Shown here: one piece after another, positions 1-64,000 of the stretch
Position numbering within the stretch: the first letter of the stretch is position 1
How the letters are laid out: every line of letters begins with the position of its first letter
Source: Anaerolinea sp.
Lineage (GTDB): Bacteria; Chloroflexota; Anaerolineae; Anaerolineales; Villigracilaceae
DNA: 64,000 bases
Reading direction: 5' to 3'
Assembly: GCA_020723805.1 (NCBI GenBank)
Contig: DYID01000013.1
Coordinates: 1 to 64,000, forward strand
Position numbers and translations under genes: made by a program
Notes under the pieces: generated by a model
The model's database searches: none
What the model was told of the DNA's origin: nothing
Seen by the model: only the letters and a program-made list of their open reading frames with translations

Positions 1-242
1 AGGATTTCGCCGTTCACTTCCCGAAGGTAGATGCGGGCTTGGCTGTCTTTCAGGCTGAAAATGGAAAGGATGGGCTCTCCCGCAAAGTCAAGGTTTTGAA
101 CGGCGAGCGGTTGAAAGGTGAAGAGCGCCCACGACCAGACTGTGTAGAACAGCCGCAAGAGGACGAAAGCGGCAAGCGCATACCGCCAGGCTTCGTTGAG
201 ATTTTTCCAGGATGGAAGGAGCGTTGCTTTGAGTTTTGGCAT
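1..242 (-). CDS. N-terminal part of an unidentified membrane protein (runs off the window)
   Basis: Reading the minus strand from an ATG at 242 gives 80 codons without a stop before the window edge, so only the N-terminus is present. It opens with a basic stretch (MPKLKATLLPSWKNLNEAW), then a hydrophobic helix at about residues 20-42 (YALAAFVLLRLFYTVWSWAL), then a soluble stretch. This start resembles polytopic glycosyltransferase-like membrane proteins such as those at 16-20 kb, but the visible part is too short to name a family. No strong Shine-Dalgarno sequence precedes the ATG. It follows rpoD on the same strand but is separated from it by a terminator hairpin. Confidence 0.6.
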   Translation of the reverse strand, partial: MPKLKATLLPSWKNLNEAWRYALAAFVLLRLFYTVWSWALFTFQPLAVQNLDFAGEPILSIFSLKDSQARIYLREVNGEI

Positions 243-266
243 GGCGAGAGCGTTTGCAATTTTAAA

Positions 267-297
267 GCAAAACGGGACGATTTGATTTCGTCCCGTT
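267..297 (-). terminator. Rho-independent terminator of rpoD
   Basis: A perfect 10-bp stem (271-280 with 288-297, AACGGGACGA) encloses a 7-base loop. On the minus strand it is followed by TTTTGCTTT. It begins 8 bases after the rpoD stop codon. Confidence 0.8.
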
Positions 298-304
298 GCT
301 GAGT

Positions 305-1534
305 TTACTCGCCCAGATAATCCCGCAGTTTCCTGCGGATGGTGGGGTGGCGGAGGCGGCTGAGCGCCTGCGCTTCGATTTGGCGGACGCGTTCGCGGGT
401 GACGCCCATCTTGCGCCCGACCTCCTCGAGGGTATATGCCTGCCCGTCGAGCAAGCCGTAGCGCAGCTGCAAAATACGCACTTCGCGCGGCGGCAAGCCG
501 TTCAGCACCTCGCCCAGGTGTTCCTTCAGCAGGTTGTAGGTGGCGGTGTCGTCGGGCGGGGGCGCTTCGTCGTCTTCGATGAAGTCGCCGAGGACGGAGT
601 CTTCCTCATCGTCGGTGGGGGTTTCGAGCGAAAGCGGACGGCGCGCCACCTGAATCATGTTTTCCACTTTCTTGGGCGGCACGTCCAGCGCTTCTGCCAG
701 TTCTTCCACGCTCGGCTCGCGCCCGAGACGCTGGGTCAACTGATGCTGGACGCGCAGGAGTTTGTTGATCTGGTCGCCCATGTGGACCGGGACGCGGATG
801 GTGCGTCCCTGGTCGGCGATGGCGCGGGTGACCGCCTGGCGGATCCACCAGGTGGCGTAGGTCGAGAATTTGTGACCGCGGCGGTAGTCGAACTTCTTGG
901 TGGCGCGGATGAGACCGATGTTGCCTTCCTGAATCAGGTCGAGGAACGGCACGCCGCGTCCCATGTATTTCTTGGCAACCGAAATGACCAGGCGGGAGTT
1001 GGCGGTAATCAGGTGCTCGCGCGCCGCCCAGCCGTCCTCGATGAGTTTACGCAATTCGGCGCGGCGGCGCGGGCTGGCGTTGCCCTTTGCCAGTTCCTCG
1101 CGCGCCATGCGTCCGCGTTCGATGCGCTGGGCAAGCGCCACTTCCTCTTCGGCGGTCAGCAGAGGGACGCGGCTGACCTCCTTGAGGTACAGACCGATGG
1201 TATCGTCCGTATCTATGTTGGCGAGGTAATCGTCCAGCGAGGGGTCAATCTCGGGTTCGGTTTCCTCGATTGCCTCCACTGCCACCAGCTCGTCTTCGCT
1301 GGGTTCGGCAAGGTTGGCGTCTTCCACAAAGGGGATACCGGCGCTCAACAGCGCGGAGAACGCCTCCTCCAGCTGTTCGACATCCTGTTCTGCTTCGGGG
1401 AAGAAGTGGATGATGTCATCCAGCGTGATAAAGCCCTTTTGCCGCCCTAATTCGACCAGACGGGCAATCGCGGGAAATTCATCCTCTTCGTCCACCATCA
1501 AAATCTTATCTACATCCATTCTGTACTGAACCAC
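305..1534 (-). CDS. rpoD: RNA polymerase primary sigma factor (sigma-70, group 1)
   Basis: This 409-residue protein is the housekeeping sigma factor that directs RNA polymerase to -10/-35 promoters. The N-terminal third has a region-1.1-like fold ([20 protein letters not shown]) followed by an acidic linker. Region 1.2/2.1 follows ([16 protein letters not shown]), then region 2 with the core-binding and -10 recognition signature ([29 protein letters not shown]). Region 3 contains [10 protein letters not shown], and region 4.2 has the helix-turn-helix [20 protein letters not shown]. Possession of region 1.1 and length over 400 residues fit a group 1 sigma. The start is ambiguous: a GTG at 1534 has AAGGAAA directly against it, while an ATG at 1519 has the same sequence rather far upstream. 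It is a single gene with its own promoter and terminator. Confidence 0.97.
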
Positions 1535-1549
1535 TTTCCTTTTTTTATC

Positions 1550-1578
1550 AGAATACGCTTTTTTGCGTCAAAATGCAA
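1550..1578 (-). promoter_or_regulatory. Putative sigma-70 promoter of rpoD
   Basis: On the minus strand TTGCAT (1578-1573) and TATTCT (1555-1550) are separated by 17 bases, just upstream of the rpoD start region. A second overlapping option is TTGACG with GATAAA 16 bases later. This is a consensus match only. Confidence 0.5.
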
Positions 1579-1665
1579 TACCGTTTCATTGCTCTTTTAT
1601 AGACGCTGCTTTGTGCGAAATGTTACGTTTTCAGCGGAGCAAAATGTCTGTGTTGTAATAACCCG

Positions 1666-2253
1666 CTAAGGCGCGGGAGGAGACGGCGTTTCGGCGGGCG
1701 CGGCGGCTGTCGGGGTTGCCGTTAGCGCGTAGGGAGGGCTGGTCAGCAGACCAATCAACGCGTCCACGGCGCTGCGACTGACAATCACAATCCCGCCGTC
1801 CGCGCCGCGCACATAGTAGCCGCTTTCGGTGGGGGTCAGACTGCCCACCTCCACCGTCTGCTCGCCGCCCGGGAACTGAAACGTGAACTTGTATTCGGGA
1901 ACGTCCAACCCGACCGCTTCGGGAGACAGGCTGGGGACGCGGTCGAGGATGCGCATGGTAGTGACCTGGGTTGCCGCTGCTTCCGAGGACGCCTGGTCTG
2001 CTTCTGCCTCTTGGGGCAGAGTCAACGCCCAGGCATTTTCCTCGTTACGCGCCACCTCGACGACTTCTCCCGCCTTCGACTCGACGCGAATACGTGTGGG
2101 GAATCCCTCCGACGGGGGGAAGAGGTATTCGACCGGCGGCAGGGTTGCCTCGGGGGTGGCTTCGGCGGCGGTTTTGGCGCGGTTGTTGAAGTAATACGCC
2201 GCGCCCAGCACGAGCAGGAAGAGAATGAGGGTGACGATGGTAGAGCGCCGCAT
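1666..2253 (-). CDS. DUF4340-type membrane-anchored protein of a Gld-like ABC operon
   Basis: This 195-residue protein has one N-terminal membrane helix (residues 5-22) followed by a soluble domain and a Pro/Ala/Thr-rich tail. The repeated pattern of TRIRVESKAGEVVEVARN, a middle Val/Leu-rich sheet and GYYVRGADGGIVIVSRS matches DUF4340 proteins, which commonly sit beside GldG-like ABC transporter components. It lies 4 bases after the GldG-like gene and is the last gene of the operon 5546-1666. Its biochemical role is unknown; the anchor suggests it works at the outer face of the membrane with the transporter. Confidence 0.75.
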   Translation of the reverse strand: MRRSTIVTLILFLLVLGAAYYFNNRAKTAAEATPEATLPPVEYLFPPSEGFPTRIRVESKAGEVVEVARNEENAWALTLPQEAEADQASSEAAATQVTTMRILDRVPSLSPEAVGLDVPEYKFTFQFPGGEQTVEVGSLTPTESGYYVRGADGGIVIVSRSAVDALIGLLTSPPYALTATPTAAAPAETPSPPAP

Positions 2254-2257
2254 AGAC

Positions 2258-3853
2258 CTATCCCTGCCGCCTGCGCGCCAGCCAGGAGGTAATGCCCGCG
2301 AACACCACCAGCCCCGGCAGGAGCAACACCGAACCCAGCAGGATAATCAGCATTTGGAACGAACCAGGCGGGATGAAGGTGCGCTGTGTTGGCGTGTTGG
2401 GTATGATGTTGATGAGGTTTTCCTGCTCTGCCGCCCAGTCCACCGAGTTGATGAAGAAGTTGCCGTTGCCGTACACATCGAACATCTGGTCGGTGGCGAA
2501 GAAGGAGTTGCCGAAGACAACTACGCGCCCCTGGGTGGTCGCGTTTTCGGCGGCGGCTGCCATGGTGAGAGGACCGGGCAGGTCCTGGTTGGCGTCGAAA
2601 GAGATTTGTTCGCCCTGCGCGTTGGTGAAGTTCGTTTCACCCCACGAGTTGGGGGAGGTGAACAACAGGGCGGTTTGAGTAACATCTGCCGGCGGGGTGC
2701 TCAGGGTGATGGAACGCGCCTGCGGCATGACAATCAGGTAATTGGCGCTCAAGTTGCGGGTGATGGGATGCTCGCTGGCGGAGGCAGAAATGGCGTTCAG
2801 CGCCTGCTGGCTGTTCAGGTCAATGATGATGTCGTTGTTTAGTTGGATGCCCCAGTCGGAGGCGAGGTAGGCGGCGAGGGGATCGGGTGAGTCGCCAAAT
2901 TCGGTCAACAGAAGCGGGTCTTCCATGACGACGAGCGAGCCGCCCTCGTCCACGTATTTCTTCAGGAGTTGAACTTCGTACTCGGAGACCTGTTTGACGG
3001 GACCGGCGATGATGATTGCCAGGGCGTCCTCGGGGATTTTGTTTTCCGCCAGCAGGTTCAGGCTGTTGACGGTGTAGTTCTTGCTTTCGAGAGTGCGCTT
3101 GGCAGTGGAGAGACTGACGTCACCGCCTGTATCGAGCGAAGGCTCGCCGTGACCGGTCAGGAAGTACACGGCGCGGGCTTCGGGGTTGATGAGTTTGATG
3201 AGCGCCTTGGTCAATTCGGTTTCGGAGGCGAAATTGGCGATTTCCTTGCGGTCGCCCATGCGCAGCAGGATTTTCCCGTCGCCGGTGATGCCCGCTTCGC
3301 GCGCGGCAAGCGGGTCAGTATCAGGGTTGACGAAGCGGTAGGTGAACTTGCCGTTGCTGTTGGCTTTGAATTTGTCGAGCAACTCGGTGGCGCTTTCAGT
3401 GGAAAGGGTGGCGTAGAAGGCAACCGCTTCGACAGGCTGGGGCAGGGTTTCGAGCGCTTGAAGCGTTTCGGGGGCGAGGGTGTTGACTTTATCCTGGGTG
3501 ACGTCCCAGTTTTTGGGGTTGTTATAGACAAACCAGTTCACCACGAACAGGATGCCGAGAAAGGCAAGGGAGGTTACCGCGATGTTGCTGCCATACTTTG
3601 CCTGCCGACCGGTGAACGCCTGCCGCACTTTGTCGGGTTCGAGCATGGCGTAGAGCGCCAGCGCCAGGACGGTCACGCCGAGGCTGATGAGGGTGCCGCG
3701 GTTCAAGGTCTCGGCGGTGGCGCCGCTGAACATGCCGATGTTGAGCAGTCCCCGTGTGATGAGGAACAGAACGGTACTGAGGAACGCAAGCCCGGCAGCG
3801 ATCAGAGCGATGAAGGTATAGCCATGCCAGGCGGGTTGTTGTTTCTTTGACAT
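2258..3853 (-). CDS. GldG-like ABC transporter auxiliary protein
   Basis: The 531-residue protein has three predicted membrane helices near the N-terminus (about residues 10-33, 42-62 and 80-95), a large extracytoplasmic domain and a C-terminal helix near residues 503-525. The core has the GldG/IFT52-like pattern, including PEARAVYFLTGHGEPSLD and AIIIAGPVKQVSEYEVQLLKKYVDEGGSLVVMEDP. In gliding Bacteroidetes GldG works with GldA and GldF; in other phyla the role is not established. I start it at ATG 3853, where AGGAG lies 8-9 bases upstream and the ATG overlaps the permease stop by one base. An upstream in-frame ATG at 3862 sits on top of the ribosome-binding site and is less likely. Confidence 0.85.
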   Translation of the reverse strand: MSKKQQPAWHGYTFIALIAAGLAFLSTVLFLITRGLLNIGMFSGATAETLNRGTLISLGVTVLALALYAMLEPDKVRQAFTGRQAKYGSNIAVTSLAFLGILFVVNWFVYNNPKNWDVTQDKVNTLAPETLQALETLPQPVEAVAFYATLSTESATELLDKFKANSNGKFTYRFVNPDTDPLAAREAGITGDGKILLRMGDRKEIANFASETELTKALIKLINPEARAVYFLTGHGEPSLDTGGDVSLSTAKRTLESKNYTVNSLNLLAENKIPEDALAIIIAGPVKQVSEYEVQLLKKYVDEGGSLVVMEDPLLLTEFGDSPDPLAAYLASDWGIQLNNDIIIDLNSQQALNAISASASEHPITRNLSANYLIVMPQARSITLSTPPADVTQTALLFTSPNSWGETNFTNAQGEQISFDANQDLPGPLTMAAAAENATTQGRVVVFGNSFFATDQMFDVYGNGNFFINSVDWAAEQENLINIIPNTPTQRTFIPPGSFQMLIILLGSVLLLPGLVVFAGITSWLARRRQG

Positions 3854-4617
3854 TATTTCCATCTCCTCGTTTCCACAGCGGCGGTCCCGGTGAACAAGCC
3901 CAGGGCAATCAGGCTGAGGTAATAGACGATATCAGACAGATTGATGACGCCCGAATCCAACGCGCCGTAGAAGTGTGTTTTCATGTCGAGATATTCGAAC
4001 AGGCGGGCGCTTTCGCCAGCCACCACGCCCGCAGGAAAGCCAACCAGCCACCACAAGGTGATGAAGAGCGCCAGCGTTACAAAGAAGGCGTTGACCTGAT
4101 TGGTGAACATGGCGGAGACTGCCGTGCCGAGGGCGAGGAAGACGCCCGCCACCAAAATCATGCCGAGGTAGGAGGTCAGCACCACGTTCCAGTCAATGCC
4201 GGGGGTGACGAAGCGGCTGGTGACGATGGGATAGATCAGCGTGATGACCAGCAGGGAGAGGATGTAGAGCATTGCGCCCAGCCATTTGCCGATGACCAGT
4301 TCATAGTCACGGATGGGAGCGGTGAGGAGCAGTTCCAGCGTGCCCATCCGCGCTTCGTCGGAAATCAGCCGCATGGTCAGGGCGGGAGCGGAAAGCACGA
4401 GCAGGAAGACGAAGGTGCCGGAGATGGGGGCAAAGTCCGGCGCGCCGGCTCCAAAGCCCTGATAGGCATTCTGAGCATAGTAGTAGAAGTTGATTGCAAA
4501 CAGCACGCCGGTGGTGAAGAGGATGGCAAACGCCACCACGTAAGCCACCGGGCTGATGAAGTATTGGTCGTATTCGCGTTTTGCTATGGTCCAGATGTTT
4601 CGCATGGTTTCCCTCAC
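3853..4617 (-). CDS. ABC-2 type transporter permease (GldF-like)
   Basis: This protein of about 254 residues has six hydrophobic segments, the first at about residues 22-45 (ISPVAYVVAFAILFTTGVLF), and the conserved ABC-2 phrase MRLISDEARMGTLELLLTAP after helix 2. It would form the membrane channel powered by the ATPase encoded just upstream (4-base ATGA overlap). An ATG at 4605 also has a well-placed GAGGG and may be the true start. The order ATPase, permease, GldG-like, DUF4340 is a recurrent operon in several phyla. The cargo is unknown. Confidence 0.88.
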   Translation of the reverse strand: MRETMRNIWTIAKREYDQYFISPVAYVVAFAILFTTGVLFAINFYYYAQNAYQGFGAGAPDFAPISGTFVFLLVLSAPALTMRLISDEARMGTLELLLTAPIRDYELVIGKWLGAMLYILSLLVITLIYPIVTSRFVTPGIDWNVVLTSYLGMILVAGVFLALGTAVSAMFTNQVNAFFVTLALFITLWWLVGFPAGVVAGESARLFEYLDMKTHFYGALDSGVINLSDIVYYLSLIALGLFTGTAAVETRRWK

Positions 4618-5546
4618 GAGCGTTTGCTTGCCGGCTTGTCGTCGGTCAGTTCGAGGAAGATTTCTTCGAGGCTCACGCCCACCGGACGCATTTCGATGAG
4701 TTCGTAGCCGGCTTCCACGACGGATTTCGCCACCTGCGGGCGGACGTCCTGCCCGGCGCTGAGTTCGAATTCCACCGCCGCTTCGTCTTTGACTGTTACT
4801 TTGCGCGTGCCTTTGACCTGTTTGACGACTTCGCCCAGTCCGTCGGCGTCGCCGCGCACGCGCAGGAGGATGCGTTCGGCGCCCAGCACGCGGGATTGCA
4901 GGTTCTCGGGGGTGTCTTCGGCGACGATTTTGCCCTTGTTGATGATGAGCACGCGGTCGCAGATTTGCTGCGCCTCGGAGAGGATGTGGGTGGAGAACAG
5001 GACGGTGCGGTCTTTGCCGATTTCCCGAATCAGGTTGCGGACTTCGACCACCTGCGCCGGGTCCAAGCCAATGGTCGGTTCATCGAGGATGATGACTTCG
5101 GGGCGGTGGAGAAGCGCCTGCGCCAAGCCGACGCGCTGACGCATCCCTTTGGAGAAGTTGCCGATGTAACTGTTGGCGCGTTCGTCGAGGTCCACCATTT
5201 CGAGCGTTTCCCAGGCGCGGTCTTCGGCGTTGGGGAGGCGGCGCAGTTCTGCCATGAATTTGAGGTATTCGAGCGCCGTCATGTCGTTGTAGAGGGGGAC
5301 GGTCTCCGGCAGGTAGCCGACGCGCTTGCGAACTTCCAGCGATTCTTCCACCACGTCATACCCCGCCACGATGGCTTCCCCGCCGCTGGGGGGCATGTAC
5401 CCGGTGAGGATGCGCATGGTGGTGGTTTTGCCCGCGCCGTTGGGTCCGAGAAAGCCGACGATTTCGCCCTGTTTGGCATCGAAGGTGATGCTGTCGAGGG
5501 CGCGGCGGGCGCCATAGTCTTTGATCAGACCATTGACTTGGATCAT
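4614..5546 (-). CDS. ABC transporter ATP-binding protein (GldA-like)
   Basis: The 310-residue ATPase has Walker A GPNGAGKTT (about residues 34-42), the Q-loop region GYLPETVPLYNDM, signature FSKGMRQR (a common variant of LSGGQ in export ATPases), Walker B VIILDEPTIGLDP and the switch histidine in STHILSEAQQ. A C-terminal extension of about 90 residues follows, typical of the DRA/Gld-type export subfamily. It energises the permease encoded downstream. A good ribosome-binding site (GAGGAGAA) precedes the ATG. It heads the four-gene operon. Confidence 0.93.
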   Translation of the reverse strand: MIQVNGLIKDYGARRALDSITFDAKQGEIVGFLGPNGAGKTTTMRILTGYMPPSGGEAIVAGYDVVEESLEVRKRVGYLPETVPLYNDMTALEYLKFMAELRRLPNAEDRAWETLEMVDLDERANSYIGNFSKGMRQRVGLAQALLHRPEVIILDEPTIGLDPAQVVEVRNLIREIGKDRTVLFSTHILSEAQQICDRVLIINKGKIVAEDTPENLQSRVLGAERILLRVRGDADGLGEVVKQVKGTRKVTVKDEAAVEFELSAGQDVRPQVAKSVVEAGYELIEMRPVGVSLEEIFLELTDDKPASKRS

Positions 5547-5587
5547 GAGTTCTCCTCAATCAAAGAATTTGGTAACTCACCTTACCC

Positions 5588-5655
5588 GTTACTTCGTAGC
5601 GCGACATTCATGTCGCCTGAAAATGCGAAATAAATCTCGCACTACCGCGTAACAT
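5588..5655. repeat. Cloverleaf-like palindromic repeat, copy 1
   Basis: The ends are inverted repeats (GTTACTTCGTAGCGCGA against GTTACGCGGTAGCGCGA in reverse). Between them lie two hairpins, GCGACAT-TC-ATGTCGC and a slightly imperfect GCGAAAT-AA-ATCTCGC. Related copies occur at 16118-16242 and 32616-32690. The rest of the gap 5656-5804 holds no gene that I can recognise. Confidence 0.8.
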
Positions 5656-5804
5656 AAGTTGGTGATATGCGAAACAAAAGGCACGCCTGCCGGGGGGCAA
5701 TCCGTGCCAGATACCGCTCCAGATTACTATACAGAAATTCAAAGTCGAAGTCAAGCGGCGAAGTGATTTCTAATCAAACGCTAATTTTGTTAGACAATTC
5801 ACAA

Positions 5805-6305
5805 TCAGCGCAGGAAGAAATACCAGATGCCAGCCGCGAGCAGGAGGCATAAGACCGCCAGAAAACCGCCGAGCAGGACGAGCATCCAGCCGTTCGCTGT
5901 ATCGGGGGCAATGGCTGGAGAGGCAGGCGTCGGCGGGCGTGAGGCGCGTCGCGGTGAGGGGGAAACGGCTGTGCCTGCTTGGGCAGGAGGGGGTGAAGAC
6001 ATCCCCAACATTCCCTCCAAAATATCGGGCGTGCCGTTGCGGTTTTTATCCAACATGCTCATCGCCTGCTCGTACTTTGCGCGGGCTTCGGGCGGCAGGT
6101 CTTCGATGCGGTTGTATTCTTTTCCGTCCACAACGAATTTCATGCCGCTGGTCAGGATGGAGGCAGACGGGGCAGGCTGAGATGCCTGCGGCGCCTCCCT
6201 TCGCAGGGACGCCGCTGCCTGCTCATACCGCGCGCGGACCTCCGCGGGCATTTCGTCCACGCTGTGGTAGGTCTTGCCGTCAATAACAATAATGTTGGAG
6301 TTCAT
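5805..6305 (-). CDS. Hypothetical protein with two internal repeats and a C-terminal membrane anchor
   Basis: I do not recognise a named family. The 166-residue protein contains two copies of a short module: IVIDGKTYHSVDEMPAEVRA at residues 5-24 and FVVDGKEYNRIEDLPPEARA at about 57-76, each followed by KYEQA or RYEQA. After the second copy comes an EF-hand-like loop, DKNRNGTPDILEGM (about residues 85-98). A Pro/Ser-rich stretch and a membrane helix near residues 138-163 finish the protein, so it looks tail-anchored. It has no Shine-Dalgarno sequence; instead TACAAT ends 6 bases before the ATG. It is divergent from the lipoprotein gene at 6508. Confidence 0.75.
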   Translation of the reverse strand: MNSNIIVIDGKTYHSVDEMPAEVRARYEQAAASLRREAPQASQPAPSASILTSGMKFVVDGKEYNRIEDLPPEARAKYEQAMSMLDKNRNGTPDILEGMLGMSSPPPAQAGTAVSPSPRRASRPPTPASPAIAPDTANGWMLVLLGGFLAVLCLLLAAGIWYFFLR

Positions 6306-6311
6306 GCGCCT

Positions 6312-6340
6312 ATTGTATCGCCATTGTCAAAACACGTCAG
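6312..6340 (-). promoter_or_regulatory. Promoter for the gene at 6305, leaderless type
   Basis: On the minus strand CTGACG (6340-6335), a 17-base spacer and TACAAT (6317-6312) are followed by 6 bases and the ATG. Transcription would begin at or beside the start codon. Confidence 0.55.
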
Positions 6341-6446
6341 GGGTGGCTGAGAAAGTCGGCGGGGAGGTTTACAGTCCAGCCTAAATTCTGGTACGAGGAC
6401 GCTGCCCTGTGGGGCAGAGGTAAGAACAATGGGGCATTTCGGCAAT

Positions 6447-6477
6447 TTGCCTGTATGGGACACGAATGCGATATACT
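6447..6477 (+). promoter_or_regulatory. Putative promoter of the lipoprotein gene
   Basis: TTGCCT (6447-6452) is followed by the overlapping -10 candidates GATATA (spacer 17) and TATACT (6472-6477, spacer 19). The -10 lies downstream of an in-frame ATG at 6466, which argues against that upstream start. Confidence 0.45.
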
Positions 6478-6507
6478 TCGCCCAAACTCAAGGAAAGGAG
6501 AATGCAA

Positions 6508-6918
6508 ATGAAAAATAAGTTGATTGTTTTGTTGGCTGTCCTGGCGCTGGTCGCTGCGAGCCTTGCCTGTTCGTTTGGCGACCCGACCCTGGACAATGTC
6601 CGCACGGCGAAAGATCAAGACGGCAACCAGCCCGCCTCTGTGTTTTCGACGTCGGATACCGTTTATGTGCTGAGCGACCTCTCCAATGGCAAGGCGGGGA
6701 ATGTAGTCACCTCCAAGTGGTATGCGGTGAACGTCGAGGGGATCGAAGCGAACCTGATGTTCGATGAAGCGGATATCACCATCGAAGATGAGACATTCAA
6801 CGGAAACGTCTACTTTTACTATCCCCCGCCGGAGGGCGGCTGGCCCCTTGGCTCGTACAAGGTGGAAATCTATTTCAACGGCACGCTGGTAAATGCAGTT
6901 GAATTTTCCATCGAGTAA
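6508..6918 (+). CDS. Small secreted lipoprotein of unknown function
   Basis: The 136-residue protein starts MKNKLIVLLAVLALVAASLAC, a lipoprotein signal peptide with a slightly atypical lipobox before Cys-21 (SLAC rather than L-A/S-G/A-C). The mature part is acidic and beta-rich (TVYVLSDLSN, KWYAVNVEGI, VYFYYPPPEGGWPLGSYKVE), consistent with a small extracellular sandwich domain. ATG 6508 is chosen because AGGAG ends 7 bases upstream; ATG 6502 is an alternative. It is monocistronic between a promoter and a strong terminator. I cannot assign a function. Confidence 0.8.
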   Translation: MKNKLIVLLAVLALVAASLACSFGDPTLDNVRTAKDQDGNQPASVFSTSDTVYVLSDLSNGKAGNVVTSKWYAVNVEGIEANLMFDEADITIEDETFNGNVYFYYPPPEGGWPLGSYKVEIYFNGTLVNAVEFSIE

Positions 6919-6930
6919 CAGAAAGACGCG

Positions 6931-6961
6931 AGTTGACCGCCGGAGACGGCGGTCAACTTTT
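6931..6961 (+). terminator. Rho-independent terminator of the lipoprotein gene
   Basis: A 12-bp perfect stem (6931-6942 with 6947-6958) with a GAGA tetraloop is followed by TTT. It starts 12 bases after the stop codon. Confidence 0.85.
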
Positions 6962-7006
6962 GAAGGTACTGCCTCTGAAACAAAAACGCCCCGGATAGGG
7001 CGGTTA

Positions 7007-7375
7007 TCAGCGGTTGTTGAGCTGTTCTCGAATGCTCGAATAGAGTTCGTCCAGGCGGAAGGGCTTGGTCAGGTAATCGTTGGCGCCGGCGCCAATGGCG
7101 ACAATGCGGCTGTCGGTATCGTTGAGCGCGGTGACGATAATGATGGGGGTAAAACGAAATTCAGGTTCCTTGCGGAGCATACGGCACAATTTGAAGCCAT
7201 CCGGTTCGGGCATCATCAAATCCAGCACGAATACATCCGGCTTCTCCCGTTTGGCGACCGCGACTGCGGCGGCGCTGTCGTTCAATGTAATCGGCTCATA
7301 TCCTTCCGCTTTGAGAACCTCCTCAAACAGTGCGGTGGCGTCTTTGTCGTCATCCACGACCATAATCTTTGTCAT
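7007..7375 (-). CDS. Stand-alone response-regulator receiver protein
   Basis: The 122-residue protein is a complete CheY-like receiver with no output domain. It has the acidic pair in MVVDDDKD, the phospho-acceptor Asp in VFVLDLMMP (about residue 52), Thr in IIIVTALND and Lys in YLTKPF. ATG 7375 is preferred over the upstream TTG at 7381. Similar receivers lie at 7500-7865 and 8804-9175. Without an output domain it presumably signals by protein-protein contact; no cognate kinase is adjacent. Confidence 0.92.
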   Translation of the reverse strand: MTKIMVVDDDKDATALFEEVLKAEGYEPITLNDSAAAVAVAKREKPDVFVLDLMMPEPDGFKLCRMLRKEPEFRFTPIIIVTALNDTDSRIVAIGAGANDYLTKPFRLDELYSSIREQLNNR

Positions 7376-7499
7376 AAACAATCCCAGGCAGTGATGGATT
7401 CTCTCCGATGCGTCCGCGTTTGCGGCGCGTCATTGTCGTAATTATACGCTGAAACCTTACCCTTTTTTCTTTCGGAAACGTTGAAATTTTAGAGGCGGT

Positions 7500-7865
7500 T
7501 CACATCGTTACAAAGAATTTGATCCTCTCCAGGAATTCATCCACGTCGAAGGGCTTGATCAGGTAGTCCCTCGCGCCGGCGGCAAAGGCGCGTTCGCGGC
7601 TGAACGTGTCATCTTTGGCGCTGATGATGATGATGGGCGTTTTCACGAATGCCGGGTCGCTGCGCAAAAGTTCGCACAACTCAAAGCCATTCAACCCCGG
7701 CATCATCAAATCCAGCGTAATCAGGTCGGGGTTTGTCAAACGGGCGGTTTCCATCGCCAGCAGGCTGTCGTTGACAATCGTCGGCTCGTGACCATCCATC
7801 AAGACCAGCGCTTTCATCAATTCCGTGATGGTGACGTCGTCATCAACAATCAGAATTTTTGCCAT
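7500..7865 (-). CDS. Stand-alone response-regulator receiver protein
   Basis: This 121-residue single-domain receiver has the acidic pocket LIVDDDVT, phospho-acceptor Asp-52 in LITLDLMMP, Ser-82 in IIISAKDD in place of the usual Thr, and Lys-104 in YLIKPF. It ends five residues after the last helix, so it has no effector domain. It is less similar to its two neighbours than they are to each other (they share MGAGANDYLTKPF-type C-termini). Confidence 0.92.
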   Translation of the reverse strand: MAKILIVDDDVTITELMKALVLMDGHEPTIVNDSLLAMETARLTNPDLITLDLMMPGLNGFELCELLRSDPAFVKTPIIIISAKDDTFSRERAFAAGARDYLIKPFDVDEFLERIKFFVTM

Positions 7866-7946
7866 GACCGCTTCGGTGCCTCCAGGCTGCCGCTTATCTT
7901 ACAAGCAATGGGAAAATATCGCAAGCATGAAATGCCGGAACGGACG

Positions 7947-8723
7947 CTAAAAGAGCGGCTTGCGCTTCTCCACAAAAGCGCGCAGTCCTTCCTGCCCGTT
8001 GGGGTGAGCGGCGCAGGCGCTGATGCCCTGCCGTTCCAGTTCCAACTGGGTTTCCAGGGTATTGTGGAAGGACTCCAAAAACAGCCGCTTCGACCACCCG
8101 AACGAATGCAGCGCCGTCTGCGACAGCCTTTCCAGCATCTCCAGCGCCTCTTTGCGGACCTCCGACTCCGGCGCCACCTTAGTAACCAGCCCCCACTCCC
8201 AAGCCTTTGCCGCCGAAATCGGCTCATCGAACGCCGCAATCTCGAGGGCGCGCGCCAGCCCCACCAGGCGCGGCAGGGCAAACGTCCCGCCGCCGTCTAT
8301 GCTCAAGCCGTTGGAGGTGTACCCCTGTTTGAGCACCGCCGTCTCTGCCATCACGCGGAAATCGCAAGCCAGCGCCAGCGAAAACCCGCCGCCCGCTGCC
8401 ACGCCGTTGATTGCCGCTACAACCGGCTTTGCCATGCGGCGGATTTCGGTAATCGCGATATGAAACTGAGGCGCCAGATGGTGTAAAACCGCCCCTGCCG
8501 CCTCCGCCTGTTGGCTGATCCACTTCAGGTCGCCGCCGGCGCAGAACGCCTTGCCGGCGCCGGTGAGCAAAACGCCTTTCACGGCATCGTCGGTTGCCGC
8601 CTCCGCAAATGCCTTGCTGAGCGCGGTCACCATTTCCAGGTCGAAGGCGTTATACGCCTCCGGACGGTTGAGGGTGATTTCCAAAAGGGAGCCGTCTTGC
8701 TGAACGAGAACGGAAGATGTCAT
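7947..8723 (-). CDS. Enoyl-CoA hydratase/isomerase family protein, PaaG-like
   Basis: The 258-residue crotonase-fold protein would act on acyl-CoA thioesters in the cytoplasm. The oxyanion-hole motifs are present (AFCAGGDLKW near residue 60 and NGVAAGGGFSLALACDFR near 105). By hand alignment with mitochondrial hydratase, the first catalytic Glu (in QPE) is a Tyr here, while the second Glu is kept in ARALEIAAF. The segment GLSIDGGGTFALPR resembles PaaG-type isomerases, which use an Asp at the SID position. An isomerase activity is therefore more likely than classical hydration. A clear GGAGG ribosome-binding site precedes the ATG. It lies between two receiver genes with no obvious link. Confidence 0.88.
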   Translation of the reverse strand: MTSSVLVQQDGSLLEITLNRPEAYNAFDLEMVTALSKAFAEAATDDAVKGVLLTGAGKAFCAGGDLKWISQQAEAAGAVLHHLAPQFHIAITEIRRMAKPVVAAINGVAAGGGFSLALACDFRVMAETAVLKQGYTSNGLSIDGGGTFALPRLVGLARALEIAAFDEPISAAKAWEWGLVTKVAPESEVRKEALEMLERLSQTALHSFGWSKRLFLESFHNTLETQLELERQGISACAAHPNGQEGLRAFVEKRKPLF

Positions 8724-8803
8724 GAGGTTTTCCTCCTTTGAAAAATAACAGCCGCTTCATGAGCGACTGTCACAGTCTGTCCTGCGTGGTCATGCCTGCC
8801 CGG

Positions 8804-9175
8804 TCAACTCGAGCCGGCCAACAGAATATTGATCCGCTTTTTTAGTTCCTCCACTTGAAACGGCTTGGTCAGGTAATCATTGGCGCCGGCGCCCATGGCA
8901 ATCAGGCGGCTGTCCAAATCGGTGAGCGCGGTGACGATGATGATGGGAATGTCTTTGAGGACGGGGTCGGCGCGAATCATGCGGCACAGTTGAAAGCCGT
9001 CAATGTCGGGCATCATCAGGTCTATCACAAAGACATCCGGCTTGGAAAGATACGCCAGTTCGATGGCAGAGGTGCTTTGATTGACGCCGGTCGCATCGAA
9101 CCCTGCCGCCCTGAGCGCCGCCTTATATAAATTGGTGAAATCCTCGTCGTCGTCAATGACCATTACTTTTTTCAT
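8804..9175 (-). CDS. Stand-alone response-regulator receiver protein
   Basis: This 123-residue CheY-like receiver has VMVIDDDED, phospho-acceptor Asp-52 in VFVIDLMMP, Thr-82 in IIIVTALTD and Lys-104 in YLTKPF. There is no output domain. It closely resembles the receiver at 7007-7375, so the two probably arose by duplication. GGAG lies 8 bases before the ATG. Confidence 0.92.
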   Translation of the reverse strand: MKKVMVIDDDEDFTNLYKAALRAAGFDATGVNQSTSAIELAYLSKPDVFVIDLMMPDIDGFQLCRMIRADPVLKDIPIIIVTALTDLDSRLIAMGAGANDYLTKPFQVEELKKRINILLAGSS

Positions 9176-9209
9176 CGTGTTCGCTCCATGGGTTGGTCGT
9201 TGACTGATT

Positions 9210-9316
9210 TTACCCTACCATCAAAGAATCCACCGCCTCCGTCAGTTCCCGCAGATTGCTCACCTTCAACGCACGGTCACATAACGGCGCGTATTTTGGC
9301 ATGTCGCTGTCGCCCC
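9210..9316 (-). pseudogene. Detached C-terminal fragment of a VWA (CoxE-like) gene
   Basis: Minus-strand codons from 9316 read DSDMPKYAPLCDRALKVSNL and continue to VDSLMVG and a stop at 9210. This matches the last ~31 codons of the intact VWA gene at 10051-11430; by hand I count 11 differences in 93 bases. It begins immediately after the HEPN stop codon and has no start of its own. It is best read as a duplicated 3' end left when the MNT/HEPN cassette arrived. Confidence 0.8.
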
Positions 9317-9319
9317 CAA

Positions 9320-9709
9320 TCAGAATCGTTTTTCCAATTCCTCTTTGACGGCGTTGAATACGGCTTCCGCCAGTTGAAGCGTCTCCCGCGCTTCGGCTTC
9401 AACCACGTCAGGTGTATTGCCGGGGTAACGCGACTCAACTGCCCAGATTGTCAGTTCAGCCAGGTCGGGAAACATCTCTTTGAATTTCCAGCCATTGGGA
9501 ATCAAGTCACGCAAGCGGTCAAGATCGTGGTTCTTTGGAAAATCCACCTCTTCAAATACCAGAATGGCTTTGATGGCTTTTTCGGCACATTGTTGGGCGA
9601 GAAAGCAAATCTGGCGCGGGAAGAACTCACCGCTGTCCAGCAGCGCATGGGCGGCGCGCAAATCGGTCTCCGCGTAGTTCATCCACACCTTTGCTTCATT
9701 TGCCTTCAT
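9320..9709 (-). CDS. HEPN domain protein (toxin partner of an MNT/HEPN pair)
   Basis: The 129-residue alpha-helical protein has the HEPN pattern FFPRQICFLAQQCAEKAIKA (residues 29-48), PKNHDLDRLRDL (58-69) and VESRYPGN (91-98). HEPN proteins paired with minimal nucleotidyltransferases act as ribonuclease toxins or related defence effectors. The gene overlaps the upstream nucleotidyltransferase by 14 bases, which implies translational coupling. The pair is bracketed by VWA gene sequence on both sides. Confidence 0.88.
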   Translation of the reverse strand: MKANEAKVWMNYAETDLRAAHALLDSGEFFPRQICFLAQQCAEKAIKAILVFEEVDFPKNHDLDRLRDLIPNGWKFKEMFPDLAELTIWAVESRYPGNTPDVVEAEARETLQLAEAVFNAVKEELEKRF

Positions 9710-10028
9710 AAATGACCTTTCCCTCCATCAGAGCCGGACGTAATATATCTCCCACGACCCGGCCGCGAGTCCTTATCTCTTCGGGGGTTGTAACGATGAC
9801 ATCCTTACTGATGGGCAGGCCGTTCAACGCGCGCAATACTTCTATCGCGGCTTTCCGTTTATGCTCCACCTTCGGCAGGACAACCAACAGATCCAAGTCG
9901 CTGTCTTTTGTCGCTTCGCCGCGCGCCCACGAACCGAACAGAATGATCCGCACGGGGTTGAACTTGCGGGTAATCCTTTCAATGACCTCGTTCAAATATG
10001 GAGGCTGGGCGGTTTGCAAGGCGCTCAT
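9696..10028 (-). CDS. Minimal nucleotidyltransferase (MNT, antitoxin partner)
   Basis: This 110-residue protein has the polymerase-beta-type motif GSWARGEATKDSDLDLLVVL (about residues 32-51), with the Gly-Ser and the two metal-binding Asp residues intact. In MntA/HepT systems such a protein neutralises its HEPN partner by AMPylation. There is no Shine-Dalgarno sequence; TAAAAT ends exactly 6 bases before the ATG, so the mRNA may be leaderless. MNT precedes HEPN and overlaps it, the usual order of this module. Confidence 0.9.
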   Translation of the reverse strand: MSALQTAQPPYLNEVIERITRKFNPVRIILFGSWARGEATKDSDLDLLVVLPKVEHKRKAAIEVLRALNGLPISKDVIVTTPEEIRTRGRVVGDILRPALMEGKVIYEGK

Positions 10029-10050
10029 AAAATAATTTTACATCAAAAAC

Positions 10051-11430
10051 TCATCCGCCCATCAGTGTATCCACCGCCTCGGTCAGTTCCCGCAGATTGC
10101 TCACCTTCAACACGTGGTCGCACAGCGGCGCGTATTTGGGCATGTCGCTGTCGCCGTGCCAAAGGTGAGGGGGTTCGGGATTCAGCCAAATGGTCCGTGC
10201 GGCGCGGCGGGTCATCGTGGAGAAAATGTCGAGGCGCGGGTCGTAGTAATTGTTGCGTCCGTCACCGACGATGATGAGCGTCGTTCCCCCGTTGAGCGTA
10301 TCCATGTAGCCGTCCTGAAAATTTTGCAGCGACCAGCCGAGGTCGGTGTTGTAGTGTCCGCTGGGCATACGCCAGAGAACAGAGGCAATCGCCTCGTCCG
10401 CGTTCGAGCCGTTGAAGTCCTCCGAGATGTATTCGAGATGGTCAATGAACGCGAAGGCGTGCGTCTTGCGTACCTGCCCTTGAAGTGCAAACAGAAAACT
10501 CAGCATCAACTCGGAACAAAACCGCATCGAAGTGCTGATGTCGCAAATCACCACAATCTTCGGCTTGCGCACGCGGTCTTTGTGACGAATCTCCATCGGC
10601 ACGCCGTGATATTTGAGATTGGCGCGGATGGTCGCCTTCGGGTCGAGTTGACCGCTCTTGGCGTGCTTCTGCCGCAGCGCGATTCTTGTGCGGAGCATGG
10701 CGGCGAGCCGTTTCACCTCGCGCTGTAAAATCTTTTTCTCCTCCTCCGAGAGCGCATGAAACGGACGGTTGAGCAGGTTATCCATGCTTTCGCCGCGCGG
10801 CTTTTCGCTCAAGTTCTCGGCGATGCGTTCGCCCGCGAACCGTTCGATTTGCTCGCGCATCCCCTGCATGTTTTGCTGGATCATTTCGCGCATCTGCTCG
10901 ATGCGGTCGCGGCTCATGCCCATCTGCGCCAGTTGCTCCATCAACTCCTTCAGCGCCTCGCGGACTTCGGGGAACGCCAGCGCGCGCATCATGCGCTGTG
11001 CCATCCAGTTTTGATAACGGAGGTCATCCGCCTGATTCAAGCCGACCAACTGCGCCAGCGCCTCCAATTCGGACCTCGAGAGCGGCTCGCCGTTCATCAG
11101 CCTTTCCATACGCTGACGCAGATTCTGCGCGAACTGCCGCAGCGCATCGGCAAGCATCTGCGCTTCTTCGGGCGTCATGTCGTCCATCGGGTTGCCGCCC
11201 ATCATCGGCGGCGGCTGTCCCGCGCCGAAGAAGAGCGGGAAGAGTTTGTCGAAAACGGGGAGGTCTTTCACATCCTTGATGAGCGTGGCGCGCAGGGAGA
11301 GGCGGAACTGCTCGCGGTCTTGAATCCCCATCAGGTCAACGGCAGAAAACGCCTCGGCGCTCTCCGCCAAAGAGACGCGCACCCCGCTCGCGCGCAAGGC
11401 GGCAATTAACTGTAAGATGCGGGATTCCAT
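10051..11430 (-). CDS. VWA domain protein (CoxE/YehP-like), partner of a MoxR ATPase
   Basis: The 459-residue protein has a helical, Met/Gln-rich N-terminal half and a C-terminal von Willebrand A domain. The MIDAS motif is DISTS in VVICDISTSMRF (about residue 296), with a supporting Thr in HYNTDLGWSLQ and Asp in IIVGDGRNNY. VWA proteins of this kind work with MoxR AAA ATPases (here 11992-12951) in metal-cofactor insertion or complex assembly. Its ATG overlaps the stop of the small gene upstream (TAATG), so translation is coupled. Its 3' end is duplicated at 9210-9316. Confidence 0.9.
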   Translation of the reverse strand: MESRILQLIAALRASGVRVSLAESAEAFSAVDLMGIQDREQFRLSLRATLIKDVKDLPVFDKLFPLFFGAGQPPPMMGGNPMDDMTPEEAQMLADALRQFAQNLRQRMERLMNGEPLSRSELEALAQLVGLNQADDLRYQNWMAQRMMRALAFPEVREALKELMEQLAQMGMSRDRIEQMREMIQQNMQGMREQIERFAGERIAENLSEKPRGESMDNLLNRPFHALSEEEKKILQREVKRLAAMLRTRIALRQKHAKSGQLDPKATIRANLKYHGVPMEIRHKDRVRKPKIVVICDISTSMRFCSELMLSFLFALQGQVRKTHAFAFIDHLEYISEDFNGSNADEAIASVLWRMPSGHYNTDLGWSLQNFQDGYMDTLNGGTTLIIVGDGRNNYYDPRLDIFSTMTRRAARTIWLNPEPPHLWHGDSDMPKYAPLCDHVLKVSNLRELTEAVDTLMGG

Positions 11431-11717
11431 TATCCCGCCTTGGATGATAGATCCTGTTTAACCCCGATGAACGCGGCTTCTTCCAACTCGATCCGTTCTT
11501 CAATGATATGTTTGAGCCATTCCTCGAGGCTTTTTTTTCGATGCACCTGCGCCAAAAATGCGGCGCGTGCGGCGAGTTCAGCAGGAATGGACACCGAAGC
11601 GGGTTTCGTTCGTCGCACACGCACAGGTTTCCCCCAAGCCGAATCGTCATCCGCTTGTGACACCACAATCCGATCTATCTCTTTTTCAGTAAGTTTTCTT
11701 TTGCTCATATCTGCCAT
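11430..11717 (-). CDS. BrnA-like antitoxin
   Basis: This 95-residue protein begins MADMSKRKLTEKEIDRIVV and has a central segment (VSIPAELAARAAFLAQVHRK) followed by a long helix, resembling the ribbon-helix-helix antitoxins that accompany BrnT toxins. It overlaps the BrnT-like gene by 13 bases and its stop codon overlaps the start of the VWA gene. The pairing with a BrnT-like protein supports the call more than the sequence alone. It could autoregulate the module, and through coupling affect VWA expression. Confidence 0.65.
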   Translation of the reverse strand: MADMSKRKLTEKEIDRIVVSQADDDSAWGKPVRVRRTKPASVSIPAELAARAAFLAQVHRKKSLEEWLKHIIEERIELEEAAFIGVKQDLSSKAG

Positions 11718-11956
11718 CCTGTAATAATTCGCACAACGTTGCCTGGTTTCAGTTGAAAGATGATCTTGAGTCTTCGTCCGCCAATGGTTTTGCCAATCAA
11801 CTGATAGCGATCCTTGAATGATTTGTTGCGCCGTATTTCAAAATCGGAAAAGAAGCATTCCACTGCTTCGTTGAAGGTGACGTGATGAACGTCCAATTCA
11901 TCGTTTTCGAAGTCGTACTCGAAATCGGCAGGTACAAATTTACTCCAGTTGGGCAT
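11705..11956 (-). CDS. BrnT-like toxin
   Basis: The 83-residue protein has the short BrnT layout: an acidic N-terminus, VTFNEAVECFFSDFEIRRNK, then DRYQLIGKTIGGRRLKIIFQ and a terminal strand VVRIITGW. BrnT proteins are RelE-fold ribonucleases. The N-terminal FEYDFENDELDVHHVTF replaces the usual W-D-x-x-K-x-x-x-N-x-x-K-H-x-V pattern, so activity is uncertain. The mRNA appears leaderless (TATAAT ends 6 bases before the ATG). Confidence 0.65.
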   Translation of the reverse strand: MPNWSKFVPADFEYDFENDELDVHHVTFNEAVECFFSDFEIRRNKSFKDRYQLIGKTIGGRRLKIIFQLKPGNVVRIITGWQI

Positions 11957-11962
11957 GAAAAA

Positions 11963-11968
11963 ATTATA
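11963..11968 (-). promoter_or_regulatory. -10 element of the BrnT-like gene, leaderless type
   Basis: A perfect TATAAT on the minus strand is separated from the ATG by TTTTTC. No good -35 sequence and no Shine-Dalgarno sequence are visible. This implies that the TA module and the VWA gene can be transcribed apart from MoxR. Confidence 0.5.
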
Positions 11969-11991
11969 CTACCTCGATACATGCCTTTTCG

Positions 11992-12951
11992 CTAATTCCC
12001 GTAGAACCTTCCCAACTCGTCGGGCGGTTTCTGCCTCGGCGGCGGGGGATTGACGATTTGCCGTTTCGCTTTTTGCAAATCCGCTTCGTGTTTGAGCAGC
12101 ACGGAGAGCGTCTCCTCCAGCACGTCCTTATCCAGGTTGGAGGCGTTCAACGCCACGAGCGCGTTCGCCCAGTCCAGCGTCTCGCTGATGGAGGGGGACT
12201 TGCGCATGTCTCCGTTCCGTAATTTGTGTACGAACTCCACCGCCTGCCGCGCCAGCTTGGGATTCAGGTCGGGGACTTTCAGCCGCACCACCGCCAGTTC
12301 CTCTTCGATGGTCGGGTAGTCAATGAACAGATACAAACATCGCCGCTTCAGCGCCTCGGAGAGTTCGCGTGTGTTGTTGGATGTCAGCACGACGAACGGC
12401 TTGTGTTTGGCGCTCAGCGTTCCCAACTCTGGCACCGAGACTTGAAAGTCGCTCAATACTTCGAGCAGAAAGGCTTCGAATTCCGCGTCGGCGCGGTCAA
12501 TTTCGTCAATCAGCAGAACGGTGGGCTGTTCGCTCAGAATTGCCTTCAACAGCGGACGTTGAAGCAGGAAACGCTCCGAAAAGAAGACATCCTCCTCCCT
12601 TGCCAGTTTGTCGGCGGCTTCGGCGAGGGTTTCCGCTTTACCGAGGGCGTCGTTCAATTTGTCGCGCAGGAGTTGGGTGTAGAGCAGCTGCTTGGAATAT
12701 TCCCATTCATAGAGCGCCTTCGATTCGTCCAAGCCCTCGTAGCATTGCAGGCGAATCAACTCGCGCCTGGTTGCTGCGGCGATGGCTTTGGCGAGTTCGG
12801 TCTTGCCCACGCCGGCGGGACCTTCCGCCAGGAGCGGCTTGCCGAGTTTGTGCGCCAGGTACACGATGGTGGCAATCTCATCCGATGCGATGTACTTTTG
12901 CCGGTTCAATTCCGTTTTGACGCTTTGGGTGGATTCAAAAAAGTTGGTCAT
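11992..12951 (-). CDS. MoxR-family AAA ATPase
   Basis: The 319-residue protein carries Walker A AEGPAGVGKTELAKAI (about residues 42-57), Walker B VLLIDEIDRAD (about 144-154), sensor 1 VVLTSNNTRELS and an arginine finger in ALKRRCLY. MoxR ATPases act as chaperone-like partners of VWA proteins, and the VWA gene lies downstream on the same strand, so the two were probably one operon before the BrnT/BrnA insertion. AGGA lies 6 bases before the ATG. Substrate unknown. Confidence 0.93.
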   Translation of the reverse strand: MTNFFESTQSVKTELNRQKYIASDEIATIVYLAHKLGKPLLAEGPAGVGKTELAKAIAAATRRELIRLQCYEGLDESKALYEWEYSKQLLYTQLLRDKLNDALGKAETLAEAADKLAREEDVFFSERFLLQRPLLKAILSEQPTVLLIDEIDRADAEFEAFLLEVLSDFQVSVPELGTLSAKHKPFVVLTSNNTRELSEALKRRCLYLFIDYPTIEEELAVVRLKVPDLNPKLARQAVEFVHKLRNGDMRKSPSISETLDWANALVALNASNLDKDVLEETLSVLLKHEADLQKAKRQIVNPPPPRQKPPDELGRFYGN

Positions 12952-13012
12952 GGCGTTCCTGTACTCTCTCTTCCAATAACAACCATTTCGATGCGGTGAG
13001 GCAACCTGCCTC

Positions 13013-13300
13013 TTACATGTGAATTTTGAGACGCAATGTGACGATGTCGCCTTCTTGGAGATGTTCTGCTCTTTGCACGCTCACCCGTATCGGCACGAGA
13101 TACCTGCCGTCTTTGGGGAACAGCGAGGTTTGCCACTCGGTCTTGCCAATCTGCACGTGGACCGGAATCACGCCCCACCCATACGTGACCAGCCTCGAAA
13201 TAGCCTTGATTTCCCCGCTTTGCTCCGGCGGAACTGCAACGAAGAGATAGGGGGCAGGTCCGCGCCAGTGAAAAATCCTGCCGCTGAATTCGAAGTTCAT
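13013..13300 (-). CDS. DUF1905 domain protein
   Basis: The 95-residue protein matches DUF1905 along its length: an opening strand pattern FEFSGRIFHWRGPAPYLFVA, the G-W-G-x-x-P-V motif in YGWGVIPVHVQIG, W-x-T-S-L-F-P in EWQTSLFPKDG, and RVSVQRAEHLQEGDIVTLRL at the C-terminus. The family is a small beta barrel of unknown function. TATACT ends 6 bases before the ATG and no Shine-Dalgarno sequence is seen, so it is another leaderless candidate. Confidence 0.85.
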   Translation of the reverse strand: MNFEFSGRIFHWRGPAPYLFVAVPPEQSGEIKAISRLVTYGWGVIPVHVQIGKTEWQTSLFPKDGRYLVPIRVSVQRAEHLQEGDIVTLRLKIHM

Positions 13301-13306
13301 TGAAAC

Positions 13307-13312
13307 AGTATA
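13307..13312 (-). promoter_or_regulatory. -10 element of the DUF1905 gene, leaderless type
   Basis: TATACT on the minus strand is followed by GTTTCA and the ATG. No convincing -35 is visible. Confidence 0.45.
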
Positions 13313-13350
13313 TCAAGCCCGCAGGTTTTCGGGGAGTGGCTAAGTTGTGG

Positions 13351-13471
13351 GGGAGTGCCCAATGTTGTGGGTTTAGCCACAGAGAGCGCAGAGATTTTGA
13401 GATTTTTCTCAGGGGGGTCTCTGTGAGCTCTGTGGCAGAAAAATCTTTAGCCCATTCTTTTAGATACTCTC
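13351..13471. repeat. 120-bp palindromic repeat, copy A
   Basis: The unit runs from GGGAGTGCCCAATG to TTAGATACTCTC. Its core is an imperfect palindrome bounded by GCCACAGAG and CTCTGTGGC, with an inner hairpin TTGAGATTTTTCTCAG. A direct copy lies at 13552-13671 and an inverted copy at 50512-50630. Confidence 0.85.
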
Positions 13472-13529
13472 AGTTGTGGACTTAGCCGCAGTGAACACAG
13501 AGATTTTCAGTAAATCATGAAAACGTAGC

Positions 13530-13545
13530 AACGACTTCAGTCGTT
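13530..13545. repeat. Short hairpin repeat AACGACT-TC-AGTCGTT
   Basis: A perfect 7-bp stem sits between copies A and B. Related hairpins occur near 31148, 31420, 31480 and 37352. Confidence 0.6.
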
Positions 13546-13551
13546 CGGCTG

Positions 13552-13671
13552 GGGAGTGCCCAATGTCGTGGGCTTAGCCACAGAGAGCGCAGAGATTTTG
13601 AGATTTTTCTCAGGGGGGCTCTGTGAGCTCTGTGGCAGAAAAATCTTTAGCCCATTCTTTTAGACACTCTC
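13552..13671. repeat. 120-bp palindromic repeat, copy B
   Basis: Direct copy of 13351-13471 with only a few changes (for example TCGTGGGCTTAG for TTGTGGGTTTAG and one base shorter in the G run). The whole gap 13301-13767 contains repeats only. Confidence 0.85.
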
Positions 13672-13767
13672 TTCGGCTGCGAAACCCTATAGAGTCATCG
13701 TTTTACAGTACAATCAACCCGTTTTCATCCCGCTTTTGAAACCCGACACTTGAAATCTGGAACTTCG

Positions 13768-14649
13768 ATGCGCCTCAAAGCAGACCTTACCCTTCTCTTC
13801 ATTGCCGTCATTTGGGGAACGGCATTTGTGGCACAACGCCTGGCGGGACAGCTCGGCAGTGTGTATCTCTTCAACGGCGTGCGTTACACGCTGGCGGGCT
13901 TGGTGGTGATTCCGTTCGTGCGGCGGGCGGACGCCTCGCCCTATCCGCGCGAACAATTCAAATGGATGTTCATTGCCGGCTTTCTGCTCTTCATCGCCGC
14001 GGCGCTTCAGCAGGCGGGAATGCAATTCACCACGGCAGGCAACGCAGGCTTCATTACCAGCCTTTATGTGGTGCTTGTCCCGCTGGTGCTGTTTGCGGGC
14101 TGGCGTGAACGACCTCACTGGCTTTCGGTCGTTGCGGTGGGATTGGCTGGGGCGGGGGCGTACCTCCTTTCGACGGGGGGCAGGTTCGAGGTCCAGAGAG
14201 GCGACGCGCTCGAACTGGCAGGCGCGCTGTTTTGGGCATTCCATGTCGTCGTGCTGGGCAAGTTTGCGTCACGTTTCGAGCCGATGTCTTTTTCGGTGGG
14301 ACAACTGCTCGTCTGCGGACTGCTCAACCTGACGCTTGGTTTCTTCATCGAGCCGCCGGTCTTTTCCTGGACCTGGGCGGGGGCGGCGGTCTATACGGCG
14401 GTCCTTTCGCTGGGACTTTGTTACACGCTCCAGGTCTGGGCGCAGCGACACACCCCGCCCTCCGATGCGGCGCTCATCCTGAGCCTTGAATCGGTATTTG
14501 CGGTGCTGGCGGGCTGGCTCATACTGAACGAACGCCTGACCTTCATTCAGGTGTTTGGATGTTTGTTGATTTTTGTGGCGGTGGGGCTTTCGCAGGTGAA
14601 AAATTATTCAGGTACAATTGACCGAAACCACCTCGTGGAGGGCAGATGA
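13768..14649 (+). CDS. EamA/DMT-family transporter
   Basis: The 293-residue inner-membrane protein has ten hydrophobic helices in two EamA halves. The first half opens ADLTLLFIAVIWGTAFVAQR and includes the conserved FIAAALQQAGMQFTTAGNAG; the second half ends with SLESVFAVLAGWLILNERL and a final helix. DMT exporters carry amino acids, nucleotides or other small molecules; the substrate cannot be told from sequence. The start is ATG 13768 rather than an in-frame TTG upstream. The stop overlaps the next start by four bases (ATGA). Confidence 0.92.
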   Translation: MRLKADLTLLFIAVIWGTAFVAQRLAGQLGSVYLFNGVRYTLAGLVVIPFVRRADASPYPREQFKWMFIAGFLLFIAAALQQAGMQFTTAGNAGFITSLYVVLVPLVLFAGWRERPHWLSVVAVGLAGAGAYLLSTGGRFEVQRGDALELAGALFWAFHVVVLGKFASRFEPMSFSVGQLLVCGLLNLTLGFFIEPPVFSWTWAGAAVYTAVLSLGLCYTLQVWAQRHTPPSDAALILSLESVFAVLAGWLILNERLTFIQVFGCLLIFVAVGLSQVKNYSGTIDRNHLVEGR

Positions 14650-15548
14650 CCGCCAGGGTAATTTTGAACCCGCACTCGAATCGTTGGAACGCACAAAAAC
14701 GCTGGTCGCAGGCGGAGGCGGCGCTCAAAGCCGCTGGTGTGGACTTTGACGTGGTCGTTTCGGAGCGAAAAGGCGCCATCACTGGGCTGGCAGAAGAGGC
14801 GGTGCGGGCGGGCTTTTCGCCCATCATTGCCGCCGGCGGCGATGGCACCATCGGCGAAGCGGTCAATGGCATGTTGAAGGCGGCAGGTTCGCCGGAGAAC
14901 TTATCCATTCCGCTGGGAGTCATCCCGCTGGGCTCGGCAAACGACTTGGCGTTCAACATCGGTCTGCCCACCGATTTGAACGAGGCGGCGAAGGTCATTG
15001 CAGGCGGAAAGGTGCGGGGAATTGACCTGTGCAAATGCAACGAGCGATATTTCATCAACAACTCGGCTTGCGGACTCGAACCTTATGTAACCACCAAGCA
15101 CGAACGCATTCACTGGATCAAAGGCATCACGCGCTATCTCGTCGCGGCGATTTGGGCAATCATGGACAAGCCCGAATGGCGCGGGCAGGTGGTTTGGGAT
15201 GACGGCTCGTATGAGGGACTGCTCTCGCTGGTCTCGGTGGGGAATGGACGGCGGACGGGTGGTTTTTTCATGACGCCGCACGCCGACCCGTTCGACGGCA
15301 AGTTGACCCTCGCCTTTGGCTATCGCGCCACCCGCCTGGGACTGCTCCTGGCGCTGCCGAAGGCATTCAATGAAGACAAGGGCAGTTATATCGAACTGGA
15401 GGGGATGCGCGAGGTCCATTCGACGCGGGTCTCCATTCAACTCGACCGCCCGTCTTACGCGCACACCGACGGCGAATTGTTCCCGCAGCAGGTGCAGCGT
15501 CTCGATTACCAAATCTTCCCCGGCAAACTGAACATTCTCGTCCCATGA
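14646..15548 (+). CDS. Diacylglycerol/lipid kinase family protein
   Basis: The 300-residue protein has the DAGK catalytic domain signature: ILNPHSNRW near the start, IIAAGGDGTIGEAVNGML (about residues 57-74) and GVIPLGSANDLA (about 91-102). The C-terminal domain has LSLVSVGNGRRTGGFFMTP and HTDGELF. Members (YegS, DgkB, BmrU) phosphorylate diacylglycerol or related lipids with ATP at the membrane face. It overlaps the EamA gene upstream and the GNAT gene downstream (4 bases each), so the three are co-translated. Confidence 0.92.
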   Translation: MTARVILNPHSNRWNAQKRWSQAEAALKAAGVDFDVVVSERKGAITGLAEEAVRAGFSPIIAAGGDGTIGEAVNGMLKAAGSPENLSIPLGVIPLGSANDLAFNIGLPTDLNEAAKVIAGGKVRGIDLCKCNERYFINNSACGLEPYVTTKHERIHWIKGITRYLVAAIWAIMDKPEWRGQVVWDDGSYEGLLSLVSVGNGRRTGGFFMTPHADPFDGKLTLAFGYRATRLGLLLALPKAFNEDKGSYIELEGMREVHSTRVSIQLDRPSYAHTDGELFPQQVQRLDYQIFPGKLNILVP

Positions 15549-16114
15549 CCATCGAAGAACTTTCCATCAAACCCCTCAAGCGAAATTTGTGGACCGACCT
15601 CGAGGAACTCTTCGGCTTGAACGGCGCCTGCGGCGGGTGCTGGTGCATGTACTGGAAACTGCGCGGCAAGGCGTTCGACGAGGCGAAAGGCTTTGGCACT
15701 CGTCAGATGCACAAATCCATCGTGGATGCGGGAACGGTGACCGGTCTGCTTGCCTACCTCGATGGGGAGGTGGTGGGCTGGGTGGCGGTGGAGCCGCGCA
15801 GCGCATACGAACGCCTGGCGCATTCGCGTACGCTTCAGGCGGTGGATGACCAGCCGGTCTGGTCGGTGACGTGTTTCTTCGTGGCGAAGCGGCATCGGCG
15901 GCGGGGAATCGCTCTCGGGTTGTTGAAGGCGGCGGTCGAGCATGTCCGCAGTCAGGGCGGAAAGATCGTGGAGGGGTATCCGGTGGAGGTCAAAGGGAAG
16001 ACCGCGCCTCCGTTCATTTTCACCGGCACACCGTCCCTTTTCCGTGAGGCGGGATTTGTGGAAGTGGCACGCCGCACACCCACCCGTCCCATTTATCGTT
16101 TTGTCATAGAATAA
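15545..16114 (+). CDS. GNAT-family N-acetyltransferase
   Basis: The 189-residue protein has the acetyl-CoA binding motif A, WSVTCFFVAKRHRRRGIALG (about residues 106-125), followed by LLKAAVEHVRSQGGKIVEGY, and a C-terminal FREAGFVEVARR strand. The N-terminus contains a cysteine-rich stretch GACGGCWCMYWK that is common in one environmental GNAT subgroup. The acceptor is unknown. It is the last gene of the 13768-16114 operon. Confidence 0.88.
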   Translation: MTIEELSIKPLKRNLWTDLEELFGLNGACGGCWCMYWKLRGKAFDEAKGFGTRQMHKSIVDAGTVTGLLAYLDGEVVGWVAVEPRSAYERLAHSRTLQAVDDQPVWSVTCFFVAKRHRRRGIALGLLKAAVEHVRSQGGKIVEGYPVEVKGKTAPPFIFTGTPSLFREAGFVEVARRTPTRPIYRFVIE

Positions 16115-16117
16115 CTG

Positions 16118-16242
16118 ATGTTACGCAGTTTCCCCGTAGCGCGACATTTATGTCGCCTGAAAACGCGAGATACCCTTCGGCAGGGTTTCGACAGGCTCAA
16201 CCTGCCAGCTCAGGGCAAGAATCTCGCGCTACCGCGTAACAT
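16118..16242. repeat. Cloverleaf-like palindromic repeat, copy 2, carrying a nested repeat
   Basis: The termini ATGTTACGC and GCGTAACAT enclose GTAGCGCGACATTTATGTCGC and a second hairpin whose loop is expanded. Between GCGAGAT and ATCTCGC lies a 40-odd-base insert (about 16172-16219) with the CCTTCGGCAGG...GGCTCA...CTCAGGGC pattern of another dispersed repeat. Compare copies at 5588 and 32616. Confidence 0.8.
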
Positions 16243-16257
16243 GAGAGAATAAAATCA

Positions 16258-17523
16258 ATGGCATTTCAGGACATTCGAAAATCGCGCCGGCGGTTGAGCC
16301 CGCAAGAGACGGGACTGCTCCTGCTGGCGCTGATTTTGCTGGCAGGCTTGCTGGCGCTCAACATTTACCTCGCACGGACATTGCCCGGCGGCGAACAGTT
16401 TTTCCTGCGCTGGAGCGGCGCGCGCGGCTTTTTGCTGGGGGATGTCGAGCCGTACAGTTCCGAAGTTGCGCAGCGGACGCAGAACCTCATCTATGGGCGG
16501 CGGGCTCAGGCGGGCGAGTATCCCTACGCGCTGAATGACCCGTTCCCCATTGTGTTGCTTTACCTCCCCCTGGCGTTGTTCTCCGATTTTGCCATCGCGC
16601 GCGGGATTTGGATGCTGCTCTCACAGTTTGCGCTGGTTTGGCTGATGGTCTCTTTTTTGCGCGCGCTGGAATGGGAGCCGCCGGGCTGGCTTTTTATTTC
16701 CCTCCTGTTGTGCGGCGTGTTCGGCTATTACAGCCTGATTGCCTTCGGTGCAGGGACGCCCGCCGTCTTCCTCGCGGCAATGTTCTTTGCCGCTTTGTAC
16801 GCCCTGCGTTCCTCTGCCGATGAACTCGCGGGGGCATTGCTATGCCTGACCTTCTATCAGTGGGAGGTCAGCGCTCTGTTCGTTCTCTTCCTGCTCGTCT
16901 TCGTCTTTCTCAATCATCGCTGGCGGGTGCTGGCAGGCTTTGGCATGACGCTGACCGTTCTGCTGGCGGTTTCTTTCCTTGCCTATCCCGGCTGGGGACT
17001 TCCGTATCTGCGCGGCGTGCTCTCGGACTGGTATCGCAGTGACGCCCTGCGCTTCGGCGCGTATGCTTCACGCTGGTTCCCCAATGTGGAATTTTCCATC
17101 GGGCAGTGGACTGCCACCCTGCTGGGCGTGCTGGTTTTTTGGGAATGGATTCAGGCGGTCAACGCGCACTTTCGCCACATCGTTTGGACTGCCTGCCTGT
17201 CGCTGGCGGTCACGCCGCTGATGGGGTTTGCCATTTTTCCATCCAATCATGTCGTTTTACTGCCGTCCTTGTTCCTCATCCTCATGCTCGTATGGGAACG
17301 CTGGACGCGCCGGCGCGGCTGGCTCCCGCCGCTGATTTTGCTGGCGGTTTTTCTCGTTCCCTTTTGGCTCTACGTTCAATTCAGCGCCGGCGCGCCGCGC
17401 CTCTACGCGGACCTGTTGATCGTCCTGCCGCCCCTCGCCTCCCTCCTCGGCTTATACTGGGTGCGCTGGTGGGCGGTGCGTCCGCCGCGCATTTGGGCAG
17501 ACCAACTTGGAGGTCGAAGATGA
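16258..17523 (+). CDS. Polytopic membrane protein, GT87-like
   Basis: The 421-residue protein has about ten membrane helices and short polar loops. An N-terminal extracytoplasmic loop has GGEQFFLRWSGARGFLLGDV and a following region PYALNDPFPIVLLYLPLALF, the layout of GT-C fold (GT87/DUF2029) glycosyltransferases that use polyprenyl-phosphate sugars. No diagnostic catalytic residues can be assigned by eye. It overlaps the next gene by four bases, forming a set of three membrane proteins (16258-20514). TAAAAT lies just before the ATG. Confidence 0.75.
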   Translation: MAFQDIRKSRRRLSPQETGLLLLALILLAGLLALNIYLARTLPGGEQFFLRWSGARGFLLGDVEPYSSEVAQRTQNLIYGRRAQAGEYPYALNDPFPIVLLYLPLALFSDFAIARGIWMLLSQFALVWLMVSFLRALEWEPPGWLFISLLLCGVFGYYSLIAFGAGTPAVFLAAMFFAALYALRSSADELAGALLCLTFYQWEVSALFVLFLLVFVFLNHRWRVLAGFGMTLTVLLAVSFLAYPGWGLPYLRGVLSDWYRSDALRFGAYASRWFPNVEFSIGQWTATLLGVLVFWEWIQAVNAHFRHIVWTACLSLAVTPLMGFAIFPSNHVVLLPSLFLILMLVWERWTRRRGWLPPLILLAVFLVPFWLYVQFSAGAPRLYADLLIVLPPLASLLGLYWVRWWAVRPPRIWADQLGGRR

Positions 17524-19085
17524 AGCGCTGGCATTATGTCGTTCTCTTCCTCGCCGGGCTGTTGGTCCCGTGGGTCGTTTCGCGCTTCCAATCCGTGCCG
17601 GGCTACATGGACGCCGACTACTACTTCGCCGGCGGACTGCAACTCGCCCAAGGCAAAGGCTTCACTGAGCCGTATCTTTGGAATTACCTCGACGACCCGC
17701 AAGGACTCCCGCATCCCTCCCACACCTATTGGATGCCTCTTGCCTCCATCGTTTCGGCGCTGGGGATGTGGCTGAGCGGTCAGACCACCTACGCCGCCGG
17801 GCGCCTGCCGTTCATTTTGCTTTCCGCCTTTGTCCCCGTGCTGACGGCGGCGCTCGCCTTCGACCTCTCCCGTCAGCCCCGCCTCGCGCTGACCTCGGGA
17901 CTGCTCGCTGTTTTCCCGATGTACTATGCCGTCTTCCTGCCTGTGCCGGACAACTACGCTCTCTTCATGCTCCTCGGCGGGACCTTCCTCCTCCTCGCCC
18001 CGCGCCCGCAAAAATGGTTTCCCTTTGTCCTCGGCGCGCTGGCTGGCGCGATGACCCTCGCCCGCAGCGACGGTCTGCTCTGGCTGGGGCTGGCGGGTCT
18101 TGCCGTGTGGTGGAAATTTCCACTTTCTTTCACTGAAAATGGTTGGGCGGGAAAATTTGCGCGAGAGATTATCCCGGCAGGGTTGCTCGTCTTGCTCGGC
18201 TATCTCCTCGTCATGGGCGGATGGCATTACCGCAATTATGTTTTGTTTGGTTCTCTCATGCCGCCCGGCAGCGGGAGACTGCTCTGGCTGGAAACCTACA
18301 ACCAGACCTTCAGTTATCCTGCTTCCAGCATCACCCGCGAGGGATTTTTGCAGGCTGGCTTCTCTGCCGCCCTGCAAGACCGCCTCACTGCCCTGCAATG
18401 GAATCTCGGCACGCTGTTGGGTCCGCAGGGCGGGATTTTCCTGCTGCCCTTCATCCTGATGGGGCTGTGGTCGCTGCGCGGAGAGTTGCGCACGCGCCTC
18501 GCCGTGAGCGGCTGGCTGATTCTCTTCGCGGTAATGACGGTGATCTTTCCGTTTGCCGGTATGCGCGGGAGTTTTCTGCACGCAGGAGCGGCATTCCAGC
18601 CTTATTGGTGGGCGGCGGCGCCTGTGGGGCTGGAGGCTGTCATCTCTGCCGCACGCCGGCGCGGCATGTTCGACGAAAACGCGCGGCTGGTCTTTCCTGG
18701 GATGCTGGTGATTTTGGCGGCGCTGATGACCGGCTATCTGGTCTTATCGCGCGTGGCGGCGGCGTGGGGTGCGGAGAGCCGCGTCTATGCCGAGGTGGAG
18801 CAAAGGCTGCTCGAAGACGGCGCCAGCCTCGAGGTCGGTGTGATCGTTTGTAATCCGCCGGGCTATTATCTCTCTTCGGGGCGTCCTGCCATTGCTTTGC
18901 CTTATGGCGGCGAAGAGACCATCCTGCAGGCGGCGGAAACGTTTGGCGCGGCGTATCTCATTCTGGAAAAGAGTTGTACGTTCGACGCAATTCAGGATGT
19001 GTACGACCATCCGCAAAACCATCCGTCCTTTTTCTTCCTCGGAGAAGTGAGCGATGCGAAAATTTACCGCCTCCTTCTACCTTGA
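17520..19085 (+). CDS. Polytopic membrane glycosyltransferase-like protein (GT-C fold)
   Basis: The 521-residue protein starts at ATG 17520, with GGAGG six bases upstream and a four-base overlap with the previous stop. The first loop after helix 1 reads PGYMDADYYFAGGLQLAQGK, in which the acidic pair resembles the D-D/E-D motif of GT39/PMT-type enzymes; HYRNYVLFGSLMPPG is another family-like stretch. About eleven helices follow, then a soluble C-terminal domain of about 100 residues. It probably transfers sugar from a lipid carrier at the outer face of the membrane. Confidence 0.78.
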   Translation: MKRWHYVVLFLAGLLVPWVVSRFQSVPGYMDADYYFAGGLQLAQGKGFTEPYLWNYLDDPQGLPHPSHTYWMPLASIVSALGMWLSGQTTYAAGRLPFILLSAFVPVLTAALAFDLSRQPRLALTSGLLAVFPMYYAVFLPVPDNYALFMLLGGTFLLLAPRPQKWFPFVLGALAGAMTLARSDGLLWLGLAGLAVWWKFPLSFTENGWAGKFAREIIPAGLLVLLGYLLVMGGWHYRNYVLFGSLMPPGSGRLLWLETYNQTFSYPASSITREGFLQAGFSAALQDRLTALQWNLGTLLGPQGGIFLLPFILMGLWSLRGELRTRLAVSGWLILFAVMTVIFPFAGMRGSFLHAGAAFQPYWWAAAPVGLEAVISAARRRGMFDENARLVFPGMLVILAALMTGYLVLSRVAAAWGAESRVYAEVEQRLLEDGASLEVGVIVCNPPGYYLSSGRPAIALPYGGEETILQAAETFGAAYLILEKSCTFDAIQDVYDHPQNHPSFFFLGEVSDAKIYRLLLP

Positions 19086-20514
19086 TTACCGCGTTCTGCT
19101 TGCGCTGGCTTCGCTGGCGGGTGTGGCGTTCTTTCTGGCGTTCAGCGCGCTGACCTATCGCATCGGCTTCCCCCTCGACGACGCCTGGATTCATCTCACC
19201 TATGCGCGCAACTTTGCCCTGCACGGCGAATGGTCGTTTCGGCTGGGGCAGGGTTCTGCCGGCTCCACTTCGCCTCTGTGGACGGGTCTGCTGGCGGTTG
19301 GTTTTCTTCTTCGCCTCGCCCCTTACTTCTGGACGTTTTTTCTCGGCTGGGCGGCGCTCAGCCTCACGGCAATCCGCGCAGAAGACATCGCCCGCCGCGT
19401 GCTTTTCTCCTATCGCCCGCGCCTTCCCTGGGTGGGATTGTTCCTTGCCCTTGCCTGGCACCTCACCTGGTCGGCGGTTTCGGGGATGGAGACTCTTCTG
19501 CACGGACTGCTCATCCTGACCGTGTTGGGGATGCTGCTCGAGCGCTCGCATCGTTACCTGACCCTGGGCTTGCTCGCCGGTTTAAGCGTCTGGGTGCGCC
19601 CCGACGGCTTGACCCTGCTCGGTCCCATCCTGTTCACCGCTTTCCTGCAGGAAGCGGATTGGCGAGAACGCGGCAGCGCGTTGTTGAAAGTCCTGCTTGG
19701 TTTTGGCGCGTTGTTTGTCTTCTACCTGCTCTTCAACCTGGCGCTTTCCGGCACGCCCATGCCAAACACGTTCTACGCCAAGCAGGCGGAGTATGCGGCG
19801 GCATGGCTTTCTCTGCCCCTCTCCGCGCGGTTGACCGAGTATCTGTTTCCCATGCTTGCCAGCCCGTTTGTTGTAGTCCTGCCGGGGTTGTTCCTGTGGG
19901 TGTACCGCGTGGTTCGTGAACGGAACTGGGGAGGCGTGGCGGGATTTCTCTGGTTTTTGGGGTACGTGGGCATCTACCTGACGCGCCTCCCCGCCTACCA
20001 GCACGGACGGTACATCCTGCCTGCGTTCCCCAGCCTGTACCTGTGGGGTCTGCTGGGCATGGCGGCATACCTGACTTCGCCGCGCGCTAATCTCCATCTC
20101 TCGTTCCTGTGGCGTGTGTTGACCGCTGCCCTGGTTGTCCTCTTTCAATGGGTGGGGGCGGCGCAAAACGCCCGCGACGTTGCCTTCATCGAAACCCAAA
20201 TGGTAGAAACAGCGCATTGGGTGAACGAACACTTGCCGGCAGATGCGTTGCTGGCAGTCCACGACATCGGCGCCATCGGCTACTTCACCCCAAACCCGCT
20301 GATTGACCTGGCAGGGCTGGTCACGCCGGATGTGGTTCCGTTCATTCGGGATGAAGCCCGCCTGGCAGAATATCTCAACGTCAGCGGAGCGGAGTATCTG
20401 ATTACGTTTTCAGAGTGGTATCCGCAACTTGTCGAGGGAAGAACCGCCCTCTTTCAGGCGGGCATCGAACAGTTTCCATTTGATGACAAGATGGGGGTTT
20501 ATCGCTGGCGATGA
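19054..20514 (+). CDS. Polytopic membrane glycosyltransferase-like protein (GT-C fold)
   Basis: The 486-residue protein resembles arabinofuranosyltransferase/GT39-like membrane enzymes: PLDDAWIHLTYARNFALHGE (about residues 40-59) followed by GSTSPLWTGLL is the typical first extracytoplasmic loop with its acidic pair. About ten helices and a C-terminal soluble domain (VHDIGAIGYFTPNPLIDLAG) follow. The last phrase is characteristic of a widespread family in Chloroflexota and Bacteroidetes. It overlaps the preceding gene by 32 bases. The three proteins may together build a cell-surface glycan. Confidence 0.8.
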   Translation: MRKFTASFYLDYRVLLALASLAGVAFFLAFSALTYRIGFPLDDAWIHLTYARNFALHGEWSFRLGQGSAGSTSPLWTGLLAVGFLLRLAPYFWTFFLGWAALSLTAIRAEDIARRVLFSYRPRLPWVGLFLALAWHLTWSAVSGMETLLHGLLILTVLGMLLERSHRYLTLGLLAGLSVWVRPDGLTLLGPILFTAFLQEADWRERGSALLKVLLGFGALFVFYLLFNLALSGTPMPNTFYAKQAEYAAAWLSLPLSARLTEYLFPMLASPFVVVLPGLFLWVYRVVRERNWGGVAGFLWFLGYVGIYLTRLPAYQHGRYILPAFPSLYLWGLLGMAAYLTSPRANLHLSFLWRVLTAALVVLFQWVGAAQNARDVAFIETQMVETAHWVNEHLPADALLAVHDIGAIGYFTPNPLIDLAGLVTPDVVPFIRDEARLAEYLNVSGAEYLITFSEWYPQLVEGRTALFQAGIEQFPFDDKMGVYRWR

Positions 20515-20554
20515 GTCTGGCACAAAATTGAAATGGAAGACATGCGGCGGCAAA

Positions 20555-20583
20555 TTGCCCGTCCGTGATGAGTGTGCTATACT
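20555..20583 (+). promoter_or_regulatory. Sigma-70 promoter of the narL-like/degS-like operon
   Basis: TTGCCC (20555-20560) and TATACT (20578-20583) have an ideal 17-base spacer and lie 31 bases before the response-regulator start. Confidence 0.65.
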
Positions 20584-20614
20584 CTTGCCAAGACCAATCC
20601 CAGGGATCAGGCTA

Positions 20615-21319
20615 ATGATGAAAGAAATAACATTGCTCATCGCAGACGACCATCCGTTGTTTCGCCAGGGCGTAGTGGATGCTTTGTCGCTTGAAAAGGA
20701 TTTTCGAATTATCGCCCAGGCATCGAACGGCGAAGATGCCATCGCCCAAATTCGCGCGCTTCAACCGATGGTTGCTGTCGTTGACGTGAACATGCCCGGC
20801 ATGAACGGTCAGCAGGTGACGCATCGAGTCACCTCCGATCATTTGCCGACTCGCGTCGTCTTGCTGACGGGGTACGATGATGTCGAACAGGCAATCCATG
20901 CCGTGCTGGCGGGTGCAGCCGGCTACTGCGCCAAGGAGATTCAGCCCGACGTGCTTTCACGCACCATCCGCGCCGTTGCCGAAGGGAAATACGCCATTGC
21001 CGGCAACATCTTTACCCGCCGCGAATTGGATGCCTGGATTGACGAACAGATGGAAGGCGCCCGCAAATCTTACAGCGAACCCGGCTCGCCCTTTCACCCC
21101 CTTTCCGACCGCGAGATGGAAGTGCTCTCCTGTGTGGTGCGCGGCATGAGCAACAAGGAAATCGCCGCCCGGCTGGGCATTAGCCATCAAACCGTCAAAA
21201 ATCATGTCACGTCCATCCTGCGCAAATTCAGCGTCGAAGACCGCACTCAGGCGGTTGTTTATGCCCTCAAACGCGGCTGGGTCAAATTGCAGGATACGGC
21301 GGAAAAATCTCAGGAGTAG
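20615..21319 (+). CDS. NarL/FixJ-type response regulator
   Basis: The 234-residue protein has an N-terminal receiver with LLIADDHPLF, phospho-acceptor Asp in VAVVDVNMPGMNG and Lys in GYCAKEI (in place of the usual KP pair). A C-terminal LuxR helix-turn-helix follows: LSDREMEVLSCVVRGMSNKE and IAARLGISHQTVKNHV. The downstream histidine kinase (2-base gap) is its likely partner. The tad genes that follow are plausible targets, but they have a separate terminator and leader between. Confidence 0.93.
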   Translation: MMKEITLLIADDHPLFRQGVVDALSLEKDFRIIAQASNGEDAIAQIRALQPMVAVVDVNMPGMNGQQVTHRVTSDHLPTRVVLLTGYDDVEQAIHAVLAGAAGYCAKEIQPDVLSRTIRAVAEGKYAIAGNIFTRRELDAWIDEQMEGARKSYSEPGSPFHPLSDREMEVLSCVVRGMSNKEIAARLGISHQTVKNHVTSILRKFSVEDRTQAVVYALKRGWVKLQDTAEKSQE

Positions 21320-21321
21320 TC

Positions 21322-22341
21322 ATGGCATTCGAAAATCTGTCCGCCGATACGTTCGACGTTCAAAAGGAAATCGAAGAAACCACCCGTGCCCTGCGCGAGG
21401 TCACTTTGATGATCGAACAGAGCCAGGGCGAATTGATGAAACTCTCCCAGCGCAATGCCGCCATCACTGCCCACCTTCAGCAGGTGCAAAACCAGATGGA
21501 CACCATCTCGTCAAAGGAACTGCGCAGTGTCTACGACTCGGCGCTGGACGCCCAGCAGCGTCTCTTTGTGATGCGCGGTCAATTGGAAAAATTGCAGGCG
21601 GAAAAAGCCCATCTGGAACGTCTCAAAGCCATACTGGAGCGTGCTTCCACATTCCAGTCCGGTTCCGCCGCCTCCGCCTCTTCCGCCGCTCGCGGCACGA
21701 TGGCGAGCGTCGAAATGCTGGTGAACGCCCAGGAAACCGAACGCCAGCGCCTCTCCCGTCAAATGCACGATGGACCCGCCCAAGCGCTTTCCAACTTCAT
21801 CTTGCAAACCGAAATCGCTATGCGCCTGCTGGATATGGACCCCGCCCAGGCAAAGGAAGAATTGAGCAACCTCAAAACCTCCGCCATGGGAACCTTTCAG
21901 AAAGTGCGTAACTATATCTTCGAACTGCGTCCCATGATGCTGGATGACCTTGGTCTGGTGCCGACGGTGCGCCGCTATGCCGACGCCTTCAAAGAGCAGG
22001 CGGGGCTGGATGTGAACGTGACCATTACCGGCAACGAACGCCGCCTTGAGCCTTATCTGGAGGTGATGATCTTCCGCGCCATTCAGGAGTTATTGGGGAA
22101 TGCCGCCCGCCACAGTCAGGCTTCACAGGTCAAGGTGATGCTCGATATGGGCGATGAGCGTGTCCGCGTCAGTGTGGACGATAACGGCCGGGGCTTCGAT
22201 CCCGAAGCCATTCAACAGGGAAACAGCCTCGGCTTAAAGTTGATCCGCGAACGGGCGGAGATGCTGGGCGGCACTTTCGAGGTGGACAGCGCCATCGGGC
22301 GAGGCACGCGCGTCACTTTTGCTGTGCCAGCCCGTTCGTAA
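21322..22341 (+). CDS. Cytoplasmic DegS/NarX-like histidine kinase
   Basis: The 339-residue kinase begins with a coiled-coil region (residues 12-105) and has no membrane helix, so it senses a cytoplasmic signal like DegS. The dimerisation/phospho-acceptor motif is ETERQRLSRQMHDGPAQALS with the acceptor His. The ATP-binding domain has ELLGNAARHSQA (N box), VDDNGRGFD (G1) and GLKLIRERAEMLGG (G2). AGGAG precedes the ATG. It is cotranscribed with the response regulator upstream and ends before a strong terminator. Confidence 0.93.
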   Translation: MAFENLSADTFDVQKEIEETTRALREVTLMIEQSQGELMKLSQRNAAITAHLQQVQNQMDTISSKELRSVYDSALDAQQRLFVMRGQLEKLQAEKAHLERLKAILERASTFQSGSAASASSAARGTMASVEMLVNAQETERQRLSRQMHDGPAQALSNFILQTEIAMRLLDMDPAQAKEELSNLKTSAMGTFQKVRNYIFELRPMMLDDLGLVPTVRRYADAFKEQAGLDVNVTITGNERRLEPYLEVMIFRAIQELLGNAARHSQASQVKVMLDMGDERVRVSVDDNGRGFDPEAIQQGNSLGLKLIRERAEMLGGTFEVDSAIGRGTRVTFAVPARS

Positions 22342-22371
22342 AGTCCGTGCATTGCAATTTGATGAAATTTT

Positions 22372-22403
22372 GGCTCTGCCGAGCGGCAGAGCCTTACTTT
22401 TTT
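22372..22403 (+). terminator. Rho-independent terminator after the kinase gene
   Basis: A perfect 9-bp stem GGCTCTGCC/GGCAGAGCC with a GAGC loop is followed by TTACTTTTTT. It separates the two-component pair from the tad operon. Confidence 0.88.
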
Positions 22404-22437
22404 ACCAAGTAAGCCCTCAAGTTTTAGGGTTATACTG

Positions 22438-22443
22438 TATAAT
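22438..22443 (+). promoter_or_regulatory. Possible -10 element of the tad operon
   Basis: TATAAT (with TATACT seven bases earlier) lies 59 bases upstream of cpaB. No good -35 is present, so an activator or another sigma factor may be needed. Confidence 0.35.
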
Positions 22444-22502
22444 AATTCAAACCAATTGATCTGCCGGAAGGACAGGCGGAGATTCTGGAAGGAGAAATCC
22501 CT

Positions 22503-23573
22503 ATGCGTCGCGGAAGAATACTATTGCTGCTCATTTTGATTGCCATTGTGGGCTTGGGAATGTTGTATTTTGCCTTTGGAGGTCAGTTATTGGGTGGTGG
22601 CGGACCTTCGGTTATCCCCACCCAGGCGCCATCTGTGAAGGTGTACTTTGCCGCTCAAAACATCCCACAAGGGACGACAATCACCCGTGAAATGCTGGGA
22701 ACGTTTTCCATTCCGCCGGAAAATGTGGCAGAAGTCATGTTCACCGAAGGGGAGGAAGCCAATTTAGTTGACCAAACAGCACGTTTTACGCTGGAACAGG
22801 GCACGCTGATTACATCTTCGATGATCGGCGGCAAGATCGAACTGCCCCCGCCTGCATGGTCTTACAAAGTTCCGGCGGGTATGGTGGCGGTTTCCATTCC
22901 CACCGACCGTTTGGCGACGGCGGCTTACGCCATCAACAGCGGTGCTCATATCAATGTCAACGTTTGCATGACCTTCGTGGATGTGGACCCCTCCTTCCAG
23001 ACTGCGCTTCCCAACTACTTATCGTCCATGCAGGATATTTTCTTCCCGGAAGACAGCCGTCCTTTCATTACCATTGATCCAATCACCCAGGAACTTCCTG
23101 CCCGCCAGGGACGCACCGAACTCGACCCCACTTTCCAAAAACCGACTTACGTGGTTCCCTCCGAAACGCAGCGCCCCCGCTTGGTGTGTCAGATTATCCT
23201 GCAGGATGTGGTGGTCTTGAATCTGGGCAACTTCCAACTGCCGCAGGCGCAGCCTGTCGCAGCGCCCACACAGGACCCCAATGCTCCGGCTGTCGCGTCT
23301 CAACCGGAAGCCAAGCCGGACATCATCACTCTGATGGTTTCCCCGCAGGACTCGGTGGCGCTGAATTACTTCGTTTACAGCGGCGCAGTCTTTTCCATGA
23401 CACTGCGCAACCCCAACGATACCTCCCGAGTGGAGGCGCAATCGGCAACCTTGAACAGTGTTTTGACGCAGTACAACATTTCCCTGCCGTCGAAACTGCC
23501 ATACGCTCAAAATACCCGTATTGACTTCCTCCAGCCTCCGGTGTTACCGAACGATCTTACCCCACAACAATAG
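22503..23573 (+). CDS. cpaB: Flp pilus assembly protein CpaB/RcpC-like
   Basis: The 356-residue protein has one N-terminal membrane helix (residues 5-25) and an SAF-like domain: VKVYFAAQNIPQGTTITREM and further FTLEQGTLITSSMIGG, both standard for CpaB. A Pro/Ala-rich linker sits near residues 248-270. CpaB stabilises the Tad pilus apparatus outside the membrane. It heads the operon cpaB-cpaE-cpaF-tadB-tadC. AAGGAGAAATCCCT precedes the ATG. Confidence 0.88.
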   Translation: MRRGRILLLLILIAIVGLGMLYFAFGGQLLGGGGPSVIPTQAPSVKVYFAAQNIPQGTTITREMLGTFSIPPENVAEVMFTEGEEANLVDQTARFTLEQGTLITSSMIGGKIELPPPAWSYKVPAGMVAVSIPTDRLATAAYAINSGAHINVNVCMTFVDVDPSFQTALPNYLSSMQDIFFPEDSRPFITIDPITQELPARQGRTELDPTFQKPTYVVPSETQRPRLVCQIILQDVVVLNLGNFQLPQAQPVAAPTQDPNAPAVASQPEAKPDIITLMVSPQDSVALNYFVYSGAVFSMTLRNPNDTSRVEAQSATLNSVLTQYNISLPSKLPYAQNTRIDFLQPPVLPNDLTPQQ

Positions 23574-23585
23574 AGGTTTTCCTAC

Positions 23586-24803
23586 ATGCCGGGTGAAAAA
23601 ATCCGTGTGTTGATCGTAGATGATGTCTCTGAAACGCGCGAGAACGTCAAAAAACTTCTGCAATTCGAGTCGGATGTCGAAGTCGTCGGTGTTGCCCGCA
23701 CCGGAAAAGAAGCCATTCAAGCCTCGCAGGATTTGAACCCCGATGTCGTCCTGATGGACATCAATATGCCGGATATGGACGGCATTGCGGCGACGGAAGC
23801 CATCCGCGCCAAACAACAGGCGGTTCAAGTCGTCATCCTTTCGGTTCAAAGCGACCAGAACTACATGCGCCGCGCCATGCTGGTAGGCGCCAGAGACTTC
23901 CTCACCAAGCCGCCCATGGGCGATGAACTCATCTCCGCCATCCGGCGCGCCGGCGAAATGGCTCAGGCAGAAAAGGCAAAAGCCGCACGCGTGCAGGCGA
24001 TGCCCATTGCAGGCGTGCCGGGCGTGCCGGTTGCTTATGGCGGTCCGCGAGGCAAAATCGTCGTTGTTTACAGCCCGAAGGGCGGCACCGGGCGCACCAC
24101 TGTGGCGGTCAACCTCGCCTTGGCGCTTCATTCCGACGATACGCGCGTCGTTTTGGTGGATGGCAATCTGCAATTTGGCGACGTGGCAATGTTTGTCAAC
24201 GAACACGGCAAGAATACCGTCATCGACCTCGCGCCGCGCGCCGATGAGCTGGATGCCGAAATCGTGGAAGAAGTCATGGTCAAACATTCGGCGTCAGGAT
24301 TGCACATCCTTGCCGCGCCCACCCGCCCCGAATACGCCGAAAAGGTTTCGAGCGCTCAATTCTCCAAAATGCTCGAATACCTTACACACCTTTACGCTTA
24401 TGTAGTCGTGGATACAGCAACCGCTTTGAACGACTTGACACTAGCGACTATTGACGTAAGCGACCTGATCGTCCTGATCACCACCCAAGACATTCCCTCC
24501 ATCAAAAACAGCCGCCTCTTTCTTGACCTGTTGAATAGTCTGGGTGTGCGGCGCGAGCGCGTTCTGTTCATCATGAACCGTTTCGACAAAAAGGTGAATA
24601 TCACCCCCGAACGTGTCGCCGAAAACCTCAAGCAGGAAGTCGCCCTCACCATCCCGGTTGACGAAGCCACGGCGGTCAAAGCAGTCAACCGCGGCGTGCC
24701 TTTTATGCTGGATAACAAAGCCCAACCCATTGCACGCAGTATTATGTCCCTGGCAGAAGCGGTTCGCAGTCGTCTGACCGAAAAGGAAACCAACGGCAAG
24801 TAA
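23586..24803 (+). CDS. cpaE: CpaE/TadZ-like protein: receiver domain fused to a MinD/ParA-type ATPase
   Basis: The 405-residue protein combines a receiver (residues 5-120; VLIVDDVSE, Asp-58 in LMDINMP, Lys-108 in FLTKPP) with a MinD-like ATPase (from residue 157). The deviant P-loop reads YSPKGGTGRTTVAVNLALAL, with Arg where the invariant P-loop Lys normally stands. TadZ/CpaE proteins position the Tad apparatus in the cell; some are poor ATPases. The receiver retains its key residues, so phosphorylation could control assembly. Confidence 0.9.
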   Translation: MPGEKIRVLIVDDVSETRENVKKLLQFESDVEVVGVARTGKEAIQASQDLNPDVVLMDINMPDMDGIAATEAIRAKQQAVQVVILSVQSDQNYMRRAMLVGARDFLTKPPMGDELISAIRRAGEMAQAEKAKAARVQAMPIAGVPGVPVAYGGPRGKIVVVYSPKGGTGRTTVAVNLALALHSDDTRVVLVDGNLQFGDVAMFVNEHGKNTVIDLAPRADELDAEIVEEVMVKHSASGLHILAAPTRPEYAEKVSSAQFSKMLEYLTHLYAYVVVDTATALNDLTLATIDVSDLIVLITTQDIPSIKNSRLFLDLLNSLGVRRERVLFIMNRFDKKVNITPERVAENLKQEVALTIPVDEATAVKAVNRGVPFMLDNKAQPIARSIMSLAEAVRSRLTEKETNGK

Positions 24804-24836
24804 TGTTTACCTTATGACTTGCAGGAGATGTAAAGT

Positions 24837-26249
24837 ATGTCTCTCTTGAAACGAATTGAACAGGGGCAGGGTGGGTCTCCTTCGGGAGGTGGAGGTTCTT
24901 CCGGGCAGGAAGGAGAAGGTTCTCGCCTCTCCGCTCTCCAGTCGAGGAGGGTGAACGCTCCCATCACCTCGCCGCAGGCGGGTTCTTACTTCGACCTGAA
25001 GACCCGCGTGCAAAACAAACTGCTCTCCGAACTGGACCCCACCATGGACATCACGCGGACCGAAGAAGTCCGCCGCACCATTCAGGACCTGTTCGAGCAG
25101 ATTCTCGCCGAAGAAAACATCGTCCTCTCGCGTCCCGAACGCGCCCGCCTGTTCGAGCAAATAGCGGCGGAAATTCTCGGTTTCGGTCCCCTGCAGCCCT
25201 TGCTGGAAGACGACACCATCACCGAAATCATGGTCAATGGACCGAAGAACGTTTACATCGAACGAAAAGGCAAACTACATCGTGTGCCGGTGACTTTCGA
25301 AAACAATGACCATGTCATGCGGGTGATTGACCGCATCGTTGCCCCGCTGGGACGCCGCATTGACGAGTCCAGTCCGTATGTGGATGCGCGCCTGCCCGAC
25401 GGTTCCCGCGTCAATGCCGTCATCCCGCCCATTTCCCTGGTGGGACCCACTCTGACCATTCGTAAATTCTCGAAGAACCCCATCACTATCGAACAGCTCA
25501 TTCAATTCGGCTCCATCACGCCGGAGGCAGTTCAATTCCTGAAAGCCTGCGTGGAAGCCCGCCTGAACATCCTGATTTCGGGCGGCACCGGCTCGGGTAA
25601 AACCACGCTTCTCAACATCCTTTCGGGTTTCATTCCCAACGACGAGCGCATCATCACCATCGAAAACGCGGCTGAATTGCAGCTGCGGCAGGAACATGTC
25701 GTCACGCTGGAATCGCGCCCGCCCAACATTGAAGGACGCGGCGAAATCACCATCCGCGACCTGGTCATCAACTCCCTGCGTATGCGTCCCGAACGCATCA
25801 TCGTCGGCGAGTGCCGCGGCGGCGAGACGCTCGACATGCTCCAGGCGATGAACACCGGTCACGACGGTTCGATGACCACGGCGCATGCCAACTCCCCGCG
25901 CGACGCGCTTTCCCGCGTCGAGACCATGTGCCTCATGGCAGGCATGGACCTTCCCATCCGAGCCATTCGTGAACAGACTGCCAGCGCCATTGACCTGATT
26001 TGCCACCAGGAACGCATGCGCGACGGCACCCGCAAAGTGACACACATCACAGAAGTCAGCGGCATGGAAGGCGATGTTATTACCATGACCGACATCTTCG
26101 TCTTCGAGCAGACCGGTGTGGAAGCCGGCAAGGTGGTGGGGCGCCTGCGCCCGACAGGGCTGAGACCCAAATTCATGGATAAGATCGAAGCGGCGGGCAT
26201 CAATTTACCGCCCTCCATTTTTGGCATTGGCGAACGCCGCCGCTACTAG
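24837..26249 (+). CDS. cpaF: Tad secretion ATPase (CpaF/TadA family)
   Basis: The 470-residue hexameric ATPase powers Tad pilus assembly or secretion at the cytoplasmic membrane. Walker A is [14 protein letters not shown] (about residues 247-260), the Asp box is [12 protein letters not shown], Walker B is [14 protein letters not shown] and the His box is [13 protein letters not shown]. The N-terminus is Gly/Ser-rich (residues 9-30) and presumably flexible. It precedes tadB. Confidence 0.95.
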
Positions 26250-26270
26250 AATGACACACAGGTTACGGTT

Positions 26271-27242
26271 ATGAATCTCTTGCTGATTGGCGGCGGGCTC
26301 ATCCTCTTGCTCTTGATTGTTGGGGTGGTCATCACCATCACCAGCGAACGCTCGCTGGTGGATGAACGCCTGGGGCAGCTCGGCGAAACCGAACAGGTCA
26401 AGGAAGCCCAGCGCGAAGCGGCAGCCTCCCTTGTGACCGAATGGCTGAACAAAAGAGTCGCCAGTTCCTCCATGGGCGACCGTGTCGCGCGCGAACTGGC
26501 GCGGGCAGACCTGAAGCTCAAGGTTGCTGAATACTATGCCCTGATTTTCATATCAACTGTAGGCGTGGGCGTGTTTGCCTGGCTGCTTCAGGGACACCCG
26601 GTTTCCTTTATTATCGGAGCGGTGATTGGTTTCTTCATTCCGCGCTTTTACGTTAAACGTCAGCAAGCCCAGCGCATCCGCAAATTCGACGACCAACTGG
26701 GAGATATGCTCAACCTCATGGTGAACGGTTTGCGGGCAGGATATTCGGTGATGCAGGCAATGGAGGCGGTCAGCCGCGAACTCCCCTCGCCCATTTCCGA
26801 TGAATTTCGCCGAGTCGTTCAGGAAATGCAAATTGGCATTCCCATGGAAAAGGCGCTGGATAACCTCCTCCGCCGCATTCCCAGCGATGACCTGGACTTT
26901 GTCGTCACGGCAATCAACGTTCAGCGCGAAGTTGGCGGCAACCTTTCGGAAATTTTGGACACGATTTCATTCACCATCCGTGAGCGCGTCCGCATTAAGG
27001 GCGAGATCCGCACCATGACCGCAAGTGTAAGGACCTCTGGTCTTATCCTTTCCCTGATTCCGGTAGGGTTAGGCTTGGCGCTTTGGTTCATCAGCCCGGA
27101 ATACATCGGCGCCTTCTTTGCGCCCATAGAATTTGCGGGGATGACTCAACCGGTGTGCGGCATCCTTTCCATGACGGTAATTGTGGGGTTGATTGTGGCT
27201 GGCTATTTTGTCATGATGAAAATTGCGGATATCGAGGTGTAA
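26271..27242 (+). CDS. tadB: Tad membrane platform protein TadB
   Basis: The 323-residue protein has an N-terminal helix, two adjacent helices near residues 88-125, a type II secretion F domain (FDDQLGDMLNLMVNGLRAGY, LLRRIPSDDLDFVVTAINVQ) and two C-terminal helices. With TadC it forms the inner-membrane platform acted on by the ATPase encoded upstream. Only two bases separate it from tadC. Confidence 0.92.
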   Translation: MNLLLIGGGLILLLLIVGVVITITSERSLVDERLGQLGETEQVKEAQREAAASLVTEWLNKRVASSSMGDRVARELARADLKLKVAEYYALIFISTVGVGVFAWLLQGHPVSFIIGAVIGFFIPRFYVKRQQAQRIRKFDDQLGDMLNLMVNGLRAGYSVMQAMEAVSRELPSPISDEFRRVVQEMQIGIPMEKALDNLLRRIPSDDLDFVVTAINVQREVGGNLSEILDTISFTIRERVRIKGEIRTMTASVRTSGLILSLIPVGLGLALWFISPEYIGAFFAPIEFAGMTQPVCGILSMTVIVGLIVAGYFVMMKIADIEV

Positions 27243-27244
27243 CC

Positions 27245-28189
27245 ATGAATCTGACCCTGATTTTGGTGATTGCTGGTATCCTGCTGATCCTGTTCATTAT
27301 TGTAGGGGTCGTTTCGGTGAACTTGCGGCGCAACGCCGAGGAAGAGGACGACCCGCTTCAGGCGCGCCTGGCGGAGTACCTTCAGAGCGGCGAAGTCGCC
27401 ACCCTGGAGGAAATCGAACTTTCCCAGCCGTTTTCCGAGCGCGTCATTGTACCAATCATCAAGAAAATTGGCGAAATCTCCGCCCGCTTCACCCCTCAAA
27501 AGGCGATTCAGGATACGGCGCGCCGGCTGGAACTGGCGGGACATCCTTGGCCCATTGATGCCGCCACATTTCTCGCCATTCGCTTCATTCTGGCAGTCGC
27601 TTTGGGTGGTCTTGTTACGGCGATGGTCATGCTTTCGTCTTCGTCCAATTTCAGCGATAATGCTCTTTATATCTTCGGCGCAACCTTTGGCGGCTTCTAT
27701 CTTCCGCATCTCATGCTTTCGAGCAAAATCACGAACCGCCAAAAGGAGATTCGCAAGGCAATGCCAGATGCTCTTGACCTGCTGACCATCTGTGTGGAAG
27801 CAGGGCTGGGTTTCGAAGCCGCCATGTCCAAGGTCAGCGAAAAATGGGATAACCAACTCTCCCTGGCATTTGCCCGCACCATCCGCGAGATTCAACTCGG
27901 AAAAGCGCGCCGCGATGCCATGCGCGACATGGCAGACCGCCTCGGCGTGGCGGAAATGACCAGTTTCGTTGCCGCCATTATTCAGAGCGAGCAGTTGGGT
28001 GTAAGCATGGCGAAGATTTTGCGGATTCAATCCGACCAGATGCGAATCAAGCGCCGCCAGCGGGCGGAGGAGGAGGCGCACAAAGCACCGGTCAAGATGG
28101 TGTTGCCGATGGCGTTCCTCATGTTCCCCACCATTTTGATCATTATTCTCACGCCCGCCGCTCTACAGATTATGAATTCTTTGGGTTAG
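27245..28189 (+). CDS. tadC: Tad membrane platform protein TadC
   Basis: The 314-residue type II secretion F-domain protein starts at ATG 27245 directly after tadB. It contains RKAMPDALDLLTICVEAGLG and QLGVSMAKILRIQSDQMRIK, typical TadC phrases, with helices at both ends. No Flp prepilin, prepilin peptidase, TadD or secretin gene is in the window; a missing secretin fits a cell without a conventional outer membrane. Confidence 0.92.
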   Translation: MNLTLILVIAGILLILFIIVGVVSVNLRRNAEEEDDPLQARLAEYLQSGEVATLEEIELSQPFSERVIVPIIKKIGEISARFTPQKAIQDTARRLELAGHPWPIDAATFLAIRFILAVALGGLVTAMVMLSSSSNFSDNALYIFGATFGGFYLPHLMLSSKITNRQKEIRKAMPDALDLLTICVEAGLGFEAAMSKVSEKWDNQLSLAFARTIREIQLGKARRDAMRDMADRLGVAEMTSFVAAIIQSEQLGVSMAKILRIQSDQMRIKRRQRAEEEAHKAPVKMVLPMAFLMFPTILIIILTPAALQIMNSLG

Positions 28190-28207
28190 TTTTTCTCTTG
28201 TATCTGT

Positions 28208-28948
28208 GTGAACAATACGATTCCATGGTTTTATCGTATCTGGCGATGGGCTTGGAACGGAATTGACCTGCTCTTTCCGCCGGAATGCGGAGGCTGCGGG
28301 AAGAAAGGCACAGCCTGGTGTCCCGATTGTCAGGCGCGCGTACCGTTCATCCACGAACCCTTTTGCCGTATCTGTGGCATACCCACCACCAATGCTGACG
28401 TGTGCAATCAGTGCATGGAAGACCCGCCCGCGTATCGAATGATGCGTTCCTGGGCGGTTTTTGATTCGCCCGTGCAAAACGCCCTGCATACGATGAAATA
28501 TCGCCGCAACTTGGGCATGGGCGATGCGCTGGCGCGCCAGATGGCGGACTTCGTGCGCTCTTTGCAATGGGACGTGGACATGCTCATTCCCATGCCGCTC
28601 AGCAAAAAGCGGCTGAAGGAGCGAGGGTATAATCAGGTTGCGCTGGCGGCGCGTCCGCTGGCGTATGAACTTGGGCTGCCGTATGTTCCCTCAGGACTGC
28701 GAAAAATTCGTGAGACGCGCTCGCAGGTCGGGTTGACGGCTTCCCAGCGGAGGGAAAATGTCTCGAAGGCGTATCAGGCAAAGGCGGGGATTGTGAAGCG
28801 AAAATCCGTCCTGTTGATGGATGATGTGGCAACCACCGCGTCCACCATGCGGGCGGGGGCGGAAGCGTTGTTGTCCGCCGGCGCGCGGGAAGTATATGCC
28901 ATTACCATTGCCCGCGCCCTCCCTCATCATGATTTGAATCGCGTTTGA
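28208..28948 (+). CDS. comF: ComF-family phosphoribosyltransferase-like protein
   Basis: The 246-residue protein has an N-terminal double zinc-finger region (CGGCGKKGTAWCPDC and CRICGIPTTNADVCNQC) and a C-terminal phosphoribosyltransferase domain with RKSVLLMDDVATTASTM. ComF proteins contribute to DNA uptake in naturally competent bacteria, though many hosts keep them for other reasons. The start is a GTG at 28208; no ATG is available before the first zinc finger. It lies 18 bases after tadC and may be in the same transcript. Confidence 0.9.
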   Translation: MNNTIPWFYRIWRWAWNGIDLLFPPECGGCGKKGTAWCPDCQARVPFIHEPFCRICGIPTTNADVCNQCMEDPPAYRMMRSWAVFDSPVQNALHTMKYRRNLGMGDALARQMADFVRSLQWDVDMLIPMPLSKKRLKERGYNQVALAARPLAYELGLPYVPSGLRKIRETRSQVGLTASQRRENVSKAYQAKAGIVKRKSVLLMDDVATTASTMRAGAEALLSAGAREVYAITIARALPHHDLNRV

Positions 28949-28993
28949 CGATGGCGCACGTGCGTCATTGCTACACCTTTAAGGAGGTTCCGT

Positions 28994-29563
28994 ATGACGA
29001 ATAAAATCGAAGTGCAGGCACGTAACATGCGGCTGACCGATAACACGCGCGAATATGTCGAGAAACGAGCCGCCAAGTTGGAGCGTTATCTACAGGAGAT
29101 TGACGAAGTGCGGGTGGAGTTGTCGCACGTCAAGACCGCCCGCAGTGCAAGTGACCGTCAGGTGGCGCAGATTACCCTGCGCGGCAAAGGCTTCATCCTG
29201 CGCACCGAGGAGCGCGCCGACGATGTGCGCGCCGCCTTCGACACCGCCCTCGACAAAATGCAGCGGCAAATCGAACGTTACAAAGGCAAACACTATCGCG
29301 GACGCGGAGACGGGCGGTCGGCGGCGGAAGTGGTCGAAGAAGAGGAATGGCCCGTGGACGAAACCGGCGAACTGCTCCCGCTGATTGCCAAACGCAAAAA
29401 GTTTGTGCTGGTGCCGATGACCGAAGAAGAAGCGGTGGAGCAAATGAGACTGCTCGGTCACGATAACTTCTTCGTCTTCTTCAACGCCGAGCAGAATTCC
29501 ATACAGGTGTTGTATAAGCGCCGCAACGGCACCTACGGTTTGATCGAGCCTGTTATCGGTTAG
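28994..29563 (+). CDS. hpf: Ribosome hibernation promoting factor, long form
   Basis: The 189-residue protein has the N-terminal S30AE/YfiA domain (IEVQARNMRLTDNTREYVEK, DKMQRQIERYKGK) and the C-terminal dimerisation domain (KKFVLVPMTEEEAVEQMRLL, HDNFFVFFNAE, VLYKRRNGTYGLIEP). Long HPF binds the 30S subunit and pairs ribosomes into inactive 100S particles. AAGGAGG gives a strong ribosome-binding site. Confidence 0.95.
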   Translation: MTNKIEVQARNMRLTDNTREYVEKRAAKLERYLQEIDEVRVELSHVKTARSASDRQVAQITLRGKGFILRTEERADDVRAAFDTALDKMQRQIERYKGKHYRGRGDGRSAAEVVEEEEWPVDETGELLPLIAKRKKFVLVPMTEEEAVEQMRLLGHDNFFVFFNAEQNSIQVLYKRRNGTYGLIEPVIG

Positions 29564-29593
29564 AACCCTGCGGATGTAGAATGGCAGAAAACC

Positions 29594-29613
29594 AGTGGCG
29601 CTCCGGCGCCACT
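29594..29613 (+). other. Small hairpin between hpf and folE
   Basis: AGTGGCGC-TCCG-GCGCCACT is a perfect 8-bp hairpin followed by GCGTTTCTC. It may be a weak terminator of hpf or part of the folE leader. Confidence 0.4.
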
Positions 29614-29633
29614 GCGTTTCTCAAGGAGTGCGC

Positions 29634-30260
29634 ATGGAATTCAATGATGATTTGGATGATGTCGAAATCGCCCCCACCAACGTGGATGTGGATAAAGTGA
29701 AGGGATTGATGTACGACCTGATCAAAGCGCTGGGCGAAGACCCCGAACGCGAAGGCTTGAAAAACACGCCGCATCGCGTTTCACGCATGTTCACCGAATT
29801 ACTCAGCGGCTACACCACCGACCCGCAGCAGGTCATCAACGGAGCGCTGTTCAATATCAATTACGACGAGATGGTGCTGGTGCGCGACATCGAATTTTAC
29901 AGTTTGTGTGAGCATCACATGCTTCCATTTCTCGGGCGGGCGCACGTCGCCTACCTGCCGGCGGGCAAGGTGATCGGGCTTTCCAAAATCCCCCGCATCG
30001 TGGATATGTACGCCCGCCGCCTGCAGGTGCAGGAACGCATGACCCGTCAGATTGCCGACTTCCTCCAAAAGACCCTCCAGCCGCAGGGCGTGGCGGTCGT
30101 GGTGGAGGCGGTTCATCTCTGCTCGATGATGCGCGGCGTCAAAAAACACGATGCGCGCATGACGACTTCCGCGATGCACGGCGCCTTTCGCGCCAACCTG
30201 GCGACGCGGCAGGAATTTCTGGATAACATCTCGCGCGGCGCAAAACCGCTTCAATTCTGA
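29634..30260 (+). CDS. folE: GTP cyclohydrolase I
   Basis: The 208-residue enzyme converts GTP to dihydroneopterin triphosphate, the first step of folate and biopterin synthesis. Zinc and catalytic residues are present in [20 protein letters not shown] (Cys and His pair) and [18 protein letters not shown] (second Cys). AAGGAG lies 7 bases before ATG 29634. The convergent folB-folK pair lies 13 bases downstream, placing folate-pathway genes on both strands. Confidence 0.97.
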
Positions 30261-30273
30261 CCTTCAGCCTGCT

Positions 30274-30759
30274 TCAGCGAAACCGGCTTAACACTTCGGG
30301 ACGCGCCTCCATCCACACCTGCGAGCGGAGGCGCGTTGCCGTTTGCACGATGTTTTCATGGAGCAGAGGGTTTTGATATTCGGGGTAAATCTCTGCCAGC
30401 GGAACGATCACAAAGGCATACCGCCAGAATCGATCGTTATAGGGCTGGTCGTCGAACAGCACGATGTCAATGTCAATCGTGCGGGGGGCGTACTTGTTCT
30501 CACTGCGCCGCCTGCCAAGCCGCGCCTCGATGGGACGGATGACGTTTTCCTTCAACTCGACCTGCATCCACTCTGTTTGAAACAACACGCAGGCATTCAG
30601 GTAATTCGGTCCCTCCGCGCCCACCGATTTCGACTCCCACGCGCTGGAGACCTTCAAGATCTTGCCGTAGCCATGCAATAACTCCACTGCCCGGACCAGA
30701 TGAGTCTCAGGCTGGATGTTCGACCCAAGATTCAAATATGCCAGGTGCAGGCTATCCAT
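30274..30759 (-). CDS. folK: 2-amino-4-hydroxy-6-hydroxymethyldihydropteridine pyrophosphokinase
   Basis: The 161-residue kinase transfers pyrophosphate from ATP to the pterin alcohol in folate synthesis. It has the N-terminal AYLNLGSNIQPETHL, SSAWESKSVGAEGPNYLNAC and the signature RTIDIDIVLFDDQ with metal-binding Asp residues. Start ATG 30759 lies inside the final codons of folB (8-base overlap), so translation is coupled. Confidence 0.95.
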   Translation of the reverse strand: MDSLHLAYLNLGSNIQPETHLVRAVELLHGYGKILKVSSAWESKSVGAEGPNYLNACVLFQTEWMQVELKENVIRPIEARLGRRRSENKYAPRTIDIDIVLFDDQPYNDRFWRYAFVIVPLAEIYPEYQNPLLHENIVQTATRLRSQVWMEARPEVLSRFR

Positions 30760-31108
30760 TGCGGCTGCGTTCGATCTCCACGCCCACCGACTCGGCAAAG
30801 CGAACCGCCGTCGGCTTTTCCACGCGCACAATCACCCGCTGAACGTTGTTCTGCGCCAGGCAAATTCCCGCCAGGTCGTTTGCCAGCGCCTCCACCGTGA
30901 AGCGACCGACGCTTTCGGCATGTTCCTGCACTTTTTTCGTGATGGCGCTGTAATCGGCGCAATCGTTGAGATCGTCCGTCTGGGCGGCGCGGCGGGTATC
31001 GGTGAAGAGGGTGATGTTGATGAGGATGTCTTGCGGGCGTTTGCGTTCCCAATCGCGGACTCCGATGATGCCGCGGGCGAGCAGGTTCTTGATGATGACT
31101 TTGTCCAT
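30752..31108 (-). CDS. folB: Dihydroneopterin aldolase
   Basis: The 118-residue enzyme matches the FolB family: IIKNLLARGIIGVRDWERKR at the N-terminus (active-site Glu region), a FTVEALANDLAGICLAQNNV helix, and VIVRVEKPTAVRFAESVGVE at the C-terminus. It cleaves or epimerises dihydroneopterin. It has no Shine-Dalgarno sequence; GATACT ends 6 bases before the ATG and TTGCCT lies 16 bases further upstream. Confidence 0.95.
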   Translation of the reverse strand: MDKVIIKNLLARGIIGVRDWERKRPQDILINITLFTDTRRAAQTDDLNDCADYSAITKKVQEHAESVGRFTVEALANDLAGICLAQNNVQRVIVRVEKPTAVRFAESVGVEIERSRNG

Positions 31109-31114
31109 GTGATG

Positions 31115-31142
31115 AGTATCCTTTTGTTTTGCGTGTAGGCAA
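31115..31142 (-). promoter_or_regulatory. Promoter of folB-folK, leaderless type
   Basis: On the minus strand TTGCCT (31142-31137), a 16-base spacer and GATACT (31120-31115) are followed by CATCAC and the ATG. Confidence 0.55.
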
Positions 31143-31729
31143 GCAGTGGCGACTTCAGTCGTTCATTGTCTCGATAGCATAAGCAAACAGTTGATGTGTA
31201 GCAACGACATTTGTATTTTTACCAATTCTTCTGACAAAACCACTGCGGTATTTGCCATGCCCGCACGGACGTGAACGTCCGTGCTATTCGTACAAAGCCG
31301 ACTGAAAGCCGGCTAGTCCGCTTGAGCGGACTTGGCAGGAATAGCACGGGGGTTAATCCCCGTGCGGTGCTAGAGGATTGTCAGGTTAAATTGCAATAGT
31401 CGTTCCTGTTGTGTAGTAATGACTTCAGTCTTCAGTCGTTCGCTGCTTTGATTGTGTAGGCAAACTGTTTAGATGTAGCAACGATTTCAGCCGTTCATTG
31501 CCTTGATACTGGTTTGTCAACGATGAATTTTTGCCATGAGATTCGGCGGGGGATGAATCCCCGCCTCACTCCTGAAAGCCGGTTGAAACCGACTCGGCGC
31601 GGCAATTCACAGGCGTTGGCGTGGCGATAACTTTCATGCAAGGTTCTACGCAGAACGTCCCGAAGGCTGATATTTGCCCTTTGATTTGCCCAAAGAAACC
31701 TTCGGGACGATTATTTCAGATAATGTCTA
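31143..31729. repeat. Cluster of palindromic repeats (no gene)
   Basis: This gap holds only repeats: hairpins of the GCGACTTCAGTCGT type near 31148, 31420 and 31480; GCACGGACGT-GA-ACGTCCGTGC near 31261; GCACGGGG-GTTAAT-CCCCGTGC near 31346; GGCGGGGGAT-GA-ATCCCCGCC near 31543; and CGTCCCGAAGG/CCTTCGGGACG at 31656-31709, related to the elements at 40651 and 50126. I see no coding sequence. Confidence 0.75.
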
Positions 31730-32458
31730 TTAAACCAAATGCCTGCCTCCGTCCACGTGGATGATTTCGCCGGTGATGTAAGCGGGGCAGGTGAGCAGAA
31801 AGATCAATGCCTGTTCGATTTCTCCTTCCACCGCCCAGCGCCGCATGGGGATGCTCTTTGTGATTTCCGCGTTGGCGTTTCCATCCGCGGGCGGCAGGAT
31901 GGCTCCCAGCGCCAGCCCGTTGACCGTCACCTTCGGCGCGAGCGCTGCCGCCAGCGATTGGGTCATCGCGGCGAGGGCGGCTTTGCTGACCGTGTAGGGG
32001 AAGTGGTCCGCGCCGGGGCGCAGGGCGCGCCAGTCGAGGATGTTGACGATGCGCGCGACCTCCTCTGCCTGACGGGCAAAGGCTTGACTGAGGAGGAAGG
32101 GCGCGGTCAGGTTGATGGCGAAGTGACGGCTCCAGTCGTCGAGGGAGGCGGAGTCGAGGGTGAGCGGCTCGAAGATGGCGGCGTTGTTGATGAGAAAATG
32201 AAGCGGGGCGATGCGGTTGATGAGGGGGATCAGGCTTTCGGTTTGAGATGAATCGCCCAAGTCCGCTTTGAAAACCCAGGCGCGGCGGTCCAGTCCGTTG
32301 ATTTCAGCGCGCAGGGATTCGGCGTCGAAATCCGAATGCGCGTGATGGATAATGACATCCGCTCCCGCATGGGCGCACGCCAGCGCAAAGCGGCGTCCGA
32401 TGCGGCGGGCGGCGCCGGTGATGAGAACGGTCTTGCCGCGCAGAGGTTCTTCGGGCAT
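31730..32458 (-). CDS. SDR-family oxidoreductase, pteridine-reductase (FolM/PTR1)-like
   Basis: The 242-residue Rossmann protein has the cofactor motif TGAARRIGRRFALACAHAGA, in which the Arg-Arg after T-G-x-x is the hallmark of FolM/PTR1 pteridine reductases using NADPH. The catalytic Asp-x-x-x-Tyr-x-x-x-Lys region is present (DHFPYTVSKAALAAM), with LINNAAIFEP and a C-terminal VDGGRHLV. In other bacteria FolM makes tetrahydromonapterin, the cofactor of phenylalanine hydroxylase, and a phenylalanine hydroxylase gene is divergent from this one. TAAAAT ends 6 bases before the ATG. Confidence 0.85.
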   Translation of the reverse strand: MPEEPLRGKTVLITGAARRIGRRFALACAHAGADVIIHHAHSDFDAESLRAEINGLDRRAWVFKADLGDSSQTESLIPLINRIAPLHFLINNAAIFEPLTLDSASLDDWSRHFAINLTAPFLLSQAFARQAEEVARIVNILDWRALRPGADHFPYTVSKAALAAMTQSLAAALAPKVTVNGLALGAILPPADGNANAEITKSIPMRRWAVEGEIEQALIFLLTCPAYITGEIIHVDGGRHLV

Positions 32459-32464
32459 GAGGGG

Positions 32465-32470
32465 ATTTTA
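32465..32470 (-). promoter_or_regulatory. -10 element of the SDR gene, leaderless type
   Basis: TAAAAT on the minus strand is followed by CCCCTC and the ATG; no clear -35. Confidence 0.4.
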
Positions 32471-32497
32471 CTGCATTCTTATTCGCTCACCGCATGT

Positions 32498-32586
32498 ACT
32501 GCGTCGCACCGCACAAATTGATATACCCACAAAAGTAACGCATCCTCGTCTGATATTTACCTTGGCTAACGAAAGTGCGACGCAGT
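32498..32586. repeat. MITE-like element, left copy (89 bp)
   Basis: Perfect 12-bp terminal inverted repeats ACTGCGTCGCAC/GTGCGACGCAGT enclose an interior with GATATACCCACAAAA nine bases inside the left end. A related element in the opposite orientation is at 33844-33930, so the two flank the phenylalanine hydroxylase gene. Confidence 0.7.
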
Positions 32587-32615
32587 CTTTGCGTAACATC
32601 AGTTATTCACTCACC

Positions 32616-32690
32616 TTACGCAGTTTCTTTGTACCGCGACATTCATGTCGCCTGAAAACGCGAGATAAATCTCGCGCTACCGCGTAACAT
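32616..32690. repeat. Cloverleaf-like palindromic repeat, copy 3
   Basis: TTACGC...GCGTAACAT termini enclose GCGACAT-TC-ATGTCGC and a perfect GCGAGAT-AA-ATCTCGC hairpin. Same family as 5588 and 16118. It lies just upstream of the phenylalanine hydroxylase promoter. Confidence 0.8.
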
Positions 32691-32728
32691 GACTTATTCA
32701 AACAAATTATGTGCGAATTGTCGTCTTC

Positions 32729-32757
32729 TTGACGCTCCCGCCTCGCGGTGATATATT
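32729..32757 (+). promoter_or_regulatory. Sigma-70 promoter of the phenylalanine hydroxylase gene
   Basis: TTGACG (32729-32734) and TATATT (32752-32757) are 17 bases apart, close to consensus, leaving a leader of about 45 bases before the ATG. Confidence 0.75.
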
Positions 32758-32809
32758 CTCTTCGCAAGGTGCTTTGAGTTCTCGACCCATACCCACAGAA
32801 AGGTGAGCC

Positions 32810-33820
32810 ATGGATAGGAATCAAACTCCGATTTACACAGGGGATATTGCCGCACAACAGATTGACCCCGCGCAGGAATACACCGCAGACAATCAGGAAA
32901 TCAACTTCACCGCCGAACAGCACGCGATCTGGGCGGATTTGTTCGCGGGCATTCACCAGCCGTATCTGCTGGAACATCTCTGCCATGAATATCATCGCGG
33001 CTTGGAATTGCTGGAACTGGACCCGTATCACATCCCGACCGTGGCGCACCTCAACGGACACATCACGCCGCGCACGGGCTGGCGCGTCGAGCGGACGGTG
33101 GTGCGCTACACGCCCGCCGACGACTGGTACAAGAAATTTGCCCAGCGCATCTTCCTCATCACCGACTATCTGCGCACGCGCGACCAGATGGAGTTCACAC
33201 CCGAACCCGATATGTTCCATGACATCTTCGGGCATCTGCCGTTCCTGACGCAGAAGTTCTACGCCGACATAGAAGACAAGTTCGCGCCTGCCTACATGAA
33301 AGCCACGCAGGAGGAACGCGAGGTCATCAAACGGCTGGCATGGTACAGCACGGAATTCGGTCTGATCGTGCAGGACAACCGCTTCAAGGTCTTTGGTGCG
33401 GGCATCATTTCGGGACGCAAGGAGTTGACGCGCACCATCATGGAGTTCTACCGCCTCGGGCGCGACAACGTGATTGATTACACCAAGCCCATCTATCCAC
33501 AACTCTATGCTCACTTCCAAGCCGGCAAAACCAACATCCACCGCATCATTGACGGGGTGAACGCGCTCCACCAAAAGGGACAGATGTCCTCCGCCGACGA
33601 AGGCTGGAACGTGGTGCTGGGCTTGTACAAGAGTCTCGGCATCAAGCCGGAAGGCATCTTCGGCGGCGAGGTCATCATCGCCCCGTTCGATATCGAGACC
33701 ATCGCCCGCATCCCGAAGACGGTCTATGCCTTCAACCCGATGCTGTTCGTATGCGAGTCGCTGGAGCAGATGGATGAACTGCTCGACTCGTATTTGAAGC
33801 CGATAGCGATGAGGAATTAA
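32810..33820 (+). CDS. phhA: Phenylalanine 4-monooxygenase (aromatic amino acid hydroxylase)
   Basis: The 336-residue enzyme would convert phenylalanine to tyrosine using O2, non-heme iron and a tetrahydropterin. The iron ligands are His-137 and His-142 in PEPDMFHDIFGHLPFLT and Glu-182 in WYSTEFGLIV. It has only the catalytic core with a short N-terminal extension and no ACT regulatory domain, as in bacterial enzymes. AAAGGTGAGCC precedes the ATG. Its own promoter, a hairpin terminator and flanking inverted MITE-like elements make it a self-contained unit; the pteridine reductase and fol genes upstream fit its cofactor need. Confidence 0.94.
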   Translation: MDRNQTPIYTGDIAAQQIDPAQEYTADNQEINFTAEQHAIWADLFAGIHQPYLLEHLCHEYHRGLELLELDPYHIPTVAHLNGHITPRTGWRVERTVVRYTPADDWYKKFAQRIFLITDYLRTRDQMEFTPEPDMFHDIFGHLPFLTQKFYADIEDKFAPAYMKATQEEREVIKRLAWYSTEFGLIVQDNRFKVFGAGIISGRKELTRTIMEFYRLGRDNVIDYTKPIYPQLYAHFQAGKTNIHRIIDGVNALHQKGQMSSADEGWNVVLGLYKSLGIKPEGIFGGEVIIAPFDIETIARIPKTVYAFNPMLFVCESLEQMDELLDSYLKPIAMRN

Positions 33821-33838
33821 AAATCTCCTCATTTTGTT
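33809..33838 (+). terminator. Terminator overlapping the end of phhA
   Basis: ATGAGGA (33809-33815) pairs with TCCTCAT (33826-33832), followed by TTTGTTTG. The left arm lies in the last codons of the gene. Confidence 0.55.
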
Positions 33839-33843
33839 TGAGG

Positions 33844-33930
33844 GTGCGTTGCACCTTCGCCGCCAAAGAAAGCCCCAAGCCGCGTTTTGATTGTTTTTGT
33901 GGGTATATCTGCCCGTATGGTGCGACGCAC
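33844..33930. repeat. MITE-like element, right copy (87 bp, inverted)
   Basis: Termini GTGCGTTGCACC and GGTGCGACGCAC are inverted with one mismatch. Read on the minus strand it has TGCGTCGCACC, nine bases, then GATATACCCACAAAA, the same spacing as the left copy at 32498. The other half of the interior has diverged. Confidence 0.65.
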
Positions 33931-33934
33931 TGCT

Positions 33935-34663
33935 TTACAGGCTTTGGCTTTGCCTTCGAACTGATTCGCTTGCGATGAAGACAATAAGCAGAATTGCCCA
34001 TGCCACAATCTGCGCCAGCCGCAGCCCGCCGAGAATCAGGATGCTGTCGCCGCGAAAGGCTTCGAGGAAGAGACGCGCCCCGGCGGTCAGTGCGGCAAAA
34101 TGCAGGAAGAGAAGCCCGCTGGGAGAATCGGCTTTTCGAGACCAGAGCCAGCCAAAGATTAAGAGCGAAGCGAGCAGTTCGTAGAGTTGAGTCGGATGCC
34201 GCACCGCGTTCCACAGGTCAATGCCCCAGGGTAGGGAGGTGGGACTGCCGAAGGCGGTCCCTGCGGCGAGGTGGGCAAGGTGCAGACCGATGGCAAGCAT
34301 GGCGAAGATGGGGGTCAGGGCGTCGAGCGTTCCCCAGAGGCGAAGTTTCTGCCGCTGACCGTAAATCAAGCCAACGAGAATCGCTGCGACCAATCCGCTC
34401 ATCGGGTCGAACAGGTCGGGGTTGGGCGAAAAGATGCTGAACGGGCTTTGCGAAAAGGCGGAGAAGTTGGAGAGCGCAAAGAGCAGACGCCCGCCGATGA
34501 CGTAGGCGATGAGGCTGTTGAACGTCAGGTTGTTGAGCTGTTCTTTGGAGACGCCGTGACGTTCGCTCCGTTTTTCAGCGAGGGCAAGACCGATCCACAG
34601 CGCAGCAATGAGGAGGATGAAATGACGCGGCGGGGCGAAGAGGGAGCGGAAGACTTCGATCAT
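33935..34663 (-). CDS. Prolipoprotein diacylglyceryl transferase (Lgt)-like membrane protein
   Basis: The 242-residue protein has about seven helices in the Lgt arrangement. It retains AYVIGGRLLFAL after helix 2 and NAVRHPTQLYELLASLLI with the family's H-P-x-Q-L-Y-E. The usual signature R-x-G-N-F-x-N-G-E is replaced by HLAHLAAGTAFGSPTSLPWG, so the phosphatidylglycerol-to-cysteine transferase activity is uncertain. It overlaps the TlpA-like gene upstream by four bases; pairing with a membrane thioredoxin suggests a role in envelope protein maturation. Confidence 0.72.
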   Translation of the reverse strand: MIEVFRSLFAPPRHFILLIAALWIGLALAEKRSERHGVSKEQLNNLTFNSLIAYVIGGRLLFALSNFSAFSQSPFSIFSPNPDLFDPMSGLVAAILVGLIYGQRQKLRLWGTLDALTPIFAMLAIGLHLAHLAAGTAFGSPTSLPWGIDLWNAVRHPTQLYELLASLLIFGWLWSRKADSPSGLLFLHFAALTAGARLFLEAFRGDSILILGGLRLAQIVAWAILLIVFIASESVRRQSQSL

Positions 34664-35202
34664 TTCAAAATCTCCTCCACACGGGTGCGGAGCAGCGCCT
34701 CCGCCATCGGTCCGCCGATGACCACTTCGCGGATGATGCCGTCGCGGTCAATGAAGAAGGAGGAGGGCAGGGAGCGCAGTTGATAGGCGGGTCCCACGCT
34801 GGCGGTTTCGTCGAGCAGGATGGGAAAGGTCAGACCGTATTCCTCGACGAAGGGGGCGATGTTCGCAAAGGTGTCCTGATAGGTCATGTTGACGGCAAGG
34901 ACGACGAAGCCCTGTTCCTTGTACTCGTTGTAGATTTTTTGGATGGCGGGCATCTCGGCGCGGCAGGGCGGGCACCACGTTGCCCACAGGTTGACCAGCA
35001 CCGCCTGCCCGCGCAGGTCGGAGAGTTTGACCGTCCCGCCTTCGAGCGTTTTCAACTCGAAATCGGGCGCGAGGAACCCCGCTTGCGGCGCGGGGATTTG
35101 ACCGGCGGTGGAGATGCCCGTTTTGTCTGCGCTGACGAAGGTCCAGGCAAGACCGAGCAGGAGAACGAGAGCGTAGGTAATGCGGCGTTGGGTTGAGTTC
35201 AT
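34660..35202 (-). CDS. TlpA/ResA-like membrane-anchored thioredoxin
   Basis: The 180-residue protein has an N-terminal anchor (YALVLLLGLAWTFVSA) and an AhpC/TSA-TlpA thioredoxin domain with the redox motif WATWCPPCRAEMP and the cis-Pro region LRSLPSSFFIDRDG. It would reduce disulfides outside the membrane. Start ATG 35202 is preferred because the anchor follows at once; an upstream in-frame start at 35229 would add nine residues. It is cotranscribed with the Lgt-like gene. Confidence 0.9.
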   Translation of the reverse strand: MNSTQRRITYALVLLLGLAWTFVSADKTGISTAGQIPAPQAGFLAPDFELKTLEGGTVKLSDLRGQAVLVNLWATWCPPCRAEMPAIQKIYNEYKEQGFVVLAVNMTYQDTFANIAPFVEEYGLTFPILLDETASVGPAYQLRSLPSSFFIDRDGIIREVVIGGPMAEALLRTRVEEILK

Positions 35203-35350
35203 GCTGTATTGTTGGATTACTCCTTCCAAATCTTACGGTTGAAACCTGTTGCTGTTGGCTTTGCCAGATCCAACAGTCAGAATTTGCCTGCGCGATTATA
35301 TCCCTTCACCGATGGTAAAATGGTGCATCTCACCACATCAGGTATAACGC

Positions 35351-37351
35351 ATGACAGACCACACCCTCGACACACTCAGCGCAAGCCTTCAAACCCGCGC
35401 CATCAATACGCTGCGATTTCTCTCGGTAGATGCCGTTCAACAAGCCAACTCGGGACATCCGGGTCTCCCGATGGGCGCCGCCGCCATGGCGTTCACCCTC
35501 TGGACTCGTCACCTGCGCCACAACCCCCGCAACCCCAAATGGCACGGACGCGACCGCTTCATCCTTTCGGGCGGGCATGGTTCGATGCTCCTCTATTCTT
35601 TGCTCCACCTGACGGGGTACGACGTCAGCCTTGATGACCTGAAGAACTTTCGCCAGTGGGGGAGCATCACGCCCGGTCACCCCGAATACGGACTCACCCC
35701 CGGCGTGGAGATGACCACCGGTCCGCTTGGGCAGGGATTTGCCGCCGGTGTGGGCATGGCGATTGCCCAGGCGCATCTCGCCGCGCTCTTCAACAAGCCC
35801 GGGCATGAACTCATCCAATCCTACATCTACGCCATCGTCACTGACGGCGACCTGATGGAGGGCGTCGCCTCCGAAGCCGCCTCGCTGGCGGGGCATCTCC
35901 AACTTGGACGCCTCATCTACCTCTACGACGACAACCACATCTCGATTGACGGCTCCACCGACCTCGCCTTCACCGAAGACCGCGCCAAGCGCTTCGAGGC
36001 ATACGGCTGGCACGTGCAAAAAGTGGAAGACGGCAACGACGTGGAAGCGATTGACAGGGCAATTCAGGAAGCCAAACGCGACCCGCGTCCGTCCATCATC
36101 ATGTGCCGCACCATTATTGGATATGGCGCACCCCACCGGCAGGGGACTGCCAAGGCGCACGGCGAGCCGCTCGGCGACGAGGAACTCAACGCCGCCAAAC
36201 AAAACCTGGGCTGGGTTCTCGAACCGCGCTTTTACATCCCCGACGATGTTCTGGCGTTCTTCCGCAAAGCCGTGGAGCGCGGGCGCGAACTCGAAGCCGA
36301 TTGGAAGATGAGACTGGAAGCGTACAGCCGCCTCTACCCGCAGCTGGGCGCGGAGTTGAAGCGCCGTCTCGCGGGCGAACTTCCCGAAGGCTGGGTTTCC
36401 AGCCTCCCGACCTTCCCCGCCGACTCCAAAGGCATGGCAACACGCGCCGCCTCCGGCAAAATCATCAACGCCCTCGCGCCCGTCCTGCCCGAACTCATCG
36501 GCGGCTCGGCGGATTTGGCTCCCTCCAACAACACCAAAATTGACGGCAGCCCCGCCTTCCAGAAGGATTCGCGCGAGGGGCGCAACTTCCACTTTGGCGT
36601 GCGCGAACACGCCATGGGCGCGGCGCTGAACGGCATGAACCTGTTCGGCGGCGTGATTGCCTACGGCGGCACGTTCCTCGTCTTCTCGGATTACATGAAA
36701 CCCGCCATCCGCATCGCGGCGTTGTCGCACATTCCATCCATCTTCATCTTCACGCACGACTCGGTGGGGCTGGGCGAAGACGGTCCCACCCATCAGCCCA
36801 TCGAACATCTTGCCGCGCTGCGGGCGGTTCCAAACCTGGTGGTGATACGCCCGGCGGATGCCAACGAAGTGCGCGAGGCGTGGAAGGTTGCCATCTCCCG
36901 CCGCGACGGTCCCACCGCGCTGGCTCTCACCCGTCAGGCTGTGCCGACGCTCGAAAACGAAAATGCCGCCCAACTCGCACGCGGCGCGTATGTGTTGAAG
37001 GACTTCGGCGAACCTGAAATCATCCTCATGGCGTCGGGCTCGGAGGTCAGCCTCATTTTGGATGCGGCGCAGAAACTGCACGAGGAAGGGCGCGGCGTGC
37101 GCGTGGTGTCCTTCCCCAGTTGGGAATTGTTCGAGATGCAGGACGAGGCATATCGCGAGTCTGTTTTGCCGAAACGCATTCAGAAGAGACTCGCCGTCGA
37201 AGCGGGAGCAAGCCTCGGCTGGGAACGATACGCAGCGTCCGTCCTCGGCATTGACCACTACGGCGCGTCCGCTCCGTACAAAGTCATCTTCGAGAAGTTC
37301 GGGTTCACTGTGGAGAATGTTGCCGCAAAAGCGAGAGCGTTAATTGCGTAG
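35351..37351 (+). CDS. tkt: Transketolase
   Basis: The 666-residue thiamine-diphosphate enzyme transfers two-carbon units between sugar phosphates in the non-oxidative pentose phosphate pathway. It has the N-terminal [30 protein letters not shown], the TPP motif GDGD-like [20 protein letters not shown] with DDNHISIDG, and the pyrimidine-domain signature [19 protein letters not shown]. Full length. rpiB and a tal-pgi fusion follow on the same strand with gaps of 58 and 8 bases. A long antisense reading frame opposite it is a codon-composition artefact. Confidence 0.97.
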
Positions 37352-37399
37352 TAGCGACTTCAGTCGCTATTGTTGGATGACTGAAGCCATCACTACGGA
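37348..37399. repeat. Two opposed copies of the ACTTCAGT hairpin repeat
   Basis: GTAGCGACTTCAGTCGCT begins at the tkt stop codon and is followed by GATGACTGAAGCCATCACTAC, a reversed copy. The pair could fold as one RNA structure between tkt and rpiB. Confidence 0.6.
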
Positions 37400-37409
37400 G
37401 GAATAAATC

Positions 37410-37877
37410 ATGAAAATTGCCGTTGGTTTTGACCATGCGGGTTTCCCGCTCAAACAGGTTGTCCTGGAAGCCGTCCGCGCGGCGGGACACGAACCCATTG
37501 ACCTCGGCACGTACTCCGCCGAAAGCGTGGACTTTCCCGACTTCGCCGAAAAGGTCGGGCGCGCCATCCAAAACGGAGAAGCCGAACGCGGCATCCTGTG
37601 CTGTGGTTCGGGCATCGGCGCGTGTATCGCCGCCAACAAGATGAAAGGCGTGTACGCCTCCATTTGTCACGATACCTATTCCGCCGCACAGGGCGTGATG
37701 CACGACGACATGAATGTGCTGTGTCTCGGCGGGCGCGTAATCGGACCCGAACTTGCCAGAGTGCTTATCCTTGCGTTCTTAAATGCTCAGTATCAAGGCA
37801 ATCAGGCAGGCGGGGAAAGACTTGCAAGACGTGTAGGAAAAATACACAAAATGGAAAACGGCGAATCCGTTTTATAG
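37410..37877 (+). CDS. rpiB: Ribose-5-phosphate isomerase B
   Basis: The 155-residue LacA/RpiB enzyme interconverts ribose-5- and ribulose-5-phosphate. It has [14 protein letters not shown] at the N-terminus, the active-site Cys region [17 protein letters not shown], and [33 protein letters not shown] provides a strong ribosome-binding site. It lies eight bases before the tal-pgi gene. Confidence 0.96.
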
Positions 37878-37885
37878 AGGTTCAA

Positions 37886-40645
37886 ATGCCAGACCCAATC
37901 ACCAAACTTACCCAACTCGGACAATCCCTCTGGTACGACAACATCCAGCGCCGCCTGCTCGAAAACGGCGAACTCCAAGCCATGATCGAGCGCGGCGAGA
38001 TTCGCGGTGTCACATCCAACCCCGCCATCTTCAACAACGCCATCGCCAAAACCAGTGACTACGACTCCGCCCTCACGCCGCTTGCCTGGGCGGGCTGGGA
38101 CGCCGAAAAAATCTTCTGGCAGCTTGCCATTGAAGACATCAAAGCCGCCTGCAACGCCTTCCAACCGCTCTACGAAGAGTCGAACGGCGGCGACGGCTAC
38201 GTCAGCCTCGAGGTCAGCCCCTACATCGCGCACGACACCAACGCCACCGTCGCCCAAGCCGAGCAACTGTGGGCGCGCGTCCGCCGTCCGAACCTCATGG
38301 TCAAAATTCCCGCCACAAAGGAAGGCATCCCCGCCATCCGCAAGGCGATTGCCGCAGGCGTCAACGTCAACGTCACGCTTATCTTTTCACTGACGCGCTA
38401 TGCCGAAGTGATGAACGCCTACCTCAGCGGACTCGAAGACCGCCTTGCCGCAGGTCACCCCATTGACCATATCGCCTCGGTCGCCTCGTTCTTCGTCTCG
38501 CGCGTGGATTCCAAAATTGACCCCAAACTCCCCGAAGGTTCGCCTCTGCGCGGCAAAGCCGCCATCGCCAACGCCAAACTCGCCTACGACCTCTACCAGC
38601 AAACCTTCGCAGGACGCCGCTGGGAGAATCTCAAGGTCAAAGGCGCGCGCGTTCAGCGTCCGCTGTGGGCAAGCACCAGCACCAAGAATCCCGCCTACCC
38701 CGACACCATCTACGTGGACAACCTCATCGGACCCGAAACCGTCAACACCGTCCCGCCGCAAACGCTCGAAGCGTTCAAAGATCACGGCGTTGCCGAAGTG
38801 ACCCTCGTGCGCGGTCTCGATGAGGCGCGGGATGCCATCGCTCAACTCGAAGCGCTGGGCATCTCGATGGAAGTCGTCACGCAGGAACTGGAAGACGAGG
38901 GAGTCAAAGCCTTTGCGGACGCCTTCACGCAACTGCTTGCCACCATTGACGAACGCCGCAAAGCCGCCGCCTCTTCTCTTGGACCGATTGCTGATTCTGT
39001 TTCCAAACGGATTGCCCAACTGGAGGCGGATTCGGTCCCCGCCCGCCTGTGGCGGCATGACCCGTCGCTGTGGGCTTCGGAGAAAGACAAAGCCGGTCGG
39101 CACGAAGTGACCATCCGCATGGGCTGGCTCGATTCCACCGACAAGGCGCGCAGGAAGTTGAAGGAATATCAGACGTTCGCCAAAGAAATCAAAAAAGCCA
39201 AACTTGACCGCGTGCTTGTCCTCGGCATGGGCGGCTCCTCGTTGACCGCTGAAGTGTTCAGTTTACTTCTCCCCTCACTTTCAGAGAAAATGGGGGGAGA
39301 TCGAGAGGGGGGTCTCCGCCTGGGCATCCTCGACTCCACCGACCCCGCGCAAGTGGCGGAAGCCGCTCAAAACTTCCCGCCCGAAAAATCCCTCTACATC
39401 GTCGCCAGCAAATCGGGCGGCACAGCCGAAGTCATGGCGGCGTTCGAATACTTCTGGAAACTCAGCAAAAGAGACGGCTCGCACTTTGCTGCCATCACCG
39501 ACCCCGGCACCTCGCTCGAAGCGTTGGCGAGGAAACGCGGCTTCCGCAAAATCTTCCTTGCTGATGAGATGGTGGGCGGACGCTACTCCGCGCTGACCGA
39601 CTTCGGTCTCGTCCCTGCCGCGCTGCTCGGCGTGGACTTGACCCGTCTGCTCGACCGCGCGGACTGGATGCGGAATCAGTGTTCGGAGAATTGTCCCGCC
39701 GCGCGCGACCCCGGCTTGGCGCTGGGAGCCGTCCTGGGCGAGGCGGCTTTGGGCGGGCGCGACAAGTTGACGGTCCTGGCAGATGCGCCTGTATCCCCAT
39801 TCGCAAATTGGATCGAGCAAATCATCGCCGAGTCCAGCGGCAAGAACGGCAAAGGCATCCTGCCCGTCCCGCTGGAGCCGATTGGGAATCCCGAAGTCTA
39901 TGGCGATGACCGCATCTTCGTCTATCTCCGCCAAAGCGGCGAACACGACGAAGCGATTGCCAAACTGCAAGCCGCCGGTCACCCCGTTATCCAATTACCA
40001 ATTACTAATTTCTACGACATCGGCGCCGAAATCTACCGCTGGGAAATCGCCACCGCCGTTGCCTGTCATATTTTGGGCGTCAACGCCTTCGACCAGCCCA
40101 ACGTGGAATCGAGTAAGAAAATCACCAAGGCGAAGATTGCCGAATACCAGAAGAAGGGCAAACTGCGCGAGGGCAAGCCCGCATGGAAGAAGGACGGTGT
40201 GACGGTGTTCTCGCCGGCGGCGGTGAAGGGCGCGTCGCTGAAAGCAGTGTTGAACGGCTTTTTGAAGAAGGCAAAGAAGGGCGGCTATGTTGCCGTCAAC
40301 GCCTACCTGCCGCGCAACGCCGAAAACTCGGACGCCCTGCAAAAAATGCGCGCCGCCATCCGCGCCAAAACGGGCAACGCTGTGACGGCTGGCTTTGGTC
40401 CGCGCTTCCAGCACTCGACGGGGCAGTTCCACAAAGGCGGACCGAAGAACGCGCTGTTCCTTGTCATCACCGCCGAACCCGAAAAGGACATCGCCATCCC
40501 GAATCAGGGTCTGACCTTCGGCACGCTCATCCGCGCGCAGGCAGTGGGCGATTACGAAGCGCTGATTGAAGCGAAGAGGAAAGTACTGCGCGTCCATTTG
40601 CCGTCGATAAAAGCCATTGCTGAGATCGTCAAGGCTTTGGAATAA
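37886..40645 (+). CDS. tal-pgi: Bifunctional transaldolase / glucose-6-phosphate isomerase
   Basis: The 919-residue fusion has transaldolase at residues 1-360 ([13 protein letters not shown]; Schiff-base Lys in [30 protein letters not shown]) and glucose-6-phosphate isomerase after about 410 ([47 protein letters not shown]). The fusion couples the pentose phosphate pathway to glycolysis and is known in some Chloroflexota and cyanobacteria. Start ATG 37886 opens the transaldolase domain cleanly; the reading frame is open upstream but overlaps rpiB. A stretch CCAATTACCAATTACTAATT near 39990 (QLPITN) looks like an intergenic repeat motif inside the gene. Confidence 0.95.
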
Positions 40646-40650
40646 CGAGC

Positions 40651-40733
40651 TGATGTTACGCACCGTCCCGAAGGTTTGGCTGGAAAATAGACACAATTTG
40701 CGAAAACCTTCGGGACGGTGCGCGTAAGGTGAG
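40651..40733. repeat. Long palindromic repeat of the CCGTCCCGAAGG type
   Basis: GTTACGCACCGTCCCGAAGG (40655-40674) pairs with an almost perfect reverse copy ending at 40728. It can act as a terminator-like hairpin for the tkt operon. Its outer ends (TGATGTTACGC) are shared with the cloverleaf family at 16118. Confidence 0.8.
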
Positions 40734-40801
40734 GTTGTAACGGGCAAAAATTCGGTATGATAAAATTGACAAAACAAATCATCTTTTTTTGAGGCACTGT
40801 C

Positions 40802-41308
40802 ATGTCCGCACAAAAACTCTCCCGCCGCGAGGCACTCAAACTGCTGGCTGCCGCCACGGGCGCCGCCGCTCTCTCCACCCTGCCCCCTGCCTGGAGCAAA
40901 CCTGATTTACAAGTGGGCGCTTTGCCCGCCCATGCACAGACTTCGCTTCTTCATATCCTGAACACGCCTTTCCTTCCCGCAGAAATAGACTTAGGGCAGA
41001 GCTACTGTTGGGACGGCATCATCATCCGTTTTACAGCCGCTATTACCCCGCCTACGGCAGGAATTGTGCTGCAATATTCCCTTTCCTATAATCCTACAGG
41101 CGCCCCCGGTGCGATTACTTCGCCCAATCCAACAACCGGCACGGTAGCAACCAACGCGAGCGGACAGGCAAGCATTGATGTGACCGTCCTGCCTGCCAGT
41201 CCCTTCTTTGGTACGGAAGGCACTCTGACGGTCGTGTGGAGTTTTGTCAACCCAGCGGATGGCACGAACTCCGTTTCGCAAAACCATGATATTGTAGTTG
41301 CCTGTTAA
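40802..41308 (+). CDS. Tat-exported protein of unknown function, first gene of a PqqD/HprK-like operon
   Basis: The 168-residue protein has a twin-arginine signal, KLSRREALKLLAAATGAAAL, with likely cleavage after ALPAHAQ (residue 46). The mature part is about 120 residues, rich in Thr, Ser, Pro and Gly, with alternating strands that suggest an Ig-like domain. It has only two cysteines: Cys-69 in SYCWDG and Cys-168, the very last residue, which could pair or carry a modification. GAGG lies 7 bases before the ATG. Its stop overlaps the PqqD-like start by one base, so it is probably the substrate or reporter of that system. I do not recognise a named family. Confidence 0.75.
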   Translation: MSAQKLSRREALKLLAAATGAAALSTLPPAWSKPDLQVGALPAHAQTSLLHILNTPFLPAEIDLGQSYCWDGIIIRFTAAITPPTAGIVLQYSLSYNPTGAPGAITSPNPTTGTVATNASGQASIDVTVLPASPFFGTEGTLTVVWSFVNPADGTNSVSQNHDIVVAC

Positions 41309-41580
41309 TGGACCCGAACCTTTACCTGTGGCATGAAGAAGGATTTCAGTTGGAAACGCTGAACGGTGAAATTGTTCTCCTTCACCCTGTCCGTAACATC
41401 ATCATTCATGGCAGTCAGACCGCCTCACTTGTCTGGCAGTTGTGCGACGGCAGCCGCACGGTGGGCGCGATTGTGGAACTGTTGAGCGCGGCATATCCCG
41501 AGTCTGCCGACGACATCCAAAACGATGTCCCTGCCGCCATTCAGATGTTAATCAATCAAGGCGCATTGACGACCAAGTGA
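41308..41580 (+). CDS. PqqD-like peptide-binding protein (RRE fold)
   Basis: The 90-residue protein has the PqqD layout: a three-strand wing (FQLETLNGEIVLLHPVRNII), then GSQTASLVWQLCDGSRTVGA and the helix bundle IVELLSAAYPESADDIQNDV ending IQMLINQGALTTK. PqqD domains bind leader peptides of ribosomally made peptides, but related free-standing proteins also occur beside HprK-like kinases in polysaccharide or exported-protein loci. ATG 41308 overlaps the upstream stop (TAATG). There is no radical-SAM gene here. Confidence 0.82.
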   Translation: MDPNLYLWHEEGFQLETLNGEIVLLHPVRNIIIHGSQTASLVWQLCDGSRTVGAIVELLSAAYPESADDIQNDVPAAIQMLINQGALTTK

Positions 41581-42416
41581 GCGTCGGTACCTCCTGCGAC
41601 CACTTCATTCACTTTGCGGGCAATACGATTGGGGTCACCTCTGCCGACCCGCAGGTGTGCCGGGCAATCGAAACACACTTTAGGCATTGCCTGGGCGAAC
41701 ACGCACCGTCAATCGCAACCTACAAAATCACTGCCGTTGACCAAACCGGCTTTTCCATTTCGGTCAACGGCAGTGATTTATTGTCGAAATTTAGCCTGGG
41801 GCAGGCGATGCATTTCCTCATGCAAGACGGTCTCACCCGTTTGAACGGCGCGTCGGCAACCCACCTTGTCTTCCATGCCGCCGCTCTGGCACACCACAAG
41901 CAGGGAATCATCTTGTGTGGAAAAAGCGGCAGCGGAAAATCCACCCTGGCGGCATGGCTCACTGCCGCAGGGATGCAATATCTCACCGATGAAGTGATTT
42001 CCCTTGCCGTGAACGAAGAAAACATCAGCGGTTTTTGCCGTTCGATCGTTCTCAAACCGGGTTCAGCCTTTGTGTGGCGGAATTTGACGGCTGAAAACAG
42101 CATATTCCATCCTGACGATAACAGCGCCTGGGTCTCCCCAACCTTGCTCAATCCCACCGCCCCTTGCGCGAACGTCACACCGCGTATCCTGCTCTTCCCC
42201 CAATACACACCCGGCGCGCCTCTCCGCACTCAGCGGCTCACGCCAGCCGAAGCCTTGTTTCGCCTGTTGCAGTGCCTGGTCAACTCCCGTAACTTTCCCG
42301 ATGGCGGCATGAGCGCCGCCGCCCGCCTCACCCGACAAGTCCACGCCTACACCCTCGAATACTCCGACCTCGAAACCGTCGCGCAATGGATCACACAGAC
42401 CGCCTCCAAGCCATAG
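41577..42416 (+). CDS. HprK-like P-loop kinase
   Basis: The 279-residue protein has an N-terminal domain of about 95 residues and a kinase domain related to the C-terminal half of HPr kinase: HLVFHAAALAHHKQGIILCG, Walker A GKSGSGKSTLAAWL (residues 115-128) and YLTDEVISLAV with the acidic residues after the first beta-hairpin. No HPr protein is encoded nearby, and the HprK capture loop is not evident. The start is GTG 41577, overlapping the PqqD-like stop (GTGA); an upstream reading frame merely runs inside the previous gene. Related kinases modify lasso-peptide precursors. Confidence 0.82.
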   Translation: MSVGTSCDHFIHFAGNTIGVTSADPQVCRAIETHFRHCLGEHAPSIATYKITAVDQTGFSISVNGSDLLSKFSLGQAMHFLMQDGLTRLNGASATHLVFHAAALAHHKQGIILCGKSGSGKSTLAAWLTAAGMQYLTDEVISLAVNEENISGFCRSIVLKPGSAFVWRNLTAENSIFHPDDNSAWVSPTLLNPTAPCANVTPRILLFPQYTPGAPLRTQRLTPAEALFRLLQCLVNSRNFPDGGMSAAARLTRQVHAYTLEYSDLETVAQWITQTASKP

Positions 42417-43528
42417 ACCCGACCTACCGCTTGCTTGCCTTGTGCGCCCGCGCGGTTGGGCATCCCGTTTTCTACGAGCGGTTAGCCCGTCAGTGTGAGC
42501 GTTTCGACGCCTGGCAAACCTTGCCTGCCCAAGCCGAACTACACGGTATGGCGCCTTTACTCTGGCATCACCTGCACACAGCCGGCATCCCTCTCCCCGC
42601 CGAAACCGAACAGACCTTGCGCGGCTTGTACCTGCGTCACCGTCTGCACAACCACGCCCACCTGACCGCGCTCAAAGAAATCAACGCACGATTCGAACGG
42701 GCGGGTATTCGCGCCGTGCTTCTCAAGGGACTGGCGCTTGCCCATCAATGCTATCCCGATCCCGCCCTGCGTCCGGTCAGCGACATTGACCTCCTGCTCG
42801 AACGCGAAGACCTATTGCCTGCTCTGGATTCCCTGACGAAAGCGGGTTTTTCCCTTCACCCGCCTCACGCTTCGCGGACCTCGAACCTGCTCCCCAGCGA
42901 ACTGAAACTGACCTCCCCCCTGACAGCGGGCGTCCATGTGCAGGTCGAGCTGCATTCTCCAGCCGCCCACGACCACACATACGAGGAATTTGGAGACCTC
43001 GAAGCCGCCCAGCCTCTCGGCAGTGTGGGGAATGCCATCTTCGTTTCCGCTCCCTTGAACACGCTCCGCTATCTTTCCCGCCATCTCAGGCGTCATCTGT
43101 TCGCTGCCACTGCCTCCAAGCCTCTGCCCCTCAAGTGGATGGCAGACATGGTCAGCCTCGCCGAACAAAATGCGGAGACACTGGATTGGCTTGCATTGAA
43201 GCGCCTCGATCCAACCCTCATCAGCCAACTCGAGGTGTTCTACAGCCTCACACCACTTCCTGATCACATGAAAGCGGTACTCCCCATCCAACAAATTCCT
43301 CCGCCGCGTGGTGTCAATCAATATCCTGCCGGCTGGCCCCAACAGCATTTTTCATCCTGGAAGGATGTGGGGCTAATTCAATTCCTTCGCCGCACCTTCT
43401 CTACTCCATCCGAATGGTGGCTGAGATTGTATTTTGGCGGCGGCAGGCTGGGCGTTTGGCGCGGACGCATCCTGTATCCTGCGCTGATTCTCCGCCGCAT
43501 CCTCCGCACCTTGCTCCAAACGCATTGA
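42386..43528 (+). CDS. Nucleotidyltransferase family protein (NTP_transf_5 type)
   Basis: The 380-residue protein carries the family signature AVLLKGLALAHQCYPDPALR followed by PVSDIDLLLER: Lys-114/Gly-115 and the metal-binding pair Asp-133, Asp-135. Helical regions flank this core. Such proteins recur with PqqD-like and HprK-like genes, including in some lasso-peptide clusters, but their reaction is unknown. It overlaps the kinase gene by 31 bases, completing a four-gene overlapping operon. Confidence 0.82.
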   Translation: MDHTDRLQAIDPTYRLLALCARAVGHPVFYERLARQCERFDAWQTLPAQAELHGMAPLLWHHLHTAGIPLPAETEQTLRGLYLRHRLHNHAHLTALKEINARFERAGIRAVLLKGLALAHQCYPDPALRPVSDIDLLLEREDLLPALDSLTKAGFSLHPPHASRTSNLLPSELKLTSPLTAGVHVQVELHSPAAHDHTYEEFGDLEAAQPLGSVGNAIFVSAPLNTLRYLSRHLRRHLFAATASKPLPLKWMADMVSLAEQNAETLDWLALKRLDPTLISQLEVFYSLTPLPDHMKAVLPIQQIPPPRGVNQYPAGWPQQHFSSWKDVGLIQFLRRTFSTPSEWWLRLYFGGGRLGVWRGRILYPALILRRILRTLLQTH

Positions 43529-43569
43529 CAACTGTTCGTTCGCAATTTGTTAGAAATTCTGGCGTGTAC

Positions 43570-43636
43570 TCGGCGTTCTCCCTTCGGCAAGGCTCAGGGC
43601 AGGCTTGCGCCGACGGACACGTTAGAGAACGTGTCC
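43570..43636. repeat. Composite palindromic repeats
   Basis: A CCTTCGGCAAGGCTCAGGGC element (43581-43600) is followed by the hairpin GGACACGTT-AGAG-AACGTGTCC (43615-43636). The second resembles hairpins after the amidohydrolase gene at 54298, the first resembles the insert at 16172. Confidence 0.6.
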
Positions 43637-43684
43637 TACGCCTCTTAATCATTTTTGACCGGCTGCATCGAGGCAGATTGGGTC

Positions 43685-43728
43685 AAAAAACTTCCGAAGC
43701 CTTTCGACTTCGGAAGTTTGCTTTTTTA
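43685..43728. terminator. Bidirectional terminator between 42386-43528 and pdhC
   Basis: A 12-bp stem (43688-43699 with 43708-43719, core CTTCCGAAG) is followed by TGCTTTTTT on the plus strand and TTTTTTGA on the minus strand. It ends at the pdhC stop codon. Confidence 0.88.
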
Positions 43729-45006
43729 CACCAGCATCCTCACGGGGTTTTCCAAAAACTCCGCCAGTTTCTGCATGAATTGCGCCGCCTCCGCCCCGTC
43801 GCTGACGCGGTGGTCAACGGAGATGGTGGCTTTCATCCGCCAGCCGATTTTAATTTGACCGCTTTCGACGACAGGGACTTCCTTTGCGGAGCCGATTGCC
43901 AAAATCGCGGCTTCGGGCGGGTTGATGATGGCGATGAACTCGTCCACATCGTACATGCCGAGATTGGACGTGGAGAACGTCGAACCTTCGACATCTTCGG
44001 GCTTGACCTTGCCTTCGCGGGCGCGCGCCGCCATTGCCTTGATCTCGCCCGAAATCTGACGCAGGGGTTTGGCGTCCGCGTCTTTCACGACGACGGTCAT
44101 CAGCCCGCCGGGGACGGTCACTGCCACGCCGACGTTGACGTGTCCGAACTGGATGATCTCATTGCCCTTGAGAGTTGCGTTGAGATTTGGGAATTGCCGC
44201 AGCGCGAGCGCAACCGCCTTGACGATGAAGTCGTTGACGGAGAGTTTTTCATTGTCGGGCAGGAAGGCGTTGGCTTGTTTGCGCATCTCCATCAGCGCGT
44301 CCATCTTGTATTCGTGCGTGACGTAGAAGTGCGGGATGGTGGTTTTCGATTCGACTAGGCGGCGTCCAATGGCTTGGCGGAGTTTTGTAGTAGGAACAAC
44401 TTTATCTTCGGTGGTAATTGGTAATTGGTAATTGGTAATTGGCGCCAAGGGAGTCGCAGGACGAACGTCGGAGGTCTGTGCTGCTCCAGCCAACGCTGCT
44501 TCAACATCTTTTCGAACCACGCGTCCGCCAGGTCCCGTGCCTTGGATGGAGGCAAGATTGACATTGTTGTCTTTCGCAATCTTCTTCGCGAGCGGGGATG
44601 CTTTCACGACCGACGATTGACCATGGACGGCAGACGATGAATCAGCGGGGGAAACTGCCTGGGTTGTCGAAACAGGCATGGGTTGAGTCTGAGGCGCAAC
44701 GTCCGACTTTCGGCTTTCAACCTTAGACTGATTACTGATCACTGGTGACTGATCACTGATCTTTTCCCCAGCCTGACCCACCACCGCAATCGGCGCGTTG
44801 ACGGGAACGACCGTCCCCTGCTCGACGATGTGCTGAAGGACAACGCCGCTCGCGGGAGATTCCACCTCCACAGTGGCTTTGTCCGTTTCGATTTCGGCAA
44901 GCACGTCGCCTTTTTTGATTTCTTCGCCAACCTGCTTCACCCAGCGGACGAGCGTGCCTTCCGCCATGTCGAAGCCGAGTTTGGGCATGTTGATGGTTTC
45001 AGCCAT
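43726..45006 (-). CDS. pdhC: Dihydrolipoamide acyltransferase (E2) of a 2-oxoacid dehydrogenase complex
   Basis: The 426-residue protein has an N-terminal lipoyl domain with Lys-43 in EIETDKATVEVES, an E3/E1-binding domain (SPLAKKIAKDNNVNLASIQG) and a C-terminal acyltransferase domain with ISVDHRVSDGAEAAQF (catalytic His and Asp-Gly). Two linkers separate the domains; both contain stretches encoded by simple repeats seen between genes elsewhere in the window (44413-44442 and 44725-44762). It follows E1-beta with a one-base overlap. Pyruvate is the likely substrate, but branched-chain oxoacids are possible. Confidence 0.94.
   Translation of the reverse strand: MAETINMPKLGFDMAEGTLVRWVKQVGEEIKKGDVLAEIETDKATVEVESPASGVVLQHIVEQGTVVPVNAPIAVVGQAGEKISDQSPVISNQSKVESRKSDVAPQTQPMPVSTTQAVSPADSSSAVHGQSSVVKASPLAKKIAKDNNVNLASIQGTGPGGRVVRKDVEAALAGAAQTSDVRPATPLAPITNYQLPITTEDKVVPTTKLRQAIGRRLVESKTTIPHFYVTHEYKMDALMEMRKQANAFLPDNEKLSVNDFIVKAVALALRQFPNLNATLKGNEIIQFGHVNVGVAVTVPGGLMTVVVKDADAKPLRQISGEIKAMAARAREGKVKPEDVEGSTFSTSNLGMYDVDEFIAIINPPEAAILAIGSAKEVPVVESGQIKIGWRMKATISVDHRVSDGAEAAQFMQKLAEFLENPVRMLV
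44413..44442. repeat. In-gene tandem repeat GGTAATT x4 in the E2 linker
   Basis: Four units of GGTAATT lie in frame and encode the linker residues PITNYQLPITT on the minus strand. Confidence 0.85.
44725..44762. repeat. In-gene heptamer repeat in the first E2 linker
   Basis: Units of the ACTGATC/ACTGGTG type encode KISDQSPVISNQS between the lipoyl and binding domains. The same heptamers form the intergenic repeats at 45991-46070 and 59341-59438. Confidence 0.8.
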
Positions 45007-45980
45007 TATTTCAACACCTCCTTTGCCGCGGCGATGATGTCTGGCACTTGGGGGAGCGCGGCTTGTTCGAGTGTGCGGTTGTAGGGAAGCGGCACTTCCT
45101 TTTGCGCCACGCGCAGGATGGGCGCGTCCACGTAATCGAAGGCTTCCTCGTAGATGCGGCTGACGACCTCCGCGCCGACGCCGTAGGACTTCCAGCCTTC
45201 CTCGACAACGATGGCGCGGTTGGTTTTCTTGAACGATTCGATGACGGGTTCCATGTCGAGCGGACGCAGCGTGCGCAGGTCAACGATTTCGGCTTGGATG
45301 CCTTCCTTCGCCAGTTCGTCGGCGGCTTTCATCGAGAGTTCGAGCCCCTTGCAGTAGGTGACGATGGTCAGGTCGCTGCCTTCGCGCTGGACTTTGGATT
45401 TGCCAATCGGGATGAGATACTCGCCTTCTGGCACTTCGCCGCGCACCTGATACATCGTGGCGTGTTCGATGAAGAGAATCGGGTCGTTCGAGCGAATGGC
45501 GGATTTGAGCAAGCCTTTCGCGTCTGCGGGCGTGCCGGGGCTGACGACCTTCAGACCGGGGAAGTGCGCAAAGATCGCGTCGGGGGTCTGTGAGTGCGTC
45601 GCACCGAGTTGGCGTCCGCCGCCGCCCACCGCGCGGATGACCAGCGGCAGGGTGAACTGTCCGCCGAACATGTAGCGCAGTTTCGCCGCCTGGTTGACGA
45701 TGTAATCCATCGCCGAGAAGGCGAAGTTGATGGTCATCAGTTCCGCGATGGGGCGCTGACCCACCATCGCCGCGCCGATTGCCGCGCCGAGGATGGCGTT
45801 TTCCGCAATGGGCGTATCCTTGACGCGCTCGGGTCCGTATTTGTCGTAAAAGCCTTTGGTGACAGCATACGTGCCGCCCCACACACCGACCTCCTCGCCG
45901 AGGATGAAGACGGCAGGATCGCGGTCCATTTCTTCCATAAGTGCTTGCGAGATTGCCTCGCGCATGGTGATTTTTGCCAT
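45006..45980 (-). CDS. pdhB: 2-oxoacid dehydrogenase E1 component, beta subunit
   Basis: The 324-residue subunit has TMREAISQALMEEMDRDPAV, LGEEVGVWGGTYAVTKGFYD, TPIAENAILGAAIGAAMVG and the C-terminal RIYEEAFDYVDAPILRVAQK, all typical of E1-beta. With E1-alpha it decarboxylates a 2-oxoacid using TPP and loads the acyl group on E2. GGAG lies 8 bases before the ATG. Gene order on the minus strand is alpha, beta, E2. Confidence 0.95.
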   Translation of the reverse strand: MAKITMREAISQALMEEMDRDPAVFILGEEVGVWGGTYAVTKGFYDKYGPERVKDTPIAENAILGAAIGAAMVGQRPIAELMTINFAFSAMDYIVNQAAKLRYMFGGQFTLPLVIRAVGGGGRQLGATHSQTPDAIFAHFPGLKVVSPGTPADAKGLLKSAIRSNDPILFIEHATMYQVRGEVPEGEYLIPIGKSKVQREGSDLTIVTYCKGLELSMKAADELAKEGIQAEIVDLRTLRPLDMEPVIESFKKTNRAIVVEEGWKSYGVGAEVVSRIYEEAFDYVDAPILRVAQKEVPLPYNRTLEQAALPQVPDIIAAAKEVLK

Positions 45981-45990
45981 TGTAAAACTC

Positions 45991-46070
45991 CAGTGATCAG
46001 TGACCAGTGTTCAGTAATCAGTTCTCAATGCAAGGCACTGATGACTGATTACTGATAACTGATTACTGCT
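45991..46070. repeat. Degenerate heptamer tandem repeat between pdhA and pdhB
   Basis: CAGTGATCAGTGACCAGTGTTCAG and related units fill almost the whole gap. The pattern matches the repeat at 59341-59438. Confidence 0.75.
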
Positions 46071-47027
46071 TTACTCTGCATACACATCCGTAAACAACTC
46101 TTCCAGCGCGGGTTCGGGGCTGGTCTCGGCGAATTCCACTGCCTTCGCTACTTCCTCTTCCACGCGCGCTTCGATCTCGTCCAGCGCTTTGCGGGTGGCG
46201 ATTTTCTTGTCGAGCAGGTACTTGTTGAAGATGCCGATGGGGTCATTCTCCTGCCACTGCTTGACCTCTTCCGCTTTGCGGTAACGTTCGGGGTCGCCCA
46301 TCGAGTGACCGCGGAAGCGGTAGGTGTTCACCTCGAGGAAGTAGGGCTGGCTCTCCTTGCGGACGTAGTCAATCGCCTCCTTCGCCGCTTCATAGACCGC
46401 CATCACGTCCATGCCGTTGACCGCCGCGTTCTTCATCCCGTAGCCTTCGGCTTTCTGGCGGATTTCATCCACCGCCGAAGCGCGCTCCACCGCCGTCCCC
46501 ATGCCGTACTGGTTGTTCTCGCACACCCACAGCACGCGCAAACCCCAGACCTTGGACAGGTTCAAGCCTTCGTGGAAATAACCGATGTTGGTCGCGCCGT
46601 CGCCGAACATGCAAATTGTGATGTTGTCGTTCTTCGCATACTGGTCGCCCAATGCGAGTCCCGCCGCAATGGGAATGTGTCCGCCCACGATGGCGTGACC
46701 GCCCCACATGTTCTTTTCCACGCTTGCCATGTGCATCGAGCCGCCCTTGCCCTTCGACATACCCGTCGCCTTGCCGAGCAGTTCCGCCATCACCTCGTTA
46801 GCGGAGATGCCGCAGTTCAACGCCACGCCGTGATCGCGGTAGGCGGTGATCACGCGGTCGCGCGGTTCGCGCGCCGCAATCAAACCGGTGCTGACGGCTT
46901 CCTGCCCGATGTACAAGTGCATGAAACCGCCGATCTTGCCAGCCTGGTACAACTCCGCCCCGCGTTCTTCCACGCGGCGGATGAGCACCATCTGGTAATA
47001 CAAATCCAAGAGTTGTTCTTTTTTCAT
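46071..47027 (-). CDS. pdhA: 2-oxoacid dehydrogenase E1 component, alpha subunit
   Basis: The 318-residue subunit has the TPP-binding motif GDGATNIGYFHEGLNLSKVW, preceded by GGHAIVGGHIPIAAGLALGD, and the phosphorylation-loop region TYRFRGHSMGDPERYR. ATG 47027 has GGAG seven bases upstream and is preferred over an in-frame start at 47060. It begins the pdhA-pdhB-pdhC operon; no E3 (lipoamide dehydrogenase) gene is present in the window. Confidence 0.95.
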   Translation of the reverse strand: MKKEQLLDLYYQMVLIRRVEERGAELYQAGKIGGFMHLYIGQEAVSTGLIAAREPRDRVITAYRDHGVALNCGISANEVMAELLGKATGMSKGKGGSMHMASVEKNMWGGHAIVGGHIPIAAGLALGDQYAKNDNITICMFGDGATNIGYFHEGLNLSKVWGLRVLWVCENNQYGMGTAVERASAVDEIRQKAEGYGMKNAAVNGMDVMAVYEAAKEAIDYVRKESQPYFLEVNTYRFRGHSMGDPERYRKAEEVKQWQENDPIGIFNKYLLDKKIATRKALDEIEARVEEEVAKAVEFAETSPEPALEELFTDVYAE

Positions 47028-47200
47028 CACTCTCTCCGTAAATTTCACACCGTACCACAAGCCTGTAGACTTGCGTTACGGAATTTTAGACAAAATAACA
47101 TGGCGCTAAAAACGCCATGACGCGCTTTGTTGATTCCAAACGGCGCATTATATCAGACATTTTCCATCGGATTTTCTCTCAAAACCTGTCGGCTTTGTTG

Positions 47201-47206
47201 TACAAT
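47201..47206 (+). promoter_or_regulatory. -10 element of the HEAT-repeat gene, leaderless type
   Basis: TACAAT is followed by ATCTGC and the ATG at 47213. There is no Shine-Dalgarno sequence and no clear -35. Confidence 0.45.
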
Positions 47207-47212
47207 ATCTGC

Positions 47213-48352
47213 ATGGCATGGTTCATCGGCGGTAAGCAAGCGGAGGCAAAACGACTTGTCACTCAACTGGCGGATGCGGGGACTCGTGACCGCGCCATAC
47301 AGGACTTGATCCGCCTCGACGCCGACGCCCTGCCCGCGCTCCTCGAAGCGCTTCAAACCCGCGACCTGAACCTGCTCGCCATTTATGAGCAGATTCTCGT
47401 CCGCATTCCTTCCGCCTCTCCCGAACTTGTGAAACTGCTTTCTACAGCCCATCCCATCCTCCGCGCCCGCACTGCGGACGTGCTGGGACTGCGCCGGGAT
47501 AAATCTGCCGTGCCCGCACTGTTGGACGCCATGAGGGGCGAGTTTTATACCGTGCGGGCGCGTGCCGCTATCGCCCTCGGTCGCATTGGCGAAAAACAGA
47601 CGATACCGGCGTTATTGAATACCCTGAAAGACCCCGAAAGTGACGTTCGAATCGCCGCCTGTTTGGGGTTGGGCTTCTTCAAAGACCCCTCCACCTTCGA
47701 TGAAATTGCGAATCTTCTGCTCGACGACCCGAAAATTGAGGTAAGGCAGGCGGCAGCGAAAGCATTGGGCGAAAGCCGTCATCCTGCCGCTCTTCCCTTT
47801 CTGATGGAAGCCCTGCGCGACCCTTACTGGTGGTACGAGCGCGAGACCGCCGCCGGCGACCTGCTGACTGCCATCGAAAACATGGGCTCTGCCGCCGTCG
47901 TGCCGTTGATTGAAGCCTTGAAGGACAGGGAGGGCGCTGTCCGCAAATACGCCGCCATCCTGCTCGGGCGCATCGGTGACCCGCGCGCCATCGAGCCGCT
48001 GGGCATGGCGCTCTATGACCTGCATCACGATGTGGGAAAGGCGTCGGCGGAGGCGCTGGCTCGGTTTGGACCGGCAAGTTTCGAGGTCCTGGTAGAGGCG
48101 CTGGAGCATCCCGAAATGTGGATCCGCATCCATTCGGTGGATGTCTTGCCGAGGGTGAAAGAGCCGCGCGTCGCGCTTGTCCTGCTGGAGATGTTGAAGG
48201 ACCCCGAGCGTGAAGTGCGGAAGCATGTCATCGAGGCGATGGGGGAGTTGGGTGACCCGCGCACCCTGCCCGCCCTGCAGGAGATTGCGGCAAACCGCGC
48301 CGACCGGGAAATGCACATGCTGGCAAAGACGGCGCTGGAGAAAATCAAGTGA
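47213..48352 (+). CDS. HEAT-repeat (PBS lyase-like) protein
   Basis: The 379-residue protein is a solenoid of about ten HEAT repeats. Typical units are AVPALLDAMRGEFYTVRARA, TIPALLNTLKDPESDVRIAA and AIEPLGMALYDLHHDVGKAS. There is no signal peptide or catalytic domain; it is probably a cytoplasmic scaffold. ATG 47213 is chosen because the stretch upstream contains the TACAAT element and does not fit the repeat pattern. Confidence 0.85.
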   Translation: MAWFIGGKQAEAKRLVTQLADAGTRDRAIQDLIRLDADALPALLEALQTRDLNLLAIYEQILVRIPSASPELVKLLSTAHPILRARTADVLGLRRDKSAVPALLDAMRGEFYTVRARAAIALGRIGEKQTIPALLNTLKDPESDVRIAACLGLGFFKDPSTFDEIANLLLDDPKIEVRQAAAKALGESRHPAALPFLMEALRDPYWWYERETAAGDLLTAIENMGSAAVVPLIEALKDREGAVRKYAAILLGRIGDPRAIEPLGMALYDLHHDVGKASAEALARFGPASFEVLVEALEHPEMWIRIHSVDVLPRVKEPRVALVLLEMLKDPEREVRKHVIEAMGELGDPRTLPALQEIAANRADREMHMLAKTALEKIK

Positions 48353-48382
48353 GGGTCACTTCAAATGTGACCCTCACTTTTT
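48347..48382. terminator. Bidirectional terminator between convergent genes
   Basis: AAGTGAGGGTCAC (48347-48359) pairs perfectly with GTGACCCTCACTT (48367-48379). The stem contains the stop codon of the HEAT gene and touches the stop of the dehydrogenase gene. TTT follows on the plus strand. Confidence 0.85.
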
Positions 48383-49589
48383 ATGCCTGCATCATTACTT
48401 TGATGGCGTTCGATTTCCCTTTGTGACCAGCCGCAAGGCGCAGGGCGTGTTTGTAGTCCTCGAAGGGGAAGCGGTGGGTGATGAGCTCCTCAATCTGGAA
48501 TTTGCCTTCTCGGAAGCCGTCGAAGACCCATTCGTAAGTGTGCTTGCGAATTCCAGCCCGTTCATCCATGCCGTGACCGTAAGTGCCTGTGAGCGTGACT
48601 TTGTGATACCAGATGGGTGTCAGGTCAACCTTGGGCATGGGCGCCATGTGCGAGCCAACCATGACGATTTTGCCGCCCGCTCGTACCCAACGCAGGGCAG
48701 TGTTGACGGTAACGTCGTTGGCAACGCAGTCATAGATAAGGTCGAAGCCGCCGATGACAACGCCGCGATTGAGCGGGGCAGAGAAGAATTTGCCGCCGGT
48801 GAGTTTGGCAACAGTGGTATAGTCGCCGCGTTTGAGGATGTGGTCTGCGCCGAGACGTTCTGCCGCCTCCTGCTGGTGCGGGTGGCGCGCCAGCGTGGTG
48901 ACCTGCGCTTCGGGGAAGAAGGCTTTGACAACCATGGTGGTCAACAAGCCGATGATGCCCGCGCCGATGACCAGAACTTTATCGCCCGCTTTGGGCGGAT
49001 GCTGAAACGCTGCGTGAACGGCGATGGAAATTGGTTCTGAGAGGGCGGCTTGATCTTGCGTGAGGTGGGCAGGTGCGGGGTACATCGCTGTTTCGTGCGT
49101 GACGATGGAGTCGCCAAACCCGCCGCCGATGCCGCGTGGTCCTGGCTCCGATTTGTTGATGCAGAAGTGATAATCGCCTTCGGCGCAGTAGCGGCATTTG
49201 GGGGTGATTTCCAGGGTTTCGCAGTTGGCGCCGGCAAAATGAGTGTCCATGATGACGCGGTCGCCGGGGCGGAAGCGCGTTACGCCGGGACCGACTTCGG
49301 TGACGATGGAGACGGTTTCGTGTCCGAGGTAGAAGCGGGAAAGTCCGGGCAATGCGGCGGGAGCGATGGAAGGGTCTGCTTTGACGAAGAGCAGGGAAAT
49401 ATCCGAGGCGCACACGCCGCAGGCTTGGTTCTGCACGCGAATCCAACGCGGACCGGGTAAGGGGGCATCGTCCAGCCGCCCAGCCCGGGCGGCGGAAAGC
49501 GGCGTCCAGACGAAGTCCTTCCAAAGGGGCGTGATGGCTTTCGTCAGCAGGACGCGCGGAATGTGTTTGTCCACGTAGATGGCTCGCAT
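48381..49589 (-). CDS. Zinc-dependent medium-chain alcohol dehydrogenase
   Basis: The 402-residue protein has a GroES-like domain with catalytic zinc ligands in NQACGVCASDISLL and YLGHETVSIV, and Cys residues in ANCETLEITPKCRYCAEGDYH that resemble a structural zinc loop. The Rossmann domain has VLVIGAGIIGLLTTMVVKAF, and the cofactor is probably NAD(H). It resembles threonine or sorbitol dehydrogenases, but the substrate is not clear. ATG 49589 follows GGAGGAAAGCCC. Confidence 0.88.
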   Translation of the reverse strand: MRAIYVDKHIPRVLLTKAITPLWKDFVWTPLSAARAGRLDDAPLPGPRWIRVQNQACGVCASDISLLFVKADPSIAPAALPGLSRFYLGHETVSIVTEVGPGVTRFRPGDRVIMDTHFAGANCETLEITPKCRYCAEGDYHFCINKSEPGPRGIGGGFGDSIVTHETAMYPAPAHLTQDQAALSEPISIAVHAAFQHPPKAGDKVLVIGAGIIGLLTTMVVKAFFPEAQVTTLARHPHQQEAAERLGADHILKRGDYTTVAKLTGGKFFSAPLNRGVVIGGFDLIYDCVANDVTVNTALRWVRAGGKIVMVGSHMAPMPKVDLTPIWYHKVTLTGTYGHGMDERAGIRKHTYEWVFDGFREGKFQIEELITHRFPFEDYKHALRLAAGHKGKSNAIKVMMQA

Positions 49590-49620
49590 GGGCTTTCCTC
49601 CGGGTGAATTGAGCCGATTG

Positions 49621-49659
49621 TACCAAAGCAAAAAGAAGACCCGGCGTGCGCCGGGTCTT
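49621..49659 (-). terminator. Rho-independent terminator of the HhH membrane protein gene
   Basis: A 10-bp stem AAGACCCGGC/GCCGGGTCTT with a four-base loop is followed on the minus strand by CTTTTTGCTTT, five bases after the stop codon. Confidence 0.85.
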
Positions 49660-49663
49660 GCGG

Positions 49664-50092
49664 TTACTTTGCCTTCCGCCCGCCTTTGAGTTCGCCCTGC
49701 AATTTCTTCAAACCGTCCATGTCGCCTTGGGCGGCAAGTTTTGCCTGCTCGATCCAGCCTTGGGGGTTCAGCATTTGCAGTCCAGCCGCGTCGAGGGTCT
49801 TTTGCACATCGGCGGCATCTGCCTCCGCCAGGTCGGCAAATGAGCGAATGCCCGCCTCGTTCAGGACTTTGGCGACTTTGGGACCGATGCCCTCGATGAG
49901 GGTGAGGTCATCCGGCGGAATGGAAATGGAATGTACGTGCGCTTCATGCCCCGCCTCTGCCTGCTCCGCGCTTCGGCGGCTGGTCAGCCACCCGACAATG
50001 ATCATGAGGAGAAAAAATCCCAGAGCGAGGTACAACAGCCACGCCAGTTCTGTGTTCGGACCTTCTTCGGCAAGGATACCTATTGCGTACAT
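49664..50092 (-). CDS. Membrane-anchored helix-hairpin-helix protein
   Basis: The 142-residue protein has one helix near the N-terminus (LAWLLYLALGFFLLMIIVGW) and a cytoplasmic helix-hairpin-helix pair, LTLIEGIGPKVAKVLNEAGI followed by RSFADLAEADAADVQKTLDA. This resembles DUF4332-like proteins with predicted DNA or nucleotide binding. ATG 50092 has GGAGG six bases upstream; ATG 50104 is an alternative. Function unknown. Confidence 0.8.
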   Translation of the reverse strand: MYAIGILAEEGPNTELAWLLYLALGFFLLMIIVGWLTSRRSAEQAEAGHEAHVHSISIPPDDLTLIEGIGPKVAKVLNEAGIRSFADLAEADAADVQKTLDAAGLQMLNPQGWIEQAKLAAQGDMDGLKKLQGELKGGRKAK

Positions 50093-50125
50093 GTGCGCCT
50101 CCATTGAAAAAATTGATTTGCTCGC

Positions 50126-50203
50126 CTCACGCAGAGCGTCCCGAAGGTTCTCTGAAAAGAACCTTGTTAAGCGCTACAACCTTCGGGGCGGTGCGTAACA
50201 TCA
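50126..50203. repeat. Long palindromic repeat of the CCGTCCCGAAGG type
   Basis: CTCACGCAGAGCGTCCCGAAGG faces AACCTTCGGGGCGGTGCGTAACATCA. It shares its core with 40651 and 31647, and its ends with the cloverleaf family. From here to 50511 I see no gene or other clear feature. Confidence 0.75.
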
Positions 50204-50511
50204 ACGATTCACTTATACGTGAAAGGCGAAGGGGTGTCAATTATGATTTCTTTCCTGACTTTACGACTATGAAAAAAAGATGGCTCTTCCGTTTCTGATG
50301 GAATAACTGTCCGTTCAAATGAACTTTGAACGCTGATTTCGCTGCTCCCCGAAGTTTGCAAAGAAGCCCGAGTGCTTTGGTTTCCTTTTCGTGAAAATTC
50401 GTGTACTTTATGGATATTTTTTTCGGACGGCTTATTTCATTTTGGCTTGATTTTTGGGGTGGAAAGTATTGTACAATGAGAAAAACGGTTTTACCCACCA
50501 CGCCAAAGGAG

Positions 50512-50630
50512 GAGAGTGTCTAAAAGAATGGGCTAAAGATTGTTCTGCCACAGAGCTCACAGAGATCTCTGAGAAAAATCTCGAAATCTCTGCGCTCTCT
50601 GTGGCTAAACCCACGACATTGGACACTCCC
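50512..50630. repeat. 120-bp palindromic repeat, inverted copy C
   Basis: Reverse complement of the repeats at 13351 and 13552, from GAGAGTGTCTAAAAGAATGG to GGACACTCCC. It ends directly before the AAAGGAG ribosome-binding site of the gene at 50645. Confidence 0.85.
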
Positions 50631-50644
50631 CAAAGGAGATTGAC

Positions 50645-51061
50645 ATGCCAACCATTCAGTATCAGGCTTTTTTCCAAGGGGAAGCGGGAACGGGCTGGAT
50701 AGAAGACGGAAAATCGGTGAGCCGCTCTGGCTCCGGGCGTTTGTTGCAAGCCCTGCAGGTTCGCCTCATTGACACCTTTACCACTTTTGTCGTTGCCTAT
50801 GACGTCCGTTTTGCAGATGCGGACTGGCAGGGCACAGTGACCGGCGACACCCTGCGCGGCGATACGGGTTCGCCTTTCCGCTTCATAGACGGTTTCTGTG
50901 TGGACCTGGTCAACCGTCCCTTCCCATTCATTGACACCTCGATATTCTATCGGGTCAAATGGGCGAATGACCCGCAAAACTGGTCGGAATATAAATGGGA
51001 CGGCGCATCCTTGGGCAGGCGCGGGGTTGGGATCGTCGCTCTTGAAATTGGTACCGGCTAA
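50645..51061 (+). CDS. Small protein with three ChW-like repeats
   Basis: The 138-residue protein has no signal peptide. I see three units of a shared pattern (Y, then G/D-W about 12 residues on, then a Gly pair and a closing L/I strand): residues 4-42 with W18 and RSGSGRLLQALQVRL, residues 50-88 with W61 and GDTGSPFRFIDGFCVDL, and residues 100-135 with W113 and LGRRGVGIVALEI. Each resembles the clostridial hydrophobic-W (ChW) repeat. AGGAG lies 6 bases before the ATG. The next gene encodes a membrane-anchored partner candidate. The repeat assignment is by eye. Confidence 0.7.
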   Translation: MPTIQYQAFFQGEAGTGWIEDGKSVSRSGSGRLLQALQVRLIDTFTTFVVAYDVRFADADWQGTVTGDTLRGDTGSPFRFIDGFCVDLVNRPFPFIDTSIFYRVKWANDPQNWSEYKWDGASLGRRGVGIVALEIGTG

Positions 51062-51067
51062 TAAGCC

Positions 51068-51589
51068 ATGCCGCCCAAAAGACGGACTGCCAAAGCGCCT
51101 CCCGCAGAGGAGAAGACTTCCTGGTGGAAGACCCTGCCCGGCATCATTACGGGGATTACAGCGTTCATTGTGGCTGTGACCGGTTTGATTACCGCGCTTT
51201 CATCCGTTCAATTACCCGAATTGTTCCGAGCCAAAGGCGATTGTGGCAGGTACGGCGAGGGGCTGCAGGCATCTTCCCTCCGTGTGGGAAGCCGGGACGC
51301 GCCCGTCTTTGAATATGCCTCCGCTGAGTCGCTTACCCGCGCCCGCATTTTGGAAGTGACCGATAATGGCTCGAGGATTTTAGGCAGGGTGCAATTCAAG
51401 TTCGATGCGGCGACAAACCGCTTTGAGATCATTTCCGTGGTGGATGACACCTGCATGGCGACAACCGAAGAACCGTTTTTTGTGGATGCAGGGGCTGAAT
51501 TCCCTGTTAAGTTCAAGGACGCCTATGTAGCAGTCCTGAATCTGAAAGATGGGGTTATCATTGCTACCATCCAATCTGCTGGAGAGTGA
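51068..51589 (+). CDS. Hypothetical membrane-anchored protein
   Basis: I do not recognise a family. The 173-residue protein has a basic N-terminus, a membrane helix (TLPGIITGITAFIVAVTGLI, about residues 22-41) and a beta-rich domain with two Cys residues (CGRYGEG and DDTCMATTEE). It starts 6 bases after the ChW-like gene and lacks its own ribosome-binding site, so the two are probably co-translated. Confidence 0.7.
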   Translation: MPPKRRTAKAPPAEEKTSWWKTLPGIITGITAFIVAVTGLITALSSVQLPELFRAKGDCGRYGEGLQASSLRVGSRDAPVFEYASAESLTRARILEVTDNGSRILGRVQFKFDAATNRFEIISVVDDTCMATTEEPFFVDAGAEFPVKFKDAYVAVLNLKDGVIIATIQSAGE

Positions 51590-51610
51590 AATTTCTTTTA
51601 TACCCGGAGC

Positions 51611-52519
51611 ATGAAGACAGGCACTATGAAGAAAACATTGCGCATGCTGTTGATTTTGCTTTTAAGCACCCTCTTCCTGTTTCTTGTGTTCACGCCCGGC
51701 GCGCCCGCCCGCCCCTATTACGCGGGCGTGACCGCCCCGCAGGTGATTGCCCATCAGGGCGGCGACGGAATCTGGCCCGGCGACACGCTCTTTGCTTTCG
51801 AGAAAGCCGTTGAAGCCGGCGCGGATGTGCTTGAAATGGACGCGCACATCACGCAGGACGGTCACATCGTCCTCATGCACGATGAGACGGTGGACGGCAC
51901 CACCGACGGCACGGGACTCATCGAAGGGATGACGCTGGCGGAGTTGAAACAACTCGACGCCGCCTATCGCTGGTCAAAGGACGGCGGGCAGACCTTCCCG
52001 TATCGCGGGCAGGGGATTCAAGTCCCGGCGCTGGCGGAGGTGTTCGAGAAGTTCCCGCAGATGCGCTACGTCATCGAAATCAAGAAGAGCGGCATCCCGG
52101 TCGAACAGCCGTTGTGTGATTTGATCCGCCGCTACAACATGCAGGAGAAAGTTCTGGTGGCATCCTTCCATGATGCGGTCATGCAGACCTTCCGCACGAC
52201 CTGTCCGGAAGTGGCAACCTCTGCCTCACGTGGAGAAGTGACGAAGTTTGTCCTCCTCGGCAAAATCTTCCTCAGCGGGCTGGTCGCGCCGGGCTATCAA
52301 GCCATTCAGCCGCCCTATGACCCGGCTGAATCGTACAACATCCCCATCATGACGAAACGCTTCATCCGCGAAGCACACAGAAAGAATATCCGAGTCGAGC
52401 CGTGGACAGTGGACGACCCCGATTTGATGCGTCAGTACATCGAATGGGGCGTGGACGGCATCATCACCGACCGCCCCGACCTGATGGTGGAACTGCTGAA
52501 AAAGATGGGATTGAAGTAG
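51611..52519 (+). CDS. Glycerophosphodiester phosphodiesterase
   Basis: The 302-residue protein has an N-terminal membrane segment or signal peptide (residues 9-27) and a GDPD TIM barrel. The catalytic and metal residues are visible: His-48 in IAHQGGDGIWPGDTLFAFE, Glu-75/Asp-77 in VLEMDAHITQDGHIVLMHDE, and His-90. It would hydrolyse glycerophosphodiesters to glycerol-3-phosphate outside the membrane. The ATG at 51626 (MKKTLRML...) is an equally plausible start. Confidence 0.92.
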   Translation: MKTGTMKKTLRMLLILLLSTLFLFLVFTPGAPARPYYAGVTAPQVIAHQGGDGIWPGDTLFAFEKAVEAGADVLEMDAHITQDGHIVLMHDETVDGTTDGTGLIEGMTLAELKQLDAAYRWSKDGGQTFPYRGQGIQVPALAEVFEKFPQMRYVIEIKKSGIPVEQPLCDLIRRYNMQEKVLVASFHDAVMQTFRTTCPEVATSASRGEVTKFVLLGKIFLSGLVAPGYQAIQPPYDPAESYNIPIMTKRFIREAHRKNIRVEPWTVDDPDLMRQYIEWGVDGIITDRPDLMVELLKKMGLK

Positions 52520-52527
52520 AAGATTTC

Positions 52528-52590
52528 GCCACGGATTTCACAGATTTTCACTGATTTTTATAATTCGTGCGAATTCGTGTAATCCGTGGC
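52528..52590. repeat. GCCACGGATT palindromic repeat
   Basis: GCCACGGATT and AATCCGTGGC bound a 63-bp imperfect palindrome containing GATTTTCACTGATTTTTA. It is a different family from the 120-bp repeat, although both have GCCAC ends. Confidence 0.6.
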
Positions 52591-52610
52591 AAAAAAACAA
52601 GCGTCCAAAA

Positions 52611-52645
52611 CAAAAAGAGCGATGGGACTTTATGTCTCATCGCTC
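52611..52645 (-). terminator. Terminator of the nitroreductase gene
   Basis: GAGCGATGGGAC (52617-52628) pairs with GTCTCATCGCTC (52634-52645) with one mismatch; on the minus strand it is followed by TTTTTGTTTTGG. Confidence 0.8.
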
Positions 52646-52662
52646 TTCTTTCCTCTTTCTTT

Positions 52663-53220
52663 TTACTCCATCCACACCGTGCGATCCTCGAACGATGGTC
52701 TTTGGTATGGTTCAGGATGGAATTCGGGGTAGCCCACGTAGATGAACCCGACGATGTGCTGGTCCGGCGCAAAGCCCAGGAATTCTTTGACCTTCGGGTC
52801 ACGCGCCCATTCACCTGTGCGCCAGATGGCGCCCAGCCCCAGCGCGTGCGCCGCAAGCAGAATGTTCTGACTTGCCGCCGCCGCCGCGCAGATATTCTCG
52901 ATTTCCAACACTTTCTCTTCGGTGGGTTTGTCTGCGCCGACGGCAATGACGACGGGCGCGCGGAGCGGCAAGGCTCGGGTCTTGTCCAATGCCTCGGGCG
53001 GCAGGTCCGGCTTACGGTCCGCTTGTGAGGCGGCCATCACATCCCCCAGTCGTTTGCGCCCATCCCCGGTCAAGACGACGAATCGCCACGGACGTACCTT
53101 GTAATGATTCGGCGCCTGCACCGCCGCGCCCAGCAATTTCTCGATGGTTTCGCGCGGCAGCGGGTCGGGCTTTACTTTCCCCTGCGTTTGTCTGGTGTAG
53201 ATTGTTTCGAATAGTTCCAT
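52663..53220 (-). CDS. Nitroreductase-family flavoprotein
   Basis: The 185-residue protein has the FMN-binding pattern TRQTQGKVKPDPLP, AAVQAPNHYKVRPWRFVVLT and AAAASQNILLAAHALGLGAI, ending with VGYPEFHPEPYQRPSF. Such enzymes reduce nitro compounds or quinones with NAD(P)H in the cytoplasm. The start is ATG 53220, with GGAGG five bases upstream; the open frame upstream of it overlaps the divergent amidohydrolase gene and is not coding. Confidence 0.9.
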   Translation of the reverse strand: MELFETIYTRQTQGKVKPDPLPRETIEKLLGAAVQAPNHYKVRPWRFVVLTGDGRKRLGDVMAASQADRKPDLPPEALDKTRALPLRAPVVIAVGADKPTEEKVLEIENICAAAAASQNILLAAHALGLGAIWRTGEWARDPKVKEFLGFAPDQHIVGFIYVGYPEFHPEPYQRPSFEDRTVWME

Positions 53221-53273
53221 GTTTTCCTCCGCACTATTGATACAATTACCGCGCCTCATCTTACGGAGACGCC

Positions 53274-54305
53274 ATGAAGATATTTTATTCCGAAACGCAC
53301 CGCCGCCACCAGCCGCCATTTGAGGTCTTCGACGGCGGGGTGCGCGTGCCATACCTCGAAAACCCCGACCGCATGGATCGGATACTGAACGCCTTGCGCG
53401 GTGTGGATTGGGCGGAGATTTGCGAGCCGGCGGATTTTGGACTCGACCCCATCCTGGCTGTGCATGACCGCGAGTATCTGGACTTTCTCGCTTCTGCCTG
53501 GACCGAGTGGCTGGATGCCGCTCCCAAAGACCCTGCCACGCTGATACCTGCCACCTTCCCCCTGCGGCGTCAGCCTCGTAAACCAACGAGTCTGCTCGGA
53601 CGGGCAGGCTACTACATCATGGACTTGAGCGCCTGCATTGTCGAAGGGACATATCCCGCCGCGCTGGCTTCTGCCAACTGCGCTTTGAGCGCCGCGCAGG
53701 CTGTGATGGAGGGCGAACGCGCGGCGTTTGCGCTTTGCCGCCCGCCGGGGCATCACGCCGGCAAGGATTATGCGGGCGGATACTGCTTCATCAACAACGC
53801 CGCTGTTGCCGCAAACTGGCTTACCTCGTGTGGGCGTGTTGCCGTCCTCGATGTGGACTATCACGCCGGCAACGGTACGCAGGACATCTTCTACGAACGC
53901 GACGATGTGCTGACGATTTCCATTCACGCCGACCCGGATTTCGAGTACCCGCATTTCATCGGCTTTGCGGAGGAACGCGGCAGGGGGCGGGGCTTTGGCT
54001 TTCACCACAACCTCCCGCTCCCCAAAGGGACAGGCGACACCGAATACTTGCTCACGCTCGACCAAGCCTTGCAGCGGATTCGCGAGTTCAACCCCTCTTT
54101 CCTCGTTATCTCCGCCGGCATGGATATTTACGCCGACGACCCGCTTGGCACAATCAAAGTATCCACACAGGGGATTGGGGAGATTGGCAGGCGTATCGCC
54201 GCGCTGGGACTGCCCTCGGTCATTGTGATGGAAGGGGGATACGCCAATGACGCGCTTGGGCGTAACATTTTGGCGTTCCTGTCGAACTTTGATAACGGAC
54301 GTTAG
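53274..54305 (+). CDS. Acetylpolyamine amidohydrolase (histone-deacetylase family)
   Basis: The 343-residue zinc hydrolase has all expected active-site residues: His-160/His-161 in RPPGHHAGKDYAGGYCF, zinc ligands Asp-195 and His-197 in LDVDYHAGNGTQ and Asp-284 in SAGMDIYADD, and Tyr-323 in EGGYANDA. These positions coincide with those I recall for acetylpolyamine amidohydrolase of Mycoplana ramosa, and the N-terminal ETHRRHQPPFEVFDGGVRVP fits that subgroup better than AcuC. It would deacetylate acetylspermidine, acetylputrescine or similar. GGAG lies 5 bases before the ATG. Confidence 0.9.
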   Translation: MKIFYSETHRRHQPPFEVFDGGVRVPYLENPDRMDRILNALRGVDWAEICEPADFGLDPILAVHDREYLDFLASAWTEWLDAAPKDPATLIPATFPLRRQPRKPTSLLGRAGYYIMDLSACIVEGTYPAALASANCALSAAQAVMEGERAAFALCRPPGHHAGKDYAGGYCFINNAAVAANWLTSCGRVAVLDVDYHAGNGTQDIFYERDDVLTISIHADPDFEYPHFIGFAEERGRGRGFGFHHNLPLPKGTGDTEYLLTLDQALQRIREFNPSFLVISAGMDIYADDPLGTIKVSTQGIGEIGRRIAALGLPSVIVMEGGYANDALGRNILAFLSNFDNGR

Positions 54306-54349
54306 AGAACGTCTGCTGCGCCATAGCGTAAGAGACGCTCTCTAGCGTC
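54298..54349. repeat. Two adjacent short hairpins after the amidohydrolase gene
   Basis: GACGTT-AGAG-AACGTC (54298-54313) contains the stop codon of the gene; GACGCT-CTCT-AGCGTC is at 54334-54349. The first matches the hairpin at 43615. Confidence 0.65.
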
Positions 54350-54390
54350 GGATTTTACTGAAACATAAAAACGCTCAACGGAGAACCGCT

Positions 54391-55188
54391 GTGAAAAAAC
54401 TCCTCCCGCTCGTGCTTCTGATTGCATCCATCCTTTCGTGCCGCCTGCCCGCAGCACAGGGACAGGCGACCGCCGTTGCCGAAGCCCTTTCTGCCACCGC
54501 CGCTTCGTGGACGGCGACCCCGACCTTCACCCTCACCTTTACACCTACCGAAGCCTTCACGCCCACCCTCACGCTCACCCCCACCGAAACCCTGACTCCC
54601 ACCCTCACCTTGACGCCCACCGTCACCGCCACCCCTACCTACGCCTTCCCCACGGTGACGGTCAACAAGCAGGCGCATTGCCGCTACGGTCCCTCGGTTG
54701 CCTACCTCCACGCCGCCGACTTATACGCGGGCGACACGGGCACCGTCCGCGGGAGGTTCATTTACAGCAAGTGGCTGTACGTCAAGTTCGACAAGTTGAA
54801 TTACTTCTGCTGGGTTGCCCCGTCGGTGGTGGACGTGGTGGGTGATATTTCCCAGATTGCCTACAAGGAACTGAATTTGCAATCCATCGGGAGCAACATG
54901 TACGGTCCGCCGAGGAATGTGCAAGCAGTGCGCGATGGGAACCAGGTCACGATTACCTGGGAGCGGGTGGAAATGACCGAGGATGACGACCGCGGTTATC
55001 TGCTCGAACTGTTCGTCTGCCAGAACGGGGCGTATCTGTGGTGGACGGACTCGTACCCAAATCAATTCACCACCAGTTACACGGTCAAGGATGAGGCGGG
55101 CTGCCCTCTCCCGTCTTCGGGGAAGTTATACACGGTCGAGAAGCACGGCTTTTCCCAGCCGGCGGTCATTCCGTGGCCCCCGCCGTAA
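54391..55188 (+). CDS. Secreted lipoprotein with Thr/Pro linker and SH3-like domain
   Basis: The 265-residue protein starts at GTG 54391 after GGAG. The signal peptide ends at a lipobox-like SILSC (Cys-17). Residues 42-83 are a Thr/Pro-rich linker of TPT and LTPT units, likely spanning the cell wall and possibly O-glycosylated. Then comes an SH3-like domain (HCRYGPSVAYLHAADLYAGD, KWLYVKFDKLNYFCWVAPSV) and an FnIII-like region (PPRNVQAVRDGNQVTITWER). This architecture is common in Anaerolineae. Ligand unknown. Confidence 0.85.
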   Translation: MKKLLPLVLLIASILSCRLPAAQGQATAVAEALSATAASWTATPTFTLTFTPTEAFTPTLTLTPTETLTPTLTLTPTVTATPTYAFPTVTVNKQAHCRYGPSVAYLHAADLYAGDTGTVRGRFIYSKWLYVKFDKLNYFCWVAPSVVDVVGDISQIAYKELNLQSIGSNMYGPPRNVQAVRDGNQVTITWERVEMTEDDDRGYLLELFVCQNGAYLWWTDSYPNQFTTSYTVKDEAGCPLPSSGKLYTVEKHGFSQPAVIPWPPP

Positions 55189-55197
55189 ATGTGATGC

Positions 55198-55239
55198 CCG
55201 CTCTGCCTGTCGGCGGACAGGCAGAGCGGCGCTTTCCTT
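55198..55239 (+). terminator. Rho-independent terminator after the lipoprotein gene
   Basis: A perfect 14-bp stem CCGCTCTGCCTGTC (55198-55211) with GACAGGCAGAGCGG (55216-55229) and a GGCG loop is followed by CGCTTTCCTTC. Confidence 0.82.
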
Positions 55240-55262
55240 CAAAATCAGGTAGCGGTTTGGAG

Positions 55263-55268
55263 TAAAAT
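55263..55268 (+). promoter_or_regulatory. -10 element of the methyltransferase gene, leaderless type
   Basis: TAAAAT is followed by TGCGGC and the ATG at 55275; no Shine-Dalgarno sequence. Confidence 0.4.
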
Positions 55269-55274
55269 TGCGGC

Positions 55275-56267
55275 ATGAGCCTTCCGTTATTTCAATCCCC
55301 TAAACCTATTGACGACCACTTCAAAAGCGATTCGGACATTGTTCTCTTTAATGGTGACGTTAAGAACTTGCTTGCTGAAATTCCCGATAACTCAATTCAG
55401 TTAATCATCACTTCTCCCCCGTATAACTTGGGCAAAGATTATGAAAGCCGAGTTGAAATCGAACACTATCTCGAACAACAAGCCGATATTATTGCCGACT
55501 TGTATCGGGTTTTGAAAGATGAAGGCAGTTTGTGCTGGCAGGTAGGAAACTTTGTAGAAAACGGCGAAGTCTATCCGCTGGATATTCTTTATTACGGAAT
55601 ATTCAAAAAACTTGGCTTGCGCTTGCGCAATCGTATTATTTGGCGTTTTGGCCACGGGCTTCATGCCTCAAAGCGTTTTTCTGGCAGGTACGAAACGATT
55701 TTATGGTTCACCAAAAGCGATAAATACATATTCAATCTCGATAGTGTTCGTATTCCCTCAAAATACCCTGGCAAGCGTCATTTCAAAGGCGAGAAAAAGG
55801 GACAACTTTCAGGTAATCCGCTTGGCAAGAATCCGTCTGATGTTTGGGAAGTCGTTTTGCAAGATTGGGAGCAGGAAATTTGGGACATCCCCAATGTCAA
55901 GGCGAATCATCCTGAAAAGACAGAACACCCTTGCCAATATCCAATTGAACTTGTCGAGCGTTGCGTCCTTGCGCTAACCAATGAAGGCGATTGGGTCTTG
56001 GACCCGTTTGCAGGTGTTGGGTCAGCATTGATAGCAGCAATCAAGAACAATCGTCGGGCGGTTGGAAGCGATAAAGAAAAAGAATACGTTGACTTAGCCC
56101 GTCAGCGGATTTTGTCATATTTCAATGGCACGCTTGGCTATCGTCAACTTGGAACGCCTGTTTATCAGCCAACAGGCAAAGACAAAGTATCAAAAATCCC
56201 CGATGAATGGAAAGAAGTGTACGAGCAGAGAAATTTGCTTGAATCCAAAGGAGAATACAGCAAATGA
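55275..56267 (+). CDS. Type II DNA methyltransferase, probably N4-cytosine
   Basis: The 330-residue enzyme has the catalytic motif IV TSPPYNLGKDY near residue 50 and the AdoMet-binding motif I DPFAGVGSALIAAIKNN near residue 242, that is, the order IV before I (beta-type). TSPPY rather than DPPY favours N4-cytosine methylation, as in M.BglII. It is joined to the restriction gene by a four-base overlap. Both genes are visibly AT-richer than the surrounding DNA and probably came by horizontal transfer. Confidence 0.92.
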   Translation: MSLPLFQSPKPIDDHFKSDSDIVLFNGDVKNLLAEIPDNSIQLIITSPPYNLGKDYESRVEIEHYLEQQADIIADLYRVLKDEGSLCWQVGNFVENGEVYPLDILYYGIFKKLGLRLRNRIIWRFGHGLHASKRFSGRYETILWFTKSDKYIFNLDSVRIPSKYPGKRHFKGEKKGQLSGNPLGKNPSDVWEVVLQDWEQEIWDIPNVKANHPEKTEHPCQYPIELVERCVLALTNEGDWVLDPFAGVGSALIAAIKNNRRAVGSDKEKEYVDLARQRILSYFNGTLGYRQLGTPVYQPTGKDKVSKIPDEWKEVYEQRNLLESKGEYSK

Positions 56268-56833
56268 AAATTGTCGGGGTTTACTCATTCAACGGCGGCG
56301 AAAAGGCTGTTCAGAAAAAGTATGCCAAAGAATTGGCTGAAGTGACAAGTATCCTTGCTCGTGTTGACGCCAGAAATCACAAGACGAAAACAAGCAAAGA
56401 AAAGACCATGCGGGATAAAGCTTTGTATAGTCCTCGCTCTCTGAATAAAGCGATAAGTGATGGCTTTTTGGAGTTGGGTTGGGAAAAGAAACGAGTTCTT
56501 TGTGAATATCCAACACAATATTACACCGAAGGGTATCAAATGCCTCAAGTTTCCAAAGGGGCGTTCAGAGAGATGGACTTTATCAAGAACAAACTTGGTG
56601 TAGAAGTGCAGTTTGGTAAGTATTCGTTCATGGTTTACAACGTTTGCGCCAAGATGACAATTTTTCACAACATGGGCTTTATTGATGTTGGCATTGAAAT
56701 CGTGCCAGTCAAAGAATTAGCAGAAGATATGTCGTCAGGCGTTTCGTACTTTGAGCAGTTTGTTTGGGATTTGGAGCAACGCGGCGTTTCGGATATTGAC
56801 ATCCCTGTTTTGATTTTGGGCGTTGCGCCATGA
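56264..56833 (+). CDS. BglII/BstYI-like type II restriction endonuclease
   Basis: The 189-residue protein has the BglII-family active site REMDFIKNKLGVEVQFGKYS: Asp-105, Glu-114 and Gln-116, with the same 9 and 11 residue spacings as Asp84-Glu93-Gln95 of BglII. VYNVCAKMTIFHNMGFIDVG and EIVPVKEL downstream also match this family. It would cut a GATC-centred site such as RGATCY or AGATCT; which one cannot be told. It follows its methyltransferase, and translation is coupled. Confidence 0.88.
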   Translation: MKIVGVYSFNGGEKAVQKKYAKELAEVTSILARVDARNHKTKTSKEKTMRDKALYSPRSLNKAISDGFLELGWEKKRVLCEYPTQYYTEGYQMPQVSKGAFREMDFIKNKLGVEVQFGKYSFMVYNVCAKMTIFHNMGFIDVGIEIVPVKELAEDMSSGVSYFEQFVWDLEQRGVSDIDIPVLILGVAP

Positions 56834-57114
56834 GTTCAAAAATCTGAAAGGTAAAAACGTCCCTAACACAGGTACAGGTCTTGCATGACATGCGCATCAT
56901 CGGTTTGAGCCAAGAATTTCAGATTCAATTGGTTGGTCTTGGCGAAAGTCTAGCCAAGAAATATCACTTCTCACGAAACGGCTCCCGCCTGCGCCGCTGG
57001 GACTCACGACAGCCCTTGATAGGGCTGTTTTTCTTTCAACATGACATACGCCGCCCGCGCACAAGATTGCGCGGGCGGGGCGGATGGCTTGCCATACTGA
57101 GTTGTGCTGTAATG
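56834..57114. other. Gene-free spacer with two hairpins
   Basis: No convincing gene is present. ACAGCCCT-TGAT-AGGGCTGT followed by TTTTC (57009-57036) is a good plus-strand terminator for the restriction-modification pair. CCGCCCGCGCA/TGCGCGGGCGG (57051-57078) is an 11-bp hairpin that may end the minus-strand protease operon. Confidence 0.7.
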
Positions 57115-57450
57115 TTAGTCATCCTGCTTGTGTTTCCTCATCTGCCTTTTGGCGATGCTTTCGAGCATTTCGAGCAGGGGACGCATGTCGGCGGGGAGAG
57201 CGGCGTCGCCGGCGCTGACGGTGTACTCCTTCTTGTCTTTGGCGATGACTGAAATCGTGTAGGAAAACTCGTCAGGGACGGGCGCGTGGCGGGCGAGTTT
57301 TTCGGGCAGTTCCTCGAAGTCCAGTTCATCGAGCAGGCGAAGGAGTTCGCGCCGTTCGTCTTCCGGCAGGTCGTCCAATTCGATCTCAGCCGCCAGGCGG
57401 ATGCCGGCGAAGCCGCCGGTGCGCTCGAACTTGATTTTTTCGATTTCCAT
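57115..57450 (-). CDS. Emfourin-like inhibitor of M4 peptidases
   Basis: The 111-residue protein has the emfourin pattern: IKFERTGGFAGIRLAAEIEL at the N-terminus, RELLRLLDELDFEELPEKLA, then DEFSYTISVIAKDKKEYTVS and ALPADMRPLLEMLESIAKR. Emfourins are tight-binding inhibitors of protealysin-like proteases and are encoded next to them. Here it starts 2 bases after the M4 protease gene. It lacks a signal peptide, as expected for a cytoplasmic safeguard. Confidence 0.85.
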   Translation of the reverse strand: MEIEKIKFERTGGFAGIRLAAEIELDDLPEDERRELLRLLDELDFEELPEKLARHAPVPDEFSYTISVIAKDKKEYTVSAGDAALPADMRPLLEMLESIAKRQMRKHKQDD

Positions 57451-57452
57451 GG

Positions 57453-58619
57453 CTATCTCGTTTTGGCGGGCGCGGCTCCGATAAGGCGCAGGAAAGATTC
57501 CAGGCAGCCGCCGCCAGGTTCGGGCGGGGGAGGAGGCGGGGTGGTTCCGTCGTCAACCGTGATGCCCACGTCCGCCCATCCCTTTTTGACGGCAAGTTGT
57601 TCGAGGCTTCCCTTTCCGAAGAGTTCGCCGGCGGTGAGGTAGGTGAGGTTGGCGCAATCCTGGAATTGGGAGTTGGCGGTGAGTTTATCGCGCAGGGTCA
57701 CGTACCAGATTTGCCCAGCCTTTTCCCAAGCGTAGCCGCCGAGTTCCATGGCGGTGACGTAGAAGGCGCGGTTGGGGATGCCGGAGTTGATATGCACGCC
57801 GCCGTTGTCGCTGGTGGTGTTGACGTAATCCTTCATGTGACCAGGCTGGGGGTCTTTGCCGAGGATGGGGTCGTTGTAGGCAGTGCCCGGTGCTTTCATG
57901 GACCGTATGCCGACGCCGTTGACATTGGGCGTGAACAACCCCTCGCCGATGATCCAGTCTGCCTGGGCGGCGGTCTGGTTGCGGACGCGCTGTTTGACGA
58001 GCGAGCCGAACACGTCGGACATGGATTCGTTGAGCGCGCCGGGCTGGTAGGAATAGACGAGTTTGGCTTCGAACTGGGTGACGCCGTGCGTCAGTTCGTG
58101 ACCGATGATGTCAATGGAGATGGTGAAGCGGTTGAACAAGCGGTCTTTTTCGGGCAGGTCTTCGTCGCCGTCGCCATAGACCATCTGCTCTCCGTTCCAA
58201 AAGGCGTTGTCATAGCCTTTGCGGTAATGCACGGTGGATTTCAACTGCATACCGCTGCCGTCAATCGAATCGCGGTTATAGACTTCTTTGTAGAGGTCAT
58301 AAGTGGCGCCGCTTCCATCGTATGCCTCGTTGACCGCCGCGTCGGCAGTGGGCGCATCTCCCTCTTGCCGCACGAGCGTGCCGGGCAGGCTGACGCCGGT
58401 TTTGGCATCGTAGATGAGGCGGCTCTTTCCGCCGGGGGCGGCTTGACGCATGGCGGCGGCAAGGTACTCGGAGAGCGCAAGCCGCCTGCCGCGCATTTCG
58501 GCGGAGGCAACGAGGGTTTGAACAGCCATGTCCCTTTGCGCCGGCGTGCCGTTGGCGGCGATGGTCTCGAGCATGTGCGGCGGGACGATACAATTCATTG
58601 GATGATTGTGTTCGTGCAT
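57453..58619 (-). CDS. Protealysin-like M4 metallopeptidase
   Basis: The 388-residue zinc protease has no signal peptide. It begins with a short protealysin-type propeptide containing NCIVPPHMLETIAANGT (residues 9-25). The active site is HELTH (174-178) with the third ligand Glu-198 in NESMSDVFGS, and the catalytic His lies in DNGGVHINSGIPN. The C-terminal domain ends in a Pro-rich stretch. It is transcribed with the emfourin gene downstream. AAAGGAA precedes the ATG at 58619; an in-frame start at 58715 would add an unrelated N-terminus. Confidence 0.92.
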   Translation of the reverse strand: MHEHNHPMNCIVPPHMLETIAANGTPAQRDMAVQTLVASAEMRGRRLALSEYLAAAMRQAAPGGKSRLIYDAKTGVSLPGTLVRQEGDAPTADAAVNEAYDGSGATYDLYKEVYNRDSIDGSGMQLKSTVHYRKGYDNAFWNGEQMVYGDGDEDLPEKDRLFNRFTISIDIIGHELTHGVTQFEAKLVYSYQPGALNESMSDVFGSLVKQRVRNQTAAQADWIIGEGLFTPNVNGVGIRSMKAPGTAYNDPILGKDPQPGHMKDYVNTTSDNGGVHINSGIPNRAFYVTAMELGGYAWEKAGQIWYVTLRDKLTANSQFQDCANLTYLTAGELFGKGSLEQLAVKKGWADVGITVDDGTTPPPPPPEPGGGCLESFLRLIGAAPAKTR

Positions 58620-58721
58620 GGAGGGGTTCCTTTCCTTTGGCGGCTGAGGCGTTTGAACAGTGTCAGTATACGTTGTTTTGAGGCGAAATTCAATGGGGGC
58701 GGTGGGGAGTTCCACCCTACT

Positions 58722-59327
58722 TTAGTCATCCGCAGGCTGGACGGATAAATCGGCGGCGGTGACGGTGATGCCTTGCAGGGCGGCGAAGGACAGGTCGGTG
58801 GAGATGAGCGCAGGGTATCTTTGGCAGAGACGGTCGAAAAGAGCGTGATAACTGGTCGGGATGGCGGCGTCCCATTTCAGGTCAAGTTCGCGGGCGGCGA
58901 TTTGGATGACTTCGACGCTTTCGCCTTCGATCTCCACAAAATTTCCGTAGGGCAGTTCATCGAGCATGATGTGACACCTGCCGAATTCGTAGGTGGTTCT
59001 GTATTTTTCGTAGTAGAACAACCTGCGATAGCCCAGCGCTTCGAGGAATTGCCGCGCCTTCTCGAAATCCTCCACGATGAACTCGATCTCGGTGCGCTTC
59101 AGAACGCCCTGCTGGTTGACGCTCCCGCCTTTGTAGGTGAGCCGCGCTTCGGTATCCTGCCTGAGGCGCAGGACGCGCCCCTCGGAACGGAGCCCGCCGC
59201 CGGGCAGGTCGAAGCGGAGGTTTATTTCCAGTACGCGCGGCTGAATCAAAAGCGCCTCCAATTCCTGAAGGCGCGCTTCGAACCGTTTCAAGTCGCTTAC
59301 ATAAAACTTTGCTTCTGTTTCTTCCAT
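58722..59327 (-). CDS. CYTH domain protein (class IV adenylate cyclase / thiamine-triphosphatase family)
   Basis: The 201-residue protein opens MEETEAKFYV, which contains the E-x-E-x-K metal-binding motif of the CYTH fold. Further family features are RVLRLRQDTEARLTYKGG, RTEIEFIVED and FVEIEGESVEVIQIAARELD. It could be a triphosphatase or a class IV adenylate cyclase; sequence alone does not decide. The start is placed at ATG 59327 directly before the motif. Confidence 0.87.
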   Translation of the reverse strand: MEETEAKFYVSDLKRFEARLQELEALLIQPRVLEINLRFDLPGGGLRSEGRVLRLRQDTEARLTYKGGSVNQQGVLKRTEIEFIVEDFEKARQFLEALGYRRLFYYEKYRTTYEFGRCHIMLDELPYGNFVEIEGESVEVIQIAARELDLKWDAAIPTSYHALFDRLCQRYPALISTDLSFAALQGITVTAADLSVQPADD

Positions 59328-59340
59328 CTTGCCGCTACTG

Positions 59341-59438
59341 ATCATTGTTTACTGTTCACTGATCACTGATCACTGTTCACTGTTCACTGTTCACTGATCA
59401 CTGTTCACTGATCACTGTCTATTCTCCACTGCTCACTG
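59341..59438. repeat. Heptamer tandem repeat (ACTGATC / ACTGTTC units)
   Basis: About a dozen 7-bp units fill the gap between the biotin carrier gene and the CYTH gene; the stop codon of the biotin carrier lies in the last unit. Related repeats: 45991-46070 and in-gene 44725-44762. Confidence 0.9.
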
Positions 59439-59930
59439 AACGCTAAGCAGCGCCTGTTTCTGCTCCACGCTTTCGCCTGCCTTCACGCGGATGCGCGCGA
59501 CTGTGCCGTCGCGGGGCGATTTCAACTCGTTTTGCATCTTCATGGATTCGAGAATCACCAGCACCTGTCCCTTTTTGACCTGCTGACCTTCCTCGACGGG
59601 AACAGCCACCACCAGCCCCGGCATGGGCGCTTTGAGGTGGAACTCGCCGGTCTCTGCCACGCCTCCGCCTGCCGCCGCCCGCAGACGTTTCTCGCGTTCA
59701 TCCTCCACCTTGACCGGGTACAGGCGTCCGTGCAGCAGCACCTGCCAGCCTTCGTCGCTCTCGTTCACGTATGCTTCGTGCGATTTGCCGTCCACAATCA
59801 GGGAATAGACCGGCTGTCCGCTGACCGAGACGAAGTCCACTTCGTAGGTTTTGCCGTCAATGCTGACGTGATGTTCGTCAATGATTTCGACGAGAAATTC
59901 TTTTTCGCCGACTGTAGTGATATATCTCAT
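59433..59930 (-). CDS. Biotin carboxyl carrier protein of an acyl-CoA carboxylase
   Basis: The 165-residue protein has a C-terminal biotinyl domain with the biotin-accepting Lys in VILESMKMQNELKSP and a preceding KAPMPGLVVAVPVEEGQQVK. The N-terminal half is a beta-rich region of the type found in the alpha chain of propionyl-/acetyl-CoA carboxylases. It lies six bases after the biotin carboxylase gene. Confidence 0.94.
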   Translation of the reverse strand: MRYITTVGEKEFLVEIIDEHHVSIDGKTYEVDFVSVSGQPVYSLIVDGKSHEAYVNESDEGWQVLLHGRLYPVKVEDEREKRLRAAAGGGVAETGEFHLKAPMPGLVVAVPVEEGQQVKKGQVLVILESMKMQNELKSPRDGTVARIRVKAGESVEQKQALLSVQ

Positions 59931-59936
59931 GGCAGA

Positions 59937-61445
<1,509 letters not shown>

Positions 61446-61446
61446 G

Positions 61447-61490
61447 GCTCCTCAATCGCAAATCCAAAATCCAAAATCGAAAATCGCAAA
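61447..61490. repeat. A-rich simple repeat (AAATCC/AAATCG units)
   Basis: CGCAAATCCAAAATCCAAAA and following units fill the gap between the carboxyltransferase and accC genes. Confidence 0.7.
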
Positions 61491-63041
61491 TCAAAGCGGT
61501 ATGTTTCCATGCTTCTTCGCCGGGTTGGAGTCGCGCTTGTTGCTCAACATCTCCAGCGCGTTGATCAGGCGCGGGCGCGTTTCCTTCGGCTCGATCACAT
61601 CGTCAATGTAGCCGCGCGAAGCCGCCACATAGGGATTGGCAAATTTCTCGCGATATTCCGCCACCAACTCCGCTTTGCGCTGCGCGGGGTCTGCAGCTTT
61701 TTCCAGTTCCTTGCGGAAGATGATGTTGACCGCGCCGTCCGGTCCCATCACGGCGATTTCGGCGGAGGGCCAGGCAACGTTGAAATCGCCGCGGATGTGC
61801 TTGCTGCTCATCACGTCGTAGGCGCCACCGTATGCCTTGCGGGTGATGACCGTCAGTTTGGGGACGGTCGCTTCACAATAGGCATACAGCAGTTTTGCGC
61901 CCGAGCGGATGATGCCGTTGTGTTCCTGATGCGTGCCGGGCAAAAAGCCGGGTACGTCTTCCAGAGTCAGAATGGGGATGTTGAACGCATCGCAAAAGCG
62001 GACGAAACGCGCCGCCTTCTCGCTCGCGTCAATATCCAGCACGCCTGCCAGCACCGCCGGCTGATTTGCCACAATGCCGATGGAGTGACCGCCCAGCCGC
62101 GCAAACCCGACGACGATGTTCTGCGCGTAATTCTCGTGAATCTCGAAAAACTGCCCGTTATCCACAATCAGCCGAATGACATCCTTCATGTCGTAGGGCT
62201 TGTTGGGGTCGTCGGGGATGATGTCATTCAGGGCTTCGTCCATGCGCAGCGGGTCGTCGCCGGTCGGCACGAAAGGCGGGTCTTCCATGTTGTTCTGCGG
62301 CAGGTAGCCCAGCAGTTTGCGGATGAGGTACAAGGTATCCGCTTCGCTGTCTGCGGCGACGTGACAGACGCCGGACTTTTCTGAATGGACACTTGCGCCG
62401 CCCAGTTCCTCCTGCGTCACCTCCTCGTGCGTCACCGCTTTGACCACGTCGGGTCCCGTCACGAACATGTAGGATGTGTTGCGCGTCATGAAGATGAAGT
62501 CGGTTAGCGCGGGGGAATAGACGGCGCCGCCGGCGCACGGTCCCATGATGGCGGAAATCTGCGGGATGACGCCCGATGCCAGCGTGTTGCGCAGGAAGAT
62601 GTCGGCGTAGCCTGCCAGCGACACCACACCTTCCTGAATGCGCGCGCCGCCTGAATCGTTCAAGCCGATGATGGGCGCGCCGTTCTTCATCGCCATATCC
62701 ATGATTTTGCAGACCTTCTCGGCGTGCACTTCGCCCAGGCTCCCGCCGAAGACGGTGAAATCCTGCGAGAAGACGTACACCAGCCGCCCCTCGATGGTCC
62801 CCCAGCCGGTCACCACCGAGTCGCTCAGGAACTTTTGCTTGTCGAGCCCGAAATCGTGCGTGCGGTGTTGAACGAAGGCGTCAATCTCGCGGAAGGAGCC
62901 TTTGTCGAGCAGCAGGTCAATGCGTTCGCGTGCCGTCAGGCGTCCCTTTTTGTGCTGCGCTTCGATGCGCTCCGCTCCGCCGCCCTGTCTTGAACGGGCG
63001 CGTTTCTCATGCAGAATTTGATTTTTCAACTGGTTGCTCAT
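61491..63041 (-). CDS. Acyl-CoA carboxylase carboxyltransferase subunit (propionyl-CoA carboxylase beta type)
   Basis: The 516-residue protein has both halves of the crotonase-like carboxyltransferase: [55 protein letters not shown] with the oxyanion loop, and the C-terminal [20 protein letters not shown]. Propionyl- or acetyl-CoA is the likely acceptor. With accC and the biotin carrier it forms a complete carboxylase. ATG 63041 overlaps the upstream membrane-protein gene by 35 bases. Confidence 0.95.
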
Positions 63042-63450
63042 GTGCCTCACTTTTTGCGAAGTAGGATTGGGTCCGTGGAAGATTTGTCAGCGTGCCTGCC
63101 AGCGCGATGAGCAGCGCTGAAACGGTCAGGGCAAAGGGCAGGTTGGCGCGGGATGTTTCGAAGAAGAGCCGCTCGACCCAATATTCGACCAGCCACAGGA
63201 TGACGGCTGTGAACGCGCCCGCCGCCGCCCACCGTTTCCGCCGCAGAATGCCAAACACGAGGACGCCTCCCGCCGCCCCCCAGCCTGCTCCTGTTGCTAA
63301 AAGATACAGCACGCTGAGGCTGGAGTCGAATTCAGCCAGCACATCCTGCCAGCGCAGGACTGCTGCAAAGCGGGTGGCGCCCCAGGCTGTTAGCAATAAC
63401 ACCATTCCCAGGAGCAGGGTTACACCGAATGGACGTCGTTTTTCAGGCAT
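63007..63450 (-). CDS. Hypothetical four-helix membrane protein
   Basis: The 147-residue protein has four hydrophobic helices (about residues 9-29, 47-66, 74-91 and 104-121) with basic loops. I know no named family. Its 3' end overlaps the carboxyltransferase start, so it is the first visible gene of the carboxylase operon, but no functional link is evident. Confidence 0.7.
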
Positions 63451-63498
63451 GGATCAGGCTCATTGGAACAGAATCAGGTTTGGGCGGGGAAAGAAGCG

Positions 63499-63999
63499 TT
63501 ACTCGATGTCCAGGGTAATCTTTCCGAAGTTTTCGTTTCGTTCGAGTCTTTCCTGTGCGCGGGCGGCGTCCTTCAAGGGAAAGGTCGAATCCATCACGGG
63601 CTGTAATTTTCCAGCCACGATCAAATCCATCACCTGCCGGAATTCATCCAGCGTGCTCATGGTCGAACCGAGGATGCTCAGGTGTTTGGCGAACAGATAG
63701 CGGTTGTCAATTTCGAACTTGGGTCCGCCGCTGTTGCCGACGGTGAGAAGCCTGCCGCCTTTACGCAGTGTGCGCAGGCTTTGCATGAATGTGGTGCCGA
63801 CGTTGTCCACGACCACATCCACGCCGCGCTTGTTTGTGGCGAGATAGACCGCCTTCGACCAGTCCTCCTCTTGGGAGCGGTCAATCAGGATGTCTGCGCC
63901 GAGCGCCTCTGCCTTTGCCAGTTTCTGCGCGTCGCTCCCCACGACGATAACCTGCGCGCCCAGAAATTTGGCGATTTGCACGCTGGCAGTGTTGACTCC
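63499..63999 (-). CDS. Zinc-binding dehydrogenase / quinone oxidoreductase (C-terminal part, cut by window end)
   Basis: The frame is open to the window edge; 166 residues are visible. They start within the Rossmann fold (GVNTASVQIAKFLGAQVIVV), with SDAQKLAKAEALGADILIDR, GVDVVVDNVGTTFMQSLRTL and LSILGSTMSTLDEFRQVMDL typical of NADPH:quinone oxidoreductase-like MDR proteins. The catalytic domain lies outside the window. Confidence 0.88.
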   Translation of the reverse strand, partial: GVNTASVQIAKFLGAQVIVVGSDAQKLAKAEALGADILIDRSQEEDWSKAVYLATNKRGVDVVVDNVGTTFMQSLRTLRKGGRLLTVGNSGGPKFEIDNRYLFAKHLSILGSTMSTLDEFRQVMDLIVAGKLQPVMDSTFPLKDAARAQERLERNENFGKITLDIE

Positions 64000-64000
64000 T

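Follow-up and report, generated by a model that had tools for sequence, protein, structure and literature searches.

In this work we describe a four-gene operon in a window of Anaerolinea sp. DNA (the whole 64,000-nucleotide stretch analysed), together with its relatives in other genomes. The genes encode a Tat-exported protein, a PqqD-like protein, an HprK-like kinase and an NTP_transf_5 protein. They stay linked in other lineages, the Tat proteins share an extended signal (the tag) in front of unrelated and exchanged mature domains (the cargo), and tag and kinase co-occur across genomes. The operon is best read as a Tat-routed relative of the pathway for linear polyphosphorylated peptides (LPP), in which the signal peptide would double as the leader of a RiPP recognition element (RRE). 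It is probably a protein-modification module that acts on the Tat substrate before export, through RRE binding, phosphorylation of Ser48 and further decoration.

Organization of the operon and protein families

The features are as follows.

40802-41308, + strand: Tat-exported protein, predicted substrate (168 aa, C-terminal residue Cys; TIGR01409)
40802-40936, + strand: Tat signal peptide, residues 1-45 (SRREALK ... LPAHA), also the predicted RRE leader
40892-40909, + strand: W31-x-x-P34-x-L36, predicted RRE-binding motif, which fits [Y/W]xxPx[L/V/I/F/A] (PMC13381572)
40937-41305, + strand: mature beta-sandwich domain (cargo) with a predicted C69-C168 disulfide (AlphaFold2, Cys covariation)
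40943-40945, + strand: Ser48, +3 after the predicted cut, predicted phosphorylation site (conserved Ser/Thr)
41308-41580, + strand: PqqD-like protein, predicted RRE (90 aa; PF05402)
41577-42416, + strand: HprK-like kinase (279 aa from GTG 41577; TIGR04352 below cut-off)
42386-43528, + strand: NTP_transf_5 nucleotidyltransferase-like protein (380 aa; PF14907)

The four ORFs, on the + strand at 40802-43528, overlap successively by 1, 4 and 31 bases in the ORF listing, and with the family matches given below this bears out the overlapping operon of these families proposed in the first-pass annotation. The kinase frame is open further upstream, giving 324 aa if read from 41442. The arrangement is more than chance: the 4- and 31-base overlaps recur in a relative of the same genus (L032), and of the ten other strong loci read first, nine (L032-L040) show all four genes in identical order, with contig ends truncating two of them (L036 and L040). 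At the tenth (L041) there are two Tat genes, each by a separate half of the gene set. In agreement with the annotation, a Pfam scan of ten flanking ORFs (32.6-49.6 kb; E 1e-10) brought up no cyclase, leader protease, radical-SAM enzyme or exosortase, nor any glycosyltransferase, LppS-type peptidase or MsbA-like exporter; one of these ORFs has no Pfam match at this threshold. The genome has one match to TatC and one signal peptidase I family gene.

The first gene product matches the TIGR01409 Tat signal at 24.9 bits (cut-off 16.7) and Pfam TAT_signal at 16.9 bits, below the cut-off of 22.7. The PqqD-like protein matches PF05402 at 56 bits (cut-off 23.4) and TIGR03859 (PQQ biosynthesis PqqD) at 42.5 bits, under the cut-off of 46; it has no match to TIGR04353 at E up to 1. 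Its family profile matches in the PDB 9x8z_B (LppB, E 8.6e-5), TbiB1 (1e-4), TfuB1 (2.9e-4) and PqqC/D (3.6e-4), LppB being first by a small margin, while the window sequence alone reaches LppB at only E 0.14. The predicted structure (pLDDT 92) has RRE-leader complexes as its top Foldseek matches (5v1v, E 2.6e-4; 5v1u; 6jx3). The peptide-binding residues N33 and D70 of LppB align with N36 (48/50 rows) and D73 (41/50 rows), and the window's own protein has S36 at the first of these positions. Fold and profile together suggest that the PqqD-like protein is an RRE of the wHTH fold. The kinase matches TIGR04352 (HprK_rel_A) at 99.3 bits (E 2e-28), short of the cut-off of 200, and its residues H100, K121, D138 and E139 are kept in all of 56 distinct rows but one, which is gapped there. 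The NTP_transf_5 protein matches PF14907 at 133.5 bits (cut-off 31.2) and its residues D133, D135, E188 and H190 are kept in all 47 distinct rows.

An extended Tat signal in front of exchangeable cargo

What the loci have in common is the extended Tat signal, roughly WxxPx[VIL]xxxxLPAHA followed after the predicted cut by xTS; the mature protein is not shared. Residues 7-48 hold 14 invariant positions in an alignment of 10 sequences, and the W and P of the tag are invariant across a 16-sequence alignment. Signal peptidase would cut after A45, as read from the AHA. The +3 residue is Ser in 65 and Thr in 3 of the 68 strict-motif proteins, a count that omits 19 matches (12 variants, 3 cut by the locus end and 4 ordinary Tat proteins). 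With the 12 variants, which lack the Pro before xxW and have Thr (9) or Ser (3) at +3, it is Ser in 68 and Thr in 12, and thus a hydroxyl residue in all 80 tagged proteins. The tag differs from ordinary Tat signals: none of the other 13 matches in the same genome extends past profile position 35 of 54, and W..P.[VILMA] occurs in the first 75 residues of none of 28 control ORFs (from 29 loci given, a few being chance ORFs and not Tat proteins). A genome may hold up to ten tag sites, as does that of Desulforhopalus singaporensis DSM 12130, where one of the ten is interrupted by stop codons.

The cargo behind the tag spans beta-sandwich, discoidin and poly-Thr sequences. In the window protein, AlphaFold2 gives block means of pLDDT of 88-96 from residue 71 on, and a fold search with this domain yielded weak matches only (TM, by query length, no higher than about 0.4; a single E < 0.001). 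Compared with L032, the signal is identical at 44 of 48 positions and the mature part at 42 of 111. The window mature domain is closest to those of L038 and L040 (89/120 each), whereas the signal, PqqD-like protein, kinase and nucleotidyltransferase are all closest to L032, which indicates a cargo swap behind the tag. In these two same-genus relatives, an export signal that stays nearly identical while the cargo diverges is seemingly selected for a second reader.

Linkage of the tag and the cassette across genomes

Loci with a PqqD-like protein and this kinase were found in Chloroflexota, Desulfobulbus relatives and one gammaproteobacterium (n = 23; nine of L052-L074 are taken as the same contigs as L032-L040, so that this count overlaps the first-read set). 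A Tat homologue is present at 22 of the 23, in the order of the window at 17, and the remaining locus is cut by its contig; all 16 loci that carry another HprK-like kinase lack it. The first gene is thus conserved with the other three, the point on which the first-pass annotation had made its substrate depend. A whole-genome search, which covered the genomes of 22 of the 39 loci, found the full tag in 14/14 cassette genomes and in 0/8 with other HprK-like kinases. Among 251 genomes of the order, 8 have tag and kinase, 2 the tag only, 1 the kinase only and 240 neither, at bit thresholds chosen after the scores were seen. The corresponding numbers for 192 genomes of a second class are 29, 0, 14 and 149, three of the 29 (G315, G317 and G318) being among the sources of the alignment used for the search. 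Of four genomes with the full tag in the Gammaproteobacteria sample, one has no TIGR04352 match at E 1e-10, and 10 genomes have a sub-cut-off kinase match and no tag.

A separate short precursor was sought and rejected: close to either side of the operon (40300-40850 and 43400-43900), 12 ORFs have a length of 20-120 aa and none of them matches [YW]..P.[LVIFA], and inside the operon the motif occurs in 2 of 34 ORFs, both on the opposite strand. The earlier proposal that the PqqD-like protein presents the Tat protein is supported, because the Tat gene accompanies the cassette, its signal carries a motif of the kind bound by RREs and no separate short motif-bearing ORF adjoins the operon; the detail of the substrate has to be corrected, as discussed below.

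Comparison with known systems

The set of RRE, HprK-like kinase and NTP transferase is already known from lasso and LPP clusters; its Tat-linked form is new as far as our searches show. LPP clusters encode the RRE LppB, the kinase LppK, the NTP transferase LppN, the signal-peptidase-like LppS and an MsbA-like exporter; LppK phosphorylates core Ser3 of LppA, and Ser3 to Thr abolishes phosphorylation (PMC13381572). RREs bind WxxPx[VIL] in lasso and LPP leaders, and paeninodins carry a WxxP leader (PMC13381572). The present operon resembles LPP in combining RRE, HprK-like kinase and NTP transferase in one cluster, in the [Y/W]xxPx[V/L] of the precursor N-terminus (WxxPxL at residues 31-36 here), in having one to three precursors that are conserved at the N-terminus and vary at the C-terminus, and in the Ser at +3 after the cut (predicted here), 17 residues from the aromatic residue against 18 in LPP by the numbering of that paper. 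Unlike in LPP, the motif lies inside a Tat signal and begins with Trp, and the HQxIxFET of the LPP consensus YxxPxVLxHQxIxFETxxS (PMC13381572) is missing, the window reading WSKPDLQVGALPAHAQTS, which agrees only at xxP and at the xxS end. No LppS was found among the ten flanking ORFs (the one PF10502 match of the genome is on another contig), nor was an MsbA-like exporter, a Tat signal being present instead; folded domains occur among the cargo, tagged genes are dispersed in some genomes, and the organisms are not Bacillota. We therefore do not file the operon under LPP, as the dedicated peptidase and exporter were not found at the locus.

In the lasso peptides paeninodin and pseudomycoidin (PadeK/PsmK, PsmN), an HprK-like kinase and a nucleotidyltransferase homologue likewise act on an RRE-linked precursor (PMC9266682). 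The lasso systems differ in having a macrolactam cyclase and B2 leader protease, neither of which is present in the operon or its ten flanking ORFs, and in their C-terminal modified Ser, predicted here near the mature N-terminus. The HPr-rel-A system (TIGR04352 kinase, TIGR04353 PqqD; NCBIfam) has a kinase of the same broad family, and an ORF weakly matching the nucleotidyltransferase model (13-36 bits) adjoins 15 of 21 over-cut-off kinases; the PqqD-like protein of L074 scores 28.6 bits against TIGR04353, whose cut-off is 35. Assignment to this system is rejected, as the window kinase lies far under the cut-off and the Tat tag occurs in 0/21 genomes with over-cut-off kinases in the Gammaproteobacteria sample.

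In PEP-CTERM/exosortase systems, a C-terminal sorting tag is shared by unrelated secreted proteins and served by one processing system. The short tag common to unrelated secreted proteins is similar here; it differs in being N-terminal, within the export signal, and in the proposed reading by RRE and kinase.

Proposed mechanism and alternative explanations

We propose that the RRE would bind the Tat signal at WxxPxL in its c-region, as motif and fold suggest, and present the signal/mature junction to the kinase, which by analogy with LPP would phosphorylate Ser48, perhaps repeatedly. The NTP_transf_5 protein could then attach a further group, either a sugar or a nucleotide, to this phosphate, a step suggested by pseudomycoidin and by the glycosyltransferase domains found on six long kinase ORFs of other lineages. 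Once exported by Tat, the protein would be cleaved behind AHA by the general signal peptidase I, which would leave a decorated N-terminus, x-T-S with a modified Ser. The nucleotidyltransferase step is the weakest, because deletion of LppN caused no change in the LPP test system (PMC13381572) and because for PsmN, which is required for hexose on phospho-Ser, a host enzyme was not excluded (PMC9266682). Against the scheme as a whole stand the 12 tagged proteins with Thr at +3, despite the effect of the Ser3 to Thr change on LppK action, and the 14 second-class genomes that have a kinase match without the tag. The S36 of the window's own RRE, its weak match to LppB when searched alone, the Gammaproteobacteria genomes in which tag and kinase part, and the lack of a glycosyltransferase among the ten flanking ORFs also count against it.

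Redox-enzyme maturation proteins are chaperones of Tat signals, and on their model the PqqD-like protein could be a chaperone or proofreader, with the kinase and NTP_transf_5 protein regulating chaperone or translocase rather than modifying the substrate. The motif does sit within the Tat signal, and a tag kept on unrelated cargo implies no specific product. This reading is nevertheless unlikely, as the invariable +3 hydroxyl lies outside the signal and is not needed for proofreading, kinase-glycosyltransferase fusions exist, and the RRE-kinase-nucleotidyltransferase sets of LPP and lasso clusters modify the RRE-bound precursor (PMC13381572; PMC9266682). We consider it less probable still that the tag serves for docking only and the Tat protein is modified elsewhere, in Thr/Ser-rich tails or at Thr47: the low-complexity cargos of L074 and L140 are poly-Thr or Pro-Thr repeats and Thr47 is found in 58 of 68 strict-motif proteins, but other cargos have no such tail, and +3, which corresponds to LppA Ser3, is the sole junction position with a hydroxyl residue in all 80.

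That the gene order is an inherited neighbourhood with no functional link gains something from the shared ancestry of the sampled Chloroflexota, since the Fisher values take no account of descent. It is very unlikely, as the genes flanking the cassette vary from locus to locus, the same linkage holds in other phyla with unrelated cargo, and one genome has, besides its cassette, tag genes on contigs where no kinase match occurs. Finally, it is hardly credible that the Tat protein has its functional end in the terminal Cys. Cys is indeed the last residue of the window protein and of six relatives, but the terminal and an internal Cys are both present in these 7 of 11 proteins and both absent from 4 cassette-linked ones (L036 is left out, its gene being cut and its visible part not ending in Cys), and none of the unrelated cargos read has a C-terminal Cys. 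Cysteines gained or lost together are as expected of a disulfide pair, so the terminal Cys is likely a disulfide partner and is rejected as a modification handle. A folded Tat protein ending in Cys, as first annotated, is thus correct for this locus and not a general property of the first gene, whose cargo is interchangeable and sometimes of low complexity.

Implications

Our preferred reading remains modification of the Tat protein at its N-terminus before export. No description of a Tat-linked PqqD/HprK-like/NTP_transf_5 set was found in the open-licence PMC literature, where searches for the LPAHA/LPVHA/PAHAQTS tag and for PqqD with twin-arginine gave nothing relevant among the matches listed. 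If the preferred reading is true, RRE-directed phosphorylation, so far of short peptides, would also act on entire proteins exported by Tat, with Chloroflexota, Desulfobulbus relatives and Gammaproteobacteria as its minimum range. The PqqD, HprK-like and NTP_transf_5 set would gain a substrate outside lasso and LPP clusters, the only ones for which our searches showed one, with W31, P34 and L36 as predicted docking residues and Ser48 as the one predicted acceptor. It is possible, though we lean slightly against it, that this reflects a general N-terminal tagging in several phyla, in which a Tat signal acting as RRE leader marks unrelated secreted proteins, and a kinase with a nucleotidyltransferase or glycosyltransferase builds a phospho-linked glycan or other group on the first mature residues while the protein is still in the cytoplasm, perhaps as a surface anchor. 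Such a system would represent a sorting tag read before export, by an RRE pathway that works on whole proteins and not on peptides.

The operon and its conservation

The four overlapping ORFs of the operon (40802-43528, plus strand) lie where the first-pass annotation placed them, and their overlaps of 1, 4 and 31 bases are confirmed. They encode a Tat-exported protein of 168 amino acids (TIGR01409 Tat signal, over cut-off), a PqqD-like protein (PF05402, 56 bits), an HprK_rel_A-like kinase (TIGR04352, 99.3 bits, under the cut-off of 200) and an NTP_transf_5 protein (NTase; PF14907, 133.5 bits). The window is part of contig C43 of a 3.69-Mb genome, 97% complete, in which the operon's PqqD gene is the sole PF05402 match (E 0.001) and the TatC and signal peptidase I families have one match each. 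Flanking genes scanned include those for transketolase, RpiB, a transaldolase-phosphoglucose isomerase fusion (37886-40642, immediately upstream of the operon) and 2-oxoacid dehydrogenase subunits. A terminator-like 12-pair stem followed by T's (43688-43719) separates the operon from the convergent E2 gene of that dehydrogenase; the region holds 5 such sites, with 3.9 expected by chance.

The kinase query matched 31 of 150 genomes, in 11 of them (the window's own included) over its full length and in the rest more weakly or partially. The Tat gene stands ahead of PqqD, kinase and NTase at 9 of the 10 other strong loci (L032-L040, with L036 and L040 truncated by contig ends); the tenth, L041, has two Tat genes adjoining separate PqqD+NTase and kinase genes. 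Scanning the kinase alignment against named species genomes gave 39 loci, 23 with PqqD and kinase (L052-L074) and 16 with other HprK-like kinases (L075-L090). The proposal that the PqqD-like protein presents the Tat protein to the kinase and NTase before export is supported as regards conservation of the first gene with the rest: a Tat homologue is present at 22/23 PqqD+kinase loci, and the extended Tat signal described below (the tag) is absent from 16/16 loci with other HprK-like kinases. At 17 of the 23, all four genes lie on the same strand and are ordered as in the window. The Tat N-terminus of L059 is lost to a contig end, and the cassette of L065 is at a contig start in a genome with a full tag on a different contig; gene order or strand differs at L068, L069, L070, L072 and L074, and NTase was not detected on locus L072. 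The operon system is real and widespread.

A conserved tag on variable cargo

The invariable portion of the tagged proteins is their first ~50 residues, with RR and then LPx[KR]WxxPx[VIL]xxxxLP[AV]HAxTS. When W, three Pro and one Ala were fixed and other positions left free, 68 distinct proteins fitted the pattern; 67 carry the His, 58 have Thr at +2, and +3 is Ser in 65 and Thr in 3. Adding 12 variants in which the first Pro alone is missing brings +3 to Ser in 68/80 and Thr in 12/80. At L228, L230, L232 and L234 the tag reads KWxKPVVxSxILPAHAQAT, a variant whose +3 residue is Thr; a kinase-GT2 fusion is encoded in three of the four genomes concerned (G693, G729, G740). Outside Anaerolineales the mature proteins appear unrelated: discoidin-like (L067, PF00754), poly-Thr (L074) or Pro-Thr repeats (L140). 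Pfam (E 0.01) recognised the discoidin-type domain in one of ten tagged proteins; another gave a sub-cut-off AAA match, three gave nothing beyond sub-cut-off signal-type matches, and the remaining five were without any match. Further Tat proteins were noted at these sites:

L037:9897-10751 (minus), Tat protein with a duplicated beta-sandwich domain, without Cys
L271:8415-13362 (minus), three consecutive tagged genes near a single cassette, separated by fragments that we take to resemble group-II-intron reverse transcriptases
L197:898-1089, short Tat-like ORF adjoining an HprK-like kinase
L197:2543-2731, the same
L198:2173-2346 (minus), the same, with a PqqD-like ORF also present
L195:2780-3025 (minus), the same

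The short ORFs (about 55-75 aa; RR and an aromatic-xxPx[VIAM] stretch) possibly form a second tag class, with the motif within the hydrophobic region.

Comparison of the window with the same-genus locus L032 gives identities of 44/48 (signal), 42/111 (mature part), 58/90 (PqqD), 204/279 (kinase) and 278/380 (NTase); for L038 the values are 34/48, 89/120, 44/89, 132/269 and 163/369. Because the mature part is closer to L038 and everything else to L032, the window's mature domain was probably replaced behind the tag, with the switch near AHAQTS. Against L032 the signal has a pN/pS of 0.10, and PqqD, kinase and NTase lie at 0.26-0.38; the mature part's 0.64 comes from a comparison of exchanged domains and hence is no sign of relaxed selection.

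Co-occurrence of tag and kinase

In an order-level sample of 251 genomes, with thresholds of 58 bits for the tag and 152 bits for the kinase, 10 have the full tag, 9 the kinase and 8 both. Weaker matches were treated as absence; these comprise Tat matches of at most about 35 bits in 55 genomes and kinase matches of at most 44 bits in 9. The Tat gene of the kinase-only genome (G057) is truncated by a contig end; the tags of the two tag-only genomes (G018, G293) lie on contigs of 4,869 and 3,104 bases, and in G018 a PqqD gene adjoins the tagged gene. In the class of the Desulforhopalus genome G317 (192 genomes), 29 have the tag and 43 the kinase (E 1e-10 or better), which is present in 29/29 tagged genomes. 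Fisher values are 1e-12 for the order and 4e-24 for the class, relatedness ignored. The corresponding test in Gammaproteobacteria is weak (p 0.01, 229 genomes): TIGR04352 matches 34 genomes, 21 over cut-off, and the full tag is found in four, three with a sub-cut-off kinase match and one (G406) with none, but in 0/21 over-cut-off and 0/10 other sub-cut-off kinase genomes; a fifth genome has only a partial tag match. Some genomes carry the kinase without the tag. G317 has ten tag sites on nine contigs, one site broken by stop codons, and kinase matches on C99, C76 and C94. Because C99 alone of the nine tag contigs has a kinase match, the tag seems to work in trans.

Predicted modification and relation to LPP

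The PqqD-like protein would act as an RRE that binds the tag. Its family profile has LppB (9x8z_B), the RRE of linear polyphosphorylated peptides (LPP), as best PDB sequence relative (E 8.6e-5), narrowly ahead of TbiB1, TfuB1 and PqqC/D; the window sequence as sole query finds LppB at E 0.14. Foldseek with its AlphaFold2 model (pLDDT 92) gives TbiB1 and TfuB1 RRE-leader complexes as top matches, one below E 0.001. The leader-binding residues given for LppB, N33 and D70 (PMC13381572), align with N36 (48/50 rows) and D73 (41/50 rows); the window has Ser at 36, a departure from its family. Kinase residues H100, K121, D138 and E139 are kept in 55/56 rows, the remaining row being gapped, and NTase residues D133, D135, E188 and H190 in 47/47.

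If signal peptidase cuts after AHA, Ser48 would be residue +3 of the mature protein. We infer that the HprK-like kinase would phosphorylate Ser48 and that a second group would then be added; RRE binding and the purpose of the modification are likewise predicted. A Pfam scan covered seven kinase ORFs picked for unusual length from a set with further frames of about 390-430 aa; six have glycosyltransferase domains (L074, L244, L245, L246, L267, L268) and one, L262, a PqqD domain. The 1084-aa ORF at L267:3359-6610 (minus), which adjoins a tagged Tat gene, combines HprK-like kinase, GT2, GT25 and sulfotransferase domains. Because of these fusions, which come from lineages other than the window's, a sugar-containing decoration is favoured. 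The hexose on the phospho-Ser of pseudomycoidin is reported to depend on PsmN, with a role for a host enzyme still possible (PMC9266682). Genomes with a glycosyltransferase-fusion kinase account for much of the Thr at +3 (L074, L230, L232, L234), perhaps as a sub-group of different specificity; the fusion genomes L267 and L268 have Ser at +3.

LPP systems, described in Bacillota, combine the RRE LppB, kinase LppK, NTP transferase LppN and peptidase LppS with an exporter; their precursors, 35-200 aa long, have a conserved N-terminus and a variable C-terminus (PMC13381572). Their motif, YxxPxVLxHQxIxFETxxS, is cleaved after T, and core Ser3 is phosphorylated one to four times; the passage on LppN records no effect in the LPP test system (PMC13381572). 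The window tag likewise has WxxPxL (YxxPxV in LPP) and Ser at +3 of the predicted cut, with an aromatic-to-Ser spacing of 17 residues compared with 18 in LPP. However, part of the tagged family has Thr at +3, whereas Thr is described as not accepted by LppK (PMC13381572). The system resembles LPP in plan and by the tested features is no LPP member; the description that fits it best is a Tat-routed form of RRE-kinase-NTase modification, the modification itself being predicted.
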